The notes under the pieces are model-generated. The model saw only the letters and a program-made list of their open reading frames with translations, had not been told where the DNA came from and made no database searches. From positions 1-49,089 of the forward strand of contig CACLBB010000009.1 in the NCBI GenBank assembly GCA_902605035.1: 49,089 nucleotides of DNA, read 5' to 3'. Shown piece after piece: positions 1-49,089 of the stretch; position 1 is the first letter of the stretch, and each line of letters begins with the position of its first letter. The translations under genes and the position numbers were made by a program. This stretch comes from an uncultured Pelagibacteraceae bacterium (GTDB lineage Bacteria; Pseudomonadota; Alphaproteobacteria; Pelagibacterales; Pelagibacteraceae).

Positions 1-129
1 GTAAAAATTGCTTCAGAAATACTTGGAGGAAAAGGAGGAGGGGGAAGAAAAGATTTTGCTCAAGCTGGTGGAAACAATAAAAATAAAATAGATGATGCTT
101 TTCAAGCAATAGTCGATAAAATTAGTTAA
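1..129 (+). CDS. alaS: Alanyl-tRNA synthetase, C-terminal end (partial)
   Basis: The window opens inside this gene; only the last 42 codons and the TAA stop are present. The glycine-rich segment ([18 protein letters not shown]) followed by a short helix is the typical carboxy end of the AlaS C-Ala/DHHA1 domain, which helps bind the tRNA elbow in charging tRNA-Ala. The last 8 bases overlap the end of the convergent isocitrate dehydrogenase gene. Identification rests on this motif alone, which is distinctive for the family. Confidence 0.88.
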
Positions 130-1336
130 GTTTCTTTTTTAGATTAGAGTTTATTGCCTCTAAAAATTGATTAGTTGTTAAGAATTTTTGATCTTTACTT
201 ATTAATATTGCTAAATCTTTAGTCATTGAGCCACTTTCAACTGTTTCAATACAAACTTTTTCTAGAGTTTCTGCAAACTTTATAAGCTCTTGATTGCCAT
301 CAAGATTTCCTCTGTGGGATAAACCCCTTGTCCATGCAAAGATTGAAGCTATAGGGTTTGTAGATGTTTCTTTTCCTGCTTGGTGTTGTCTATAATGTCT
401 AGTTACAGTTCCGTGAGCAGCTTCAGCTTCAGCTATTTTACCATCTGGAGTCCTAAGCACACTAGTCATTAATCCCAAAGAACCGTATCCTTGGGCAACT
501 GTGTCTGATTGAACATCTCCATCGTAGTTTTTGCAGGCCCAAATATATTTTCCACTCCACTTCATTGCACAAGCAACCATATCATCAATTAATCTATGTT
601 CATATGTTATTCCCAATTCCTTAAATTTATTTTTAAACTCTTTTTGAAAAACTTCTTCAAATATATCTTTGAATCTACCATCATATGCTTTTAAAATTGT
701 ATTTTTTGATGAAAAGTAAACAGGCCATTTTCTGACTAGACCATAGTTCATACACGCCCTAGCAAAATCTTTTATAGAATTATCTAAATTATACATAGAA
801 AGAGCAATACCTGGCCCATCAAAATTAAATACTTCATGTTCAATTTTATTTTTTCCATCCTCGGACTCCCATTTAACTATCATTTTTCCTTTACCAGGAA
901 CTTTAAAATCAGTGGCTTTATACTGATCTCCGAAAGCATGTCTTCCCACTATTACGCTGTCCGCCCAGTGAGGAACCAGCCTAGGAACATTTTTGCAAAT
1001 TATTGGTTCCCTAAATATTGTTCCACCAACAATATTTCTAATTGTACCGTTAGGTGATCTCCACATTTTTTTTAAATTAAACTCTTTTACACGACCTTCA
1101 TCTGGGGTGATAGTTGCACATTTTACTCCTGCTCCATGCTTTTGAATAGCTTTGGCACAATCAATTGTAACTTGGTCATTAGTTTTGTCCCTACTCTCCA
1201 TGCCTAAATCGTAATATTTTAGGTCTATGTCTAAATAGGGCTTAATAAGCTTTTCTTTTATAAATGACCAGATGATCCTAGTCATTTCGTCTCCGTCTAG
1301 CTCAACTACTGGGTTTTTGACTTTAATTTTTGCCAT
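122..1336 (-). CDS. icd: NADP-dependent isocitrate dehydrogenase
   Basis: This 404-residue enzyme oxidatively decarboxylates isocitrate to 2-oxoglutarate with NADP in the TCA cycle. It belongs to the eukaryotic-like (IDH1/2-type) subfamily common in alphaproteobacteria. The start ([15 protein letters not shown]), the substrate loop SPNGTIRN near residues 94-101, and the C-terminal [13 protein letters not shown] segment all show this. Length is normal and the start is ATG. It converges on alaS with an 8-base overlap and is divergent from psd across a 68-base gap, so it is probably a single-gene transcript. Confidence 0.96.
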
Positions 1337-1404
1337 AAAATAAAAATAGATTGATTAAGTAGGATTTTTATACATATTAAGAAAAAATTAGCAAACTTAA
1401 AATT

Positions 1405-2058
1405 ATGTTTAATACAATTTTTCCAAAAATTCATAAGGAAGGCTATAAATTTTTAGCAATTTCTATAATAGTAACATTTTTTGTATTACTTTTTTCAAAG
1501 TTTTTAGGGTTATTTTTTACTTTAATTACAATTTGGGTTTACTATTTTTTTAGGGACCCAGAAAGATACTCAATTAACAATGATGATTTTTTAGTTAGCC
1601 CTGCTGATGGATTGATTACTAAAATTACAGAGCAGAAAGGACCATTAGAACTTCAGTTAGAAAACACAACATTTACAAAGGTGAGCGTTTTTATGAATGT
1701 TTTTAATTGCCATGTAAATAGAACTCCTCTTACAGGTAAAATTGAAGAAATAAATTACAAACCAGGAAAATTCATCAACGCATCACTTGATAAAGCAAGT
1801 GAGGAAAACGAAAGAAACTATTATAAGATTAAATGTAAAACAACTGGAGAAGAAATTATTATAGTTCAAATTGCAGGTTTAATTGCAAGAAGAATAGTTT
1901 GTGATGTAGAGCAGGGACAAGAATTAAAACAAGGAGATAGAATAGGCATGATACGTTTTGGCAGCAGAGTAGATATTTTTTTTAAAAATAAAAAAGTATT
2001 AGCAAAAGTCGGCCAAAATGTTATAGCAGGAGAAAGTTTGATAGCTTCAAATAGATAA
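1405..2058 (+). CDS. psd: Phosphatidylserine decarboxylase, short form
   Basis: It converts phosphatidylserine to phosphatidylethanolamine at the inner membrane. At 217 residues this is the short form of the family, with hydrophobic segments around residues 17-48. The self-cleavage and pyruvoyl-forming site is the G186-S187 pair in RFGSRVD, where the serine becomes the pyruvoyl group. The FMNVFNCHVNRTP segment is also typical. Its stop overlaps the ATG of pssA by one base (TAATG), so synthesis and decarboxylation of phosphatidylserine are encoded as a translationally coupled pair. Confidence 0.95.
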   Translation: MFNTIFPKIHKEGYKFLAISIIVTFFVLLFSKFLGLFFTLITIWVYYFFRDPERYSINNDDFLVSPADGLITKITEQKGPLELQLENTTFTKVSVFMNVFNCHVNRTPLTGKIEEINYKPGKFINASLDKASEENERNYYKIKCKTTGEEIIIVQIAGLIARRIVCDVEQGQELKQGDRIGMIRFGSRVDIFFKNKKVLAKVGQNVIAGESLIASNR

Positions 2059-2849
2059 TGGAAGAAAATAGAAAATTTAAATTGGTTTCATCAAAAAAAA
2101 CTAGGTATTTATTACCGAATATTCTCACATTGGCTGGAGTATGTTTAGGAATAAGCTCAATTAAATTTTCGATAGATGGAAATTATAGTTTAGCGGTAAT
2201 TTTTATCTTATTTGCCGCAATTCTTGATGCGCTTGATGGAAGAGTTGCCCGATTAATTAAAGGGACATCAGAGTTTGGTAAAGAACTAGATTCACTGACT
2301 GATTTCGTAAGTTTTGGGATAGCACCAGTTTTTGTTTTATATTTTTGGGAATTAGATAATTACGGTAAACTTGGTTGGGCAATAACACTAATATATTCAG
2401 TTTGTTGTGTTTTAAGATTAGCAAGATTTAATTTAACTAAAGTAAAAGATAGTGAGGCTTGGAAAAATAATTTTTTTGAGGGAATTCCCTCACCTGCAGG
2501 TGGCATATTAATCTTAATGCCTTTAATTTATGAGTTATCAAATTTAAATATAGATTTTAACTTTAAAAAATTTACTCCATATTTCACAGTGGTGATTGCT
2601 ATTCTGTTAGTGAGTAAATTTCCAACGTTATCCTTAAAAAAAATTTCTATCTCTCCTAAAACAACTGCATTTATTTTGTTAGGTATAGGATTAGTTTTTA
2701 TTTCTTTATTATTTTATACATTCGAAACGCTTTTATTCTTTGGAAGCATTTACTTAATTTCAATACCAATTAGTTTTTTTATGTATAAAAATCAAAACAT
2801 AAAAGAAAATTTAGAAACATCTGAAGATGATCATGAAGATGTTTTGTAA
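2058..2849 (+). CDS. pssA: CDP-diacylglycerol--serine O-phosphatidyltransferase
   Basis: This integral membrane enzyme makes phosphatidylserine from CDP-diacylglycerol and serine, the substrate for the psd product encoded just upstream. The CDP-alcohol phosphotransferase signature DGxxAR(x8)GxxxDxxxD is perfect: D60-G61, A64-R65, G74, D78 and D82. Several hydrophobic segments flank it, and the protein ends in an acidic tail (SEDDHED). Length (263 aa) is usual for the PssA type II family. One-base overlaps (TAATG) join it to psd upstream and rlmE downstream. Confidence 0.96.
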   Translation: MEENRKFKLVSSKKTRYLLPNILTLAGVCLGISSIKFSIDGNYSLAVIFILFAAILDALDGRVARLIKGTSEFGKELDSLTDFVSFGIAPVFVLYFWELDNYGKLGWAITLIYSVCCVLRLARFNLTKVKDSEAWKNNFFEGIPSPAGGILILMPLIYELSNLNIDFNFKKFTPYFTVVIAILLVSKFPTLSLKKISISPKTTAFILLGIGLVFISLLFYTFETLLFFGSIYLISIPISFFMYKNQNIKENLETSEDDHEDVL

Positions 2850-3475
2850 TGAAGAAATCAAAGCAAAGAAAAAAAAGCAACACTTGGAGAATTAAACAAC
2901 ATAGAGATCAATTCTTTAAAAAATCTAAAACATTAGGTTACCGTTCAAGAGCTGCTTTTAAACTAATTGAACTAAATGAAAAATTTAAATTTATTAGAAG
3001 CAACACAAATTTACTTGATATCGGTGCATTCCCAGGTGGATGGTCCCAAGTTGCTAGCAGAATCATTATTTCTGGAAAAATATTATCAGTAGACTTAGAA
3101 AAAATTCAAAAAATTGATAATGTCTCTTTTAAACAGTGTGATTTTCGAGAAGATATGGCTAAAGAGGAAATTACACGTTTTTTTCCTAACGGAATAGACG
3201 TTATAATTTCTGATATGGCAGCAAATACAACCGGGAATAAATCTCTTGATTGTATTCGAACAAATCAATTGTGTTCTGATGTTATTGAATTTTCAGTAAA
3301 ATCTTTAAAACCTAATGGGGTTTTAATATCAAAATTATTTATGGGGGAAGATTTTATAGAAGTAAAAGATCTTGCAAAGTCGATGTTTAAAAAAGTGCAT
3401 TTTTTTAAACCAGAGGCCAGCAGGAACGAATCAAAAGAAACTTATTTACATTGCGCGACATTAAAGACTTTATAA
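2849..3475 (+). CDS. rlmE: 23S rRNA 2'-O-ribose methyltransferase RlmE (FtsJ/RrmJ)
   Basis: The family methylates the 2'-O of U2552 in the 23S rRNA A-loop using SAM. The SAM-binding stretch LDIGAFPGGWSQV lies at residues 56-68. The K-D-K-E catalytic tetrad is visible as K38 (SRAAFKL), D122 (SDMAANTTG), K162 (SKLFMG) and E197 (KETY). A basic N-terminal tail precedes the domain, as in E. coli. Length is 208 aa. It is the third gene of the psd-pssA-rlmE run and lies 26 bases before guaB. Confidence 0.96.
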   Translation: MKKSKQRKKSNTWRIKQHRDQFFKKSKTLGYRSRAAFKLIELNEKFKFIRSNTNLLDIGAFPGGWSQVASRIIISGKILSVDLEKIQKIDNVSFKQCDFREDMAKEEITRFFPNGIDVIISDMAANTTGNKSLDCIRTNQLCSDVIEFSVKSLKPNGVLISKLFMGEDFIEVKDLAKSMFKKVHFFKPEASRNESKETYLHCATLKTL

Positions 3476-3501
3476 TTTTGAAAAATTGTATATAAGTTTA
3501 T

Positions 3502-4581
3502 ATGGAAGCAATTAAAGAAGCGTTAACTTTTGATGATGTTCTTTTGCTGCCGCGATTTTCTAAAATTTTACCATCTGAAACCGATATATCAATTAATTTA
3601 GGTAGAAATATAAAGTTAAAAACACCTTTTTTGTCTTCAGCGATGGACACTGTAACCGAATCATCTATGGCATCAGCAATAGCTAAAGAAGGTGGAATCG
3701 GAATTATTCATAGAAATTTAGATATAAAAAAACAAAGCAAAGAGGTAGAAAAAGTTAAGAAAAATAATTTATTAGTTGGAGCAGCAATTGGGACAAGTAT
3801 AAGTGACTTAGAGAGGGCTAAAAGACTTTTAGGTAGCGGCGTAGATTTAATTGTAATTGACACAGCTCACGGCCATAGCGAGAAAGTCGTAAAAATTTTA
3901 TCAAAGCTGAAAAAATATAATTATAAGATACCAATTTGTGTTGGAAATATTGCGACAAGCGAAGCGGCAAAAAGACTTTATAACTCAGGTGCTGATATTA
4001 TTAAAGTTGGTATTGGACCAGGATCAATTTGCACAACTAGAATGGTAGCTGGTATAGGTGTACCGCAAATTACTGCGATTATGCAGGTTTATAAGTTTTT
4101 AAGAAGTAAAAAAATTAAAATAATTTCAGATGGAGGAATCAAGTTTTCTGGAGATATTGCTAAAGCATTAGCTGCTGGCGCTGATGCAATTATGATGGGC
4201 TCTATATTTGCAGGGACAGATGAGAGTCCTGGAAAAAAATTTAAAATAAAAAACAGGTTTTATAAAAGATATAGAGGCATGGGATCTATTGGCGCCATGT
4301 CAGCTGGATCTTCAAATAGATATTTTCAAAAAAATTATAAGGATAAATCAAAATTTGTGCCAGAAGGTGTAGATGGACGAGTAGAGTATAAAGGCAATGT
4401 ATCTAAAATAATATATCAATTACAGGGAGGATTAAGATCTTCTATGGGATATATTGGCGCTAAGACTATAAAGGATATAAAAAAAAACGCAAAATTTGTT
4501 AAAATTACCAAGGCTGGATTTTACGAAAGCATGGTGCATAGTGTAGAAATGATTGAGCCAACTCTAAATTATAAATTGTAA
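3502..4581 (+). CDS. guaB: IMP dehydrogenase lacking the CBS (Bateman) module
   Basis: It oxidises IMP to XMP with NAD, the committed step of GMP synthesis; guaA follows one gene later. The catalytic loop GPGSICTTR has the nucleophilic C177; DGGIK (210-214) and GMGS (259-262) are the phosphate-binding segments, and a [13 protein letters not shown] flap and the [15 protein letters not shown] element are present. The protein has only 359 residues against about 490 for the usual family. The missing part is exactly the tandem CBS insert: the chain passes from EVEKVKKNN (81-89) directly to LLVGAAIGT. The barrel looks complete, so I expect an active enzyme without nucleotide allostery through that domain. 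Confidence 0.96.
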
Positions 4582-4583
4582 TT

Positions 4584-5000
4584 GTGAAAATATTAAAAAT
4601 AACTATTATATTAATGTTATCTTCAAATGTTTTATTGGCTAGCGCTGATTATTTCAATGAAGGTCTTATTTTATTTAAAAAAAATCAACTTGAAAAAGCA
4701 AAATTTAAATTTGAGCAGGACATAGTTTACAACCCCAAGAGTGAAAAATCTTATCTTTATCTGTCGAAGATCTTCAACAAACAAAATAAAAAAGATTTAG
4801 AAGAAAAAAATTTAAATACAGTAATTTTACTTAATCCTTTAAACGAGGAAGCAATTTACAATCTTGCAGAATTAAGATTAAACCAGTCTGATTTTGAGGG
4901 GAGCCGAAAATTGATAGATCAACTTATCAGTATTTGTCATAGTTATTGTTTAAAAAGCAAGGAGTTAAAAGTAGAAATAGAAAAATCTTTAAAAAAATAA
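4584..5000 (+). CDS. Small exported TPR-repeat protein of unknown function
   Basis: This 138-residue protein starts with a basic hydrophobic signal peptide (KILKITIILMLSSNVLLASA), so it is probably periplasmic. The rest has the periodic helical pattern of two to three tetratricopeptide repeats (YFNEGLILFKKNQLEKAKFKF; SYLYLSKIFNK; AIYNLAELRLNQSDFEGSRKL). The start is GTG, two bases after the guaB stop, and the stop touches the first ATG of guaA, so it sits inside the guanine-nucleotide operon. I cannot assign a partner; TPR proteins usually serve as interaction scaffolds. Confidence 0.75.
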   Translation: MKILKITIILMLSSNVLLASADYFNEGLILFKKNQLEKAKFKFEQDIVYNPKSEKSYLYLSKIFNKQNKKDLEEKNLNTVILLNPLNEEAIYNLAELRLNQSDFEGSRKLIDQLISICHSYCLKSKELKVEIEKSLKK

Positions 5001-6563
5001 ATGCCCATCCGAAATCATATGGAAAAAATAATTATTATTGATTTTGGCTCTCAGGTTACAAAATTAATAGCTAGACGTGTTAGAGAACTTGGTGTTTTTT
5101 CTGAAATACTAACAATTAAAGATATTAAAAAGATTAAGGACTATAAGCAAATTAAAGGGATAATTTTGTCAGGAGGACCTTCTACTGTTACCAAGATAGA
5201 ATATTCTAATATACCAAAAGATATCTACTTTAAAAAAATACCTATTCTAGGAATATGTTATGGGCTTCAATTAATAGCTAAAGAATTTCAGGGCTCTATC
5301 GGATCCTTTAAAAAAAAAAGGGAGTTCGGTAGAGCAAAGCTTTTTCAAAAAAAAAGATCTTTGTTAACAAAAGATCTTTTTAACAAAAAATATAAATCTG
5401 TTTGGATGAGTCACCAGGACGCTGTTACTAAATTACCTAAAGGATTTAAAATTGTTGCATCTACAAAAGAGTCAAAATTAACAATTATCGAGGATCAAGA
5501 ACGTAAAATTTATGGTGTTCAATTTCACCCAGAAGTTACCCATACAGAAAACGGAAATATAATTTTTAAAAATTTTTTATTTTCTATTTGTAAGATAAAA
5601 AAAAAATGGAAAATAAATTCTGAAAAAAATAGATTAATAAATGATATAAAAAAAATTGTTAAAAATGATAAAGTTATTTGCGCACTATCAGGTGGGGTAG
5701 ATAGTAGCGTTGTCGCTTTGTTGATTAACAAAGCTATAAAAAAGAATCTTATTTGTATTATGGTAGATACTGGCTTAATGAGAAAAAATGAATTTAAATC
5801 ATCTTATAATATTTTTAAAAAGAAATATAAGCTAAACGTAAGGCTAATTAATGCGTCAAAATTATACTTTAATAAGCTAAGAAATATTCAGGATCCAGAA
5901 AAAAAAAGAAAAATTATCGGAAATTTATTTATTAAGATATTTGAAAAAGAAGCTTATAAATTTAAGAATATAAAATTCTTAGCACAAGGGACTTTATATC
6001 CAGATATAATTGAAAGTCGATCAGCGACTGGAAGCATAACTTCAAAAATTAAATCTCATCATAATGTAGGGGGGTTACCAAAAAAAATGAATTTAAAATT
6101 AATTGAACCTTTAAAAGAATTTTTTAAAGACGAGGTAAGAATTCTTGGTAAATCATTGGGTTTAGTTAATAGTATAAGAAATAAACACCCTTTTCCAGGA
6201 CCAGGTTTGGCAATTAGAATAATTGGCAAAGTTACACCACAAAAAACTAAAATACTTCAAGATGCTGATCATATTTTTGTTAGTGAATTAGTTAAACATA
6301 ATCTTTACAATAAAATCTGGCAAGCATATGCAGGATTGTTGCCCATGAAAACTGTCGGAGTAATGGGGGACTCCAGAACTTATGAATATACTTGTTTGTT
6401 AAGAGCAGTAATTTCTGAAGATGGCATGACTGCAGATTATTTTAATTTTCCAAAGGATTTTTTGGATGAAATTTCAAATAAAATTGTTAATGGCGTACCT
6501 GGAATAAATAGAGTAGTTTATGATATAACATCTAAGCCACCCAGTACAATTGAATTAGAATAA
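5001..6563 (+). CDS. guaA: GMP synthase (glutamine-hydrolysing)
   Basis: It aminates XMP to GMP using ATP and glutamine-derived ammonia. The N-terminal class I glutaminase domain has C86 in GICYG and H176/E178 in FHPEV. The ATP-pyrophosphatase P-loop SGGVDSS is at 230-236, and the C-terminal dimerisation domain ends in PPSTIE. Length is 520 aa. Two starts are possible: ATG at 5001 abutting the previous stop, or ATG at 5019 ([12 protein letters not shown]), which begins right at the conserved region. With guaB it gives the complete IMP-to-GMP path, and it overlaps panB by one base. Confidence 0.97.
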
Positions 6564-7345
6564 TGTTGAAAAAAATTAAAAGGATAATGGTAAAAAAAAA
6601 TAAAAAAAAAATTGTATGCTTAACGGCTTACTCTAAAAACATTGCTAAAATTTTGGATAAACATTGTGATATAATTCTTGTTGGTGACTCTTTAGCAAAC
6701 GTTTTGTATGGTATGAAAAATACCCATAAGGTAAAATTGTCAACAATTATTCTTCATAGTATAAGCGTAAGAAAAGGAATTCAAAAATCTTTGATGGTGG
6801 TCGATATGCCCAAAGGAACATATAATAATCCATCTCAAGCAAAAAAAAATGCAAAACTAATTGTTAAAAAAACAAGATGTGATGCAGTCAAAATAGAGAG
6901 TAACAGTAAAAATTTTAAAATAATTAAGGAAATAACTAAAGCTAGAATACCTGTAATGGGACATATAGGTTATACACCTCAATTTAAAAAAAAATTTAAG
7001 GTTGAAGGGAAAAACGATAACGAGATTAAAAACTTAATTAAGCAAGCAACATCCATAGAAAAAGCTGGTGCTTTTTCTATTGTTTTAGAATGCATAACTC
7101 CAAATACAGCTAAAGCTATATCAAATTTATTGAACATACCGACCATAGGAATTGGTTCTTCATCATTTTGCGATGGACAAATACTCGTTACAGATGATCT
7201 TCTAGGATTAAGTGGCTTTTATCCAAAATTTGTCAAGAAATATGCTAATTTGAACACTTCAATTGAAAAAGCTGTAAAAAAATATAGTAAAGAAGTTAAA
7301 GCTAAAATATTTCCCAATAATAAAAATTTTTTATATGGAAAATGA
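6563..7345 (+). CDS. panB: 3-methyl-2-oxobutanoate hydroxymethyltransferase
   Basis: First step of pantothenate synthesis: it transfers a hydroxymethyl group from methylene-tetrahydrofolate to 2-oxoisovalerate. The family motifs VCLTAYS (18-24), ILVGDSLANVLYG with D42, VVDMPKGTY with D81, and VLECI are present; the aspartates are the usual metal ligands. Length (260 aa) is normal. The start overlaps the guaA stop by one base; a second in-frame ATG at 6587 could also serve. The early codons include two very long A runs (nine and ten bases, 6592-6611) that are still in frame. It overlaps the next gene by 11 bases. Confidence 0.95.
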   Translation: MLKKIKRIMVKKNKKKIVCLTAYSKNIAKILDKHCDIILVGDSLANVLYGMKNTHKVKLSTIILHSISVRKGIQKSLMVVDMPKGTYNNPSQAKKNAKLIVKKTRCDAVKIESNSKNFKIIKEITKARIPVMGHIGYTPQFKKKFKVEGKNDNEIKNLIKQATSIEKAGAFSIVLECITPNTAKAISNLLNIPTIGIGSSSFCDGQILVTDDLLGLSGFYPKFVKKYANLNTSIEKAVKKYSKEVKAKIFPNNKNFLYGK

Positions 7346-7841
7346 AAATTTAAATAATTCAACTTTATTTGAAAAGATAACAATTATCGCCAAACATAAT
7401 AAAAAAAAGATAATTATAATATTCTCATTTACACTAATTTTTATCTTTTGTTTTTTTGCTTATACTTATTATCAAAAAGAAAAAAATGAAGATATATCTC
7501 AAAAATATATTAAAGCAGGTATATATTTATCATCTAAAGATTTTGAAAGATCAAAAGCAGTTTACAAAGAAATTATATTGAGTAAAAATAAATTTTATTC
7601 TTCTCTAGCTTTAAATAATCTTATTGAAAATGATCTAGAGAGAAATAATGAGGAAATTCTTGAACTTTTTAAAGTTGTAGAAGATATAAAAATGGAAAAG
7701 GATTTAAAAGATCTAGTAAAATTGAGAAAAGCTTTATATTTGATAAAGATTACTAAATTAGATGAGGGAAAAAAATTACTTGAAGAAATTATTTCAAGCA
7801 AGTCTGTATGGAGTGGAATAGCTTCAGAAGCTATAAAGTAA
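7335..7841 (+). CDS. YfgM-like single-pass membrane protein with TPR-like periplasmic domain
   Basis: A 168-residue protein with a short polar N-terminus, one transmembrane helix at about residues 25-45, and an alpha-helical domain resembling TPR repeats (KYIKAGIYLSSKDFERSKAVYKE; LRKALYLIKITKLDEGKKLLEE). In proteobacteria a protein of this shape (YfgM) sits directly upstream of BamB and works near the Sec translocon and periplasmic chaperones. The position, 21 bases before a BamB-like gene, supports the same identity. It is shorter than E. coli YfgM (about 206 aa). Confidence 0.72.
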   Translation: MENENLNNSTLFEKITIIAKHNKKKIIIIFSFTLIFIFCFFAYTYYQKEKNEDISQKYIKAGIYLSSKDFERSKAVYKEIILSKNKFYSSLALNNLIENDLERNNEEILELFKVVEDIKMEKDLKDLVKLRKALYLIKITKLDEGKKLLEEIISSKSVWSGIASEAIK

Positions 7842-7862
7842 GAAAATATTAAAATTATACTA

Positions 7863-9188
7863 ATGCGAATATTTTTAATACTAACAATTTTTTTAGCAAC
7901 TTATAGCTGCTCTTTTGATAACAAGACTGGTATATGGAAAAATTCTGATCAAATTGTAAAAAAAAAGAAAAATGAATTAGCAAATTTTAAAAAAATTAAC
8001 ACAGAAGAAAAACTCTTTAATAGGATTATTTTACCAGAAAATAATTTAGAAATTAATTTAGAACCAGTACAAAAAAATTTAAAATGGGAAGACGAGTTTT
8101 ACCAAGGTTCTAATAACTTAGAAAATTTTAGTTATAGAGATTCGAATAACCTGATTTTTAAAAGCAAAAGGTTAAGCAAATATAAAATAAATAGTAAGAT
8201 TTTATATGATGGAATAAATGTCCTTTTTACCGATGAAAAAGGAAATATCTATGTTTATTCGACTGAACTTCAAGATATTATTTTTAAATATAATTTTTAT
8301 AAAAAAAAATTTAAAAAAATTAAAAAGAAACTAAGTATTAAGATAGAAAATAATATTGTCTATGTATCAGATAATCTGGGTTACTTTTATGCAATTAATT
8401 ATAAAAATCGAAAACTTATCTGGGCAAAAAATTTTCAAATACCATTTAGATCAAATTTAAAAATTATTAAAAATAATCTTATATTAGCAGATTCTGATAA
8501 TTCTATTTATTTAGTGAATAAACTAAATGGAGAAAAAATAAAAACTTTACCAACCGAAGATGCTTCTATGACTAATGAATTTATCAACTCATTTGCGTCG
8601 TATGGTGAAACATTTTTTTATTTAAATACTTTCGGCTCAATTTATTCAATCAATGGTAATAACGGTCGAATTAATTGGTTTTTTAATATCAATCCTTTTT
8701 CAGAGATAGATACTAATAATTTGTTTAATTCAAAACCTATAATATTAAATAACGAAAAACTTATTATTTCTACTGATAGAGAGCTTAATCTTTTCAATGC
8801 TGATGATGGATCTAGAATACTAAAATTTTCCATATCTTCATCTATTAAACCTTTAATACAGAATCAAATTTTATTTTTAATAACCAAAAATGATTTATTG
8901 GTAAGCATAGATATTAATACAGGAGACATAGTTTACTCAGTTGATATTAGTGAAGAAATTGCAAATTTTCTTAATTCAAAAAAAAAATTGATTTATGTAA
9001 AGTCTTTTGCAATTTTAAACAATAATTTATACATTTTTTTAGATAATTCTTTTTTTATTAAATTTAGTTCAGATGGAAAACTACAAAATGTGAGAAAATT
9101 ACCAGCCAAAATGAATTCAGAACCAATATTTATTAATGGATCAATTATATTTTTTGACAAAAAAAATAAATTAATAATCTTAAACTAG
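7863..9188 (+). CDS. bamB: BamB-like PQQ-repeat beta-propeller lipoprotein
   Basis: A 441-residue protein with a short signal sequence ending in a plausible but weak lipobox (LATYSC, cysteine at residue 16), followed by repeated propeller blades of the PQQ type (for example GNIYVYSTELQ, NLGYFYAINYKNRKLIWAKNF, GSIYSINGNNGRINWFFN, DINTGDIVYSV). BamB is the outer-membrane lipoprotein of the BAM complex that helps fold beta-barrels such as LptD, encoded later in this window. The YfgM-BamB order supports the call. The GTPase gene der, often next, is absent. The stop is nested with the purF stop in the four bases CTAG. Confidence 0.82.
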   Translation: MRIFLILTIFLATYSCSFDNKTGIWKNSDQIVKKKKNELANFKKINTEEKLFNRIILPENNLEINLEPVQKNLKWEDEFYQGSNNLENFSYRDSNNLIFKSKRLSKYKINSKILYDGINVLFTDEKGNIYVYSTELQDIIFKYNFYKKKFKKIKKKLSIKIENNIVYVSDNLGYFYAINYKNRKLIWAKNFQIPFRSNLKIIKNNLILADSDNSIYLVNKLNGEKIKTLPTEDASMTNEFINSFASYGETFFYLNTFGSIYSINGNNGRINWFFNINPFSEIDTNNLFNSKPIILNNEKLIISTDRELNLFNADDGSRILKFSISSSIKPLIQNQILFLITKNDLLVSIDINTGDIVYSVDISEEIANFLNSKKKLIYVKSFAILNNNLYIFLDNSFFIKFSSDGKLQNVRKLPAKMNSEPIFINGSIIFFDKKNKLIILN

Positions 9189-10654
9189 TTGTTTGATTTA
9201 CCGCTTAATAAAGATAACTGAGTTATCTTCATTTCACCTAAATTATCTTCTGGTTTAATAGGGTACTCGCCAGTAAAATAATGATCACTGAACTGAGGGT
9301 ATATATTATTTCTTCTACCTTTTCCTAAAGCCTCATAAAGTCCATCTAAACTTAGAAACTTAAGAGATTTGGCTTGAATATATTTACATATTTCATCATT
9401 TGTTTTTTCATTCGCCAAAAGTTCTTTTTTTGTTGGCATATCTACTCCGTAAAAATCAGGAAACTTTATTTCTGGACATGCAATTCTAACATGCACTTCT
9501 TTAGCTCCCGTTTCGTATAGCATCTTTACTATTTTAAGACAAGTTGTGCCTCTAACTAAAGAGTCATCTATCAGCACAATTGATTTATTTTGAACTATAC
9601 TTTTTGTAGAACTTAATTTTAATTTTACCCCTAAACTTCTAATATTTTGTGCTGGTTCAATGAACGTTCTTCCAACATAATGGTTTCTTATCAAACCTAG
9701 TTCAAATTTTATTTTAGAATATTGAGAAAACCCTAAGGCTGCAGGCACACCAGAGTCTGGAACTGGCACAACTATGTCTGCATTAATATTTGACTCTTTC
9801 GCAAGATGATATCCAAAATTTTTACGATACTCATAGGCACATTTACCATCAACTATACTATCTGGTCTTGCAAAATATATATATTCGAAAATACAAGGCC
9901 TAGCTTTTTGTTTTGGAAAAGGTTTGATGCTGTTAACTTTATCATTTTCTATTACTACAATTTCTCCATTTTCCACCTCTCTAATAAACTTAGCTCCTAC
10001 AATGTCTAAAGCACAAGTCTCAGACGATAAAATGTATGATCCTTTCAACTTACCAATCACTAAAGGCCTTATGCCAAAAGGATCTCTAACACCTATTAGT
10101 TTTTTATTAGTCATAATTACTAAAGAATAACCACCTTTTATCTGAAAAAGTGCATCTATTAATTTGTCAATAGTTTTCTCTCTTTTTGATTTTGCAATTA
10201 ATTGAACTATTGTTTCGGTGTCAGTTGTAGTTCTAAAAATCGCACCATCTTTTACCAATGAATCTCTTAATGCTAATGCATTTGTCAAATTGCCATTGTG
10301 GGCTATACTCAAACCACCCATATACAAATCGGCAAAAAAGGGTTGAATATTTCTTAAAGATGTTTCACCAGTAGTAGAATAACGGTTATGACCTATTGCA
10401 AAATTACCTGGTAGCTTCTTTATAACATCACCTTTGGTAAAATGATCACCAACTAATCCTTGCCTTTTTTCAGAATGAAAATTTTTTCCATCGTATGAAA
10501 CTATTCCACATCCCTCTTGGCCTCGATGCTGTAGAGCATGAAGACCCAAAGCTACTAGTGCCGCTGAATCTTGATGGTTAGAAACACCAAATACTCCACA
10601 TTCTTCTCTTGGTTTATCTGAATTAAATTTTCTCAATTTTATCTTTTGTATCAA
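9185..10654 (-). CDS. purF: Amidophosphoribosyltransferase
   Basis: First committed step of purine synthesis: PRPP plus glutamine gives 5-phosphoribosylamine. The Ntn-type glutaminase begins at C19 after a short propeptide (KPREE|CGVFG), exposed by processing in related enzymes. HNRYSTTG and the PRPP loop VLIDDSLVRGTT (360-371) are intact. Length is 489 aa. No ATG precedes the catalytic cysteine; the marked start is TTG at 10654, inside the cvpA end (32-base overlap), and another in-frame TTG lies at 10636. The cvpA-purF order is conserved in many bacteria. Confidence 0.96.
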   Translation of the reverse strand: MIQKIKLRKFNSDKPREECGVFGVSNHQDSAALVALGLHALQHRGQEGCGIVSYDGKNFHSEKRQGLVGDHFTKGDVIKKLPGNFAIGHNRYSTTGETSLRNIQPFFADLYMGGLSIAHNGNLTNALALRDSLVKDGAIFRTTTDTETIVQLIAKSKREKTIDKLIDALFQIKGGYSLVIMTNKKLIGVRDPFGIRPLVIGKLKGSYILSSETCALDIVGAKFIREVENGEIVVIENDKVNSIKPFPKQKARPCIFEYIYFARPDSIVDGKCAYEYRKNFGYHLAKESNINADIVVPVPDSGVPAALGFSQYSKIKFELGLIRNHYVGRTFIEPAQNIRSLGVKLKLSSTKSIVQNKSIVLIDDSLVRGTTCLKIVKMLYETGAKEVHVRIACPEIKFPDFYGVDMPTKKELLANEKTNDEICKYIQAKSLKFLSLDGLYEALGKGRRNNIYPQFSDHYFTGEYPIKPEDNLGEMKITQLSLLSGKSNN

Positions 10655-11168
10655 TGAAATCCTCGCTTGATGGAAATTCCTCCACTAGTATTTCACTGCC
10701 TTTTTTTACAATATTAAACGAAATAGCATCTTCAGCTGATATACCCCAATTCTGGTAAGGATAAAACCAATTAAATATCGAGAATAAGCATATTGAAATC
10801 ACATAACCTTTAAAAAAACCAAATAAAAAGCCAAATGTTTTATCGATAGAGCCGACTCCAGTCCAAGTTACCGCTCTACTTAATGCTTTTCCTATTAATA
10901 TAGTAAAGAACAAGGTGCAGATAAAAATTACAATACCAATTCCTATGTTATTTACAAACTCAGATTCTATGTATTCGCTCACCCATGGTTGCAACTTGGG
11001 AACGAATATTATTGTTATAACTGTTGCAAAGATCCATTTCATAAAAGATAAAAGACTAAGAGAAAAACCTTTTAAAAAACATTGAATTACACTGTAAATC
11101 ATAATTATTAATACGACGATATCAAACCAATTGATTTTAGTTATAAATATTTTTAGGAAATCAAGCAT
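10623..11168 (-). CDS. cvpA: CvpA family membrane protein
   Basis: A 181-residue inner-membrane protein with about four hydrophobic helices (roughly residues 14-30, 33-57, 74-97 and 113-134) and the family segments WFDIVVLIIMIYSVIQCFLKG, SRAVTWTGVGSIDKTFGFLFGFFKG and FNWFYP. CvpA was named for colicin V production; its wider role is in envelope homeostasis, and it is commonly co-transcribed with purF as here. It ends inside purF and starts 11 bases after the RND-family gene. Confidence 0.88.
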   Translation of the reverse strand: MLDFLKIFITKINWFDIVVLIIMIYSVIQCFLKGFSLSLLSFMKWIFATVITIIFVPKLQPWVSEYIESEFVNNIGIGIVIFICTLFFTILIGKALSRAVTWTGVGSIDKTFGFLFGFFKGYVISICLFSIFNWFYPYQNWGISAEDAISFNIVKKGSEILVEEFPSSEDFIDTKDKIEKI

Positions 11169-11179
11169 TATTCTTTATT

Positions 11180-13639
11180 CTACTCTTGCCCAAACGGTCT
11201 AATTATTAATATAAGTTTAGGCAAAAGAGTTAATACTGAAATCATGGCCAACAACATAGCGATACCAGTAAAAACTCCAAAATATATTGTTGGGATAAAA
11301 TTTGATAAAACTAATATTGAAAAACCAAAAATAATAGTTATGGAGGTATTAAGTATAGCTATTCCAACTGTATTATGACAGCGATCTAAAGTTAAATTAT
11401 AATTTTTTATTTTTTTGAATTCTTCTCTAAAACGATAAATATAGTGAATACTATTATCTACTGCTATTCCAATCGTAATTGCTGCAATTGTAATTGTCAT
11501 CATATCTAAGGGTATTTCCATTAAACCAATTATTCCAAGAATAAAAAATGCTGCGATAAAATTAGGAACGACTCCAATAAAAGCTAATGTAATATTTCTA
11601 AATAAGATAAAAAACATAGCTGAAATTCCTAACATAACTATTCCTAAAGTTAATATTTGGGATTTAAACAGACTTTGAAGCAAATTGTTAAATAAAATTA
11701 AAACTCCAGATAACTTATATTCATTTTTTTCAAAGCCTAGTTTTGTATTAAGGTCTTCGTTAATCTTTTTAATCAAATCATTTCTTCGTAAATCTTGAAG
11801 TGAATCTTTAATTCTAACACTCACTCTTGCCTCGTCATTCTCTACTGAAATATATGGAGATATTATTTCTTTCTTTATCTCATCAGGTATTTTGCTATAT
11901 AAAACCGCTATTTCAAGACTCTGTAGCTCTTTTTTATTTAAATCCTCAGCTACCCTCAAAATAGATCCAAAAGAAAGAACTTTCCCAATTTCGGGTAGTG
12001 AGTCCAAGTAGTCATGTACTTTAATAATTTTATCCATTTTATCTCTTGTAAACCAATATTTGGCTTTATCCTCCTGACCTTCCTCCTCCTCTTCCCATTC
12101 TGAAAATTCATCATCTTCTGCTTTTTTTTCTTTTATGGGAAACTTAACAATAACGTTTAATGGAGTAGTACCCCCAAGATCATTATCTATCTTCTTCATA
12201 CCTTTGTAAATTTCTGTTTCTTTATCGAAATAATTTATAAAACTATTTTCAACTTCCAATTTTGTTATTCCAATCACACTTAATATTAATATGATTAATG
12301 TTGGACCAAAAATTAATATATTACGCTTCTTTGCAAAATTTCCAAGAAAGGACGTAATTTTTGACTTATCTGTGTTTTTAAAATTAATATCTTCATCTGA
12401 AGAAAACAAATTTAGCAAAGAAGGTAAAAGCAAAAAAGTTACTAAAATTGAAACTGAAAGTCCCATTGTCATCATCCATCCAAAATCAATAATAGGTTTA
12501 ATCCCACTAAATATTAAAGATAGAAAAGCACAAATCGTTGTAAGCACTGTATACAAAATAGGCATAATCATTTTTTTGCTTGTTTCTAATATTGCCTGAT
12601 TTTTTGTTACTTCTTTATTTTCTTTTTTTAGTTGAAGAAATCTCACAGTAACATGAATGTTCATCGCCATGTTAAGTATGAGCATTAATGCAATAAAATT
12701 TGAAGATATAACAGTAACTTTCCAACCTATTAAGCCTAATAAACCAATCATAAATATTACCGAAGTTACGCATCCTAGCAAAGGTAGTATTACCCATTTA
12801 AGATTTCTAAAAACTACCCAAAGTGTCAAAATTATGAAAACAAATACACCTATGCCGAATACAATAATGTCACTTTTAATATAACCCATCATATCGTCTG
12901 CAATCATTGGTATTCCTCCCAAATGAATTTTTGCATTCTCTCCGTATTTACTAATTACATCTCGTATTTCTGAAATATTTTGGTGATTTCTTAAATTATA
13001 TAGATTTTTATAATTTTCATATTCTTTGAGAAAATTCTTATAATTTAGCTTTTCAACTTTATTTAGACCACCCTCTAATAATTGATTATAAAATTTATCT
13101 TTTATTTTAATATATTCTGCTAATCTTTCATCTTTTTTTAAATAAACAACAATTCCAGATGTTTTACCATCTTTGCTAATTACATAATCTTGATAAATTG
13201 GACTATTAATTATTTCTTCAAATCCTCTTTTTCTATCAATTTCTGGATGTGCTAAAGTTTTATAATTTTTAAGTCTATCCATTAGGCTTTCATCAGTGCT
13301 TTTAAGCAAAGGGACATCTATTACAGTTATTACACTGTCTACCCAAGTCAATTTTTCAATTTTTGATTTAAGTAACTGTAAATTAAGGATTGTCTCTTTT
13401 TCCTCAAAACTTGATACGGGTGAATATGTAAGGACTAAAAAATCTTTTGCACCGTATCTCTCATTTACTTCTCTTAGATATTTAAGGTCTTTATCTCCTT
13501 CTAAAATAAGTGCATCACTAGACGCATCTAGATTAAAATTTTTAGCGTAGTATAGTGAAAAGGATATTAAGGCTAATATTAAAAAAAGAGTAATTTTTGG
13601 AAAATCAATAACAAACTTTTTATAAATTTCAGTAATCAT
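11180..13639 (-). CDS. RND/MMPL-family membrane transporter
   Basis: An 819-residue protein with the classical RND duplication: a first transmembrane helix (about 14-32), a periplasmic domain, a five-helix bundle (about 255-415), then helix 7 (about 440-460), a second periplasmic domain and a second bundle (about 665-815). The motif DNSIHYIYRF in the second bundle and NIHVTVRF in the first match the sterol-sensing/MMPL branch (HpnN-like and lipid exporters) rather than drug-efflux AcrB. The second periplasmic loop holds an extreme acidic patch at 507-524. The substrate is unknown; a lipid or hydrophobic compound is likely by family. It lies between dnaB and cvpA. Confidence 0.85.
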   Translation of the reverse strand: MITEIYKKFVIDFPKITLFLILALISFSLYYAKNFNLDASSDALILEGDKDLKYLREVNERYGAKDFLVLTYSPVSSFEEKETILNLQLLKSKIEKLTWVDSVITVIDVPLLKSTDESLMDRLKNYKTLAHPEIDRKRGFEEIINSPIYQDYVISKDGKTSGIVVYLKKDERLAEYIKIKDKFYNQLLEGGLNKVEKLNYKNFLKEYENYKNLYNLRNHQNISEIRDVISKYGENAKIHLGGIPMIADDMMGYIKSDIIVFGIGVFVFIILTLWVVFRNLKWVILPLLGCVTSVIFMIGLLGLIGWKVTVISSNFIALMLILNMAMNIHVTVRFLQLKKENKEVTKNQAILETSKKMIMPILYTVLTTICAFLSLIFSGIKPIIDFGWMMTMGLSVSILVTFLLLPSLLNLFSSDEDINFKNTDKSKITSFLGNFAKKRNILIFGPTLIILILSVIGITKLEVENSFINYFDKETEIYKGMKKIDNDLGGTTPLNVIVKFPIKEKKAEDDEFSEWEEEEEGQEDKAKYWFTRDKMDKIIKVHDYLDSLPEIGKVLSFGSILRVAEDLNKKELQSLEIAVLYSKIPDEIKKEIISPYISVENDEARVSVRIKDSLQDLRRNDLIKKINEDLNTKLGFEKNEYKLSGVLILFNNLLQSLFKSQILTLGIVMLGISAMFFILFRNITLAFIGVVPNFIAAFFILGIIGLMEIPLDMMTITIAAITIGIAVDNSIHYIYRFREEFKKIKNYNLTLDRCHNTVGIAILNTSITIIFGFSILVLSNFIPTIYFGVFTGIAMLLAMISVLTLLPKLILIIRPFGQE

Positions 13640-13693
13640 AGAGATAATTCAGATATATCTTAAATTTATGATAACTAAAGATAAAATTAAAAG

Positions 13694-15118
13694 CTAATTT
13701 TTGCTTAAATCTTTAAATTTCGTATAAATTCCCTCGAATTCCACTTTAACTATGCCTGTGGGACCATGCCTTTGCTTGCCCAGTATAATATCAGCTAGAC
13801 CAACAACATCATTCATCTTAGATTGCCATTCTGCATGTTCAATTGAACCAAGTTTTGGCTGTTTTCTCTCAAGATAGTATGCCTCTCTATAAACAAACAT
13901 GACTACGTCCGCATCTTGCTCTATTGACCCTGACTCTCGTAAATCAGCTAATTGAGGTTGCTTATCATCTCTCTGCTCAACTGCTCTGGATAATTGAGAT
14001 AAAGCCAATACTGGTACTCCCAGCTCTTTTGCTAAAGCTTTTAATCCTTGAGTAATTTCTGATATTTCTTGAACTCTTCCATCATTTCTATTTGATCCAC
14101 CAGCTTTCATTAATTGAATATAATCAACCACTATTAAACTTAAGCCGAATAATCTTTTTATTCGTCTTGCTCTATTGCTAAGAGTGGCAATAGTTATTGC
14201 AGGAGTTTCATCAATAAATAACGGAAGATTATAAATGTTTCTTGAAGTTTCAATATATCTATTAATTTCTTCTTCAGTAACCTTTCCTTTTCTAATATCA
14301 TCAGATTTTATTCTAGCTTGTTCAGATAGAATTCTCGTAGACAATTGTTCTGATGACATTTCTAAAGAAAAAAAAGCGACCGAGGATTTTTCTTGTCGAC
14401 TCATAATTGTTTGTGCTGCATGATAGGCTATATTAGTAGCTAAAGCCGTTTTACCCATCGAGGGTCTTCCAGCTATTATAACTAAATCAGATTTATGCAA
14501 TCCTCCTAATTTTGAGTCTAAATCAGTCAAACCAGTTGGAACACCTACAATACCTCTATCACTCTTCATAGCCATTGTTGCCATCTCAATTGTTTGATCT
14601 AACGCTTGATTAAATTTTAAAAAGGACTGAGAAAAACTACCTCTTTCAGCTAAGTCAAATAAAGATTTTTCAGTGCTTTCAATTATCCTTTCTGCACTTT
14701 GTTCTTTAGTGTTTAAGGTTTCAGAGGATAAATTATCTGATATTAAAACTAATTCTCTTCTTAAATACATTTCATGAATTACTTTAGCATAGTCAATTGC
14801 TTGTTTTGTAGAACTAGAAAATCTAGTTAATTTTACAAGATACTCAGTTCCACCAACTTCAGATAACATATTATCTTTTTCAAAAAAATTTTTAAGAGTT
14901 ATAGGATTAGCGATCATACCTTTATTGTTTAAAGTTTCTATGACTTCATAAATTTTCGTATGTGCGGGATCATAAAAAGTTAAAGGATTTATTATATTAG
15001 CTATCTCATCAATAATATCGTTGTTTACTAAAATTGATCCTAGTAACGCTTGTTCAGCCTCAAGATTTGAGGGCTGTTTTTTGTCTAAATTGTTTTCGGG
15101 TAATTTAATTTTTTCCAC
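13694..15118 (-). CDS. dnaB: Replicative DNA helicase DnaB
   Basis: The hexameric 5'-3' helicase of the replisome. The N-terminal domain (LEAEQALLGSIL) and the RecA-like C-terminal domain are both present, with Walker A GRPSMGKTA at 217-225, Walker B LIVVDYIQLM, and the SQLSRAVEQR and ESGSIEQDADVV segments. Length is 474 aa, no intein. The start is GTG at 15118. It follows rpsF-rpsR-rplI with a 73-base gap, the usual alphaproteobacterial order; the gap and start carry two DnaA-box-like 9-mers (see findings). Confidence 0.97.
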   Translation of the reverse strand: MEKIKLPENNLDKKQPSNLEAEQALLGSILVNNDIIDEIANIINPLTFYDPAHTKIYEVIETLNNKGMIANPITLKNFFEKDNMLSEVGGTEYLVKLTRFSSSTKQAIDYAKVIHEMYLRRELVLISDNLSSETLNTKEQSAERIIESTEKSLFDLAERGSFSQSFLKFNQALDQTIEMATMAMKSDRGIVGVPTGLTDLDSKLGGLHKSDLVIIAGRPSMGKTALATNIAYHAAQTIMSRQEKSSVAFFSLEMSSEQLSTRILSEQARIKSDDIRKGKVTEEEINRYIETSRNIYNLPLFIDETPAITIATLSNRARRIKRLFGLSLIVVDYIQLMKAGGSNRNDGRVQEISEITQGLKALAKELGVPVLALSQLSRAVEQRDDKQPQLADLRESGSIEQDADVVMFVYREAYYLERKQPKLGSIEHAEWQSKMNDVVGLADIILGKQRHGPTGIVKVEFEGIYTKFKDLSKN

Positions 15119-15191
15119 AAACTTAACATAATTGAGAGTAATTTTAATTAAAGAAAAAGTTACACACTTTTTTTACAATCCTGTGGAGAAG

Positions 15192-15647
15192 TTATTTACT
15201 TTGAATTTTATCTATTTTAACTGAAATTTGAGCAGTTACTTCAGAATGAAAAATAATATCAATTTTATAATCACCAATTTTATTTAAATCTTCTTTTAAC
15301 ACGATTTGAGAGGGTTTTACTTCTACTTTAAATTTATCTAAAATAGCAGAAGATATTTCTTTTGGTTTTATAGATCCATATAGTTCACCATTTTCTTTGC
15401 TTTCTTTATTAAATGCTAGAGATTTTGTATTTACTGATTTTGCTATTTCTTTTAATTTCTTTTTCAACTCGACGTTTTTTTTATTTAATTCATCTTTTTT
15501 TTTCGAAACATATTCCAGATTTTCTTTGCTAAATCTTAAAGCTTTGCCAGTTTTTAAAAGATAATTTCTCCCGTATCCTGGTTTTACTTCTACTTTATCT
15601 CCTATATTTCCAAGTTTAACTATGTTTTCTAAAAGTATTACTTCCAT
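15192..15647 (-). CDS. rplI: 50S ribosomal protein L9
   Basis: The 151-residue large-subunit protein L9, with the invariant N-terminal RNA-binding motif (LLENIVKLGNIGDKVEVKPGYGRNYLL), the long charged connecting helix (about residues 42-75) and the C-terminal domain starting near GSIKPKEI. L9 lies at the base of the L1 stalk and affects reading-frame maintenance. Its ATG overlaps the rpsR stop by one base, so translation is probably coupled. Confidence 0.96.
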   Translation of the reverse strand: MEVILLENIVKLGNIGDKVEVKPGYGRNYLLKTGKALRFSKENLEYVSKKKDELNKKNVELKKKLKEIAKSVNTKSLAFNKESKENGELYGSIKPKEISSAILDKFKVEVKPSQIVLKEDLNKIGDYKIDIIFHSEVTAQISVKIDKIQSK

Positions 15648-15919
15648 TATATTAAACCTAATATTTTTGCTTTCTTAATTTCTTTTGTTAATTTCTTTTG
15701 TTTACCGCTAGACACTGATGTTATTTTTGAAGAGAGAATCTTATTATTTTCGGAAATATATTTTTTTAATAAGCTTATGTTTTTATAATCAATAATTGGT
15801 GCATTTTTAACTGAAAGAGGACATGATCTGTTAAACCTTCCTTCAGTTTTTTGGAAAAGACTAAGTTTGCTCAAAGAATTTGAGTTTTTTTTTTGAAACT
15901 TTTTGCCTTTTCTTTTCAT
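15647..15919 (-). CDS. rpsR: 30S ribosomal protein S18
   Basis: Small-subunit protein S18 (90 aa), with the conserved core of IDYKNISLLKKYISENNKILSSKIT followed by a KKLTKEIKKAKILGL tail. S18 binds with S6 on the 30S platform. It carries a basic N-terminal extension rich in lysine (MKRKGKKFQKKN). It overlaps the rpsF end by four bases, consistent with the S6-S18 pair being made together. Confidence 0.95.
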   Translation of the reverse strand: MKRKGKKFQKKNSNSLSKLSLFQKTEGRFNRSCPLSVKNAPIIDYKNISLLKKYISENNKILSSKITSVSSGKQKKLTKEIKKAKILGLI

Positions 15920-16242
15920 TTTTTCTCCTTACTAAAATATTCGTTTTTAGTATCTAAATTTTTATATTTTACTATTAGATGTCTAACTATAGATCCATCA
16001 ACTTTTATTTTTTTGTTAATTTCATTTAAAGTACTTTCATTGCCTTCAAATTTATAATGAATAAAAAATCCTTTATTATATTTTTTGATTTTTGTAGCTA
16101 AATTTAAAAGACCCCACTCTTCAATTTTAACAACTTTTCCAGAACTACTATTTATTATATCACTATATTTCTCTTTTATTTTTTCAAGTTCAGATTTAGG
16201 TAAATCTTGCCTAGTTATTAAAGTATTTTCATAAAATGACAT
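15916..16242 (-). CDS. rpsF: 30S ribosomal protein S6
   Basis: Small-subunit protein S6 (108 aa): YENTLITRQDL at the start, WGLLNLATKIKKYNKGFFIHYKFEG in the middle and IVRHLIVKY near the end match the family. It forms a dimer with S18 on 16S rRNA. It is the first gene of the minus-strand run rpsF-rpsR-rplI-dnaB and is divergent from fabD over a 110-base region that must hold promoters for both directions. Confidence 0.96.
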   Translation of the reverse strand: MSFYENTLITRQDLPKSELEKIKEKYSDIINSSSGKVVKIEEWGLLNLATKIKKYNKGFFIHYKFEGNESTLNEINKKIKVDGSIVRHLIVKYKNLDTKNEYFSKEKK

Positions 16243-16300
16243 AAAAATTTATTGTTAATTAGTTAGCATTAAAGTACATATTGTAAAAAAAGTTTTATAC

Positions 16301-16306
16301 TATAAT
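16301..16306 (+). promoter_or_regulatory. Candidate -10 box upstream of fabD
   Basis: A perfect TATAAT lies 46 bases upstream of the fabD ATG in the rpsF/fabD divergent region. A TTGTAA at 16281-16286 is a possible -35, but the 14-base spacer is shorter than usual. In AT-rich DNA such matches arise by chance, so this is only a candidate. Confidence 0.3.
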
Positions 16307-16352
16307 AGACATTTATATCAATACTAATTATCAGCAATTAAATGCTTAAAAT

Positions 16353-17291
16353 ATGAACGCTATACTCTTTCCAGGCCAAGGTTCACAGATTGTAGGGATG
16401 GGTTTAGAGTTTTACAATAATTTTGAAATAGTAAAAAAGATCTTTAAAGAGGCTGACGATAAGCTTAATTATAAAATTTCAAAAATTATTTTAGAAGGCC
16501 CAGAAGATCAACTCAAGTTAACTCAAAACACACAACCAGCAATACTTACAGTAAGTTACGCAATTTTTTCAGTTCTCAAAAAAGAATATAACTTTGATTT
16601 TAAATCTACGAAGTTTTTTGCAGGACACTCTTTAGGTGAATATAGCGCTTTGGTAAGTTCAGAATCCTTAAAATTTAATGATGCAATTTTTTTACTTTTT
16701 GAAAGAGGGAAGTCAATGCAGGAAGCGGTTCCTATAGGTAAAGGAAAAATGATAGCAGTATTAGGATCGGAAATAAAAGATATTAACAATTTAATTCAAA
16801 AATCTAAAATTGAAGGTATATGTGAAATCGCCAATGATAATGCAGAAGGTCAGACAATTATTAGTGGAGATACAGAAAGCATAAATTCATTACAAATTAC
16901 TCTTAAAGAAAATAATAAAAAATTTATTCCTCTAAAAGTAAGCGCACCTTTTCATTGCTCACTTATGAGTTCAGCAGCAAAAAAAATGAGGGATAAAATT
17001 AATTCTACAAATTTTGCGAAGCCTATTTTTGACATTGTATGTAATGTGACGTCAACACCAGAAAATAATCCAGAGAATATAAAAAGATTATTAATAGATC
17101 AAATCTGCTCAACTGTTAGATGGAGAGAAAGCTTAATTAATATGCATAACGAAAATGTTACTAATTTTATTGAAATTGGTCCCGGAAAAGTTTTATCTGG
17201 AATGGTTAAAAGGACGTTAAAGAATATAAATTGCTTTAGTATAAATTCAATTGATGATATGAAAAAAACAATAAATGAACTTAAAAAATAA
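16353..17291 (+). CDS. fabD: Malonyl-CoA--ACP transacylase
   Basis: It loads malonyl groups onto acyl carrier protein for fatty-acid elongation. The active-site serine is S93 in GHSLGEYSALV; the oxyanion segment FPGQGSQ is at residues 6-12, and the catalytic histidine lies in SAPFHCSLM. Length is 312 aa. It overlaps fabG by 17 bases and is the first gene of fabD-fabG-acpP-gmk. Confidence 0.97.
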   Translation: MNAILFPGQGSQIVGMGLEFYNNFEIVKKIFKEADDKLNYKISKIILEGPEDQLKLTQNTQPAILTVSYAIFSVLKKEYNFDFKSTKFFAGHSLGEYSALVSSESLKFNDAIFLLFERGKSMQEAVPIGKGKMIAVLGSEIKDINNLIQKSKIEGICEIANDNAEGQTIISGDTESINSLQITLKENNKKFIPLKVSAPFHCSLMSSAAKKMRDKINSTNFAKPIFDIVCNVTSTPENNPENIKRLLIDQICSTVRWRESLINMHNENVTNFIEIGPGKVLSGMVKRTLKNINCFSINSIDDMKKTINELKK

Positions 17292-18006
17292 AAAAGTTAT
17301 AATTACAGGCGCGACAGGGGGAATAGGTAACAGCCTTGTAAAGAAATTTTCAGACACTGAGTCAAAGATTTTAGCAACCGGCACAAATGAAGAAAAGTTG
17401 AATAAACTAAAAACTGATTTTAAGGATATTCAAATTGAAAAATTTAATTTAGCTGAGCATTCTAAAATTGAAACTTTTATAGATTCTGCAAACAATAAAT
17501 TAGGTGGTTTAGATATTTTAATAAATAATGCTGGTATAAATTTAGATAGCTTAACAATTAGACTTACTGAAGAAAATTGGAAAAAAGTTTTAGATATAAA
17601 CTTAACTTCAACTTTTTTGATGTGTAAATCTGCAATAAAAAAAATGATCAAAAATAAATCTGGTAAGATTATAAATATTACATCAATTGTTGGTCATACT
17701 GGAAACTTTGGGCAAACAAATTATTCAGCGTCAAAAGCAGGTATAGTAGCTTTTTCAAAAAGCTTAGCTCTTGAATATGCAAAAAAAAACATTAATATAA
17801 ATTGCGTTTCTCCTGGTTTTATAAAAACCGAAATGACTGATAAAATTCCCGAAGAATACAAAACAAAGTTGATAAGCAGGATCCCTGCAGGTGACTTAGG
17901 AACAGGAGATGATGTTTCAAATTGTGTTGCGTTTTTAGCATCAGATTTAGCAAATTATATAAATGGTGAAACCATTCATGTGAATGGTGGAATGTATATG
18001 GCTTGA
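17275..18006 (+). CDS. fabG: 3-oxoacyl-ACP reductase
   Basis: It reduces 3-ketoacyl-ACP with NADPH in fatty-acid elongation. It is a classical short-chain dehydrogenase: TGATGGIG cofactor loop (11-18), NNAG (84-87), and the catalytic triad S137, Y150, K154 (YSASK). The C-terminal NGETIHVNGGMYM is typical of FabG. Length is 243 aa. The start lies inside fabD (17-base overlap); acpP follows after 55 bases, supporting the fatty-acid assignment over other SDR functions. Confidence 0.96.
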   Translation: MNLKNKKVIITGATGGIGNSLVKKFSDTESKILATGTNEEKLNKLKTDFKDIQIEKFNLAEHSKIETFIDSANNKLGGLDILINNAGINLDSLTIRLTEENWKKVLDINLTSTFLMCKSAIKKMIKNKSGKIINITSIVGHTGNFGQTNYSASKAGIVAFSKSLALEYAKKNININCVSPGFIKTEMTDKIPEEYKTKLISRIPAGDLGTGDDVSNCVAFLASDLANYINGETIHVNGGMYMA

Positions 18007-18061
18007 CAATTCTTTTTAATAATTTATTAAGAAATTATCATAAATACAACAAAGGGAATTA

Positions 18062-18304
18062 ATGGCAGACGAAGTAAAAGCAAAGATTAAAAAAATAGTT
18101 GCAGACCACTTAGGTATTGAGGAAGAAAAAGTTACAGAAGAAGCAAGCTTTATTGATGATTTAGGAGCTGACAGTTTAGATACTGTAGAGTTAGTAATGG
18201 CTTTTGAAGAGGAATTTGGATCTGAAATATCAGATAGTGAGGCTGAGAAAATACTTACAGTTGGAGATGCAATTAAATTTATCGAAGGTAAAACGAATCA
18301 GTAA
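18062..18304 (+). CDS. acpP: Acyl carrier protein
   Basis: An 80-residue acidic carrier protein. S38 in the DSLDTVE motif is the attachment point for 4'-phosphopantetheine, on which acyl chains are built. The sequence around it ([24 protein letters not shown]) is near consensus. It follows fabG. The condensing enzyme fabF, which usually comes next, is not here: gmk starts 18 bases after the stop. Confidence 0.97.
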
Positions 18305-18322
18305 ATCAAATTTTTTTAATCG

Positions 18323-18925
18323 ATGAGTGATGATGTAAAAAACATAATGGTAATTCTGTCATCACCATCTGGAGCCGGCAAAACAACTATTACAAAAAAA
18401 ATTCAACAAAAATATCAATCTTTTAAAATTTCAGTTTCCCATACAACAAGAAAACCACGTCCAAATGAAATAGATGGAGTCGACTACAATTTTGTGTCAA
18501 AAGATGAATTTCAAAAACTTATTGATGAAAAAAAGTTTTATGAATATGCAAAGATTTTTGAAAATTATTACGGGACTCTTAAAAAAACTGTTGACGAATC
18601 TATAAAAAAAAATGACCTAATTTTTGATATTGACTGGCAAGGAACTAAACAATTATCAAAATTTAAAAATTTAAAATTAATAAAAATTTTTCTTTTACCA
18701 CCTGATAAAAATGAATTAAAATCAAGATTAATTAAAAGAAATCAAGACTCTCCAGAAGAAGTTGAACGTAGGTTTAAAGCTTTTGATAACGATACGCTAC
18801 ATTGGCTTGATTACGACTATATAATAATCAACGAAAATTTAGAAAATTGTTATAAACAAATCGAAAACATAATTCTTAATTATAAAAATACTCAAAAACT
18901 TTCATATAATTCTGTAAGTTCATAA
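18323..18925 (+). CDS. gmk: Guanylate kinase
   Basis: It phosphorylates GMP to GDP with ATP, downstream of guaB/guaA in the same pathway. The P-loop SSPSGAGKTT (residues 13-22), the GMP-binding SVSHTTRKPRPNEIDGVDY segment and FDIDWQGTKQL are clear. Length is 200 aa. The last 34 bases overlap the convergent rsmA gene, so the C-terminal tail is encoded opposite the RsmA C-terminus. Confidence 0.96.
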   Translation: MSDDVKNIMVILSSPSGAGKTTITKKIQQKYQSFKISVSHTTRKPRPNEIDGVDYNFVSKDEFQKLIDEKKFYEYAKIFENYYGTLKKTVDESIKKNDLIFDIDWQGTKQLSKFKNLKLIKIFLLPPDKNELKSRLIKRNQDSPEEVERRFKAFDNDTLHWLDYDYIIINENLENCYKQIENIILNYKNTQKLSYNSVSS

Positions 18926-19677
18926 TATACATTTGGACTAATGTCAGAAGGTCTTTTTTTTAAATCAAGATTTTTTATTTTTTTAAGTTTTTCTTTTCTT
19001 TTAAATATTTTTTTTATACTTTTATTTATCATCTTTCTTTTATTTGAAAATATTATATTTGTAATTTTTTCTAAATTTTCTATATTTTTAATCTTAATCA
19101 TTTCGTTTTTTGGTTGAAGTTGTATTACAGTTGAATCCACTTTGGGTTTTGGTAAAAAACAGTTTGGTGACACATTAAATTTTTTTACCATATGTAATCT
19201 ATAGTTACATAAAATTGACATTCTTCCATAATTATTTGAATTAAATTTACCAATTATTCTTTCAGCCATCTCTTTTTGAAACATTAAAACTAAATCAGAA
19301 TATTTTGGAGGCCATTTATTAAATTTAATAAATTTTACAAGAATTTGCGAAGAAATATTATAGGGTAAATTGCCAAATATAATGGTATTTTTTTTAATAT
19401 TTTTTTCAATATTAAATTTCAAAATATCACTGTTAAAAATTTTGATTAATTTATTTTTTTTGTATTTAGATATTAATCTATTAGCTAAAATATTATCTTT
19501 TTCAATTAAAGTTAGAGATTTTGGTTTTCTTTTTAGAATTTCATTTGTTAAAAAACCTTTTCCGGGGCCGATTTCTAGAACATTTTTGTTAAATAGTTTT
19601 GTAGTATTTATTATTTTTCTTTTAATATTATGATCAATTAAGAAGTTTTGTCCTAATGATTTTTTAGGATATTCCAT
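18892..19677 (-). CDS. rsmA: 16S rRNA (A1518/A1519) dimethyltransferase RsmA
   Basis: KsgA/RsmA dimethylates two adjacent adenines in helix 45 of 16S rRNA. Visible motifs are SLGQNFL (7-13), the SAM motif LEIGPGKGFLT (34-44), the catalytic NLPYNIS, and the helix-rich C-terminal domain ending PSDISPNVYYELTELY. Length is 261 aa. It is the last gene of the minus-strand run lptF-lptG-lptD-surA-pdxA-rsmA; its ATG abuts the pdxA stop. The pdxA-rsmA pairing is widely conserved. Confidence 0.96.
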   Translation of the reverse strand: MEYPKKSLGQNFLIDHNIKRKIINTTKLFNKNVLEIGPGKGFLTNEILKRKPKSLTLIEKDNILANRLISKYKKNKLIKIFNSDILKFNIEKNIKKNTIIFGNLPYNISSQILVKFIKFNKWPPKYSDLVLMFQKEMAERIIGKFNSNNYGRMSILCNYRLHMVKKFNVSPNCFLPKPKVDSTVIQLQPKNEMIKIKNIENLEKITNIIFSNKRKMINKSIKKIFKRKEKLKKIKNLDLKKRPSDISPNVYYELTELYESF

Positions 19678-20640
19678 TTACTTTTTGTTTATAAATTTTA
19701 CACATTCTAAGAGACTTTTAAAATTGCCTTTATTTTTTCCTATCAAATTAATGGCTGGTCCATGGTCGGGTGAAACCCGAATATAAGGCAAACCTAAGGT
19801 TAGATTGATGGCATTATACTTAAACAGCGTTTTAAATGGAGTTAAAACTTGATCGTGATACATCCCAACTAATACATTAAATTTTTTGTAATTAGTAATA
19901 AAAGATGTATCAGAAACTAAAGGTCCTTGTATGTTAATACCTCTTTTTTTAAGATCAGAAATCGCAGGAATAATCTTTTTCACTTCTTCACTATTCTTTT
20001 TTAATTCCCCATTATGGGGATTTAACCCTAACATTCCTATCTTGGGCCTAATTTTAAAAATTTTTTTAAAGTTTTTGTCTAAGCTTAAAATTTTTCTGAT
20101 TATAAATTTTTTAGTTATAACTTTTGACACATCTTTAACATTTATATGTGTTGTAATTGGCACAACCGAAAAAGATTTATTGTAAATCATCATTATCTCG
20201 GATTTATCTCGAATTTTACACATCGACGCAAAGTATTCCGTTACACCTATCTTATTAGTTTTTGTTAGTAACCTTTTGTCTATGGGGCAGTTAATTATTC
20301 CTTTTATATATTTTTCATTTGCTAGTTCATTTGCTAATTCCAAAGATTTCAATAAATATTTTGAAGACTCATACAACGGAACTTTGAAAGGATTTTTAAA
20401 ATTTAATGGGACATCAAAAATCTTTAAGTGATTATAAGAACTTTGTTCGGTAAAACTTTTTAATTTTAAAAGTTTTAATTTAACTTTTAATTTTTCAAAT
20501 TGTTTTCGCATCAATGAATAATTACCTATAAAAAAAATATTTTTTTTTTCACTTTTTTTTAATCTCTTCCAAGTTTTAAATATAATTTCTGAATTTATGC
20601 TATTTGGATCTGCAGTAATTATAATAATTTTATTTCTCAT
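19678..20640 (-). CDS. pdxA: 4-hydroxythreonine-4-phosphate dehydrogenase
   Basis: An NAD-dependent enzyme of the DXP-dependent pyridoxal phosphate pathway. Family segments seen are ITADPNSINSE near the N-terminus, CPIDKRLL, GLNPHNGE, GPLVSDTSF, and GMYHDQVLTPFKT, which holds a metal-binding histidine. HGPA is present near the C-terminus. Length is 320 aa, typical. The start overlaps the surA stop by four bases (ATGA). Confidence 0.95.
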   Translation of the reverse strand: MRNKIIIITADPNSINSEIIFKTWKRLKKSEKKNIFFIGNYSLMRKQFEKLKVKLKLLKLKSFTEQSSYNHLKIFDVPLNFKNPFKVPLYESSKYLLKSLELANELANEKYIKGIINCPIDKRLLTKTNKIGVTEYFASMCKIRDKSEIMMIYNKSFSVVPITTHINVKDVSKVITKKFIIRKILSLDKNFKKIFKIRPKIGMLGLNPHNGELKKNSEEVKKIIPAISDLKKRGINIQGPLVSDTSFITNYKKFNVLVGMYHDQVLTPFKTLFKYNAINLTLGLPYIRVSPDHGPAINLIGKNKGNFKSLLECVKFINKK

Positions 20641-21576
20641 TTTACTTCTATAGACGCTTTGTTTCTAATTTTAGATAAATGACTTCTAGAAAATAAATCT
20701 AAAATTTCATTCTTTTTTTGATTAATTATTTTATTTTTTGTTTTTACTATGTCAATTTTATTGATATCGAGTTTTTTTATTTCATTTAATTTAATAAATA
20801 AAATTGTCTCGTTTTGAAATATAGGCTCAGACACCTCCTCTAGGTTTAAATTATTTACAATATTTAAAATATTATTAGATAAAGCTTCAGCGTTAATCCA
20901 GCCGAGGTTTCCGCCCTCCATTGCTGTTAAAGAGACACTATATTTTATTGCTGTGTTTTCAAAACCTTCATTATCAATTTGATTTTGTATTTCTTTCACA
21001 AGATCATTGGTATTTTTATTATCTGTAATTTGTATTTCTATTTCAGATAATCTGAATTCTATAAGATTTTTTTTATTATCTATTATTCTTTTAAGTTCTT
21101 CATCAACCTCATTTTCATCAACACTTACTTTTTTTCCATATATTCCTAGTATTAATTGTTGCCAGGCTAGCTCGACTTTGATTTCTTCCTCATATAAATC
21201 ATAACTTAAATTATTTATTTTAAAGATATTTTTAAATTCTTTTAAATTATTAGCATAATTCTTAGAAATTCTTTTAATAAAATCACTAGTATCTAATTCA
21301 TCATTTAAAAGATTAGCTTTTATTACTTCTCTCTTTTTTAGTTTATAATTGATCAAGCTTTTTAGAGAGGTGTTTTTAAGTTTATCTATATTTGCTTGTG
21401 TCATATTTTCATTATTAAGAATAAGATTTGTCCTTATCTTATTCTTTAATTCATAAGAAGTGACAATTTGATCATCTACATTAACTATTATCTTACTTTG
21501 GAATGCTGAATAGGAATGATTAATATTTATAAAAAAAGATAATATGATTAAATATAAATATTTTTTTTATTCTCAT
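20637..21576 (-). pseudogene. surA: SurA-like periplasmic peptidyl-prolyl isomerase, N-terminus frameshifted
   Basis: SurA chaperones outer-membrane proteins such as LptD, encoded immediately upstream. The open frame from an internal ATG (21404) gives 255 aa with a parvulin domain (about EIEIQITDNKN... through GGNLGWI to ILFIKLNEI) but no signal peptide. The same frame continues upstream without stop to 21570 and encodes a convincing signal peptide and SurA start (KKYLYLIILSFFININHSYSA, then IIVNVDDQIVTSYEL). A perfectly placed ATG at 21576, right after the lptD stop, is one base out of frame, separated by a run of eight A (coding strand, 21568-21561). With seven A the gene reads through as 312 aa. 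It is a sequence error, a real frameshift, or a slippage site. Confidence 0.82.
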
Positions 21577-23889
21577 TTATTGACTAAAAGACGGAGAGTT
21601 AATATTTCCGAAGGGAACAAATGTGATTTTAAACATTAAAGAGTTTTCAGCTTCTAATTCAGAGTCTTCGTAGAATTCTCTTCGATAAACTATACCTGCT
21701 CTTAAACAGTCATTAAGATATTCATAACTTAGATTATAGTACTCCGCTGAATTAGTAACTAAATTTCTTTTAGTCTCTGCAGAAAAAAGACCATTAGAAC
21801 TTTTTACTAGGTCAATTTTAGCCCTCATGTACTCTTGATCTCCTATGTGCTTTTTCTCTTGAAGATAGCCAAAGTTGAACTTTATTGTCTCTAAATCAAT
21901 ATCTGTAGATATTTCATTAAAATTTAAGTCATTATAATTTTGATCAATCGCAAAATTATAATTTAAACTAGTTTTTTCATTAAGCTGATAGCTCATATTA
22001 CCGACCACATCAGAGAGTTTTTCATCTAGACTTGAAGAAGAAGGCATATTTTTGTTTTCTTTTTCGTTTACCACTTGCCCCATTTTAAGACCAAACTGTT
22101 TTTGATTGTTACTTCCTTGTAATTCATAATCAAATCCAATAGTGGCGCTTAATCCTCCCTCAAAGTTATTATTTGTGTTTAATCGATCCAAAGTAAATAT
22201 ATTTAAATGGTTTAATTTTGCTCCATTTGACTCTTTACGCATGTAATCTGGAGCATATCTCAAAAGAACTTTTGGAGTTAAAAGTTGAGTAAGTTTATTT
22301 TCAGTTTTTTTAAATAGATTTAATTCAGCTAAATACCCAAGGGCCCCAAAAACTTCACTTGTAGTATCCGTTTTAAACTCAGTATTTTTCGCTTCATAAT
22401 TGACATTTTTTAATTTACCTAAAATTTTACCGTTTAATCCAGATTTTAATTTTAGATTTCTATATTTCCAATCAACATCATTTATTAGAAATTTCGTAAA
22501 TTTATTAGTGTCGTAATTATGAACTTTTAAATTTGAGGTAAAATCTGCATTTCCATATTTATTACTAAATAAATTTCTATCCAAAATGATTTCGGGTAAA
22601 ATATATTCGTATTTGTCATTATAGTTTTCTTTTAAAGTTTCATATATACTTGCGTTTAGTCCAAGAAAAATATTTTCATTTTGATGAGTGAAATTAAGCG
22701 AATTTTCTAATGTTTCAGTTTCATATGAAGCTAAGTTAGATTTAATTTTATATAATTTGAGATATTTATCATCCGAAACATTTTGGAGAGATAATTCAAA
22801 GGTGTTTTCTGAACCATTATTACTTCTAAAATTTTTGATATATTTAGCAAATAAATGTGATCTATCACCGACTTTTTTAGATTTTTCTGATTCTCTAAAA
22901 CCTTCAGAGTAACCGAGATCGGCAATAATATTTGAGTTTTCAAAGGCCTGTCTATATTCTCCCAATAATAAAGGACGTTCAGAGTCGAACAGATTTCCAG
23001 TTAAAGTAAAATCTTTATCTTGATCCATAGCCCAGAAATATGGAATTTTAAAACCAGTTCCTAAGTTTTTTGAGCTAGTTAAAGTCGGAGGAAGGAATCC
23101 AGATCTTCTGTTTACTGATGGATCAGGGTGAGATAATTTTGGTAAATAAAAAATTGGTATATCATAAACTTTAATGACAGCATTGTCATAGTAAATAGTT
23201 TTATTGGTTTTATTGTGTTTCATTTTGCTGGCTTGAATAGACCAAGGGGGGCAAGCATCATTTTCTCTATAATCACATAAGGTAAAAATACTTTTTGTAA
23301 ATTCATTTTTTTTTTCATCAAATTTTATTGTATTAGCAAAAACTCGAGGTTTATTTTCTTTGTTTAGTTTGAAGCTTTTCTGATTCAGGAAAGCTTTAAT
23401 ATCAGTTCCAACTATTTCCCTCTTCTTTTCATCGATATAAACTTGAGAAAAATTATAAGAATTATTTTTAACATCTATAACTTTAATATTGCCAACAGAT
23501 TTAAAAAATTTTTTTTTTGTAAAATACTCAAAATTTTCTAGGAAGATATTATTTCCATCAAAATCTGTTATTACGGCTGGGTCTTTCGAGTTAATAATAT
23601 TTTTTTGATTATCAAAAAATATATTAGCACCTTTCAATACATATCCCTCTGATGTTGTTAATGTTGTTTCACCTTTACTATTTAATTTTTTTGACGTTTT
23701 ATCAAAAACTGCGTATTCAGTTTTAAAGATGTTATTTTGGTCATCTGTAGCTACAACTTTGTTCCTAAAAATTGTTAATTTTGTATCCTTATCAATTGAA
23801 ATAGTTTCAGCTTGGATATTCAAATTTTCAGCCCTTACAGGACTTAAGATAAAAATTATGAATAGAAAAAAAATAAAGTTACTTTTCAT
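21577..23889 (-). CDS. lptD: LPS-assembly protein LptD
   Basis: The outer-membrane beta-barrel that inserts lipopolysaccharide into the outer leaflet. It has a signal peptide (FIFFLFIIFILSPVRAEN), an N-terminal OstA/LptA-like beta-jellyroll (about residues 25-180; NIQAETISIDKDTKLTIF), the conserved PFYLP-like stretch (YDIPIFYLPKLSHPDPSVNRRSGFLPP region), and a long barrel. Cysteines occur near 205-214 (LCDYRENDAC) and near the C-terminus (LNDCLRAG), where family members form the assembly disulfides. Length is 770 aa. The start overlaps lptG by 11 bases; surA follows directly. Confidence 0.95.
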   Translation of the reverse strand: MKSNFIFFLFIIFILSPVRAENLNIQAETISIDKDTKLTIFRNKVVATDDQNNIFKTEYAVFDKTSKKLNSKGETTLTTSEGYVLKGANIFFDNQKNIINSKDPAVITDFDGNNIFLENFEYFTKKKFFKSVGNIKVIDVKNNSYNFSQVYIDEKKREIVGTDIKAFLNQKSFKLNKENKPRVFANTIKFDEKKNEFTKSIFTLCDYRENDACPPWSIQASKMKHNKTNKTIYYDNAVIKVYDIPIFYLPKLSHPDPSVNRRSGFLPPTLTSSKNLGTGFKIPYFWAMDQDKDFTLTGNLFDSERPLLLGEYRQAFENSNIIADLGYSEGFRESEKSKKVGDRSHLFAKYIKNFRSNNGSENTFELSLQNVSDDKYLKLYKIKSNLASYETETLENSLNFTHQNENIFLGLNASIYETLKENYNDKYEYILPEIILDRNLFSNKYGNADFTSNLKVHNYDTNKFTKFLINDVDWKYRNLKLKSGLNGKILGKLKNVNYEAKNTEFKTDTTSEVFGALGYLAELNLFKKTENKLTQLLTPKVLLRYAPDYMRKESNGAKLNHLNIFTLDRLNTNNNFEGGLSATIGFDYELQGSNNQKQFGLKMGQVVNEKENKNMPSSSSLDEKLSDVVGNMSYQLNEKTSLNYNFAIDQNYNDLNFNEISTDIDLETIKFNFGYLQEKKHIGDQEYMRAKIDLVKSSNGLFSAETKRNLVTNSAEYYNLSYEYLNDCLRAGIVYRREFYEDSELEAENSLMFKITFVPFGNINSPSFSQ

Positions 23890-24967
23890 TTATTTGCAAA
23901 ACTCCTATCGACGTAAAAAGTCCAATTGTAACTATAGGTACCCAGGCAGCTAATGATAATGAAATTCTATTTGCTTGACCTAACGCTAAGGATAAGTCTT
24001 TAAAATAATATATTGCTACACAGGTAATTAGACCCACTATAACAAATGTTAAATTATTTGATTTTTTTAGAGCATTCATAGTCAATATAGAGGCTAAACC
24101 AGTCATTAAAAATAAAAAGAAGGGTAGTGATAACAAAGAATTTAAATTTTGATCTAAATAAGTTTTATTGTAACCTTTTTCTTGTAGATTTTTATAATTA
24201 AGCAGCAAATCCAAAAATGACATTGCATCGAAGTTTCTATAAAGACTAGTTATCTTTATATAATCATAGTTAGATTGTATAATAAGTTTTTCTTTAAAAA
24301 TTTGTTTAGACAAACCATCTTTAAAAGAGCTAATTGTAACATTATTTAAGATCCACTCTTTATTTGAAATATCAGCAGTTTCAGAGTGAATTTTTTGAGT
24401 CAAATTATATTTCTCATCTAAATTAAAAATACTAATATTTTTAAGTATATTACTTTTAGTTTGATCAGCTGAAATTATTCTATTTGTCTTATTAATATTT
24501 TCTTTGATCCATAGTCCATTTTTATTTACTACAATTAAGTGATCTACATCACGAGAATATTTAGACTTTGTTTGTTCATAGTATTTAACCATTGAAGATG
24601 TTATCGGATTTATAGCGAATAAGATTATCCAACCAAAAACAAAAGAAGTAAAAGCTAAAATAAAAAATATTTTAAAATTCGAATATCCAAAAACTTTCAA
24701 AGTTAAAAGATCTTTACTATTTCTTAAATATAGCAAGAACCACATACTCGAGATAAATATTATAAATGGAAGTAATTTAATTAATAAATTTGGGATATAT
24801 AGAGCTGTTAAGGTCAATGGTGTTAATATAGAAGTATTTAAATTCTTAAAAAACTCTATTTCCTCAAATAAGTTTAATATTATCCCAAAACTGTAAAATA
24901 TTAAGATCACTTTGAAGATTGTTTTTAAAAAATTGAATAATAAATAATTAAATAAAATAGTATTCAT
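23879..24967 (-). CDS. lptG: LPS export permease LptG
   Basis: A YjgP/YjgQ-family permease (362 aa) with three N-terminal and three C-terminal transmembrane helices around a periplasmic jellyroll domain. It forms the LptB2FG ABC transporter that extracts LPS from the inner membrane. I call the second of the two adjacent paralogues LptG because it abuts lptD (11-base overlap) and has the usual lptF-lptG-lptD alphaproteobacterial order. Two bases separate it from lptF. lptB is not in this window. Confidence 0.9.
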   Translation of the reverse strand: MNTILFNYLLFNFLKTIFKVILIFYSFGIILNLFEEIEFFKNLNTSILTPLTLTALYIPNLLIKLLPFIIFISSMWFLLYLRNSKDLLTLKVFGYSNFKIFFILAFTSFVFGWIILFAINPITSSMVKYYEQTKSKYSRDVDHLIVVNKNGLWIKENINKTNRIISADQTKSNILKNISIFNLDEKYNLTQKIHSETADISNKEWILNNVTISSFKDGLSKQIFKEKLIIQSNYDYIKITSLYRNFDAMSFLDLLLNYKNLQEKGYNKTYLDQNLNSLLSLPFFLFLMTGLASILTMNALKKSNNLTFVIVGLITCVAIYYFKDLSLALGQANRISLSLAAWVPIVTIGLFTSIGVLQINEK

Positions 24968-24969
24968 TG

Positions 24970-26097
24970 CTATACAGTTTCTCTATTAAGTTTATAAATC
25001 AAATAAAAATAAATTATTGGAATAAGAATAAAAGGCGATATGACAAATAATGTTCCGATTAATTTTGAAATTCCAGTATAACGAATTATTAATTCTGAAT
25101 AAAGCAGTATTAAAAAGCTATAAAAAAAAATACTGTACTTATTTACAAAAATATTTTTTTTTGATTGAGTTCTAATTAATAAAAAAGAACAAATCAGAGC
25201 AATTATTGGAATATAGAATGGAAGAAGAAACCTTCTGTTTAGAACAGTAATTATTTCATCTTTCGCATTTTCTTTACAATTAATTATTGTTTTAGAAAAT
25301 TCAGTAATACATCTTATCAAATCACCTGACGATGTTTCCTGTAACTTTACTTGTTTTATAATTCCAGTTTTTAGATTTTTTAAATCTATATTTATTTGTT
25401 CGAATTTTACAATATTATTTTTTTTATTATCTTTACTTGTTGAAATTATATTCCCGTCAAATAGTATCATTTTTTTCTCTCCAACAACTCCTTCCTTAGC
25501 AATTATGGTTGTAGAACTTGTTTCAGTTTCATTTGAAGTTAAATTTTTAAGAGCATTAGATTTATCAAACATAAAAACATTTTTTATTTCACTTTGAAAC
25601 TTTTCTTCTACAATAAATGTAAAGCCTTTAAACGAGTCACTGAACTGCTGAATTCTTATGGTAGGTAGAAAAGAATTAAAACCTTCTTTGTTAAGCAAAC
25701 TTCTAGATTTATTTAGGGCCAATGGAGTTATTACAGTTGAAAATATTAAATAAAATATAAGTATAAAAATTGAAATTAAAAAGAAAAGATTTACTATTTT
25801 TAATTTCTTTACACCAGATGTCCATAATATTATCAATTCATTATCCTGGATTTGTTTCATTAGGAAAATCATAAGAGACAAGAGAAAAGACAAAGGGATT
25901 AACTTTGTCATAATTGCTGTAAGATTTAAAAAAGAGTACTGAAAATAAGTAGATATAGAATATCCGTTTTCTACTATTAAATCTAAAAAATTTACTGCTC
26001 TTACAGTCCAGGCGATTGCCGATAACCCAAATAATATTACAACAAATGTTTTTAGAATCTCTTTTATAAAATTTTGATAAATTTTGTTTTCTAGCAT
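24970..26097 (-). CDS. lptF: LPS export permease LptF
   Basis: A 375-residue permease of the same YjgP/YjgQ family, starting MLENKIYQNFIKEILKTF with helices at about 15-35, 55-80 and 97-125, a periplasmic domain, and three C-terminal helices. The cytoplasmic coupling segment QIQDNELIILWTSGV is clear. Partner of LptG and LptB in LPS extraction. It is the first gene of the minus-strand LPS run and is divergent from pepA across 137 bases, where its promoter must lie. Confidence 0.9.
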   Translation of the reverse strand: MLENKIYQNFIKEILKTFVVILFGLSAIAWTVRAVNFLDLIVENGYSISTYFQYSFLNLTAIMTKLIPLSFLLSLMIFLMKQIQDNELIILWTSGVKKLKIVNLFFLISIFILIFYLIFSTVITPLALNKSRSLLNKEGFNSFLPTIRIQQFSDSFKGFTFIVEEKFQSEIKNVFMFDKSNALKNLTSNETETSSTTIIAKEGVVGEKKMILFDGNIISTSKDNKKNNIVKFEQINIDLKNLKTGIIKQVKLQETSSGDLIRCITEFSKTIINCKENAKDEIITVLNRRFLLPFYIPIIALICSFLLIRTQSKKNIFVNKYSIFFYSFLILLYSELIIRYTGISKLIGTLFVISPFILIPIIYFYLIYKLNRETV

Positions 26098-26234
26098 TGC
26101 AATTTAATGTATATAAGTAAAGCAACCTTAATTAAATTTCAATCTATGGTTTAAGTATGACCAATTTTCCATTGAAATCTGATATATTTGCACATATATA
26201 CCACTCAATCCGGCTAAAAATTATATAAAAAAAT

Positions 26235-27692
26235 ATGTCTATAAAAATTACTTATCTTAACAAGTCAAGCAGTAAGCCATCAGCAAATGTAGTTTTATTC
26301 ACTGACGAAAAATTTAAGATTAATAACCTAAAAAGATATCTCTCTAATTCCGAATTTTTATACATAAATGATTTGCTTAAAACTAGTGACCTTAAAAAGA
26401 ATTTATTAGTCTTTGAACTTACTTCTAAAAAAAAGATAGTTTTAATATCAATTAAAAATAGCTTAAAGACTTCAGATATAGAAAATTTAGGAGCTGAGTT
26501 TTATGGACGTATAAACTATGGAAAGAATAGTGAGTATTTTATAATTTCAGACAGTGTAGACTCAAAAAATGAGAATTTTATAGGATATTTTCTTCATGGA
26601 CTAAAATTAAAATCATATGAATTCAAAAAATATAAAACAAAAGAAGAGACAAGACTTATTTCTATTAACGTGCTGGGAAATAAAAACAAACCTTCGGCTC
26701 AAAATCAATTAAAGTTTAAGGCTTTGGAAGAAGGAACTTTTTATGCAAGAGACTTAGTTTCTGAGCCAGGCAATGTTCTTCATCCTGACGAATATGCTAA
26801 AAGGTTAAATGCTCTCAAGAAAGATGGTTTAAAAGTAAATATTTATGATGAAAAAAAATTAAAAAAACTTAGGATGAATGCTTTGCTTGGCGTAGGTATG
26901 GGAAGTGTTAGAGGATCATATCTTGTTACAATGAAATGGAATGGAGCAAAAAATAATTCTAAACCTTTAGCATTTGTAGGAAAAGGAGTTACTTTTGATA
27001 CCGGTGGATATTCTTTAAAACCTGCAAGATTTATGGAGGACATGACTTATGATATGGCAGGTTCTGCAGCAGTAGTTGGTTTAATGAAAAGCTTAGCATT
27101 ACGAAAAGCAAAAATTAATGCTGTGGGAGTTGTAGGTCTTGTGGAGAATATGGTCAGTGGAGTCGCTCAAAGACCTGGGGATATTGTCAAATCTTATAGT
27201 GGCAAAACTATAGAGGTATTAAATACAGATGCAGAAGGTCGATTAGTTTTAGCTGATGCAATAACTTTCACAGAAAAAAAATTTAAACCAAAATTTATGA
27301 TTGACCTAGCAACTCTAACAGGTGCAATCATAGTCTCTTTAGGATCTGAATATGCTGGACTTTTTTCAAACGACGATAAGTTATCTAATCAAATCATAAA
27401 TGCTGGAGAAAAAGTAGAAGAAAAACTATGGAGAATGCCTCTTCACAAAAATTACGATAAACTTATGAATTCAAAAAACGCAGATGTACAAAATATAAAT
27501 TATGTTGGAGGTGCTGGATCTACAACCGCAGCGCAATTTTTACAAAGATTTATTTTAAATAAAACACCTTGGGCGCATTTAGATATTGCAGGTATGGCTT
27601 TTTCTAAATACGGAGGTGCTTTGAATTCTGGTGGAGCAACTGGATTTGGCGTAAGATTACTAAACCAGTTAGTTGAAGAATATTATGAATAA
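26235..27692 (+). CDS. pepA: Leucyl aminopeptidase (M17)
   Basis: A cytosolic dinuclear-metal aminopeptidase of 485 aa that trims N-terminal residues from peptides. The metal site is intact: VGKGVTFDTGGYSLKP, the D in MTYDMAGSAAV, and the family signature NTDAEGRLVLADA. The N-terminal domain is divergent, as usual. Its end overlaps ndk by 8 bases. It is divergent from lptF, as often seen in alphaproteobacteria. Confidence 0.95.
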   Translation: MSIKITYLNKSSSKPSANVVLFTDEKFKINNLKRYLSNSEFLYINDLLKTSDLKKNLLVFELTSKKKIVLISIKNSLKTSDIENLGAEFYGRINYGKNSEYFIISDSVDSKNENFIGYFLHGLKLKSYEFKKYKTKEETRLISINVLGNKNKPSAQNQLKFKALEEGTFYARDLVSEPGNVLHPDEYAKRLNALKKDGLKVNIYDEKKLKKLRMNALLGVGMGSVRGSYLVTMKWNGAKNNSKPLAFVGKGVTFDTGGYSLKPARFMEDMTYDMAGSAAVVGLMKSLALRKAKINAVGVVGLVENMVSGVAQRPGDIVKSYSGKTIEVLNTDAEGRLVLADAITFTEKKFKPKFMIDLATLTGAIIVSLGSEYAGLFSNDDKLSNQIINAGEKVEEKLWRMPLHKNYDKLMNSKNADVQNINYVGGAGSTTAAQFLQRFILNKTPWAHLDIAGMAFSKYGGALNSGGATGFGVRLLNQLVEEYYE

Positions 27693-28095
27693 AATTGAGC
27701 AAACTCTCTCAATTATAAAACCAGATGCAGTTGAAAGAAATTTAATAGAAGATATTAAATCAATCTTCACACAAAATAATTTAAGCATAAAAGAAAATAA
27801 AAAAATCCACATTACAAAAGAGGAGGCTGCAGAATTTTATAAAGTTCACCAGCCAAAGCCTTTTTATGAGGATTTATGTGCTTATTTATCATCAGGGCCA
27901 ATAGTTGTAATGATTTTAGAAGGTGATAACGCAGTTTCCAAAAATCGAAAATTGATGGGCGCTACAGATCCAAAGAATGCAGAAGAAAACACAATTAGAA
28001 AACTATACGGATTGTCAATAGATAAAAACTCTGTACATGGTTCAGATTCATTAGAAAATGCAAAAAAGGAAATAGATTTCTTTTTTAAAAATTAA
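27685..28095 (+). CDS. ndk: Nucleoside diphosphate kinase
   Basis: It balances nucleoside triphosphate pools by transferring the gamma phosphate via a phosphohistidine; the histidine lies in NSVHGSDS. LSIIKPDAVERN and RKLMGATDPKNAEENTIRK are diagnostic. An upstream in-frame TTG at 27673 would add four residues, but I choose ATG at 27685 (MNKIEQTLSIIKPD, 136 aa), which matches family length. It starts inside the pepA end (8-base overlap) and its stop is nested with that of purN in the four bases TTAA. Confidence 0.95.
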   Translation: MNKIEQTLSIIKPDAVERNLIEDIKSIFTQNNLSIKENKKIHITKEEAAEFYKVHQPKPFYEDLCAYLSSGPIVVMILEGDNAVSKNRKLMGATDPKNAEENTIRKLYGLSIDKNSVHGSDSLENAKKEIDFFFKN

Positions 28096-28655
28096 TCATA
28101 TCTATAAATATTTATTATAGCTTCTGAAAAAGCTCTATGTTCTAATTTTTGAGTTTTGTATTTTAAAGTTTTTATATTATCACTCTTTTTAATAAAAAAA
28201 CTCTTTTGTAAAATTGTTTTACCACCGTCTAATTTATCATTAACAAAATGTACAGTGCAACCAGTTTTTTTCTCATTATTATTTAAAACTCTTTTAAAAG
28301 TATCAAGACCTTTGAACTTTGGTAGCAATGACGGATGAATATTTATTATTTTTTTTCCAAAATTATTGATAAATTTTTTAGAAATTATTTTCATGTATCC
28401 TGCCAAACAAATTAAAGATATTTTATACTTTCTAATTTCACGTAAAATATCATTTTCAAAACTATTTTTTTTGGTATTAATTATTAAAATGGGTATTGAA
28501 TTTTGTTTCGCAAAAATAATTCCCTTCGCATGTTTGTTATTAGTTATAACTAGTTTAATATTAATTGGGAAATTTTGATTTCTCGAATTTGATATTAATG
28601 ATTTAAGGTTTGATCCATAACCAGATATAAAAACACAAGCGTTTTTCTTTACCAT
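28092..28655 (-). CDS. purN: Phosphoribosylglycinamide formyltransferase
   Basis: Third step of purine synthesis: transfers a formyl group from 10-formyl-THF to GAR. The signatures are ISGYGSNLKSLI near the N-terminus, INIHPSLLPKFKGLDTF with the catalytic histidine, and TGCTVHFVNDKLDGG with the catalytic aspartate. Length (187 aa) is normal. It is translated after purM with a 7-base overlap, so the AIR-synthetase and GAR-transformylase genes form a two-gene operon. Confidence 0.96.
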   Translation of the reverse strand: MVKKNACVFISGYGSNLKSLISNSRNQNFPINIKLVITNNKHAKGIIFAKQNSIPILIINTKKNSFENDILREIRKYKISLICLAGYMKIISKKFINNFGKKIINIHPSLLPKFKGLDTFKRVLNNNEKKTGCTVHFVNDKLDGGKTILQKSFFIKKSDNIKTLKYKTQKLEHRAFSEAIINIYRYD

Positions 28656-29677
28656 TTAATTTTATTATATAAATTTATTTTTTCTATATTGTCTGATATA
28701 TATCCTATTTCGTAGGGCATATAATCTTTTGAAAAATACTTTTTAATTTTTTTTAAATTTTTTTTATCAATTATAACACAAAAACCTACTCCACAATTAA
28801 ATGTTTTTAACATTTCAAGATCGGTTATGTTATTTGACTTTATCCAAGAAAATATTTTTTTAGTTTTAATTCTAGACAGATCTATATTGATTGATAAATT
28901 TTTTGGAATTGATCTAGATATATTTTCAACTAGACCGCCACCAGTAATATGAGCAGCAGCATTAATAAGTTTTTTATTTGTTAATTTTAAAACTTCATTT
29001 GTATAAATTTTCGTAGGTTTAAGTAATTCTTTTTTAATCTTTTTTGAGATCTTCTTTTTTTTTATTATTGATCGTACTAAAGAATATCCGTTTGAATGAA
29101 CGCCACTTGAAGGAATAGCAAGAATTATATTACCCTTTTTTACTTTTTTTTTATTTAAAATCTTTTTCTTCGAAACTATACCAACACTGAAACCAGCTAA
29201 GTCAAATTTATCTCTGGAATAAACTCCGGGCATCTCAGCAGTTTCGCCACCTATTAATTTACAATCTGATATCTCACATCCTTTCAAAATACCTCTTAAA
29301 ATACTTTTGGTTTTTCTTAAATCTAATTTACCTACAGCTATATAATCTAAAAAAAATAGTGGTTTAGCTCCCTGTACTATTAAGTCATTTACACACATTG
29401 CTACTAAATCAATCCCGATAGTGTCTAATTTTTTAAACTTTCTTGCTAAAACTATTTTAGTGCCAACACCATCAGTGCATGAAACAATAACTGGATCTTT
29501 AATATTCACCTTACTTAAATCGAAGGAGGACCCAAAAGCGCCTATATTATCTTGATTAAACGTTTTATCCGTTTTTTTGACATTTTTTTTAGATATTCTA
29601 GCTATGTGATCAACAAACTTATTAGCTTCAGAAATATTTACACCACTTTTTTTATAACTATTTTGTATTTTTTTCAT
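28649..29677 (-). CDS. purM: Phosphoribosylformylglycinamidine cyclo-ligase
   Basis: AIR synthetase: ATP-dependent ring closure of FGAM in purine synthesis. Family motifs include GAFGSSFDLS near the N-terminus, SCTDGVGTKI, GIDLVAMCVNDLIVQGAKPLFFLDYIA-type segments, GGETAEMPG, GVHSNGYSLVR and HITGGGLVENI. Length is 342 aa. Start ATG. It is divergent from the DUF2066 gene with only 25 bases between the two start codons. Confidence 0.97.
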   Translation of the reverse strand: MKKIQNSYKKSGVNISEANKFVDHIARISKKNVKKTDKTFNQDNIGAFGSSFDLSKVNIKDPVIVSCTDGVGTKIVLARKFKKLDTIGIDLVAMCVNDLIVQGAKPLFFLDYIAVGKLDLRKTKSILRGILKGCEISDCKLIGGETAEMPGVYSRDKFDLAGFSVGIVSKKKILNKKKVKKGNIILAIPSSGVHSNGYSLVRSIIKKKKISKKIKKELLKPTKIYTNEVLKLTNKKLINAAAHITGGGLVENISRSIPKNLSINIDLSRIKTKKIFSWIKSNNITDLEMLKTFNCGVGFCVIIDKKNLKKIKKYFSKDYMPYEIGYISDNIEKINLYNKIKW

Positions 29678-29702
29678 TTATAAAAATGATAATTAGCTAA
29701 AT

Positions 29703-30749
29703 ATGAAAAATTTAATATTTATTTGTTCTATATTAATTATTTTACTAAAAACTGGAAATGTTTTATCAGCTAACTACATTTTTAATGTTAATAATATAGA
29801 GATTAAACACAATATAAAAAACAAAGAAATATCAATTAATGAAGCATTCAAAGAAGCTTTTGATAGACTAATTAAAAGACTTTTACTTGAAGAAGATTAT
29901 AAAAAGGTTTCTAAAATAGAGTTGAGCAACATCAAGGAGCTGATTTCGTATTATCAAATAATAAATCAAAAAGACGAAGAAAAAGACGACAATCAAAATC
30001 AAAAAATAAATGTGTCTTTTGATAAAGACAGAATGCATAATTTTTTTTATAATAGAAATATTCTTTATTCTGACATAATAAATACTGAAGTTGTCATATT
30101 TCCTTTACTTAAAAAGGAAAATCAATATTTTATTTATACCAATAATTATTTTTACGATAATTGGAAAGAAGAAAAGTCAGAAAAATTAATTCAATATGTT
30201 CTACCTGCAGAAAATATTGAGAATATACAAAAAATAAATTCTAGCGAAAACAACATTTACAAAATTGAAATTTCTGATTTTTTTAAAGAATATGACACTG
30301 AAAATGTAGTTTTCGTTTACATTGAAATTGACAAACAAAGTGCGGAAATTTTTTTAAAAACAAGAATTGAACAAAAAATAATTAACAAAAATTTAGTAAT
30401 AAAAAATGAAGAAAAAGTAAATGATATAGATTTTTATAAGAAAATAATTTTTTCAATAGATAACGAAATTAGAGATTTAATAAAGTCACAAAATCTTATA
30501 GATGTTAGAACTCCTTCCTTTTTAAATGTTAAAATTAAATTAAATAAAAAAGATAATTTGGTAGAGTTCAAAGAAAGATTAAAAAAAATTGATTTGATCG
30601 ACAATTTTTATGTTCAAGAATTGAATAAAGACTATGTTTTGGTAAAAATCAAATATCTTGGTAAAATTAGTAAAATTATAAATAAATTAAAAAAAGAAGA
30701 TATTAACTTAAAAATGATAGCTGGCCAATGGCAGCTAAATATAATTTAA
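29703..30749 (+). CDS. Exported DUF2066-type protein
   Basis: A 348-residue protein with a signal peptide (LIFICSILIILLKTGNVLSA), so probably periplasmic. The part after the signal (KEISINEAFKEAFDRLIKRLL) and the gene position between purM and hda match the DUF2066 family, found at this place in many proteobacteria. No catalytic motif is visible and the function is unknown. Its stop overlaps the likely hda start by one base (TAATG). Confidence 0.72.
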   Translation: MKNLIFICSILIILLKTGNVLSANYIFNVNNIEIKHNIKNKEISINEAFKEAFDRLIKRLLLEEDYKKVSKIELSNIKELISYYQIINQKDEEKDDNQNQKINVSFDKDRMHNFFYNRNILYSDIINTEVVIFPLLKKENQYFIYTNNYFYDNWKEEKSEKLIQYVLPAENIENIQKINSSENNIYKIEISDFFKEYDTENVVFVYIEIDKQSAEIFLKTRIEQKIINKNLVIKNEEKVNDIDFYKKIIFSIDNEIRDLIKSQNLIDVRTPSFLNVKIKLNKKDNLVEFKERLKKIDLIDNFYVQELNKDYVLVKIKYLGKISKIINKLKKEDINLKMIAGQWQLNII

Positions 30750-31408
30750 TGGATCAATTAACATTCAAATTTCCATTTAATGTAAAATATTATGAACAGG
30801 ATTACTATGTTTCAAGTAACAACTTTTCTGCTTATAAATTAATTGAGTCATGGCCCAATTGGCCTGATAAATGGGTAAATATTCACGGTCCAAATGGTTG
30901 TGGAAAAACTCATTTATCAAATATCTTAAAGAAAAAGATAGATTCAGTTAAAATTGTAAATGCAAAAAATATAAACAATGAAAAAATACTAGAATTTAAA
31001 AAATTACGCTGTTTAATAATAGACAATTATAAAAAAGATATCGATGAAAAACTTTTTTATTCAATCTTAAATCAATCAAAACAGCAAGATAGCTTTGTTG
31101 TAATAAATTCAAATTTACCAATTAAAGATATTGATTTTAAATTAAATGACTTAAAATCAAGGGCTAATAGTTTTGTAAATTTAGGCATAGAGTTGCCCAC
31201 AGATGATTTATTAAGAGTAATTATCTCTAAATCTTTTTCAGATAAACAAATTGAAATTACACCCAAAATATCTGAATATATAATTAAAAATATCGAACGT
31301 TCATATGAAAAAGTATTTAAATTTATAAAGGATATAGATGAATTGTCTTTATCTTCTGGAAAGTCAATAAATATTAATTTAATAAAAAAAGTATTAATAA
31401 ATGAATAA
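30749..31408 (+). CDS. hda: Hda/DnaA-related AAA+ ATPase
   Basis: A DnaA AAA+ domain homologue without the DNA-binding domain, likely the regulator that, with the clamp, promotes hydrolysis of DnaA-bound ATP after initiation. The P-loop [11 protein letters not shown] and the start [10 protein letters not shown], similar to family N-termini, are seen. An in-frame ATG at 30728 would add seven residues inside the DUF2066 gene; the ATG at 30749 coupled to that stop (TAATG) is preferred (219 aa). The Walker B region ([10 protein letters not shown]) has D-N in place of the usual acidic pair. It overlaps aspS by 8 bases. Confidence 0.85.
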
Positions 31409-33185
31409 ATATAGATCTCATAATTGTTCAGAACTTACTGAAAAGGACTCTGGAAAAAAAGTTACTTTATCAGGCTGGTTACATAGAAAAAGAGATCATG
31501 GAAATTTATTATTTATAGATTTAAGAGACCATTTTGGTTTAACTCAATGTGTTATAGAAAATAAAAATAAATTTTTCTCTATTTTAGAAAAAGTGAGACC
31601 CGAGTCTGTTCTTAGTATTGTTGGGAAGGTAATTGAAAGATCAAAGGATACGCAAAACTTAGATCTTGCTACAGGAAAAATAGAAGTTGATATAGAAACG
31701 GTAAAGATTTTATCCGAGGCTAAAGATTTACCAATGCCAGTTTTTGGAGAACAAGATTATCCAGAAGATATAAGACTTAAATATAGATTTTTAGATTTAA
31801 GAAGAGAAGAAATGCATAATAATATTGTTCTAAGATCTAATATTATTTCATTTATTAGATCTGAGATGTTAAAGTTAGGTTTTCTTGAATATCAAACTCC
31901 AATACTAACTTCATCAAGTCCAGAGGGAGCAAGAGATTTTTTAGTTCCTAGCAGATTAAATCCTGGTAAGTTTTACGCTTTACCTCAAGCACCGCAACAA
32001 TTTAAACAATTAATAATGGTTTCAGGTTTTGATAAGTATTTTCAAATATCGCCTTGTTTTAGAGATGAAGATGCTAGAGCTGATAGAAGTCCAGGTGAAT
32101 TTTATCAACTTGATATAGAAATGTCATTTGTTGAACAAGAAGACGTTTTTAAGGTTGTAGAAAAACTGATGATTAATTTATTTAAAAAATTTTCAACTAA
32201 AAAGATTAATGAAAAATTTATTAGAATTCCTTTTCAAGAGTCGATGATGAAATATTGTACCGATAAACCTGATTTGAGAAATCCATTGATAATACATGAC
32301 ATAACAAAAATTTTTGAGAGAGACGATGTAAAATTTGATATTTTTAAAAAATTAGTGAAATCAGGAGCAAAAGCAAAATGTATTGTCACGAAAAATACTA
32401 AAGACAAACCGAGGAGTTTTTTTGATAATATAGACCAATGGGCTAAAGAACAGGGTGCTTCAGGTTTAGCTTATTTTACACTAGAGGAAAATAAAGAAGT
32501 TACCGGAAAAGGTCCAATAGGAAAGTTTTTTAGCCAAGAATCATTATTAGAAATAATGAAAACTTGTAACGCAAAAGTAGGAGATAGCTTATTTTTAGCT
32601 TGTGGAAAAATAAATGAAATAGAAAAAATTTTGTCAATTTCGAGAGATAAGATAGCAAAAGATTTAAATTTAATTGATGAAGACAAATTTGAATTTTGCT
32701 GGATAACTGATTATCCAATGTATGAATTAGATGATCAAACAAAAAAAATTAAATTTAGTCATAACCCTTTTTCAATGCCACAAGGTGATTTAAATAAATT
32801 AGATTTTAATAATCCATTAAAGATAAAAGCATACCAATATGATATTGTTTGTAATGGAGTAGAACTATCTTCAGGCGCAATAAGAAACCATTTACCGGAT
32901 TTAATGTATAAGCTTTTTTCTATTGCTGGATACGATATAAAGCAAGTAGAGCAGAAATTTAGTGGAATGTTAAGTGCCTTAAGCTATGGTGCTCCTCCAC
33001 ATGGTGGTATAGCTCCTGGAGTTGATAGAATTGTAATGTTACTTGCGAACGAGAAAAATATTAGAGAAGTTACTTTATTCCCAATGAACCAAAATGCTCA
33101 AGATTTAATGATGAAGGCGCCCTCTGAAGTAGAAGAAAAACAATTAAAGGAACTTGGTATTAAGATAGATATTAAAAAAAATTAG
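31401..33185 (+). CDS. aspS: Aspartyl-tRNA synthetase
   Basis: A class II synthetase of the bacterial long type (594 aa), with an N-terminal OB-fold anticodon-binding domain ([23 protein letters not shown]), motif 2 ([19 protein letters not shown]), the bacterial GAD insertion, and motif 3 ([14 protein letters not shown]). It charges tRNA-Asp; whether it also makes Asp-tRNA-Asn depends on a GatCAB amidotransferase not visible here. Its stop is nested with the stop of the convergent NrdJ-tail-like gene in TTAG. Confidence 0.96.
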
Positions 33186-34003
33186 TTTTTAGATTTTAAG
33201 TTTATTCTTACATCTGAAAGATCTACCAATTTTTCCTCATAATTGCTTCTCACAAAACCTTTGGATGTAATGTTTTTAACAATTTTTAAAAATTTATCAT
33301 CAGGATTTTCTCCAGTTATGTCTTGGGTACTAGCAATCGAAGGTGTGTGTGCTAAGTCTTCTTTACCTAGATATGAAATAGCTAATTCTCTGAATACATA
33401 ATCTAATATTGAAGAAGCACTTAAAATTCTGTCATTACCCAGTACATTACCAGAAGGCTCAAATTTCGTATCAATAAAAGCATCAACATATTCATCTAGT
33501 GGAACACCATATTGTAACCCTAGTGATATCGCGATTGCAAAATTATTCATCATAGCTTTAACTAATTCGCCTTCTTTGTTCGTATCAATAAAAATTTCTC
33601 CTATTTTACCATCATCATATTCCCCTGTGTGCAAATAAACTTTATGGTCACCTATCTGGGCTTTTTGAATATATCCTTTTCTACGATCAGGCATTTTAAA
33701 CCTTGCATTATTTTTAACTTTAATTGAATTAATGTCACTTTTCTTATTTTTATCTTTGTTTGTAATTACTTTTTCAGCTATTGATGGAGTAAGCAAATTC
33801 TCTTTCTTTTTATTTTTTTCTGAAATAACTTTTTCATCTCCGATTTTTTTCGTCTTTCTATTATTTAATTTAACGTCTATTACTTCTACATCCCCATCAT
33901 TTCTGCTATCAATTTTAGATAATTCGCTATCATTGAGATTATCTAGTTTATGAACTGTTTTAAATGTGCAAGTATAATATGTTTCAACTATAAATTTTTT
34001 CAT
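33182..34003 (-). CDS. Stand-alone protein resembling the C-terminal (TSCPD) part of class II ribonucleotide reductase
   Basis: A 273-residue protein. Residues about 102-225 ([30 protein letters not shown], then [45 protein letters not shown] and [14 protein letters not shown]) closely match the region near the end of B12-dependent NrdJ. The radical-site and cofactor parts of the reductase are absent, as is the cysteine-rich tail; the N-terminal 100 residues are lysine-rich and low in complexity. It cannot be a reductase by itself; it may be a detached accessory domain. It converges on aspS with nested stops and is divergent from the NDUFA12-like gene. Confidence 0.75.
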
Positions 34004-34088
34004 TTTCTATAAAAGGAATCTATTATTATATGATATATAGCAAAAATACTTATCCTCTGATATAAATAAATATACAATTTAAGATTGT

Positions 34089-34458
34089 GTGGATTTAAAA
34101 AAAATAGAAATTATGAAAATATTTTTTACCTGGTGGAATAGACAAACGTTTGGAACTTTTTTAAAAACACTTTTTTTTCGGAAAATTTGTTGGTAAAGAT
34201 GAATATGGAAATAAATATTATAAGAACAATAAAGATGAAAGATGGGTAATATATGCCAATAATATTGAAGCAACAAAAATTACTTCAGACTGGTTTTTAT
34301 GGATACACCATACAATAGACAAGATTCCCAGTCACAATGATAAAAAATTCAAATGGCAAAAAAAACATTTAGAAAACAAAACAGGGTCTAAAGATAGTCA
34401 TAAACCAATTAAAATTAAAAAAGATAGTTATGAAAAAAAATATCAAACTTGGAAATAA
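34089..34458 (+). pseudogene. NDUFA12-like (complex I B17.2 homologue) gene with a +1 frameshift
   Basis: No single frame covers this gene. From ATG 34113 (or in-frame GTG 34089) the frame reads KIFFTWWNRQTFGTFLKTLFF and then stops shortly after a T8 run at 34171-34178. One frame over it continues as GKFVGKDEYGNKYY, DERWVIYANNIEATKI and WFLWIHHTIDKIP up to TAA at 34458. Together these are the whole NDUFA12 family pattern (WWNxQTxGT, FVGxDExGNxYY, RWVIY, WxxWxHHTxD). With one T fewer the protein would be 114-122 aa. In alphaproteobacteria this complex I accessory protein is commonly encoded beside the DUF2155 gene, which overlaps its end by 29 bases here. Confidence 0.83.
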
Positions 34459-34951
34459 TAATTTAGTAATATTTATTTTTTTGTTTTTAATTTTTAGCGC
34501 ACCATCTTTTTCCGAAGATAAAATTCTAAGTTCTCCCTTAATTAATCTTGAGGAGTTAAAACCGAGCTTTGAAGATATTGAAGAGTCTTCAAATGAAATA
34601 TTCAATAGTGAAGGAATTAAAAAAAAACAAAAAAATAAAACAGTAAATAATCTAGCTTATGCAAAATTTATTGGACTAGATAAAATTACTGCAAAGACCT
34701 CCGAAATCACAATAAATTTGGGTGAAACAAAGAAATTTGGCCCTTTAGAAATCAAAGTATTAAAATGTGGAAAAGTTAATTTTGAGAACCAAAAAGATAG
34801 TGTTGCATATCTTCAAGTAAAAGATCTTACAGAAAATCAAAATGAAAAGGTTTTTATTTTTAACGGGTGGACTTTCTCTTCAGATCCAACTATCGCTCCT
34901 TTTGATCATGCAATTTATGACTTACAACTTATAGATTGTAATAACGTCTAA
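34430..34951 (+). CDS. Exported DUF2155 protein
   Basis: A 173-residue protein with a signal peptide (NLVIFIFLFLIFSAPSFSE), so periplasmic or membrane-associated. The conserved core is the C-terminal half: INLGETKKFGPLEIKVLKCGKV, AYLQVKDL and FNGWTFSSDPTIAPFDHAIYDLQLIDC, which matches the alphaproteobacterial DUF2155 family. The two cysteines could pair. Function is unknown. The ATG lies inside the end of the NDUFA12-like gene, suggesting coupled translation. Its stop is nested with that of accC in CTAA. Confidence 0.8.
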   Translation: MKKNIKLGNNNLVIFIFLFLIFSAPSFSEDKILSSPLINLEELKPSFEDIEESSNEIFNSEGIKKKQKNKTVNNLAYAKFIGLDKITAKTSEITINLGETKKFGPLEIKVLKCGKVNFENQKDSVAYLQVKDLTENQNEKVFIFNGWTFSSDPTIAPFDHAIYDLQLIDCNNV

Positions 34952-36285
34952 AAGAATTTTTCTTTACTTAACCAATTAGTATCAAAATCAGAATTAACAA
35001 ATTTTTTGTGTGATAAAATTTTCTTATGGAGATCTATAGTTGTAGTTATTCCTTCTAATACGAATTCATCAAGAGATCTTAAAGTTCTTTGAATAGCCTC
35101 AGATCTGTTTCTACCTTTACAGATTACTTTAGCTATTAAACTGTCGTAGAAAGGAGTAATTTTACACCCTTGAAAGATAGATCCATCTACTCGCGTCCTA
35201 AATCCTGATGGTTGATGGCAAACTGTTATAATACCGGGACTTGGTTGAAAATCTAAAGCTGGATTTTCTGCATTTATCCTGCATTCTATAGAGTGCCCTC
35301 TTGGTGATATATCACTTTGTTTAAGAGCTGTGTCTCCTGTAAAAGCTATCCATAATTGTTCTTTGACTATATCTATACCGGTTTGTACTTCAGTTACTGG
35401 ATGCTCTACTTGAACTCTTGTATTCATTTCTAAAAAGTAAAATTTTCCATTTTCGTATATAAATTCCACTGTACCTGCACCTTCATAACCTATCTGCTCT
35501 ACCATCCTAACAGTTTTTTCAAGTAAATCTTTCCTCTGTGAGTCTGTGAGAACTGGACTTGGAGTTTCTTCAATAAGTTTTTGATGCCTTCTTTGAACTG
35601 AGCAGTCTCTTTCACCTAAATGAACAGTTTTATTTTTTCCAGACATAATTTGAACTTCAATATGTCTTGGATTTTCAAAATATTTTTCAATATATAGTTC
35701 ATCGTTTCCAAAATATTTTTTTGCTTCGGACTTAGCTAGTAAAAAAAGCTCCTCTAAATTTTTTTCCTCATTAACTACTTTCATACCTTTTCCGCCACCA
35801 CCGCCTGCAGCTTTAATTAATACAGGATACCCAATTTCTTTGCATAAGGACTTAGCTTCAGAAAATGTTTTGACACCCCCTTTGGATCCTTCAATTATTG
35901 GTAATCCGTATTTTTTTGCTATTTTTTTTGCTTCTATCTTATCACCCATTTTTGAAATTAAATCTGAACTAGGTCCTACAAATTTAATACCATGTTTATT
36001 TACAACATCTGCGAATTTGGCATTTTCAGATAAAAAACCATATCCAGGATGAATAGCCTCAGCTCCTGTTAAATCTACAGCAGACATAATAGAGGAAATA
36101 TTTAAGTAACTGTTTTGGGGTTGGTGGGAACCTATGCAAACACTTTCATCTGCTAATCTCACATGCATTGCATCGGAGTCAACGTCAGAATGTACTGCAA
36201 CAGTTTCTATTCCCCATTCTTTACATGCTCTAATAATTCTGACAGCGATTTCACCTCTGTTGGCTATCAAAACTTTTTTGAACAT
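34948..36285 (-). CDS. accC: Biotin carboxylase subunit of acetyl-CoA carboxylase
   Basis: It carboxylates the biotin carried on AccB with ATP and bicarbonate, the first half of malonyl-CoA formation. It has the biotin carboxylase N-terminal domain (KVLIANRGEIAVRIIRACKE), ATP-grasp glycine loop KAAGGGGGKGMKV, CSVQRRHQKLIEE, and MNTRVQVEHPVTE. Length is 445 aa. It follows accB by four bases and feeds the fabD product of this window. Carboxyltransferase genes accA and accD are not seen here. Confidence 0.97.
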   Translation of the reverse strand: MFKKVLIANRGEIAVRIIRACKEWGIETVAVHSDVDSDAMHVRLADESVCIGSHQPQNSYLNISSIMSAVDLTGAEAIHPGYGFLSENAKFADVVNKHGIKFVGPSSDLISKMGDKIEAKKIAKKYGLPIIEGSKGGVKTFSEAKSLCKEIGYPVLIKAAGGGGGKGMKVVNEEKNLEELFLLAKSEAKKYFGNDELYIEKYFENPRHIEVQIMSGKNKTVHLGERDCSVQRRHQKLIEETPSPVLTDSQRKDLLEKTVRMVEQIGYEGAGTVEFIYENGKFYFLEMNTRVQVEHPVTEVQTGIDIVKEQLWIAFTGDTALKQSDISPRGHSIECRINAENPALDFQPSPGIITVCHQPSGFRTRVDGSIFQGCKITPFYDSLIAKVICKGRNRSEAIQRTLRSLDEFVLEGITTTIDLHKKILSHKKFVNSDFDTNWLSKEKFF

Positions 36286-36289
36286 TATT

Positions 36290-36715
36290 CTATTTGAGAA
36301 CTATTAAAGGTTGACCAAATTCAACTGGTTGACCATCGTTAACAAGAATTTTTTTTACTTCTCCATTACTTGTTGAGGGAACATGATTCATTGTTTTCAT
36401 TGCTTCAACTATCATTATTGTTTGACCTTTTTTAATTTTATCTCCAACTTCAACAAATTTTTTTGCACCAGGTTCAGGCGCAAGGTAGGCTGTGCCTATG
36501 ATAGGAGATTTTACTCTAATTCCATCTGCATCTTCTTTTTCACTAAGAACTGCTTTATTTGGTGAAACAATAGAAGACGATTTAATTTGCTCTATCCCTT
36601 TTGAAGTTTTCGAAACTTTAATTTTTGTTTGTCCTTCTTGATATTCTAGTTCGGTTAAATTGAATTCACCAAGATGGTCAACTAATTCTTTAATAAGTTT
36701 CTTATCTATCTTCAT
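36290..36715 (-). CDS. accB: Biotin carboxyl carrier protein of acetyl-CoA carboxylase
   Basis: A 141-residue carrier with the biotinylation site lysine in VEAMKTMNHV near residue 107, inside the C-terminal lipoyl-like domain (KSPIIGTAYLAPEPGAKKF through EFGQPLIVLK). The N-terminal helix (IKELVDHLGEFNLTELEYQEG) and a linker are typical of AccB. Its start overlaps the aroQ end by 14 bases, giving an aroQ-accB-accC operon, the common alphaproteobacterial order. Confidence 0.97.
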   Translation of the reverse strand: MKIDKKLIKELVDHLGEFNLTELEYQEGQTKIKVSKTSKGIEQIKSSSIVSPNKAVLSEKEDADGIRVKSPIIGTAYLAPEPGAKKFVEVGDKIKKGQTIMIVEAMKTMNHVPSTSNGEVKKILVNDGQPVEFGQPLIVLK

Positions 36716-37151
36716 TTTTACAAAATTTATTCATTGCTTCTAATGCCATTATATAACCTTCAACTCCAAAACCACATAATACGGCAGTAGCTAATTTACT
36801 AATCATTGATTTATGCCTGAAATCTTCCCTGTTGTAAATGTTTGTAATATGTAATTCGATTATAGGTATTTTTAGTATCTTTAAAGCATCGTGAATAGCC
36901 ACTGAAGTGTGTGTGTAACCGCCAGCATTAATAATCAAGCCATGTTGGTCCTTCCTGGCTTTTTGTATTTCCTCTACTAACTTTCCCTCAATATTTGACT
37001 GGTATAAAGATAGGCTAATATTATTTTTATTAGCAAATTCTTTACAATTAATTTCGATATCTTCTAAAGTTATATTACCGTATTTTTCTTTTTCTCTTTC
37101 ACCTAAAAGGTTGAGGTTTGGACCATTAAGAATTATAATTTTTTTCATCAT
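36702..37151 (-). CDS. aroQ: 3-dehydroquinate dehydratase, type II
   Basis: Shikimate pathway enzyme converting 3-dehydroquinate to 3-dehydroshikimate. Family motifs: ILNGPNLNLLGERE with the lid tyrosine following in KYGN, GLIINAGGYTHTSVAI, and the catalytic histidine in IELHITNIYNREDFRHKS. Length is 149 aa, typical for the dodecameric type II enzyme. It starts 32 bases from the divergent thiS start and overlaps accB. Confidence 0.96.
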   Translation of the reverse strand: MMKKIIILNGPNLNLLGEREKEKYGNITLEDIEINCKEFANKNNISLSLYQSNIEGKLVEEIQKARKDQHGLIINAGGYTHTSVAIHDALKILKIPIIELHITNIYNREDFRHKSMISKLATAVLCGFGVEGYIMALEAMNKFCKNEDR

Positions 37152-37183
37152 TGTTTTTTATAAATTAGTTAGTTAACTCAATT

Positions 37184-37387
37184 ATGGCAAAAATACAATT
37201 AAATGGAAAAAAAACTTCAATTAAATCCAATATCTCTATTTATGATTTATTGAAAAGATTTAAACTTGATAACAAGAAAGTCGCTATCGAGCATAATGGT
37301 ATTATTATTCCAAGAGTTAAATTTAAAAAAAAAATTTTGAGAAATAATGATAAAATTGAGGTAGTTCATTTTATAGGTGGTGGATAA
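37184..37387 (+). CDS. thiS: Thiamine biosynthesis sulfur carrier protein ThiS
   Basis: A 67-residue ubiquitin-like protein ending in a glycine tail (VVHFIGGG), whose terminal carboxylate is converted to a thiocarboxylate to donate sulfur to the thiazole ring. It is immediately followed by thiG with a one-base overlap, the classic pairing. The gap to aroQ is only 32 bases, so there is no room for a TPP riboswitch upstream of the start. Confidence 0.93.
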
Positions 37388-38160
37388 TGAAAAAAGATAT
37401 TTTCAAAATAGATAATACAAAATTAAATTCACGTTTAATTGTTGGAACTGGTAAATACAAAAACTTTAAAGAAACGGCTGAAGCGGTAAAAGAGTCTGGA
37501 GCAGACATGGTAACTGTTGCAATCAGAAGGATAAATGTTTTAGATAAAAAAAAACCAATTTTGACTGATTATTTAAACCCAAAAAAAATAATCTACTTAC
37601 CTAATACAGCTGGTTGTTTTTCTTCCGAAGAAGCACTAAGAACATTAAGATTAGCTAGAGAAATGGGTGGATGGAAATTAGTAAAATTGGAAGTTTTAGG
37701 AGACAAAAAAACATTATTTCCAAATATGATAGAAACACTCAAATCAACAAAAATTTTAGTCAAAGAGGGTTTTAAAGTCATGGTTTATTGCACAGATGAT
37801 CCTTTACTAGCTAAAAGATTAGAAGATAATGGTGCATCAGCTATTATGCCTTTAGCTTCTCCAATCGGCTCAGGATTAGGAATTCAGAATAAAACTAATA
37901 TTTCGATTATTATTAAACAATCAAAAGTGCCTGTTATAATTGATGCTGGTATAGGCACTGCATCGGATGCGACTATTGCAATGGAAATGGGATGTGATGG
38001 AGTTTTAATTAATAGTGCAATAGCAAAATCAAAAAACCCTAAACTAATGGCCAGAGCTTTTAAAAATGCAGTTATCTCAGGTAGAGAGTCTTTTTTAGCT
38101 GTAAGAATGAAAAAAAGTTATTATGCAAAGGCCAGTTCTCCAATTAAAGGTTTGATTTAA
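37387..38160 (+). CDS. thiG: Thiazole synthase ThiG
   Basis: It forms the thiazole phosphate moiety of thiamine from DXP, ThiS thiocarboxylate and dehydroglycine. Family motifs: [11 protein letters not shown] near the N-terminus, VTVAIRR, LPNTAGC, KLEVLGD, and the C-terminal phosphate-binding [13 protein letters not shown] and [12 protein letters not shown]. Length is 257 aa. With thiS it provides the thiazole branch; the pyrimidine branch is not visible here. The stop is nested with that of rne in TTAA. Confidence 0.96.
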
Positions 38161-39968
38161 GCTCTTTTTTTTCTTCTTACCCATAAAGTTCGAGGCTTTA
38201 AATATTTTTTTCTTACTGTTTTGGTTTTCTTTACCTTTTTTAAATCAACAATCTTTTCTGATTTTGTTTTTTTTAACTTTTCTTTAACCTCTGTATTAAT
38301 TTCAATTTTTTCTATATTTTCAAATTTATCTATTAATTTTTTTGATTTGTTTAAAAGTTCAATCTTATATTCTGGAATTATAAGCGATTGATCAGCTATA
38401 AATTGAATTTTAAAAGAGTATTTTTTTTCAAAATATTCAATTTCTTTTGAGAGGTTATTTTCAATATACGTTTTCACTTTTTCAGGTAAATAAGTTTTTA
38501 TAGTTTTTACCTTGTTAGTGAATGCTAATAATTCGATTTTTTTAGTAATCTTTTGAGCAAATGAACTTAATGACAAAATTGTTTCCCATTTAATAGAACC
38601 TTCCCTCAATCTTTGTCTTGTCATCTCTAGCAAACCAAAGTTGCTTATTCTTCCTATTTGAATACGTGCTCTGTCTTTACGTATGCTTTCCCTCATTTTT
38701 TTTTCTACCATACGTCTATTATAAAAATTCATCATATCGATGAAATCTATTACAATTAAGCCAGATAGATCTCTAAGCTTGATTTGACGGGCTATTTCTT
38801 CAGCAGCCTCAAGATTTGTATTTAAGGCAGTTTTTTCTATATTAATTTGTTTTGTAGATTGACCAGAATTTATGTCTATTGCCACCAAAGCTTCGGTAGG
38901 ATTTATAACTAAATAACCTCCTGATTTTAATTTTACCGTTGGTTCAAAAATATTATTTAATTCTTTTTCAATATTAGCGTCGTGAAAAAGTGGAATCTTT
39001 CCTCTATATTTTTTAATATTTTTTGTATTTCTTGGCATTAATTCTTTCATAAATTTTTTTGCTTTTTGGTAAGCTTCATTTCCGTCGATATATACATTTT
39101 TTGTGTCATTGTCGTAAGTGTCTCTTAAAGTTCTTTTTATAATGTCTCCTTCTTCGTAAACAAGAGACGGTGCACTAGAATTAAGTGCGTTATTCCTAAT
39201 TTCTTCCCAAGTTTTTAGTGTATTTTGAAAATCTTTTTCTATCTCATTTTTTGTTTTATTTGCTCCAGCTGTTCTGACGATAGCACCCATATTTTTTGGG
39301 ATTTCAATTTCATTTAATATGTTCCTAATTTTTTGTCTATCCGATGAATTAAATATCTTTCTAGAAATACCACCTCCTTTAGGAGTATTAGGCATCAAGA
39401 CCATGTATTTTCCTGCTAAAGATATGAATGTTGTCAGAGCCGCTCCTTTTTGCCCTCTTTCTTCTTTAATAACTTGAATTAAAATAACCTGACCTGGTTT
39501 TATAACTTCTTGAATCTTGTATTTTTTTAATCCATATGATGATTTTAGTTCTTCTCTATATTCTTTTTTTTTATCCTCTGCACTTTTAGTTAAATTTTTT
39601 TCTTCTACTTTTTCATTTTGATTGTCAGCATTTTTTTCAGCGGGCAGATCCTCTATAGCTTTATTTTTTAAACTTTCTCTTATTTTTTCTTCTGCGTCTT
39701 TTATTTTTTCTTTATCTTCAGATGGAACTTGATAATAATCTGATTGAATATCATTAAACGCTAAAAATCCGTGTTTAATTCTACCAAAGTTTACGAAGGC
39801 AGCTTGTAAAGAAGGTTCTACTCTACTAATTGTCCCAAGATAAATATTGTTTTTAAAATTTAACTTATTTTTATCTTCAAACTCATATTCTTCAATTGAG
39901 TTATCTGATTTAAGAACAATACGAGTTTCATTTGGATGCGAAGCATCAATATATAAATTTTTTTCCAT
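38157..39968 (-). CDS. rne: Ribonuclease E/G family endoribonuclease, without Zn-link cysteines
   Basis: Endoribonuclease for mRNA turnover and rRNA/tRNA processing. An S1 RNA-binding domain (residues 38-~170) contains a charged lysine/glutamate insert at about 83-140. The catalytic DNase I-like domain keeps the metal-binding aspartates in [11 protein letters not shown] and IVIDFIDM, plus RDLSGL and [10 protein letters not shown]. The chain is 603 aa with a basic C-terminal tail ([27 protein letters not shown] region), lacking the long degradosome scaffold. I find no cysteine in the entire protein, so the CPxC Zn-link that joins dimers in E. coli RNase E is absent. Confidence 0.93.
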
Positions 39969-40113
39969 TTTATTTGAATTCCTTTTAATCTATTGAAATT
40001 TGTAGTTATAATTTTTATCATACTTAAATATTATACAATTTTTTATTCAATTGCACTTATAATAACTGATAATGCCCTAAGATAGCCAAATTTTATGCTA
40101 TAGATTATTCAAG
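39969..40113. promoter_or_regulatory. Divergent promoter region between rne and mrcA
   Basis: This 145-base gap is the longest in the window and separates two divergent start codons, so it must hold promoters for both. A TATAAT on the minus strand (40035-40030) would give rne a leader of about 55 bases; a TATAAT on the plus strand (40058-40063) is a candidate for mrcA. No good -35 accompanies either, and the RNase E autoregulatory leader hairpins of E. coli are not recognisable. Confidence 0.35.
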
Positions 40114-42459
40114 ATGTTCAAATTCGTAAATTTTTCCATAAAATTTTTTATAATATCTGCTTTAGCTTGTCTTTTCTTCGTATTTTCTACTTTATGGTAT
40201 TTTTCGATAGGCCTCCCAGATTATAAAAAGTTATCAAATTACCAACCACCCATTTCTAGTCGAGTTTACTCAAGCGACGGTAAATTGATTGCTGAATATG
40301 CTATAGAAAAAAGATTATTTGTGCCTTATGAGTCTATTCCAAAAAAAATAATTAACTCGTTTTTATCTGCAGAGGATAAAAATTTTTTTAATCATCCAGG
40401 TGTGGATGCAAAAGGAATTTTAAGGGCGCTGTTTAAAAATTTAAAGAATATCAGTGAGAAGAAGAGATTAGAGGGAGCATCTACAATAACCCAGCAGGTA
40501 GCAAAAAATTTTTTACTAACTAACGAGATATCATTAAATAGAAAAATCAAAGAGGCTATTTTAGCTTTTAGAATAGAAAGAGCTTATTCGAAAGAAAGAA
40601 TTCTAGAATTATATTTAAATCAAATTTATTTAGGTCAAGGGACTTATGGTATTGCTGCGGCTAGTTTAGAATATTTTGATAAATCAGTAAAAGATTTAGA
40701 TTATGCTGAAGCAGCTTTATTAGCAGCTTTACCAAAAGCTCCGAGTAAATATGATCCCTTTAGATATCCTAAGGTAGCAAAATTTAGAAGAGACTTAGTA
40801 ATACAAAATCTTAAAGATAATAAATATATAAATAAAAAGGAATTTGATATTTTAAAAAATTCAAAAATTAAATTAAAAAGAAGAAAAATAGAGATTCTTA
40901 ATGAAGCTAATTCTTATACTGAAGAGGTAAGGAGATCTATTAAAGAAAAGTACGGTTTTAAAAAATTATACTCTGAAGGATTATCTATAAGAACTCCTTT
41001 AGACGTTAACTATCAAATACAGGCTATCGCATCTTTAAGGAGTGGGATTGAGGCATACGATAGACGTCATGGATGGCGAGGAGCAATAGCTAATAAATTT
41101 AAAGATAAAAATTGGGAAAACAAAGTTAAACAATTGAAGATTGATCCTACTTTAAATTGGGAAAAGGCAGAAATAATAAATTTAAAAGACATAGAAATAA
41201 ACATTAGAACTTTGAAAGGAGTAAAGGGCAACATCACTTTAAACAAATTAAAATGGGCCATTAAGAATCAATCTATAAGTAAAAAATTCAGAGTTGGAGA
41301 CATTATTCTTGTTAAAAAGGAGAAAAATATTTGGACATTAAAACAATACCCGAAAGTTAATGGAGGAATTATCGCTTTAGATCCTTATACAGGAGATGTA
41401 AAAGCTCTAGTTGGAGGATTTAACTTCAAATCTAGTGAATTTAATAGAGTTACTCAAGCAAGAAGACAACCCGGTTCAGCATTTAAACCTATTGTATATG
41501 CAGCAGCTTTAGAAAATGGATATTCACCAAATTCGATAGTACTAGATGCACCATTTGTTGAAAGTCAAGGCATAGGTTTGAAAGATTGGAAGCCCGAAAA
41601 CTATGGAAAAAAATTCTATGGTCCTTCAACACTTAGAAAAGGAATTGAATATTCTAGAAACTTAATGACTGTAAGAATAGCTAAAACATTAGGTTTAGAA
41701 AAAATATTAGATTTATCAAATAAATTGGAAATTTATGATGATATACCAGAGTTATTGTCTGTTTCTTTAGGGGCTGCAGAAACCTCTTTAATAAATTTAA
41801 CTTCTGCATATGCATCGTTCGTAAACGGAGGTAAAAAAATTAAACCAAACTTGATTAGCAGAATACAGGACAGAAGAGGCAAAACAATTTTTAATTTAAA
41901 AAATAAAAAATGCATTGGTTGCGACAAATTTTTGAATGAGTCAAAAGAATTCCCCAAAATTAAGTATGAAAATCAAAGAATATTTAGTGAAGAAACTGCT
42001 TATCAAATGACTTCTATATTGGAAGGTGCAGTTAAAAGAGGAACTGCAAAAAAGTTAAGAGATTTGGATGTTCCGCTTGCAGGGAAAACTGGAACAACAA
42101 ATAAAAATTATGATGCTTGGTTTATTGGTTTTTCTTCAAATCTCGTAATTGGAGTATATGTTGGATTTGATAATCCTGAAACTTTAGGTAAATATGAAAC
42201 TGGTTCAAAAGCTGCATTACCAATATTTAAAGATTTTGTAAAAAGATCACTTTTTAAAGAAGATTTTGGGGAATTCGAAATACCAAAAGGTATTTATCTG
42301 ACTTCTTTAAATTATGATACTGGACTTAAATCATCTTTAGGTGATAAAAATACCATTATAGAGGCCTTGAAAGCTAAAGATATTAACAATATTAATAATA
42401 ACAAATTAATTTCAATAGATAGTTATGATAAACTAATAAAATATAGGCAATTTTACTAA
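40114..42459 (+). CDS. mrcA: Penicillin-binding protein 1A (bifunctional transglycosylase/transpeptidase)
   Basis: An inner-membrane peptidoglycan synthase of 781 aa. One N-terminal helix (about 9-32) is followed by the GT51 glycosyltransferase domain: AEDKNFFNHPGVD with catalytic E87, GASTITQQVAKN (121-132) and ERILELYLNQIYLG. The transpeptidase domain has S455xxK458 (PGSAFKPI), a SxN element (SRNLMT) and KTG (AGKTGTTN, about 656-663). An OB-like insert lies between them, as in PBP1a. It is divergent from rne and overlaps the prfB start by one base (TAATG). Confidence 0.96.
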   Translation: MFKFVNFSIKFFIISALACLFFVFSTLWYFSIGLPDYKKLSNYQPPISSRVYSSDGKLIAEYAIEKRLFVPYESIPKKIINSFLSAEDKNFFNHPGVDAKGILRALFKNLKNISEKKRLEGASTITQQVAKNFLLTNEISLNRKIKEAILAFRIERAYSKERILELYLNQIYLGQGTYGIAAASLEYFDKSVKDLDYAEAALLAALPKAPSKYDPFRYPKVAKFRRDLVIQNLKDNKYINKKEFDILKNSKIKLKRRKIEILNEANSYTEEVRRSIKEKYGFKKLYSEGLSIRTPLDVNYQIQAIASLRSGIEAYDRRHGWRGAIANKFKDKNWENKVKQLKIDPTLNWEKAEIINLKDIEINIRTLKGVKGNITLNKLKWAIKNQSISKKFRVGDIILVKKEKNIWTLKQYPKVNGGIIALDPYTGDVKALVGGFNFKSSEFNRVTQARRQPGSAFKPIVYAAALENGYSPNSIVLDAPFVESQGIGLKDWKPENYGKKFYGPSTLRKGIEYSRNLMTVRIAKTLGLEKILDLSNKLEIYDDIPELLSVSLGAAETSLINLTSAYASFVNGGKKIKPNLISRIQDRRGKTIFNLKNKKCIGCDKFLNESKEFPKIKYENQRIFSEETAYQMTSILEGAVKRGTAKKLRDLDVPLAGKTGTTNKNYDAWFIGFSSNLVIGVYVGFDNPETLGKYETGSKAALPIFKDFVKRSLFKEDFGEFEIPKGIYLTSLNYDTGLKSSLGDKNTIIEALKAKDINNINNNKLISIDSYDKLIKYRQFY

Positions 42460-43548
42460 TGGAAAATTTTGAAAATAAATTAACTAAATTGGAAAAAAAT
42501 TTGAAAAATATTAGGAGGTATCTTTGAAAACCAAAATATTGAATCAAAACTCAAAGCAATTGAAAAAAAACTTCTAGCTGAAAATTTTTGGAAAGATAAA
42601 ACTGAAGTAAAAAAGACAGTTAAAGAAAAAAAAATTTTTGAAAATATTTTAATCTCATATAACCAATCCACTAAAGAGATAACTAATTTAAAAGATTTAT
42701 ATAATTTAGCTTTAGAGGAAAAAAATGAGCAGATATTAGACGAGTGTATTTTAAAAATTGATCAATTAATTAAATTAAGCAAAGAGACTGAAATAAGTTG
42801 TTTTCTCTCTGGTGAAAATGATAATTTGAATATTTATCTTGAAATTCATGCTGGAGCTGGAGGTACAGAAAGTCAAGATTGGGCCGATATGTTGAGAAGA
42901 ATGTATTTAAAATGGTTTGATAAAAAAAATTTTAAATATGAAATAATTAGTGAGCATAAAGGTGATGAGGCGGGTATTAAGTCATCGACGTTGAGAGTAG
43001 AGGGAAAATACCTTTATGGTTTAATGAAATCTGAGTCTGGAGTTCATAGACTTGTAAGAATATCCCCCTTTGATAGTGGCGCGCGTAGACACACAAGTTT
43101 TGCAAGTGTTTGGGTTTATCCAGCAGTTGACGATGATATAAATGTTAAAATTGATGAAAAAGATCTAAGAATTGACACCTATAGATCTAGTGGAGCAGGT
43201 GGACAACATGTTAACACAACAGATAGTGCAGTAAGGATCACGCATTTGCCAACAAAAATAGTTGTTCAATGTCAAAATGAGAGATCTCAACATAAAAATA
43301 AAGAAACATGTTATAAAATGCTAAAGGCAAGACTTTATGAATATGAAATTCAAAAAAGAGATCAAGAAAATCAAAAAGAATTAAGTAACAAAACAGATAT
43401 AGGTTGGGGTCATCAAATAAGGTCTTATGTGTTACAACCTTATCAACTGGTAAAAGATTTAAGAAACAAAATTGAAAATTCCAACCCCTCAGAAGTTTTA
43501 GATGGAAATATTGATCAATTTATAGAAGCAGGAATAATTAACAAATAA
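42459..43548 (+). CDS. prfB: Peptide chain release factor 2, expressed by programmed +1 frameshift
   Basis: RF2 releases peptides at UGA and UAA. The zero frame begins with ATG 42459 (TAATG with mrcA) and stops at TGA 42525-42527 after 22 codons; moving +1 at CTT-T-GA (skipping 42525) continues to 43548, giving 362 aa, close to the E. coli length. The SPF recognition motif (RISPFDSGARRHTSFAS) and GGQ catalytic motif (SSGAGGQHVNT) are in the long frame. The slip site is preceded by a perfect AGGAGG. This is the known autoregulation: low RF2 lets the ribosome shift rather than stop. Confidence 0.96.
42513..42527 (+). promoter_or_regulatory. prfB: prfB programmed frameshift signal
   Basis: An internal Shine-Dalgarno AGGAGG (42513-42518), a TAT spacer codon, the slippery CTT (42522-42524) and the in-frame TGA (42525-42527) form the classic RF2 element. 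The base after the stop is A rather than the C found in E. coli. Confidence 0.94.
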
Positions 43549-45738
43549 ATGAAAAAAATATTTATTAAGATTAATTTATTTTTTCTTTCTTTATTGATAT
43601 TATTGACCATAATTTTATCAACTACTGGTATTGAAACAGCAAAATTTAATAATCTAATAAGTGATAAAATCAATGCAAATAATCAAAAAATTAATTTAGA
43701 ATTACAAAAAATCAAGTTTAAATTTGATTTAAAAAACTTAAGTTTATTTTTAGAAACTTCCGATCCAAATCTAGAATACCAAAACTATAGAATGCCCGTT
43801 CAAAATATAAAAGTATATCTAGGGTTATTGTCAATTTTTAAATCAGAAGCAAAAATTAATATGGTTAACATAACTTCAAAAGAAATAGAAATCAGTGAAC
43901 TAAAAAAAATTGTTATTCAAATGAAGCCATCAAGTTTGACTAGTTTCATAAACAATAGAATAGAAAAGGGAAAAATAAATACCAATATAGAAATTTACTT
44001 AAGCAATAATCAAAAAATGGAAAATTATATTATTAAGGGCGAGGTAAAAGACATGGTTATAAAATTAGATAGCGATTTAAAATTAAACAAAACAGACTTC
44101 GACTTTTTTGCTGATCAATCAGATATTTTAATTAAAAATATCAGAAGTAAATCTGAAGGCGTCTCAATCGATAACGGAAGTCTAAAAATAGTAAAAGGCG
44201 AAGCTGTTAACTTGGAAGCTGATTTAAATACAAAAATTGATATCAAGAAAGATAGTAAACTCAAATTTTTACCTCAATTAAGAAAAATTAATATCATAAA
44301 TGGCGAAACTACTTTAAATGCGAAATTAGACCATTTTTTAAATATTACTTTTGATAAGACTTTTAAGGTTACAGATTTTTCTTACAAAAATAAAGGCAAT
44401 GTACAAAACTTATTTTTTAAATTAAAGAAACCTGTTAGCAGCACTTTTTTGCAGGAAGAAATTAATACCGTTTACATAAAAAAAACTGAATTATTATTTA
44501 GCTTAAATTCAAAAAAAAAAAATAATATTACTGCAACAGGTAAGTATAGTTTCAATAATAAAAATTTTCAAAATTATAAAATTGAAAATAATTTTTTTAA
44601 CCAAAATTTTGATTTAAATTTAAATTTAGATTTCTCGGAAATTGTAAATATTGAATTATTAAATTACAAAAAAGAAGTAAATAAAGTAGCTAAAATTTTT
44701 TTAGATATTGAAAAAAATAAAAAATTTATAAGTATAAAAAAAATTGATTATTTAGAAGATCAAAATTCTATTGTAGTAAAAGATTTAAGTTTTGAAGAAA
44801 GAGATATAGTTTCTCTTAAAAATATTAAAGTTAAAACTTATGATAAAGACGGTTTAAAAAATGATTTTATTTTAGACTTCAACAATATTATCAAAGTTTA
44901 TGGAGATAAGTATGATGCTACTAATTTAAATAGACTTCTAAATCAAAAATCAAAAGAAAATATTTTTAGAAAGATAAACAAAAACATTGATATCGATTTG
45001 AAAAAAATAGATACACCATTGTCAGAAAAGATATCTAACTTTAAGTTGATAGGAAAAGTTGAAAAAGGAAAATTTGTAAAAATTTCGTCAAAAGGAGATT
45101 TTGGTGATGACAGATTTTTAGATATTACTTTGAAAAGCAACAAAGATGGAAAAAAATATTTGGAAGTCTATTCTGATTTACCACAACCACTTCTATCAAA
45201 TTATAGTTTTTTTAAAGGTCTGACTGGTGGAAATATGACTTTTTCATCAATAATTCAAAAAAAAAATTCTACTTCAAAGTTAATTATTAAAAATTTTAAA
45301 ATTGTAAATGCACCGGGAGTGGTCAAACTTTTATCTTTAGCAGATTTTGGTGGTCTTGCTGATTTAGCAGAGGGAGAAGGTTTATCTTTTGAAACTATGG
45401 AGATTAAAATGAGTAATAATAATGGTTTTTTAAAATTAGATGAAATTTATGCAGTTGGTCCAAGTATATCTGTATTAATGGAGGGTTATAAGGAGGAAAG
45501 TGGATTAACGAGTTTGAGAGGCACTTTGGTTCCAGCTAAAAACTTAAATAAAATTTTATCAAAAATTCCAGTTATAGGAAACATAATTATTCCCCAAGAG
45601 GTAGGTGAGGGATTATTTGGTGTGAGTTTTAAAATGAAAGGTATGCCAGGAAAAATAAAAACAACAATTAATCCAATTAAGACGTTAACACCAAGATTTA
45701 TAACTAAGGCTTTAGAAAAATCAAAACAGGCTAAATAA
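43549..45738 (+). CDS. Large AsmA/YhdP-like envelope protein
   Basis: A 729-residue protein with one N-terminal transmembrane helix (IKINLFFLSLLILLTIILS) and a long, repetitive beta-rich periplasmic part. The C-terminal section (LLSLADFGGLADLAEGEGLSF, EIYAVGPSISVLMEGY, LRGTLVPAKNLNKILSKIPVIG) is the AsmA-like C-terminal pattern found in YhdP/DUF3971 proteins, thought to move phospholipids between membranes. The family relation is fairly clear; the role here is inferred. It starts directly after prfB and overlaps tyrS by 8 bases at the end. Confidence 0.78.
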   Translation: MKKIFIKINLFFLSLLILLTIILSTTGIETAKFNNLISDKINANNQKINLELQKIKFKFDLKNLSLFLETSDPNLEYQNYRMPVQNIKVYLGLLSIFKSEAKINMVNITSKEIEISELKKIVIQMKPSSLTSFINNRIEKGKINTNIEIYLSNNQKMENYIIKGEVKDMVIKLDSDLKLNKTDFDFFADQSDILIKNIRSKSEGVSIDNGSLKIVKGEAVNLEADLNTKIDIKKDSKLKFLPQLRKINIINGETTLNAKLDHFLNITFDKTFKVTDFSYKNKGNVQNLFFKLKKPVSSTFLQEEINTVYIKKTELLFSLNSKKKNNITATGKYSFNNKNFQNYKIENNFFNQNFDLNLNLDFSEIVNIELLNYKKEVNKVAKIFLDIEKNKKFISIKKIDYLEDQNSIVVKDLSFEERDIVSLKNIKVKTYDKDGLKNDFILDFNNIIKVYGDKYDATNLNRLLNQKSKENIFRKINKNIDIDLKKIDTPLSEKISNFKLIGKVEKGKFVKISSKGDFGDDRFLDITLKSNKDGKKYLEVYSDLPQPLLSNYSFFKGLTGGNMTFSSIIQKKNSTSKLIIKNFKIVNAPGVVKLLSLADFGGLADLAEGEGLSFETMEIKMSNNNGFLKLDEIYAVGPSISVLMEGYKEESGLTSLRGTLVPAKNLNKILSKIPVIGNIIIPQEVGEGLFGVSFKMKGMPGKIKTTINPIKTLTPRFITKALEKSKQAK

Positions 45739-46972
45739 TTTTAACAATATAATGTTTTTTTTTTCCAAAAGATATTTTTAAAACAATTTTATTTTCAAAA
45801 TCGTTTAATGTTACTAATTTGTTTTCTTCAGTTAAAACTTTATTATTTAATTTGATAGCATTGCTTTTAATTGCTCGCCTCGCTTCACTTTTAGAGGAAA
45901 AAATAATTTTTTGCGATAATAAATCTAAAATATTTATACCTTTATCTAAAACATTTTTTTTAATTTTTATCTCGGGAAGATTTTTTCCATAGCCGCCAGC
46001 ACTAAATGTTTCCTTAGCAGTTTGTTCTGCCCTTTTGGAAGCGGTGTTTCCGTGAAGTAATTTAGTAGCTTGATTTGCAAGAAAAATTTTTAATTTATTA
46101 ATATCTTTTTCAGCATTAATTATTTTTTTTATTTTTTCAATTTCAATGTCTGTGAAGTAATTTAAAAATTTTTCTACATCTCTATCATCAGTGTTTCGCC
46201 AAAATTGCCAATAGTCATAAGAAGAGAACAACTCTTCATTTAACCAAACAGCTCCTTTTTCCGTCTTTCCCATTTTCGCACCAGATGCTAACGTAATAAG
46301 AGGGGTTGTTAGTCCAAAAGATTCCTTTTGAAGCATTCTACGAATTAATTCTACGCCGTTTACAATGTTACCCCATTGATCTGACCCACCAATTTGCAAA
46401 ATACATTTTTTATTTTTAAATAATTGATAAAAGTCATAAGCTTGTAAAATCATATAATTAAATTCCATGTAGCTTAGCGACTGTTCTCTCTCTAATCGCA
46501 GTTTGACACTGTCAAAAGTTAACATTTTATTAATAGTAAAATGACTTCCAACATTTCTTAAAAACTCGATATAATTTAACTTTGCTAGCCAATCATAATT
46601 ATCTACATAAATTGGTTTAGTTTTTTTGTTTGATGTATCTAAAATCTTATTAAAAACTTTTTTTATATTTTTAATATTTTTTTTTATTTCTTTTTTTTCT
46701 AGTATTTTTCTAGTAGCATCTTTTCCTGATGGATCACCTATAAGCGTTGTTCCACCACCTAACAATACTATAGGTTGGTGACCATGTTTTTGCATGAGTT
46801 TAAGAACCATAATTTGTAATAAACTTCCTACATGCAGGCTACCAGCGGTACAATCAAAACCTATATAAGCAGTAATGGTCTGCTTATTACAGATACTCTC
46901 TAATTTATCTAAATCTGTACATTGATTTAAATATCCACGAGATTGCATTTCTAATAAAAAATCATTTTTCAT
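45731..46972 (-). CDS. tyrS: Tyrosyl-tRNA synthetase
   Basis: A class I synthetase: YIGFDCTAGSLHVGSLL (HIGH-like HVGS), KMGKT in place of KMSKS (ASGAKMGKTEKGAVW), and a C-terminal S4-type RNA-binding domain (SKSEARRAIKSNAIKLNNK). A GTG at 46993 would add seven residues, but I prefer ATG at 46972 (MKNDFLLEMQSRGYLNQC, 413 aa), because a TATAAT box touches that GTG and the shorter form fits the family start. The end overlaps the AsmA-like gene by 8 bases. Confidence 0.95.
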   Translation of the reverse strand: MKNDFLLEMQSRGYLNQCTDLDKLESICNKQTITAYIGFDCTAGSLHVGSLLQIMVLKLMQKHGHQPIVLLGGGTTLIGDPSGKDATRKILEKKEIKKNIKNIKKVFNKILDTSNKKTKPIYVDNYDWLAKLNYIEFLRNVGSHFTINKMLTFDSVKLRLEREQSLSYMEFNYMILQAYDFYQLFKNKKCILQIGGSDQWGNIVNGVELIRRMLQKESFGLTTPLITLASGAKMGKTEKGAVWLNEELFSSYDYWQFWRNTDDRDVEKFLNYFTDIEIEKIKKIINAEKDINKLKIFLANQATKLLHGNTASKRAEQTAKETFSAGGYGKNLPEIKIKKNVLDKGINILDLLSQKIIFSSKSEARRAIKSNAIKLNNKVLTEENKLVTLNDFENKIVLKISFGKKKHYIVKII

Positions 46973-46994
46973 AGAACAATTTGTGTAATCCACT

Positions 46995-47000
46995 ATTATA
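46995..47000 (-). promoter_or_regulatory. Candidate -10 box for tyrS
   Basis: Read on the minus strand this is a perfect TATAAT. Transcription would begin near 46989, 17 or so bases before the ATG at 46972, and would exclude the GTG at 46993 as a start. No strong -35 is seen. Confidence 0.4.
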
Positions 47001-47027
47001 CAAAAATTATTATAAATAAATAAAAAT

Positions 47028-48152
47028 ATGAAAAAAAAATATACATCTTTAGGTTTAATGAGTGGTACTTCTGGTGATGGAGTTGACGCTTCAATAATAA
47101 GCTCTGATGGAGCTGAAAGTTATCAAGTTATAAAGGAAAAATTTTTTGAGTATAATAATCTTATTTATAGAGAAATACATAATTTAAGGAATAAAGTTTA
47201 TATCAAATCAGATTTGAAAAAATATGAAAAAGAACTTCGTAATTTAGAGAGACAAATTACATTATCGCATTCAAAAATTATCAAAGAAATGAGTGAAAGT
47301 TTTAATTTTGATGTGGTAGGTTTCCACGGTCAAACTATCTATCATAACTCTAAAGAGAAGATTTCGAAACAACTTGGTGATGGAAAATTATTATCTCAAC
47401 TTACAAAAAAAGACATAGTTTATAATTTTAGAAATAATGATATTAAGAACGGCGGAGAGGGAGCTCCTCTAGCTTCAATATTTCATCAACTAATTGTTAC
47501 AAAAAAAAATGTTTATTTACCAGTATGTGTTTTAAACATAGGAGGAATATCTAATGCCACATTAGTAAAAGAACCTTCGGGTTCTTTAAATTTCAAAAGC
47601 AGAGATATAGGACCAGGCAATTGTTTAATTGACTCTTGGACTAGAAACAATTCGAAGAAAAAATTTGATCATGATGGATTGTTAGCATCAAAGGGCAATA
47701 TAAATGAAATAGTTTTTGAACAAGCTAATGAACTTTTTTCTAATAGACTAAATAAAAAAAGTTTATCATTGGATATAAATGATTTTGATGTTTCGTTTGC
47801 CAGAGGACTTTCTCTTGAGGATGGAGCTGCAACATTAACAGAATTTACTGCTAAAATAATTGGAGAGTCTTTAATGGATTTTTTATTTAAGGATAATAAT
47901 GATATTTTAAAGATTTTAGTTTGTGGAGGTGGTAGAAAAAATATGACTTTAATCAAAAAGATAAAAGAAAATATTTCAAAAAAAATGAGTTTAGAACTCA
48001 TAGATGACTACGGTATAGATGGAGATTTTATAGAATCGCAAGCTTTTGCATATTTAGCTATAAGAAGGATTTTAAATAAACCAATTTCTTTTCCAAAAAC
48101 TACTGGTTGTGTTAAGCCAACAATAGGTGGAGAAATTATCAAATTTAAATAA
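47028..48152 (+). CDS. anmK: Anhydro-N-acetylmuramic acid kinase
   Basis: It hydrolyses and phosphorylates 1,6-anhydro-MurNAc to MurNAc-6-phosphate in peptidoglycan recycling. The N-terminal GLMSGTSGDGVDAS is the family hallmark, with VGFHGQTIYH, LNIGGISNAT, DIGPGNCLIDSW and LVCGGGRKN also present. Length is 374 aa. It is divergent from tyrS. The tyrS-anmK neighbourhood is common in alphaproteobacteria. Its last 8 bases overlap the repaired end of the convergent hydrolase. Confidence 0.96.
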   Translation: MKKKYTSLGLMSGTSGDGVDASIISSDGAESYQVIKEKFFEYNNLIYREIHNLRNKVYIKSDLKKYEKELRNLERQITLSHSKIIKEMSESFNFDVVGFHGQTIYHNSKEKISKQLGDGKLLSQLTKKDIVYNFRNNDIKNGGEGAPLASIFHQLIVTKKNVYLPVCVLNIGGISNATLVKEPSGSLNFKSRDIGPGNCLIDSWTRNNSKKKFDHDGLLASKGNINEIVFEQANELFSNRLNKKSLSLDINDFDVSFARGLSLEDGAATLTEFTAKIIGESLMDFLFKDNNDILKILVCGGGRKNMTLIKKIKENISKKMSLELIDDYGIDGDFIESQAFAYLAIRRILNKPISFPKTTGCVKPTIGGEIIKFK

Positions 48153-48802
48153 GAGCAGTTTTTTCTTTGATATATTTTTCGATTTCTAATGAAAGCTCTT
48201 TTTTCTTTGTTTTTAAAAAAATGATTTGAGTTTTTGATTTTAGAAAAGATAACTTCTACTCCCTTTTGACTTTTAATCCTATTGTCTAACTCATTAATAC
48301 TTTCCTTTGTAACCAATTCATCATTTTCACTGTATATTACTTGACCAGAAGTAGGACAAGGAGCTAAAAAAGAAAAATCATAAACGTTGGGTTGTGGAGA
48401 TACAGCTATAAAATTATTTACTTCAGGTCTTCTCATAATAAGTTGCATGCATATAAGGGATCCAAATGAAAATCCTGAAATCCAACATTGGCTATAATCT
48501 AAATTTTGTCTTTCAATCCAGTCTAACGCTGCAGCAGCGTCTGATAATTCGCCTTGACCATTATCAAAAACACCATCACTTTTTCCAACACCTCTGAAAT
48601 TAACTTTAATCACTGAAAAACCATTTTCTAAAAAAATGTTATACATTAATTGCACTATTTTATTGTTCATAGTTCCTCCATATTGTGGATGAGGGTGCAA
48701 GACAATAGCAACTGGTGATCCAAATTTTGGATTCTTATAATATTTTGCCTCTAATCTTCCAGCTGGTCCCGGTATAAAAATTTCTAAACTTTTAGGTTTC
48801 AT
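48145..48802 (-). CDS. Alpha/beta hydrolase (dienelactone hydrolase-like), C-terminus apparently frameshifted
   Basis: A small alpha/beta hydrolase: IVLHPHPQYGGTMNNK, VNFRGVGKSDG, nucleophile elbow GFSFGS, a likely acid D in ENDELVT, and H in NSNHFF. The substrate is unknown. As written the frame runs to 48008 (264 aa), 145 bases into anmK on the opposite strand with a tail unlike the family. One frame over, after NHFF, the sequence reads as a normal ending (KELSLEIEKYIKEKTALI) and stops at 48145, giving 218 aa and an 8-base overlap with anmK. The shift fits a one-base excess in A6 or T7 of the coding strand (48199-48221). The catalytic histidine lies before it, so activity might survive. Confidence 0.78.
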
Positions 48803-48876
48803 TATTTAGTAATGATTATTAATTTCAAAAAAAGATAAACTTTATAGCACGTTTTTCTGCGTCAAATAATTTTATT

Positions 48877-48902
48877 TAATCCGACCATTTAAGTAGGAAT
48901 TA
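48877..48902. promoter_or_regulatory. IscR-type operator upstream of iscR
   Basis: An imperfect palindrome with arms CCGAC and GTAGG around a seven-base AT-rich centre (CATTTAA), flanked by TAAT and AATTA. This resembles the type 1 IscR site (CYGAC/GTCRG arms around a W-rich centre) with one mismatch. It sits 30 bases before the regulator's ATG, suggesting autoregulation by Fe-S status. Confidence 0.6.
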
Positions 48903-48932
48903 CGCTAGAAATATTGTATTACAAGCTTAATT

Positions 48933-49089
48933 ATGAAACTTACTACAAAAGGAAGATATGCTGTAATGGCAATGGCCGATTTAGCATCAAATACAAAAGC
49001 TAAACCGATTAGTTTAGCCGAGATAGCCATGAGACAGAATATTTCGTTAGCTTATTTAGAACAAATTTTTATTAAATTAAAAAAAAATA
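48933..49089 (+). CDS. iscR: Rrf2-family regulator, IscR-like (partial, N-terminus)
   Basis: The first 52 codons of a winged-helix Rrf2 regulator: [18 protein letters not shown], then [21 protein letters not shown], which is the IscR/RsrR recognition-helix pattern. The gene runs off the window end, so the cysteines that bind the Fe-S cluster cannot be seen. The palindromic operator in front supports IscR. It would be expected to control Fe-S assembly genes downstream. Confidence 0.88.

Follow-up and report, generated by a model that had tools for sequence, protein, structure and literature searches.

The surA gene in the window (the whole stretch of 49,089 nucleotides analysed here) has a start codon that lies one base out of frame with its signal peptide and body. 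We infer a technical cause: with a probability of about 0.7, homopolymer over-counts in the assembly of a draft genome (30 contigs, 89.6% complete) explain this break and two similar ones in the same window. The locus would then be the ordinary surA of an AT-rich bacterium, SAR11/Pelagibacter-like to judge by its genes and base composition, with one surplus base near the 5' end, and that base would be a homopolymer over-count in the draft consensus. The living cell would most likely read a single frame from the ATG at 21576 into a secreted SurA of 312 amino acids. The features of the locus are as follows.

21577-23889, reverse strand: lptD-like open reading frame of 770 amino acids, whose TAA directly abuts the surA ATG.
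21574-21576, reverse strand: ATG, by sequence at the place where relatives have their surA start codon; the relative G152 likewise has an ATG straight after the upstream stop.
21561-21568, reverse strand: A8 run, the most likely site of the surplus base (sequence and alignments with relatives).
21531-21537, reverse strand: T7 run, an alternative site of the surplus base (alignments with relatives).
21504-21563, reverse strand: predicted signal peptide coding region in the SurA frame, KYLYLIILSFFININHSYSA (translation; signal peptide judged by eye).
20637-21563, reverse strand: SurA body, 308 amino acids and stop, with a SurA-like N-terminal domain and one PPIC-type rotamase domain (translation, Pfam and PDB match).
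20637-21404, reverse strand: open reading frame of 255 amino acids from 21404, with neither a signal peptide nor a match to the SurA N-terminal domain (list of open reading frames, Pfam).

The ATG (21576-21574) follows directly on the stop codon of the lptD-like gene (TAA, 21579-21577) and is in the same frame. Its own frame encodes 18 residues, MRIKKIFIFNHIIFFYKY, and then a stop. The A8 run occupies 21568-21561 on the coding strand, and the SurA reading goes on in the next frame from there. This frame has a TAA immediately 5' of the run, is open from the run to 20637 (308 residues) without an internal stop, and in the window sequence and the list of open reading frames has no ATG, GTG or TTG upstream of 21404. 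It starts with lysines and a hydrophobic stretch ending in SYSA, followed by FQSKIIVNVDDQIVTSYELKNK and the whole SurA body. The given sequence does encode the surA signal peptide, yet in a frame shifted by one base from that of the ATG; in the 121 relatives examined it is in frame. The initial annotation had described this break across the A8 run and had stated that removing one A gives an uninterrupted protein of 312 amino acids. Its coordinates and readings are right by the window sequence and the translations, and arithmetic bears out the length, as one base fewer between the ATG and the body gives 312. A gene caller would probably report the 255-residue frame at 20637-21404.

By its database matches the SurA body is a real SurA-like protein, more than a chance reading. 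In Pfam the 308 residues match a SurA-like N-terminal domain (PF13624, SurA_N_3, 30.3 bits, cut-off 27.2) and a PPIC-type rotamase domain (PF00639, Rotamase, 37.4 bits, cut-off 21.7), with PF09312 at 20.8 bits, under its cut-off of 30.8. Among PDB chains the body matches E. coli SurA, 1m5y_A (E 6.7e-08). The product from 21404 keeps the rotamase matches alone and has no Pfam match to a SurA N-terminal domain. E. coli SurA (1m5y) and the window protein are alike in having a signal peptide, a SurA N-terminal region and a PPIC rotamase domain; the window protein is shorter and has one rotamase domain by Pfam, whereas E. coli SurA has two. The E. coli gene also adjoins lptD. The open reading frame at 21577-23889 has no Pfam match at E 0.01, and we take it to be lptD from the label in the initial annotation, the gene order and general knowledge. 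A search of the window's own genome (G000) for a second surA copy to compare gave one match in all.

The start of surA was read in relatives of the same genus, to which all other G numbers refer. The search covered 169 genomes, G000 included; 123 had a surA match, of which 122 were relatives, and the start could be read in 121 of these, G148 being left out as it matches residues 193-308 only. The initial annotation had named, as evidence against its reading, relatives with the same A8 run and a protein starting at 21404. None turned up among the 121 (89 and 32 more), each of which has an ATG in frame with its match, either upstream or where the match begins. Among the genus genomes with completeness of 90% or more and contamination of 5% or less, surA was found in 14 of 14. 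The nearest relative, G152 (L002, 69% identity), shares the window's arrangement of an ATG straight after the upstream stop, and its IILS comes after nine codons, MKFKLSNFC. Taking one A out of the run gives the window's MRIKKYLYL exactly the G152 spacing ahead of IILS. Judged from these sequences, the frame break is private to the window's genome among the relatives examined. A scan of genome contigs for a same-species strain with another run length returned a single distant betaproteobacterial locus, from a collection that may omit the genome itself and very near ones.

The surplus base lies most simply in the A8 run, as far as alignment can place it. The T7 run (21537-21531) begins 31 nt beyond the A8 and removing a base there would restore the frame too. 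When 89 of the 121 relatives were aligned globally, the A8 reading was the better fit in 47 cases and the T7 reading in 37, with five ties, and the nearest relative, G152, clearly favours A8 (19 vs 0). An A8 at this place does not in itself point to error: the surA of G084 (L189), a distant relative, opens with the same 17 bases, A8 included, and reads on in the frame of its ATG.

Two further genes of the window are broken in a similar way. The initial annotation reported surA without mention of these excesses, at 34.17 kb and 48.20 kb, which change the weighting of its explanations.

34113-34458, forward strand: NDUFA12 (complex I; PF05071), with a frame change in the T8 run at 34171-34178 (Pfam, tblastn and frameshift-aware alignment).
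48008-48802, reverse strand: alpha/beta hydrolase near the contig end, with a frame change past an A6 run at about 48202 (frameshift-aware alignment and orthologue lengths).

The NDUFA12 shift was called by protein-to-DNA alignment allowing frame changes with G113, G140, G128, G119, G152 and G126. The open frame is 97 amino acids in G000, against 115-148 in the 137 other full matches (140 rows minus its own and the partial G109 and G049). No open reading frame of at least 80 amino acids is listed at 34113-34458. The hydrolase shift was called by the same kind of alignment with G113, G140, G128 and G119; its reading frame runs on to 264 amino acids, where the orthologues in these four genomes have 218, and its open frame is 265 in G000 against 218-250, and mostly 222, in the listed relatives that match over the full length. 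The genus search matched the hydrolase as two pieces in different frames in G017 (C12:108482-109070) and G105 (C5:10171-10759) too, which means that other drafts also carry breaks in the hydrolase.

The A8 of surA, the T8 of NDUFA12 and the A6 of the hydrolase each hold one base beyond the frame of the relatives, and all are A/T runs. If homopolymers were misassembled, other conserved genes of the same assembly should show single-base indels in A/T runs too, and NDUFA12 and the hydrolase do. Homopolymer over-counting would leave just such a pattern, with several conserved and otherwise undamaged genes each gaining a private base in an A/T run, and the lack of a shared break in relatives, together with two similar breaks in the window, makes sequencing error most likely. 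An A6 is short for a typical homopolymer miscall, which counts against this reading. In the extract available of PMC3277595, at least 20% of genes may carry frameshift errors after 454 sequencing of low-GC genomes, biased to A/T runs and increasing with run length, while Illumina contigs of about 10x have homopolymer errors in about 1% of their genes. The window resembles the artificial frameshifts in AT-rich drafts of that extract in its single-base A/T-run indels, its otherwise intact conserved genes and the confinement of the breaks to one assembly, and differs from them in that the technical origin is here a probable one.

How widespread such breaks are was judged by comparing open reading frames of relatives with the window, using two-piece tblastn and protein-to-DNA alignment allowing frame changes. 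A strict screen, with the ATG-started open reading frames of G113 and G126 as queries, covered 45,992 bp of the window, and every call it made fell in the window, at NDUFA12 and the hydrolase. It called no shift in 94,609 bp in six of ten other stretches of G000 (the other four had no orthologous open reading frame), and none between G113 and G126 in 177,749 and 177,500 bp. The assembly as a whole does not look riddled with errors, and the absence of breaks in these 94.6 kb is a counter-point to over-counting. Three breaks in 46.0 kb against none in 94.6 kb have a chance of about 0.035 at an even rate, or 0.11 when the two automatic calls only are counted. The concentration in one contig hints that the cause may be local, such as thin coverage. 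The surA break was itself uncalled by the automatic screens, so similar near-start breaks elsewhere could be missed.

The tblastn screen found NDUFA12 five times and the hydrolase once in G000, all of which were kept. With all of G113 C1 as query it found NDUFA12 alone and missed the hydrolase. In G140 an extra base in an A9 run (L055, about 5524, reverse strand) breaks the orthologue of the window gene at 29703-30749; it was called with five query genomes by tblastn and three by frameshift-aware alignment, and its five tblastn calls were kept. Set aside in the tblastn screen were an 89-residue open reading frame, twice, and one of 453 residues from G119 (N-terminal 28 residues) in G140, and in G152 the 89-residue frame, again twice, and one of 106 residues from G119.

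A looser alignment screen, which took TTG and GTG starts as well, added calls in relatives that were weak or terminal. Its 15 calls in G000 comprised nine at the two breaks described above (five at 34.17 kb, four at 48.20 kb) and six that were set aside. Two of the latter, at 37150 and 34115, were N-terminal extensions of TTG-started query frames; that at 37156 came from an 89-residue G119 frame at the same place as 37150; and those at 40109, 40057 and 40025 came from one 106-residue G119 frame lying across the stretch between two genes. In this intergenic gap (39969-40113) the 106-residue frame aligns at 53% identity only with three frame changes, and a small gene has perhaps decayed here, or else the match is due to chance. 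The call at 37 kb made with the G113 query was gone with ATG-only starts.

The five relatives gave 23 calls in the looser screen. The six in G113 scored 9 to 19 and came from G140 and G128 queries. Three of the eight in G140 were the A9 case and were kept, two came from the window's altered hydrolase C-terminus, and three (12, 20 and 41) were set aside. G128 had five, two from the hydrolase and three (15, 18 and 39) set aside; the two in G119 were one alignment, scoring 9, and the two in G152 scored 10 and 35. The scores of 35, 39 and 41 all came from one TTG-started 89-residue G113 query. The calls set aside in relatives, judged as a group and not one by one, are probably start or end effects.

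A real, recent and private insertion of one base, made in the strain or cell sequenced as replication slipped on the run, or else an error of amplification, should the genome come from a single cell, is a rather unlikely source of the surA break. The gene would then be broken, or nearly so, in the sequenced DNA. Long A/T runs mutate easily, and the gene ranges of the window hold 90 A/T runs of at least eight. The part of PMC3017870 available to us states such easy mutation for endosymbionts. The G140 A9 case shows a similar extra base in another genome, and the remainder of the surA reading is free of stops, as in a young mutation. Against an insertion, one base in each of three conserved genes within 27 kb is many for real mutations, the group has few pseudogenes, and surA was found in all 14 of the more complete genus genomes. 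A young mutation or a single-cell amplification error would nevertheless give the identical sequence, which keeps this reading in contention alongside over-counting.

It is highly unlikely that the A8 is real and a slippage site, at which RNA polymerase at times drops an A and a share of the transcripts encodes full-length SurA. The small, AT-rich genome would suit such a process. In the portions available of the sources, insect endosymbionts are described as rescuing genes at poly(A) tracts, some genes having 12-50% of their transcripts corrected (PMC5009743, also PMC3017870). The poly(A)/poly(T) frameshifts of Blochmannia and Buchnera, thought to be rescued by slippage, are like that of surA in that a conserved gene of an AT-rich genome is broken only in a homopolymer (PMC3017870, in part, which cites Tamas 2008 and Wernegreen 2010). 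Some of them are said in the same excerpt to be conserved between populations or species, whereas the surA break is found in no relative examined.

Nor is the run itself conserved out of frame, as a slippage site would be, with 121 of 121 relatives in frame. Runs of at least eight in the first 72 nt of surA occur as A in 10, as T in 53 and as either in 59 of the 121, and all 10 with A keep an in-frame ATG. A break, called or observed, coincides with just two of the 90 runs in window genes, those of surA and NDUFA12. None of the 33 coding runs longer than eight lies at a called shift (in the 45,992 bp of the strict screen), and the A6 of the hydrolase would be even less slippery. Rescue of the surA frame needs one base lost or two gained. 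In the Buchnera transcriptome, according to the section available of PMC5574713, 151 of 157 insertions were in homopolymers, against 16 of 57 deletions, the insertions were mostly of one base, and that transcriptome-wide slippage study saw no restored frame. Slippage is thus unlikely, as the run is unconserved, longer in-frame runs are common, and rescue wants a loss while slippage mostly adds. No title on slippage in SAR11 was among the matches listed in a literature search, though this does not prove that none exists. At the surA start no RNA structure stands out (z 0.41), which argues against both slippage and ribosomal frameshifting.

It is barely credible that ribosomes undergo programmed frameshifting at the A8 or T7, or that the SurA frame opens with a non-standard start codon. 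The abutting lptD and surA are probably coupled in translation, which would favour such a mechanism, and the shift would have to be +1. The classical slip on an A run is -1, the wrong direction for surA, and none of the 121 relatives examined shares a break of this kind. No signal like that of prfB was noticed at surA. The prfB gene in the same window has AGGAGG followed by CTT TGA (42513-42527, forward strand), a programmed frameshift signal that we take to be the ordinary release factor 2 motif.

Of the three explanations offered by the initial annotation, the indel error is favoured, the fresh mutation is less probable, and slippage on the A8 is unlikely. The observation at the surA start is confirmed, its biology appears ordinary, and an assembly artefact is most likely. 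As a finding it matters little beyond the caution it gives: a contig like this, annotated automatically, would probably yield a SurA without a signal peptide, lack NDUFA12 or have it shortened, and end the hydrolase in a false C-terminus. By analogy with what has been proposed for endosymbionts, a free-living streamlined marine bacterium might tolerate A/T-run frameshifts through frequent RNA polymerase slippage. We give this very little credence; if true, surA, NDUFA12, the hydrolase and the G140 A9 case would be examples of such tolerance. Slippage, if borne out in RNA, would carry an endosymbiont phenomenon over to a free-living group.
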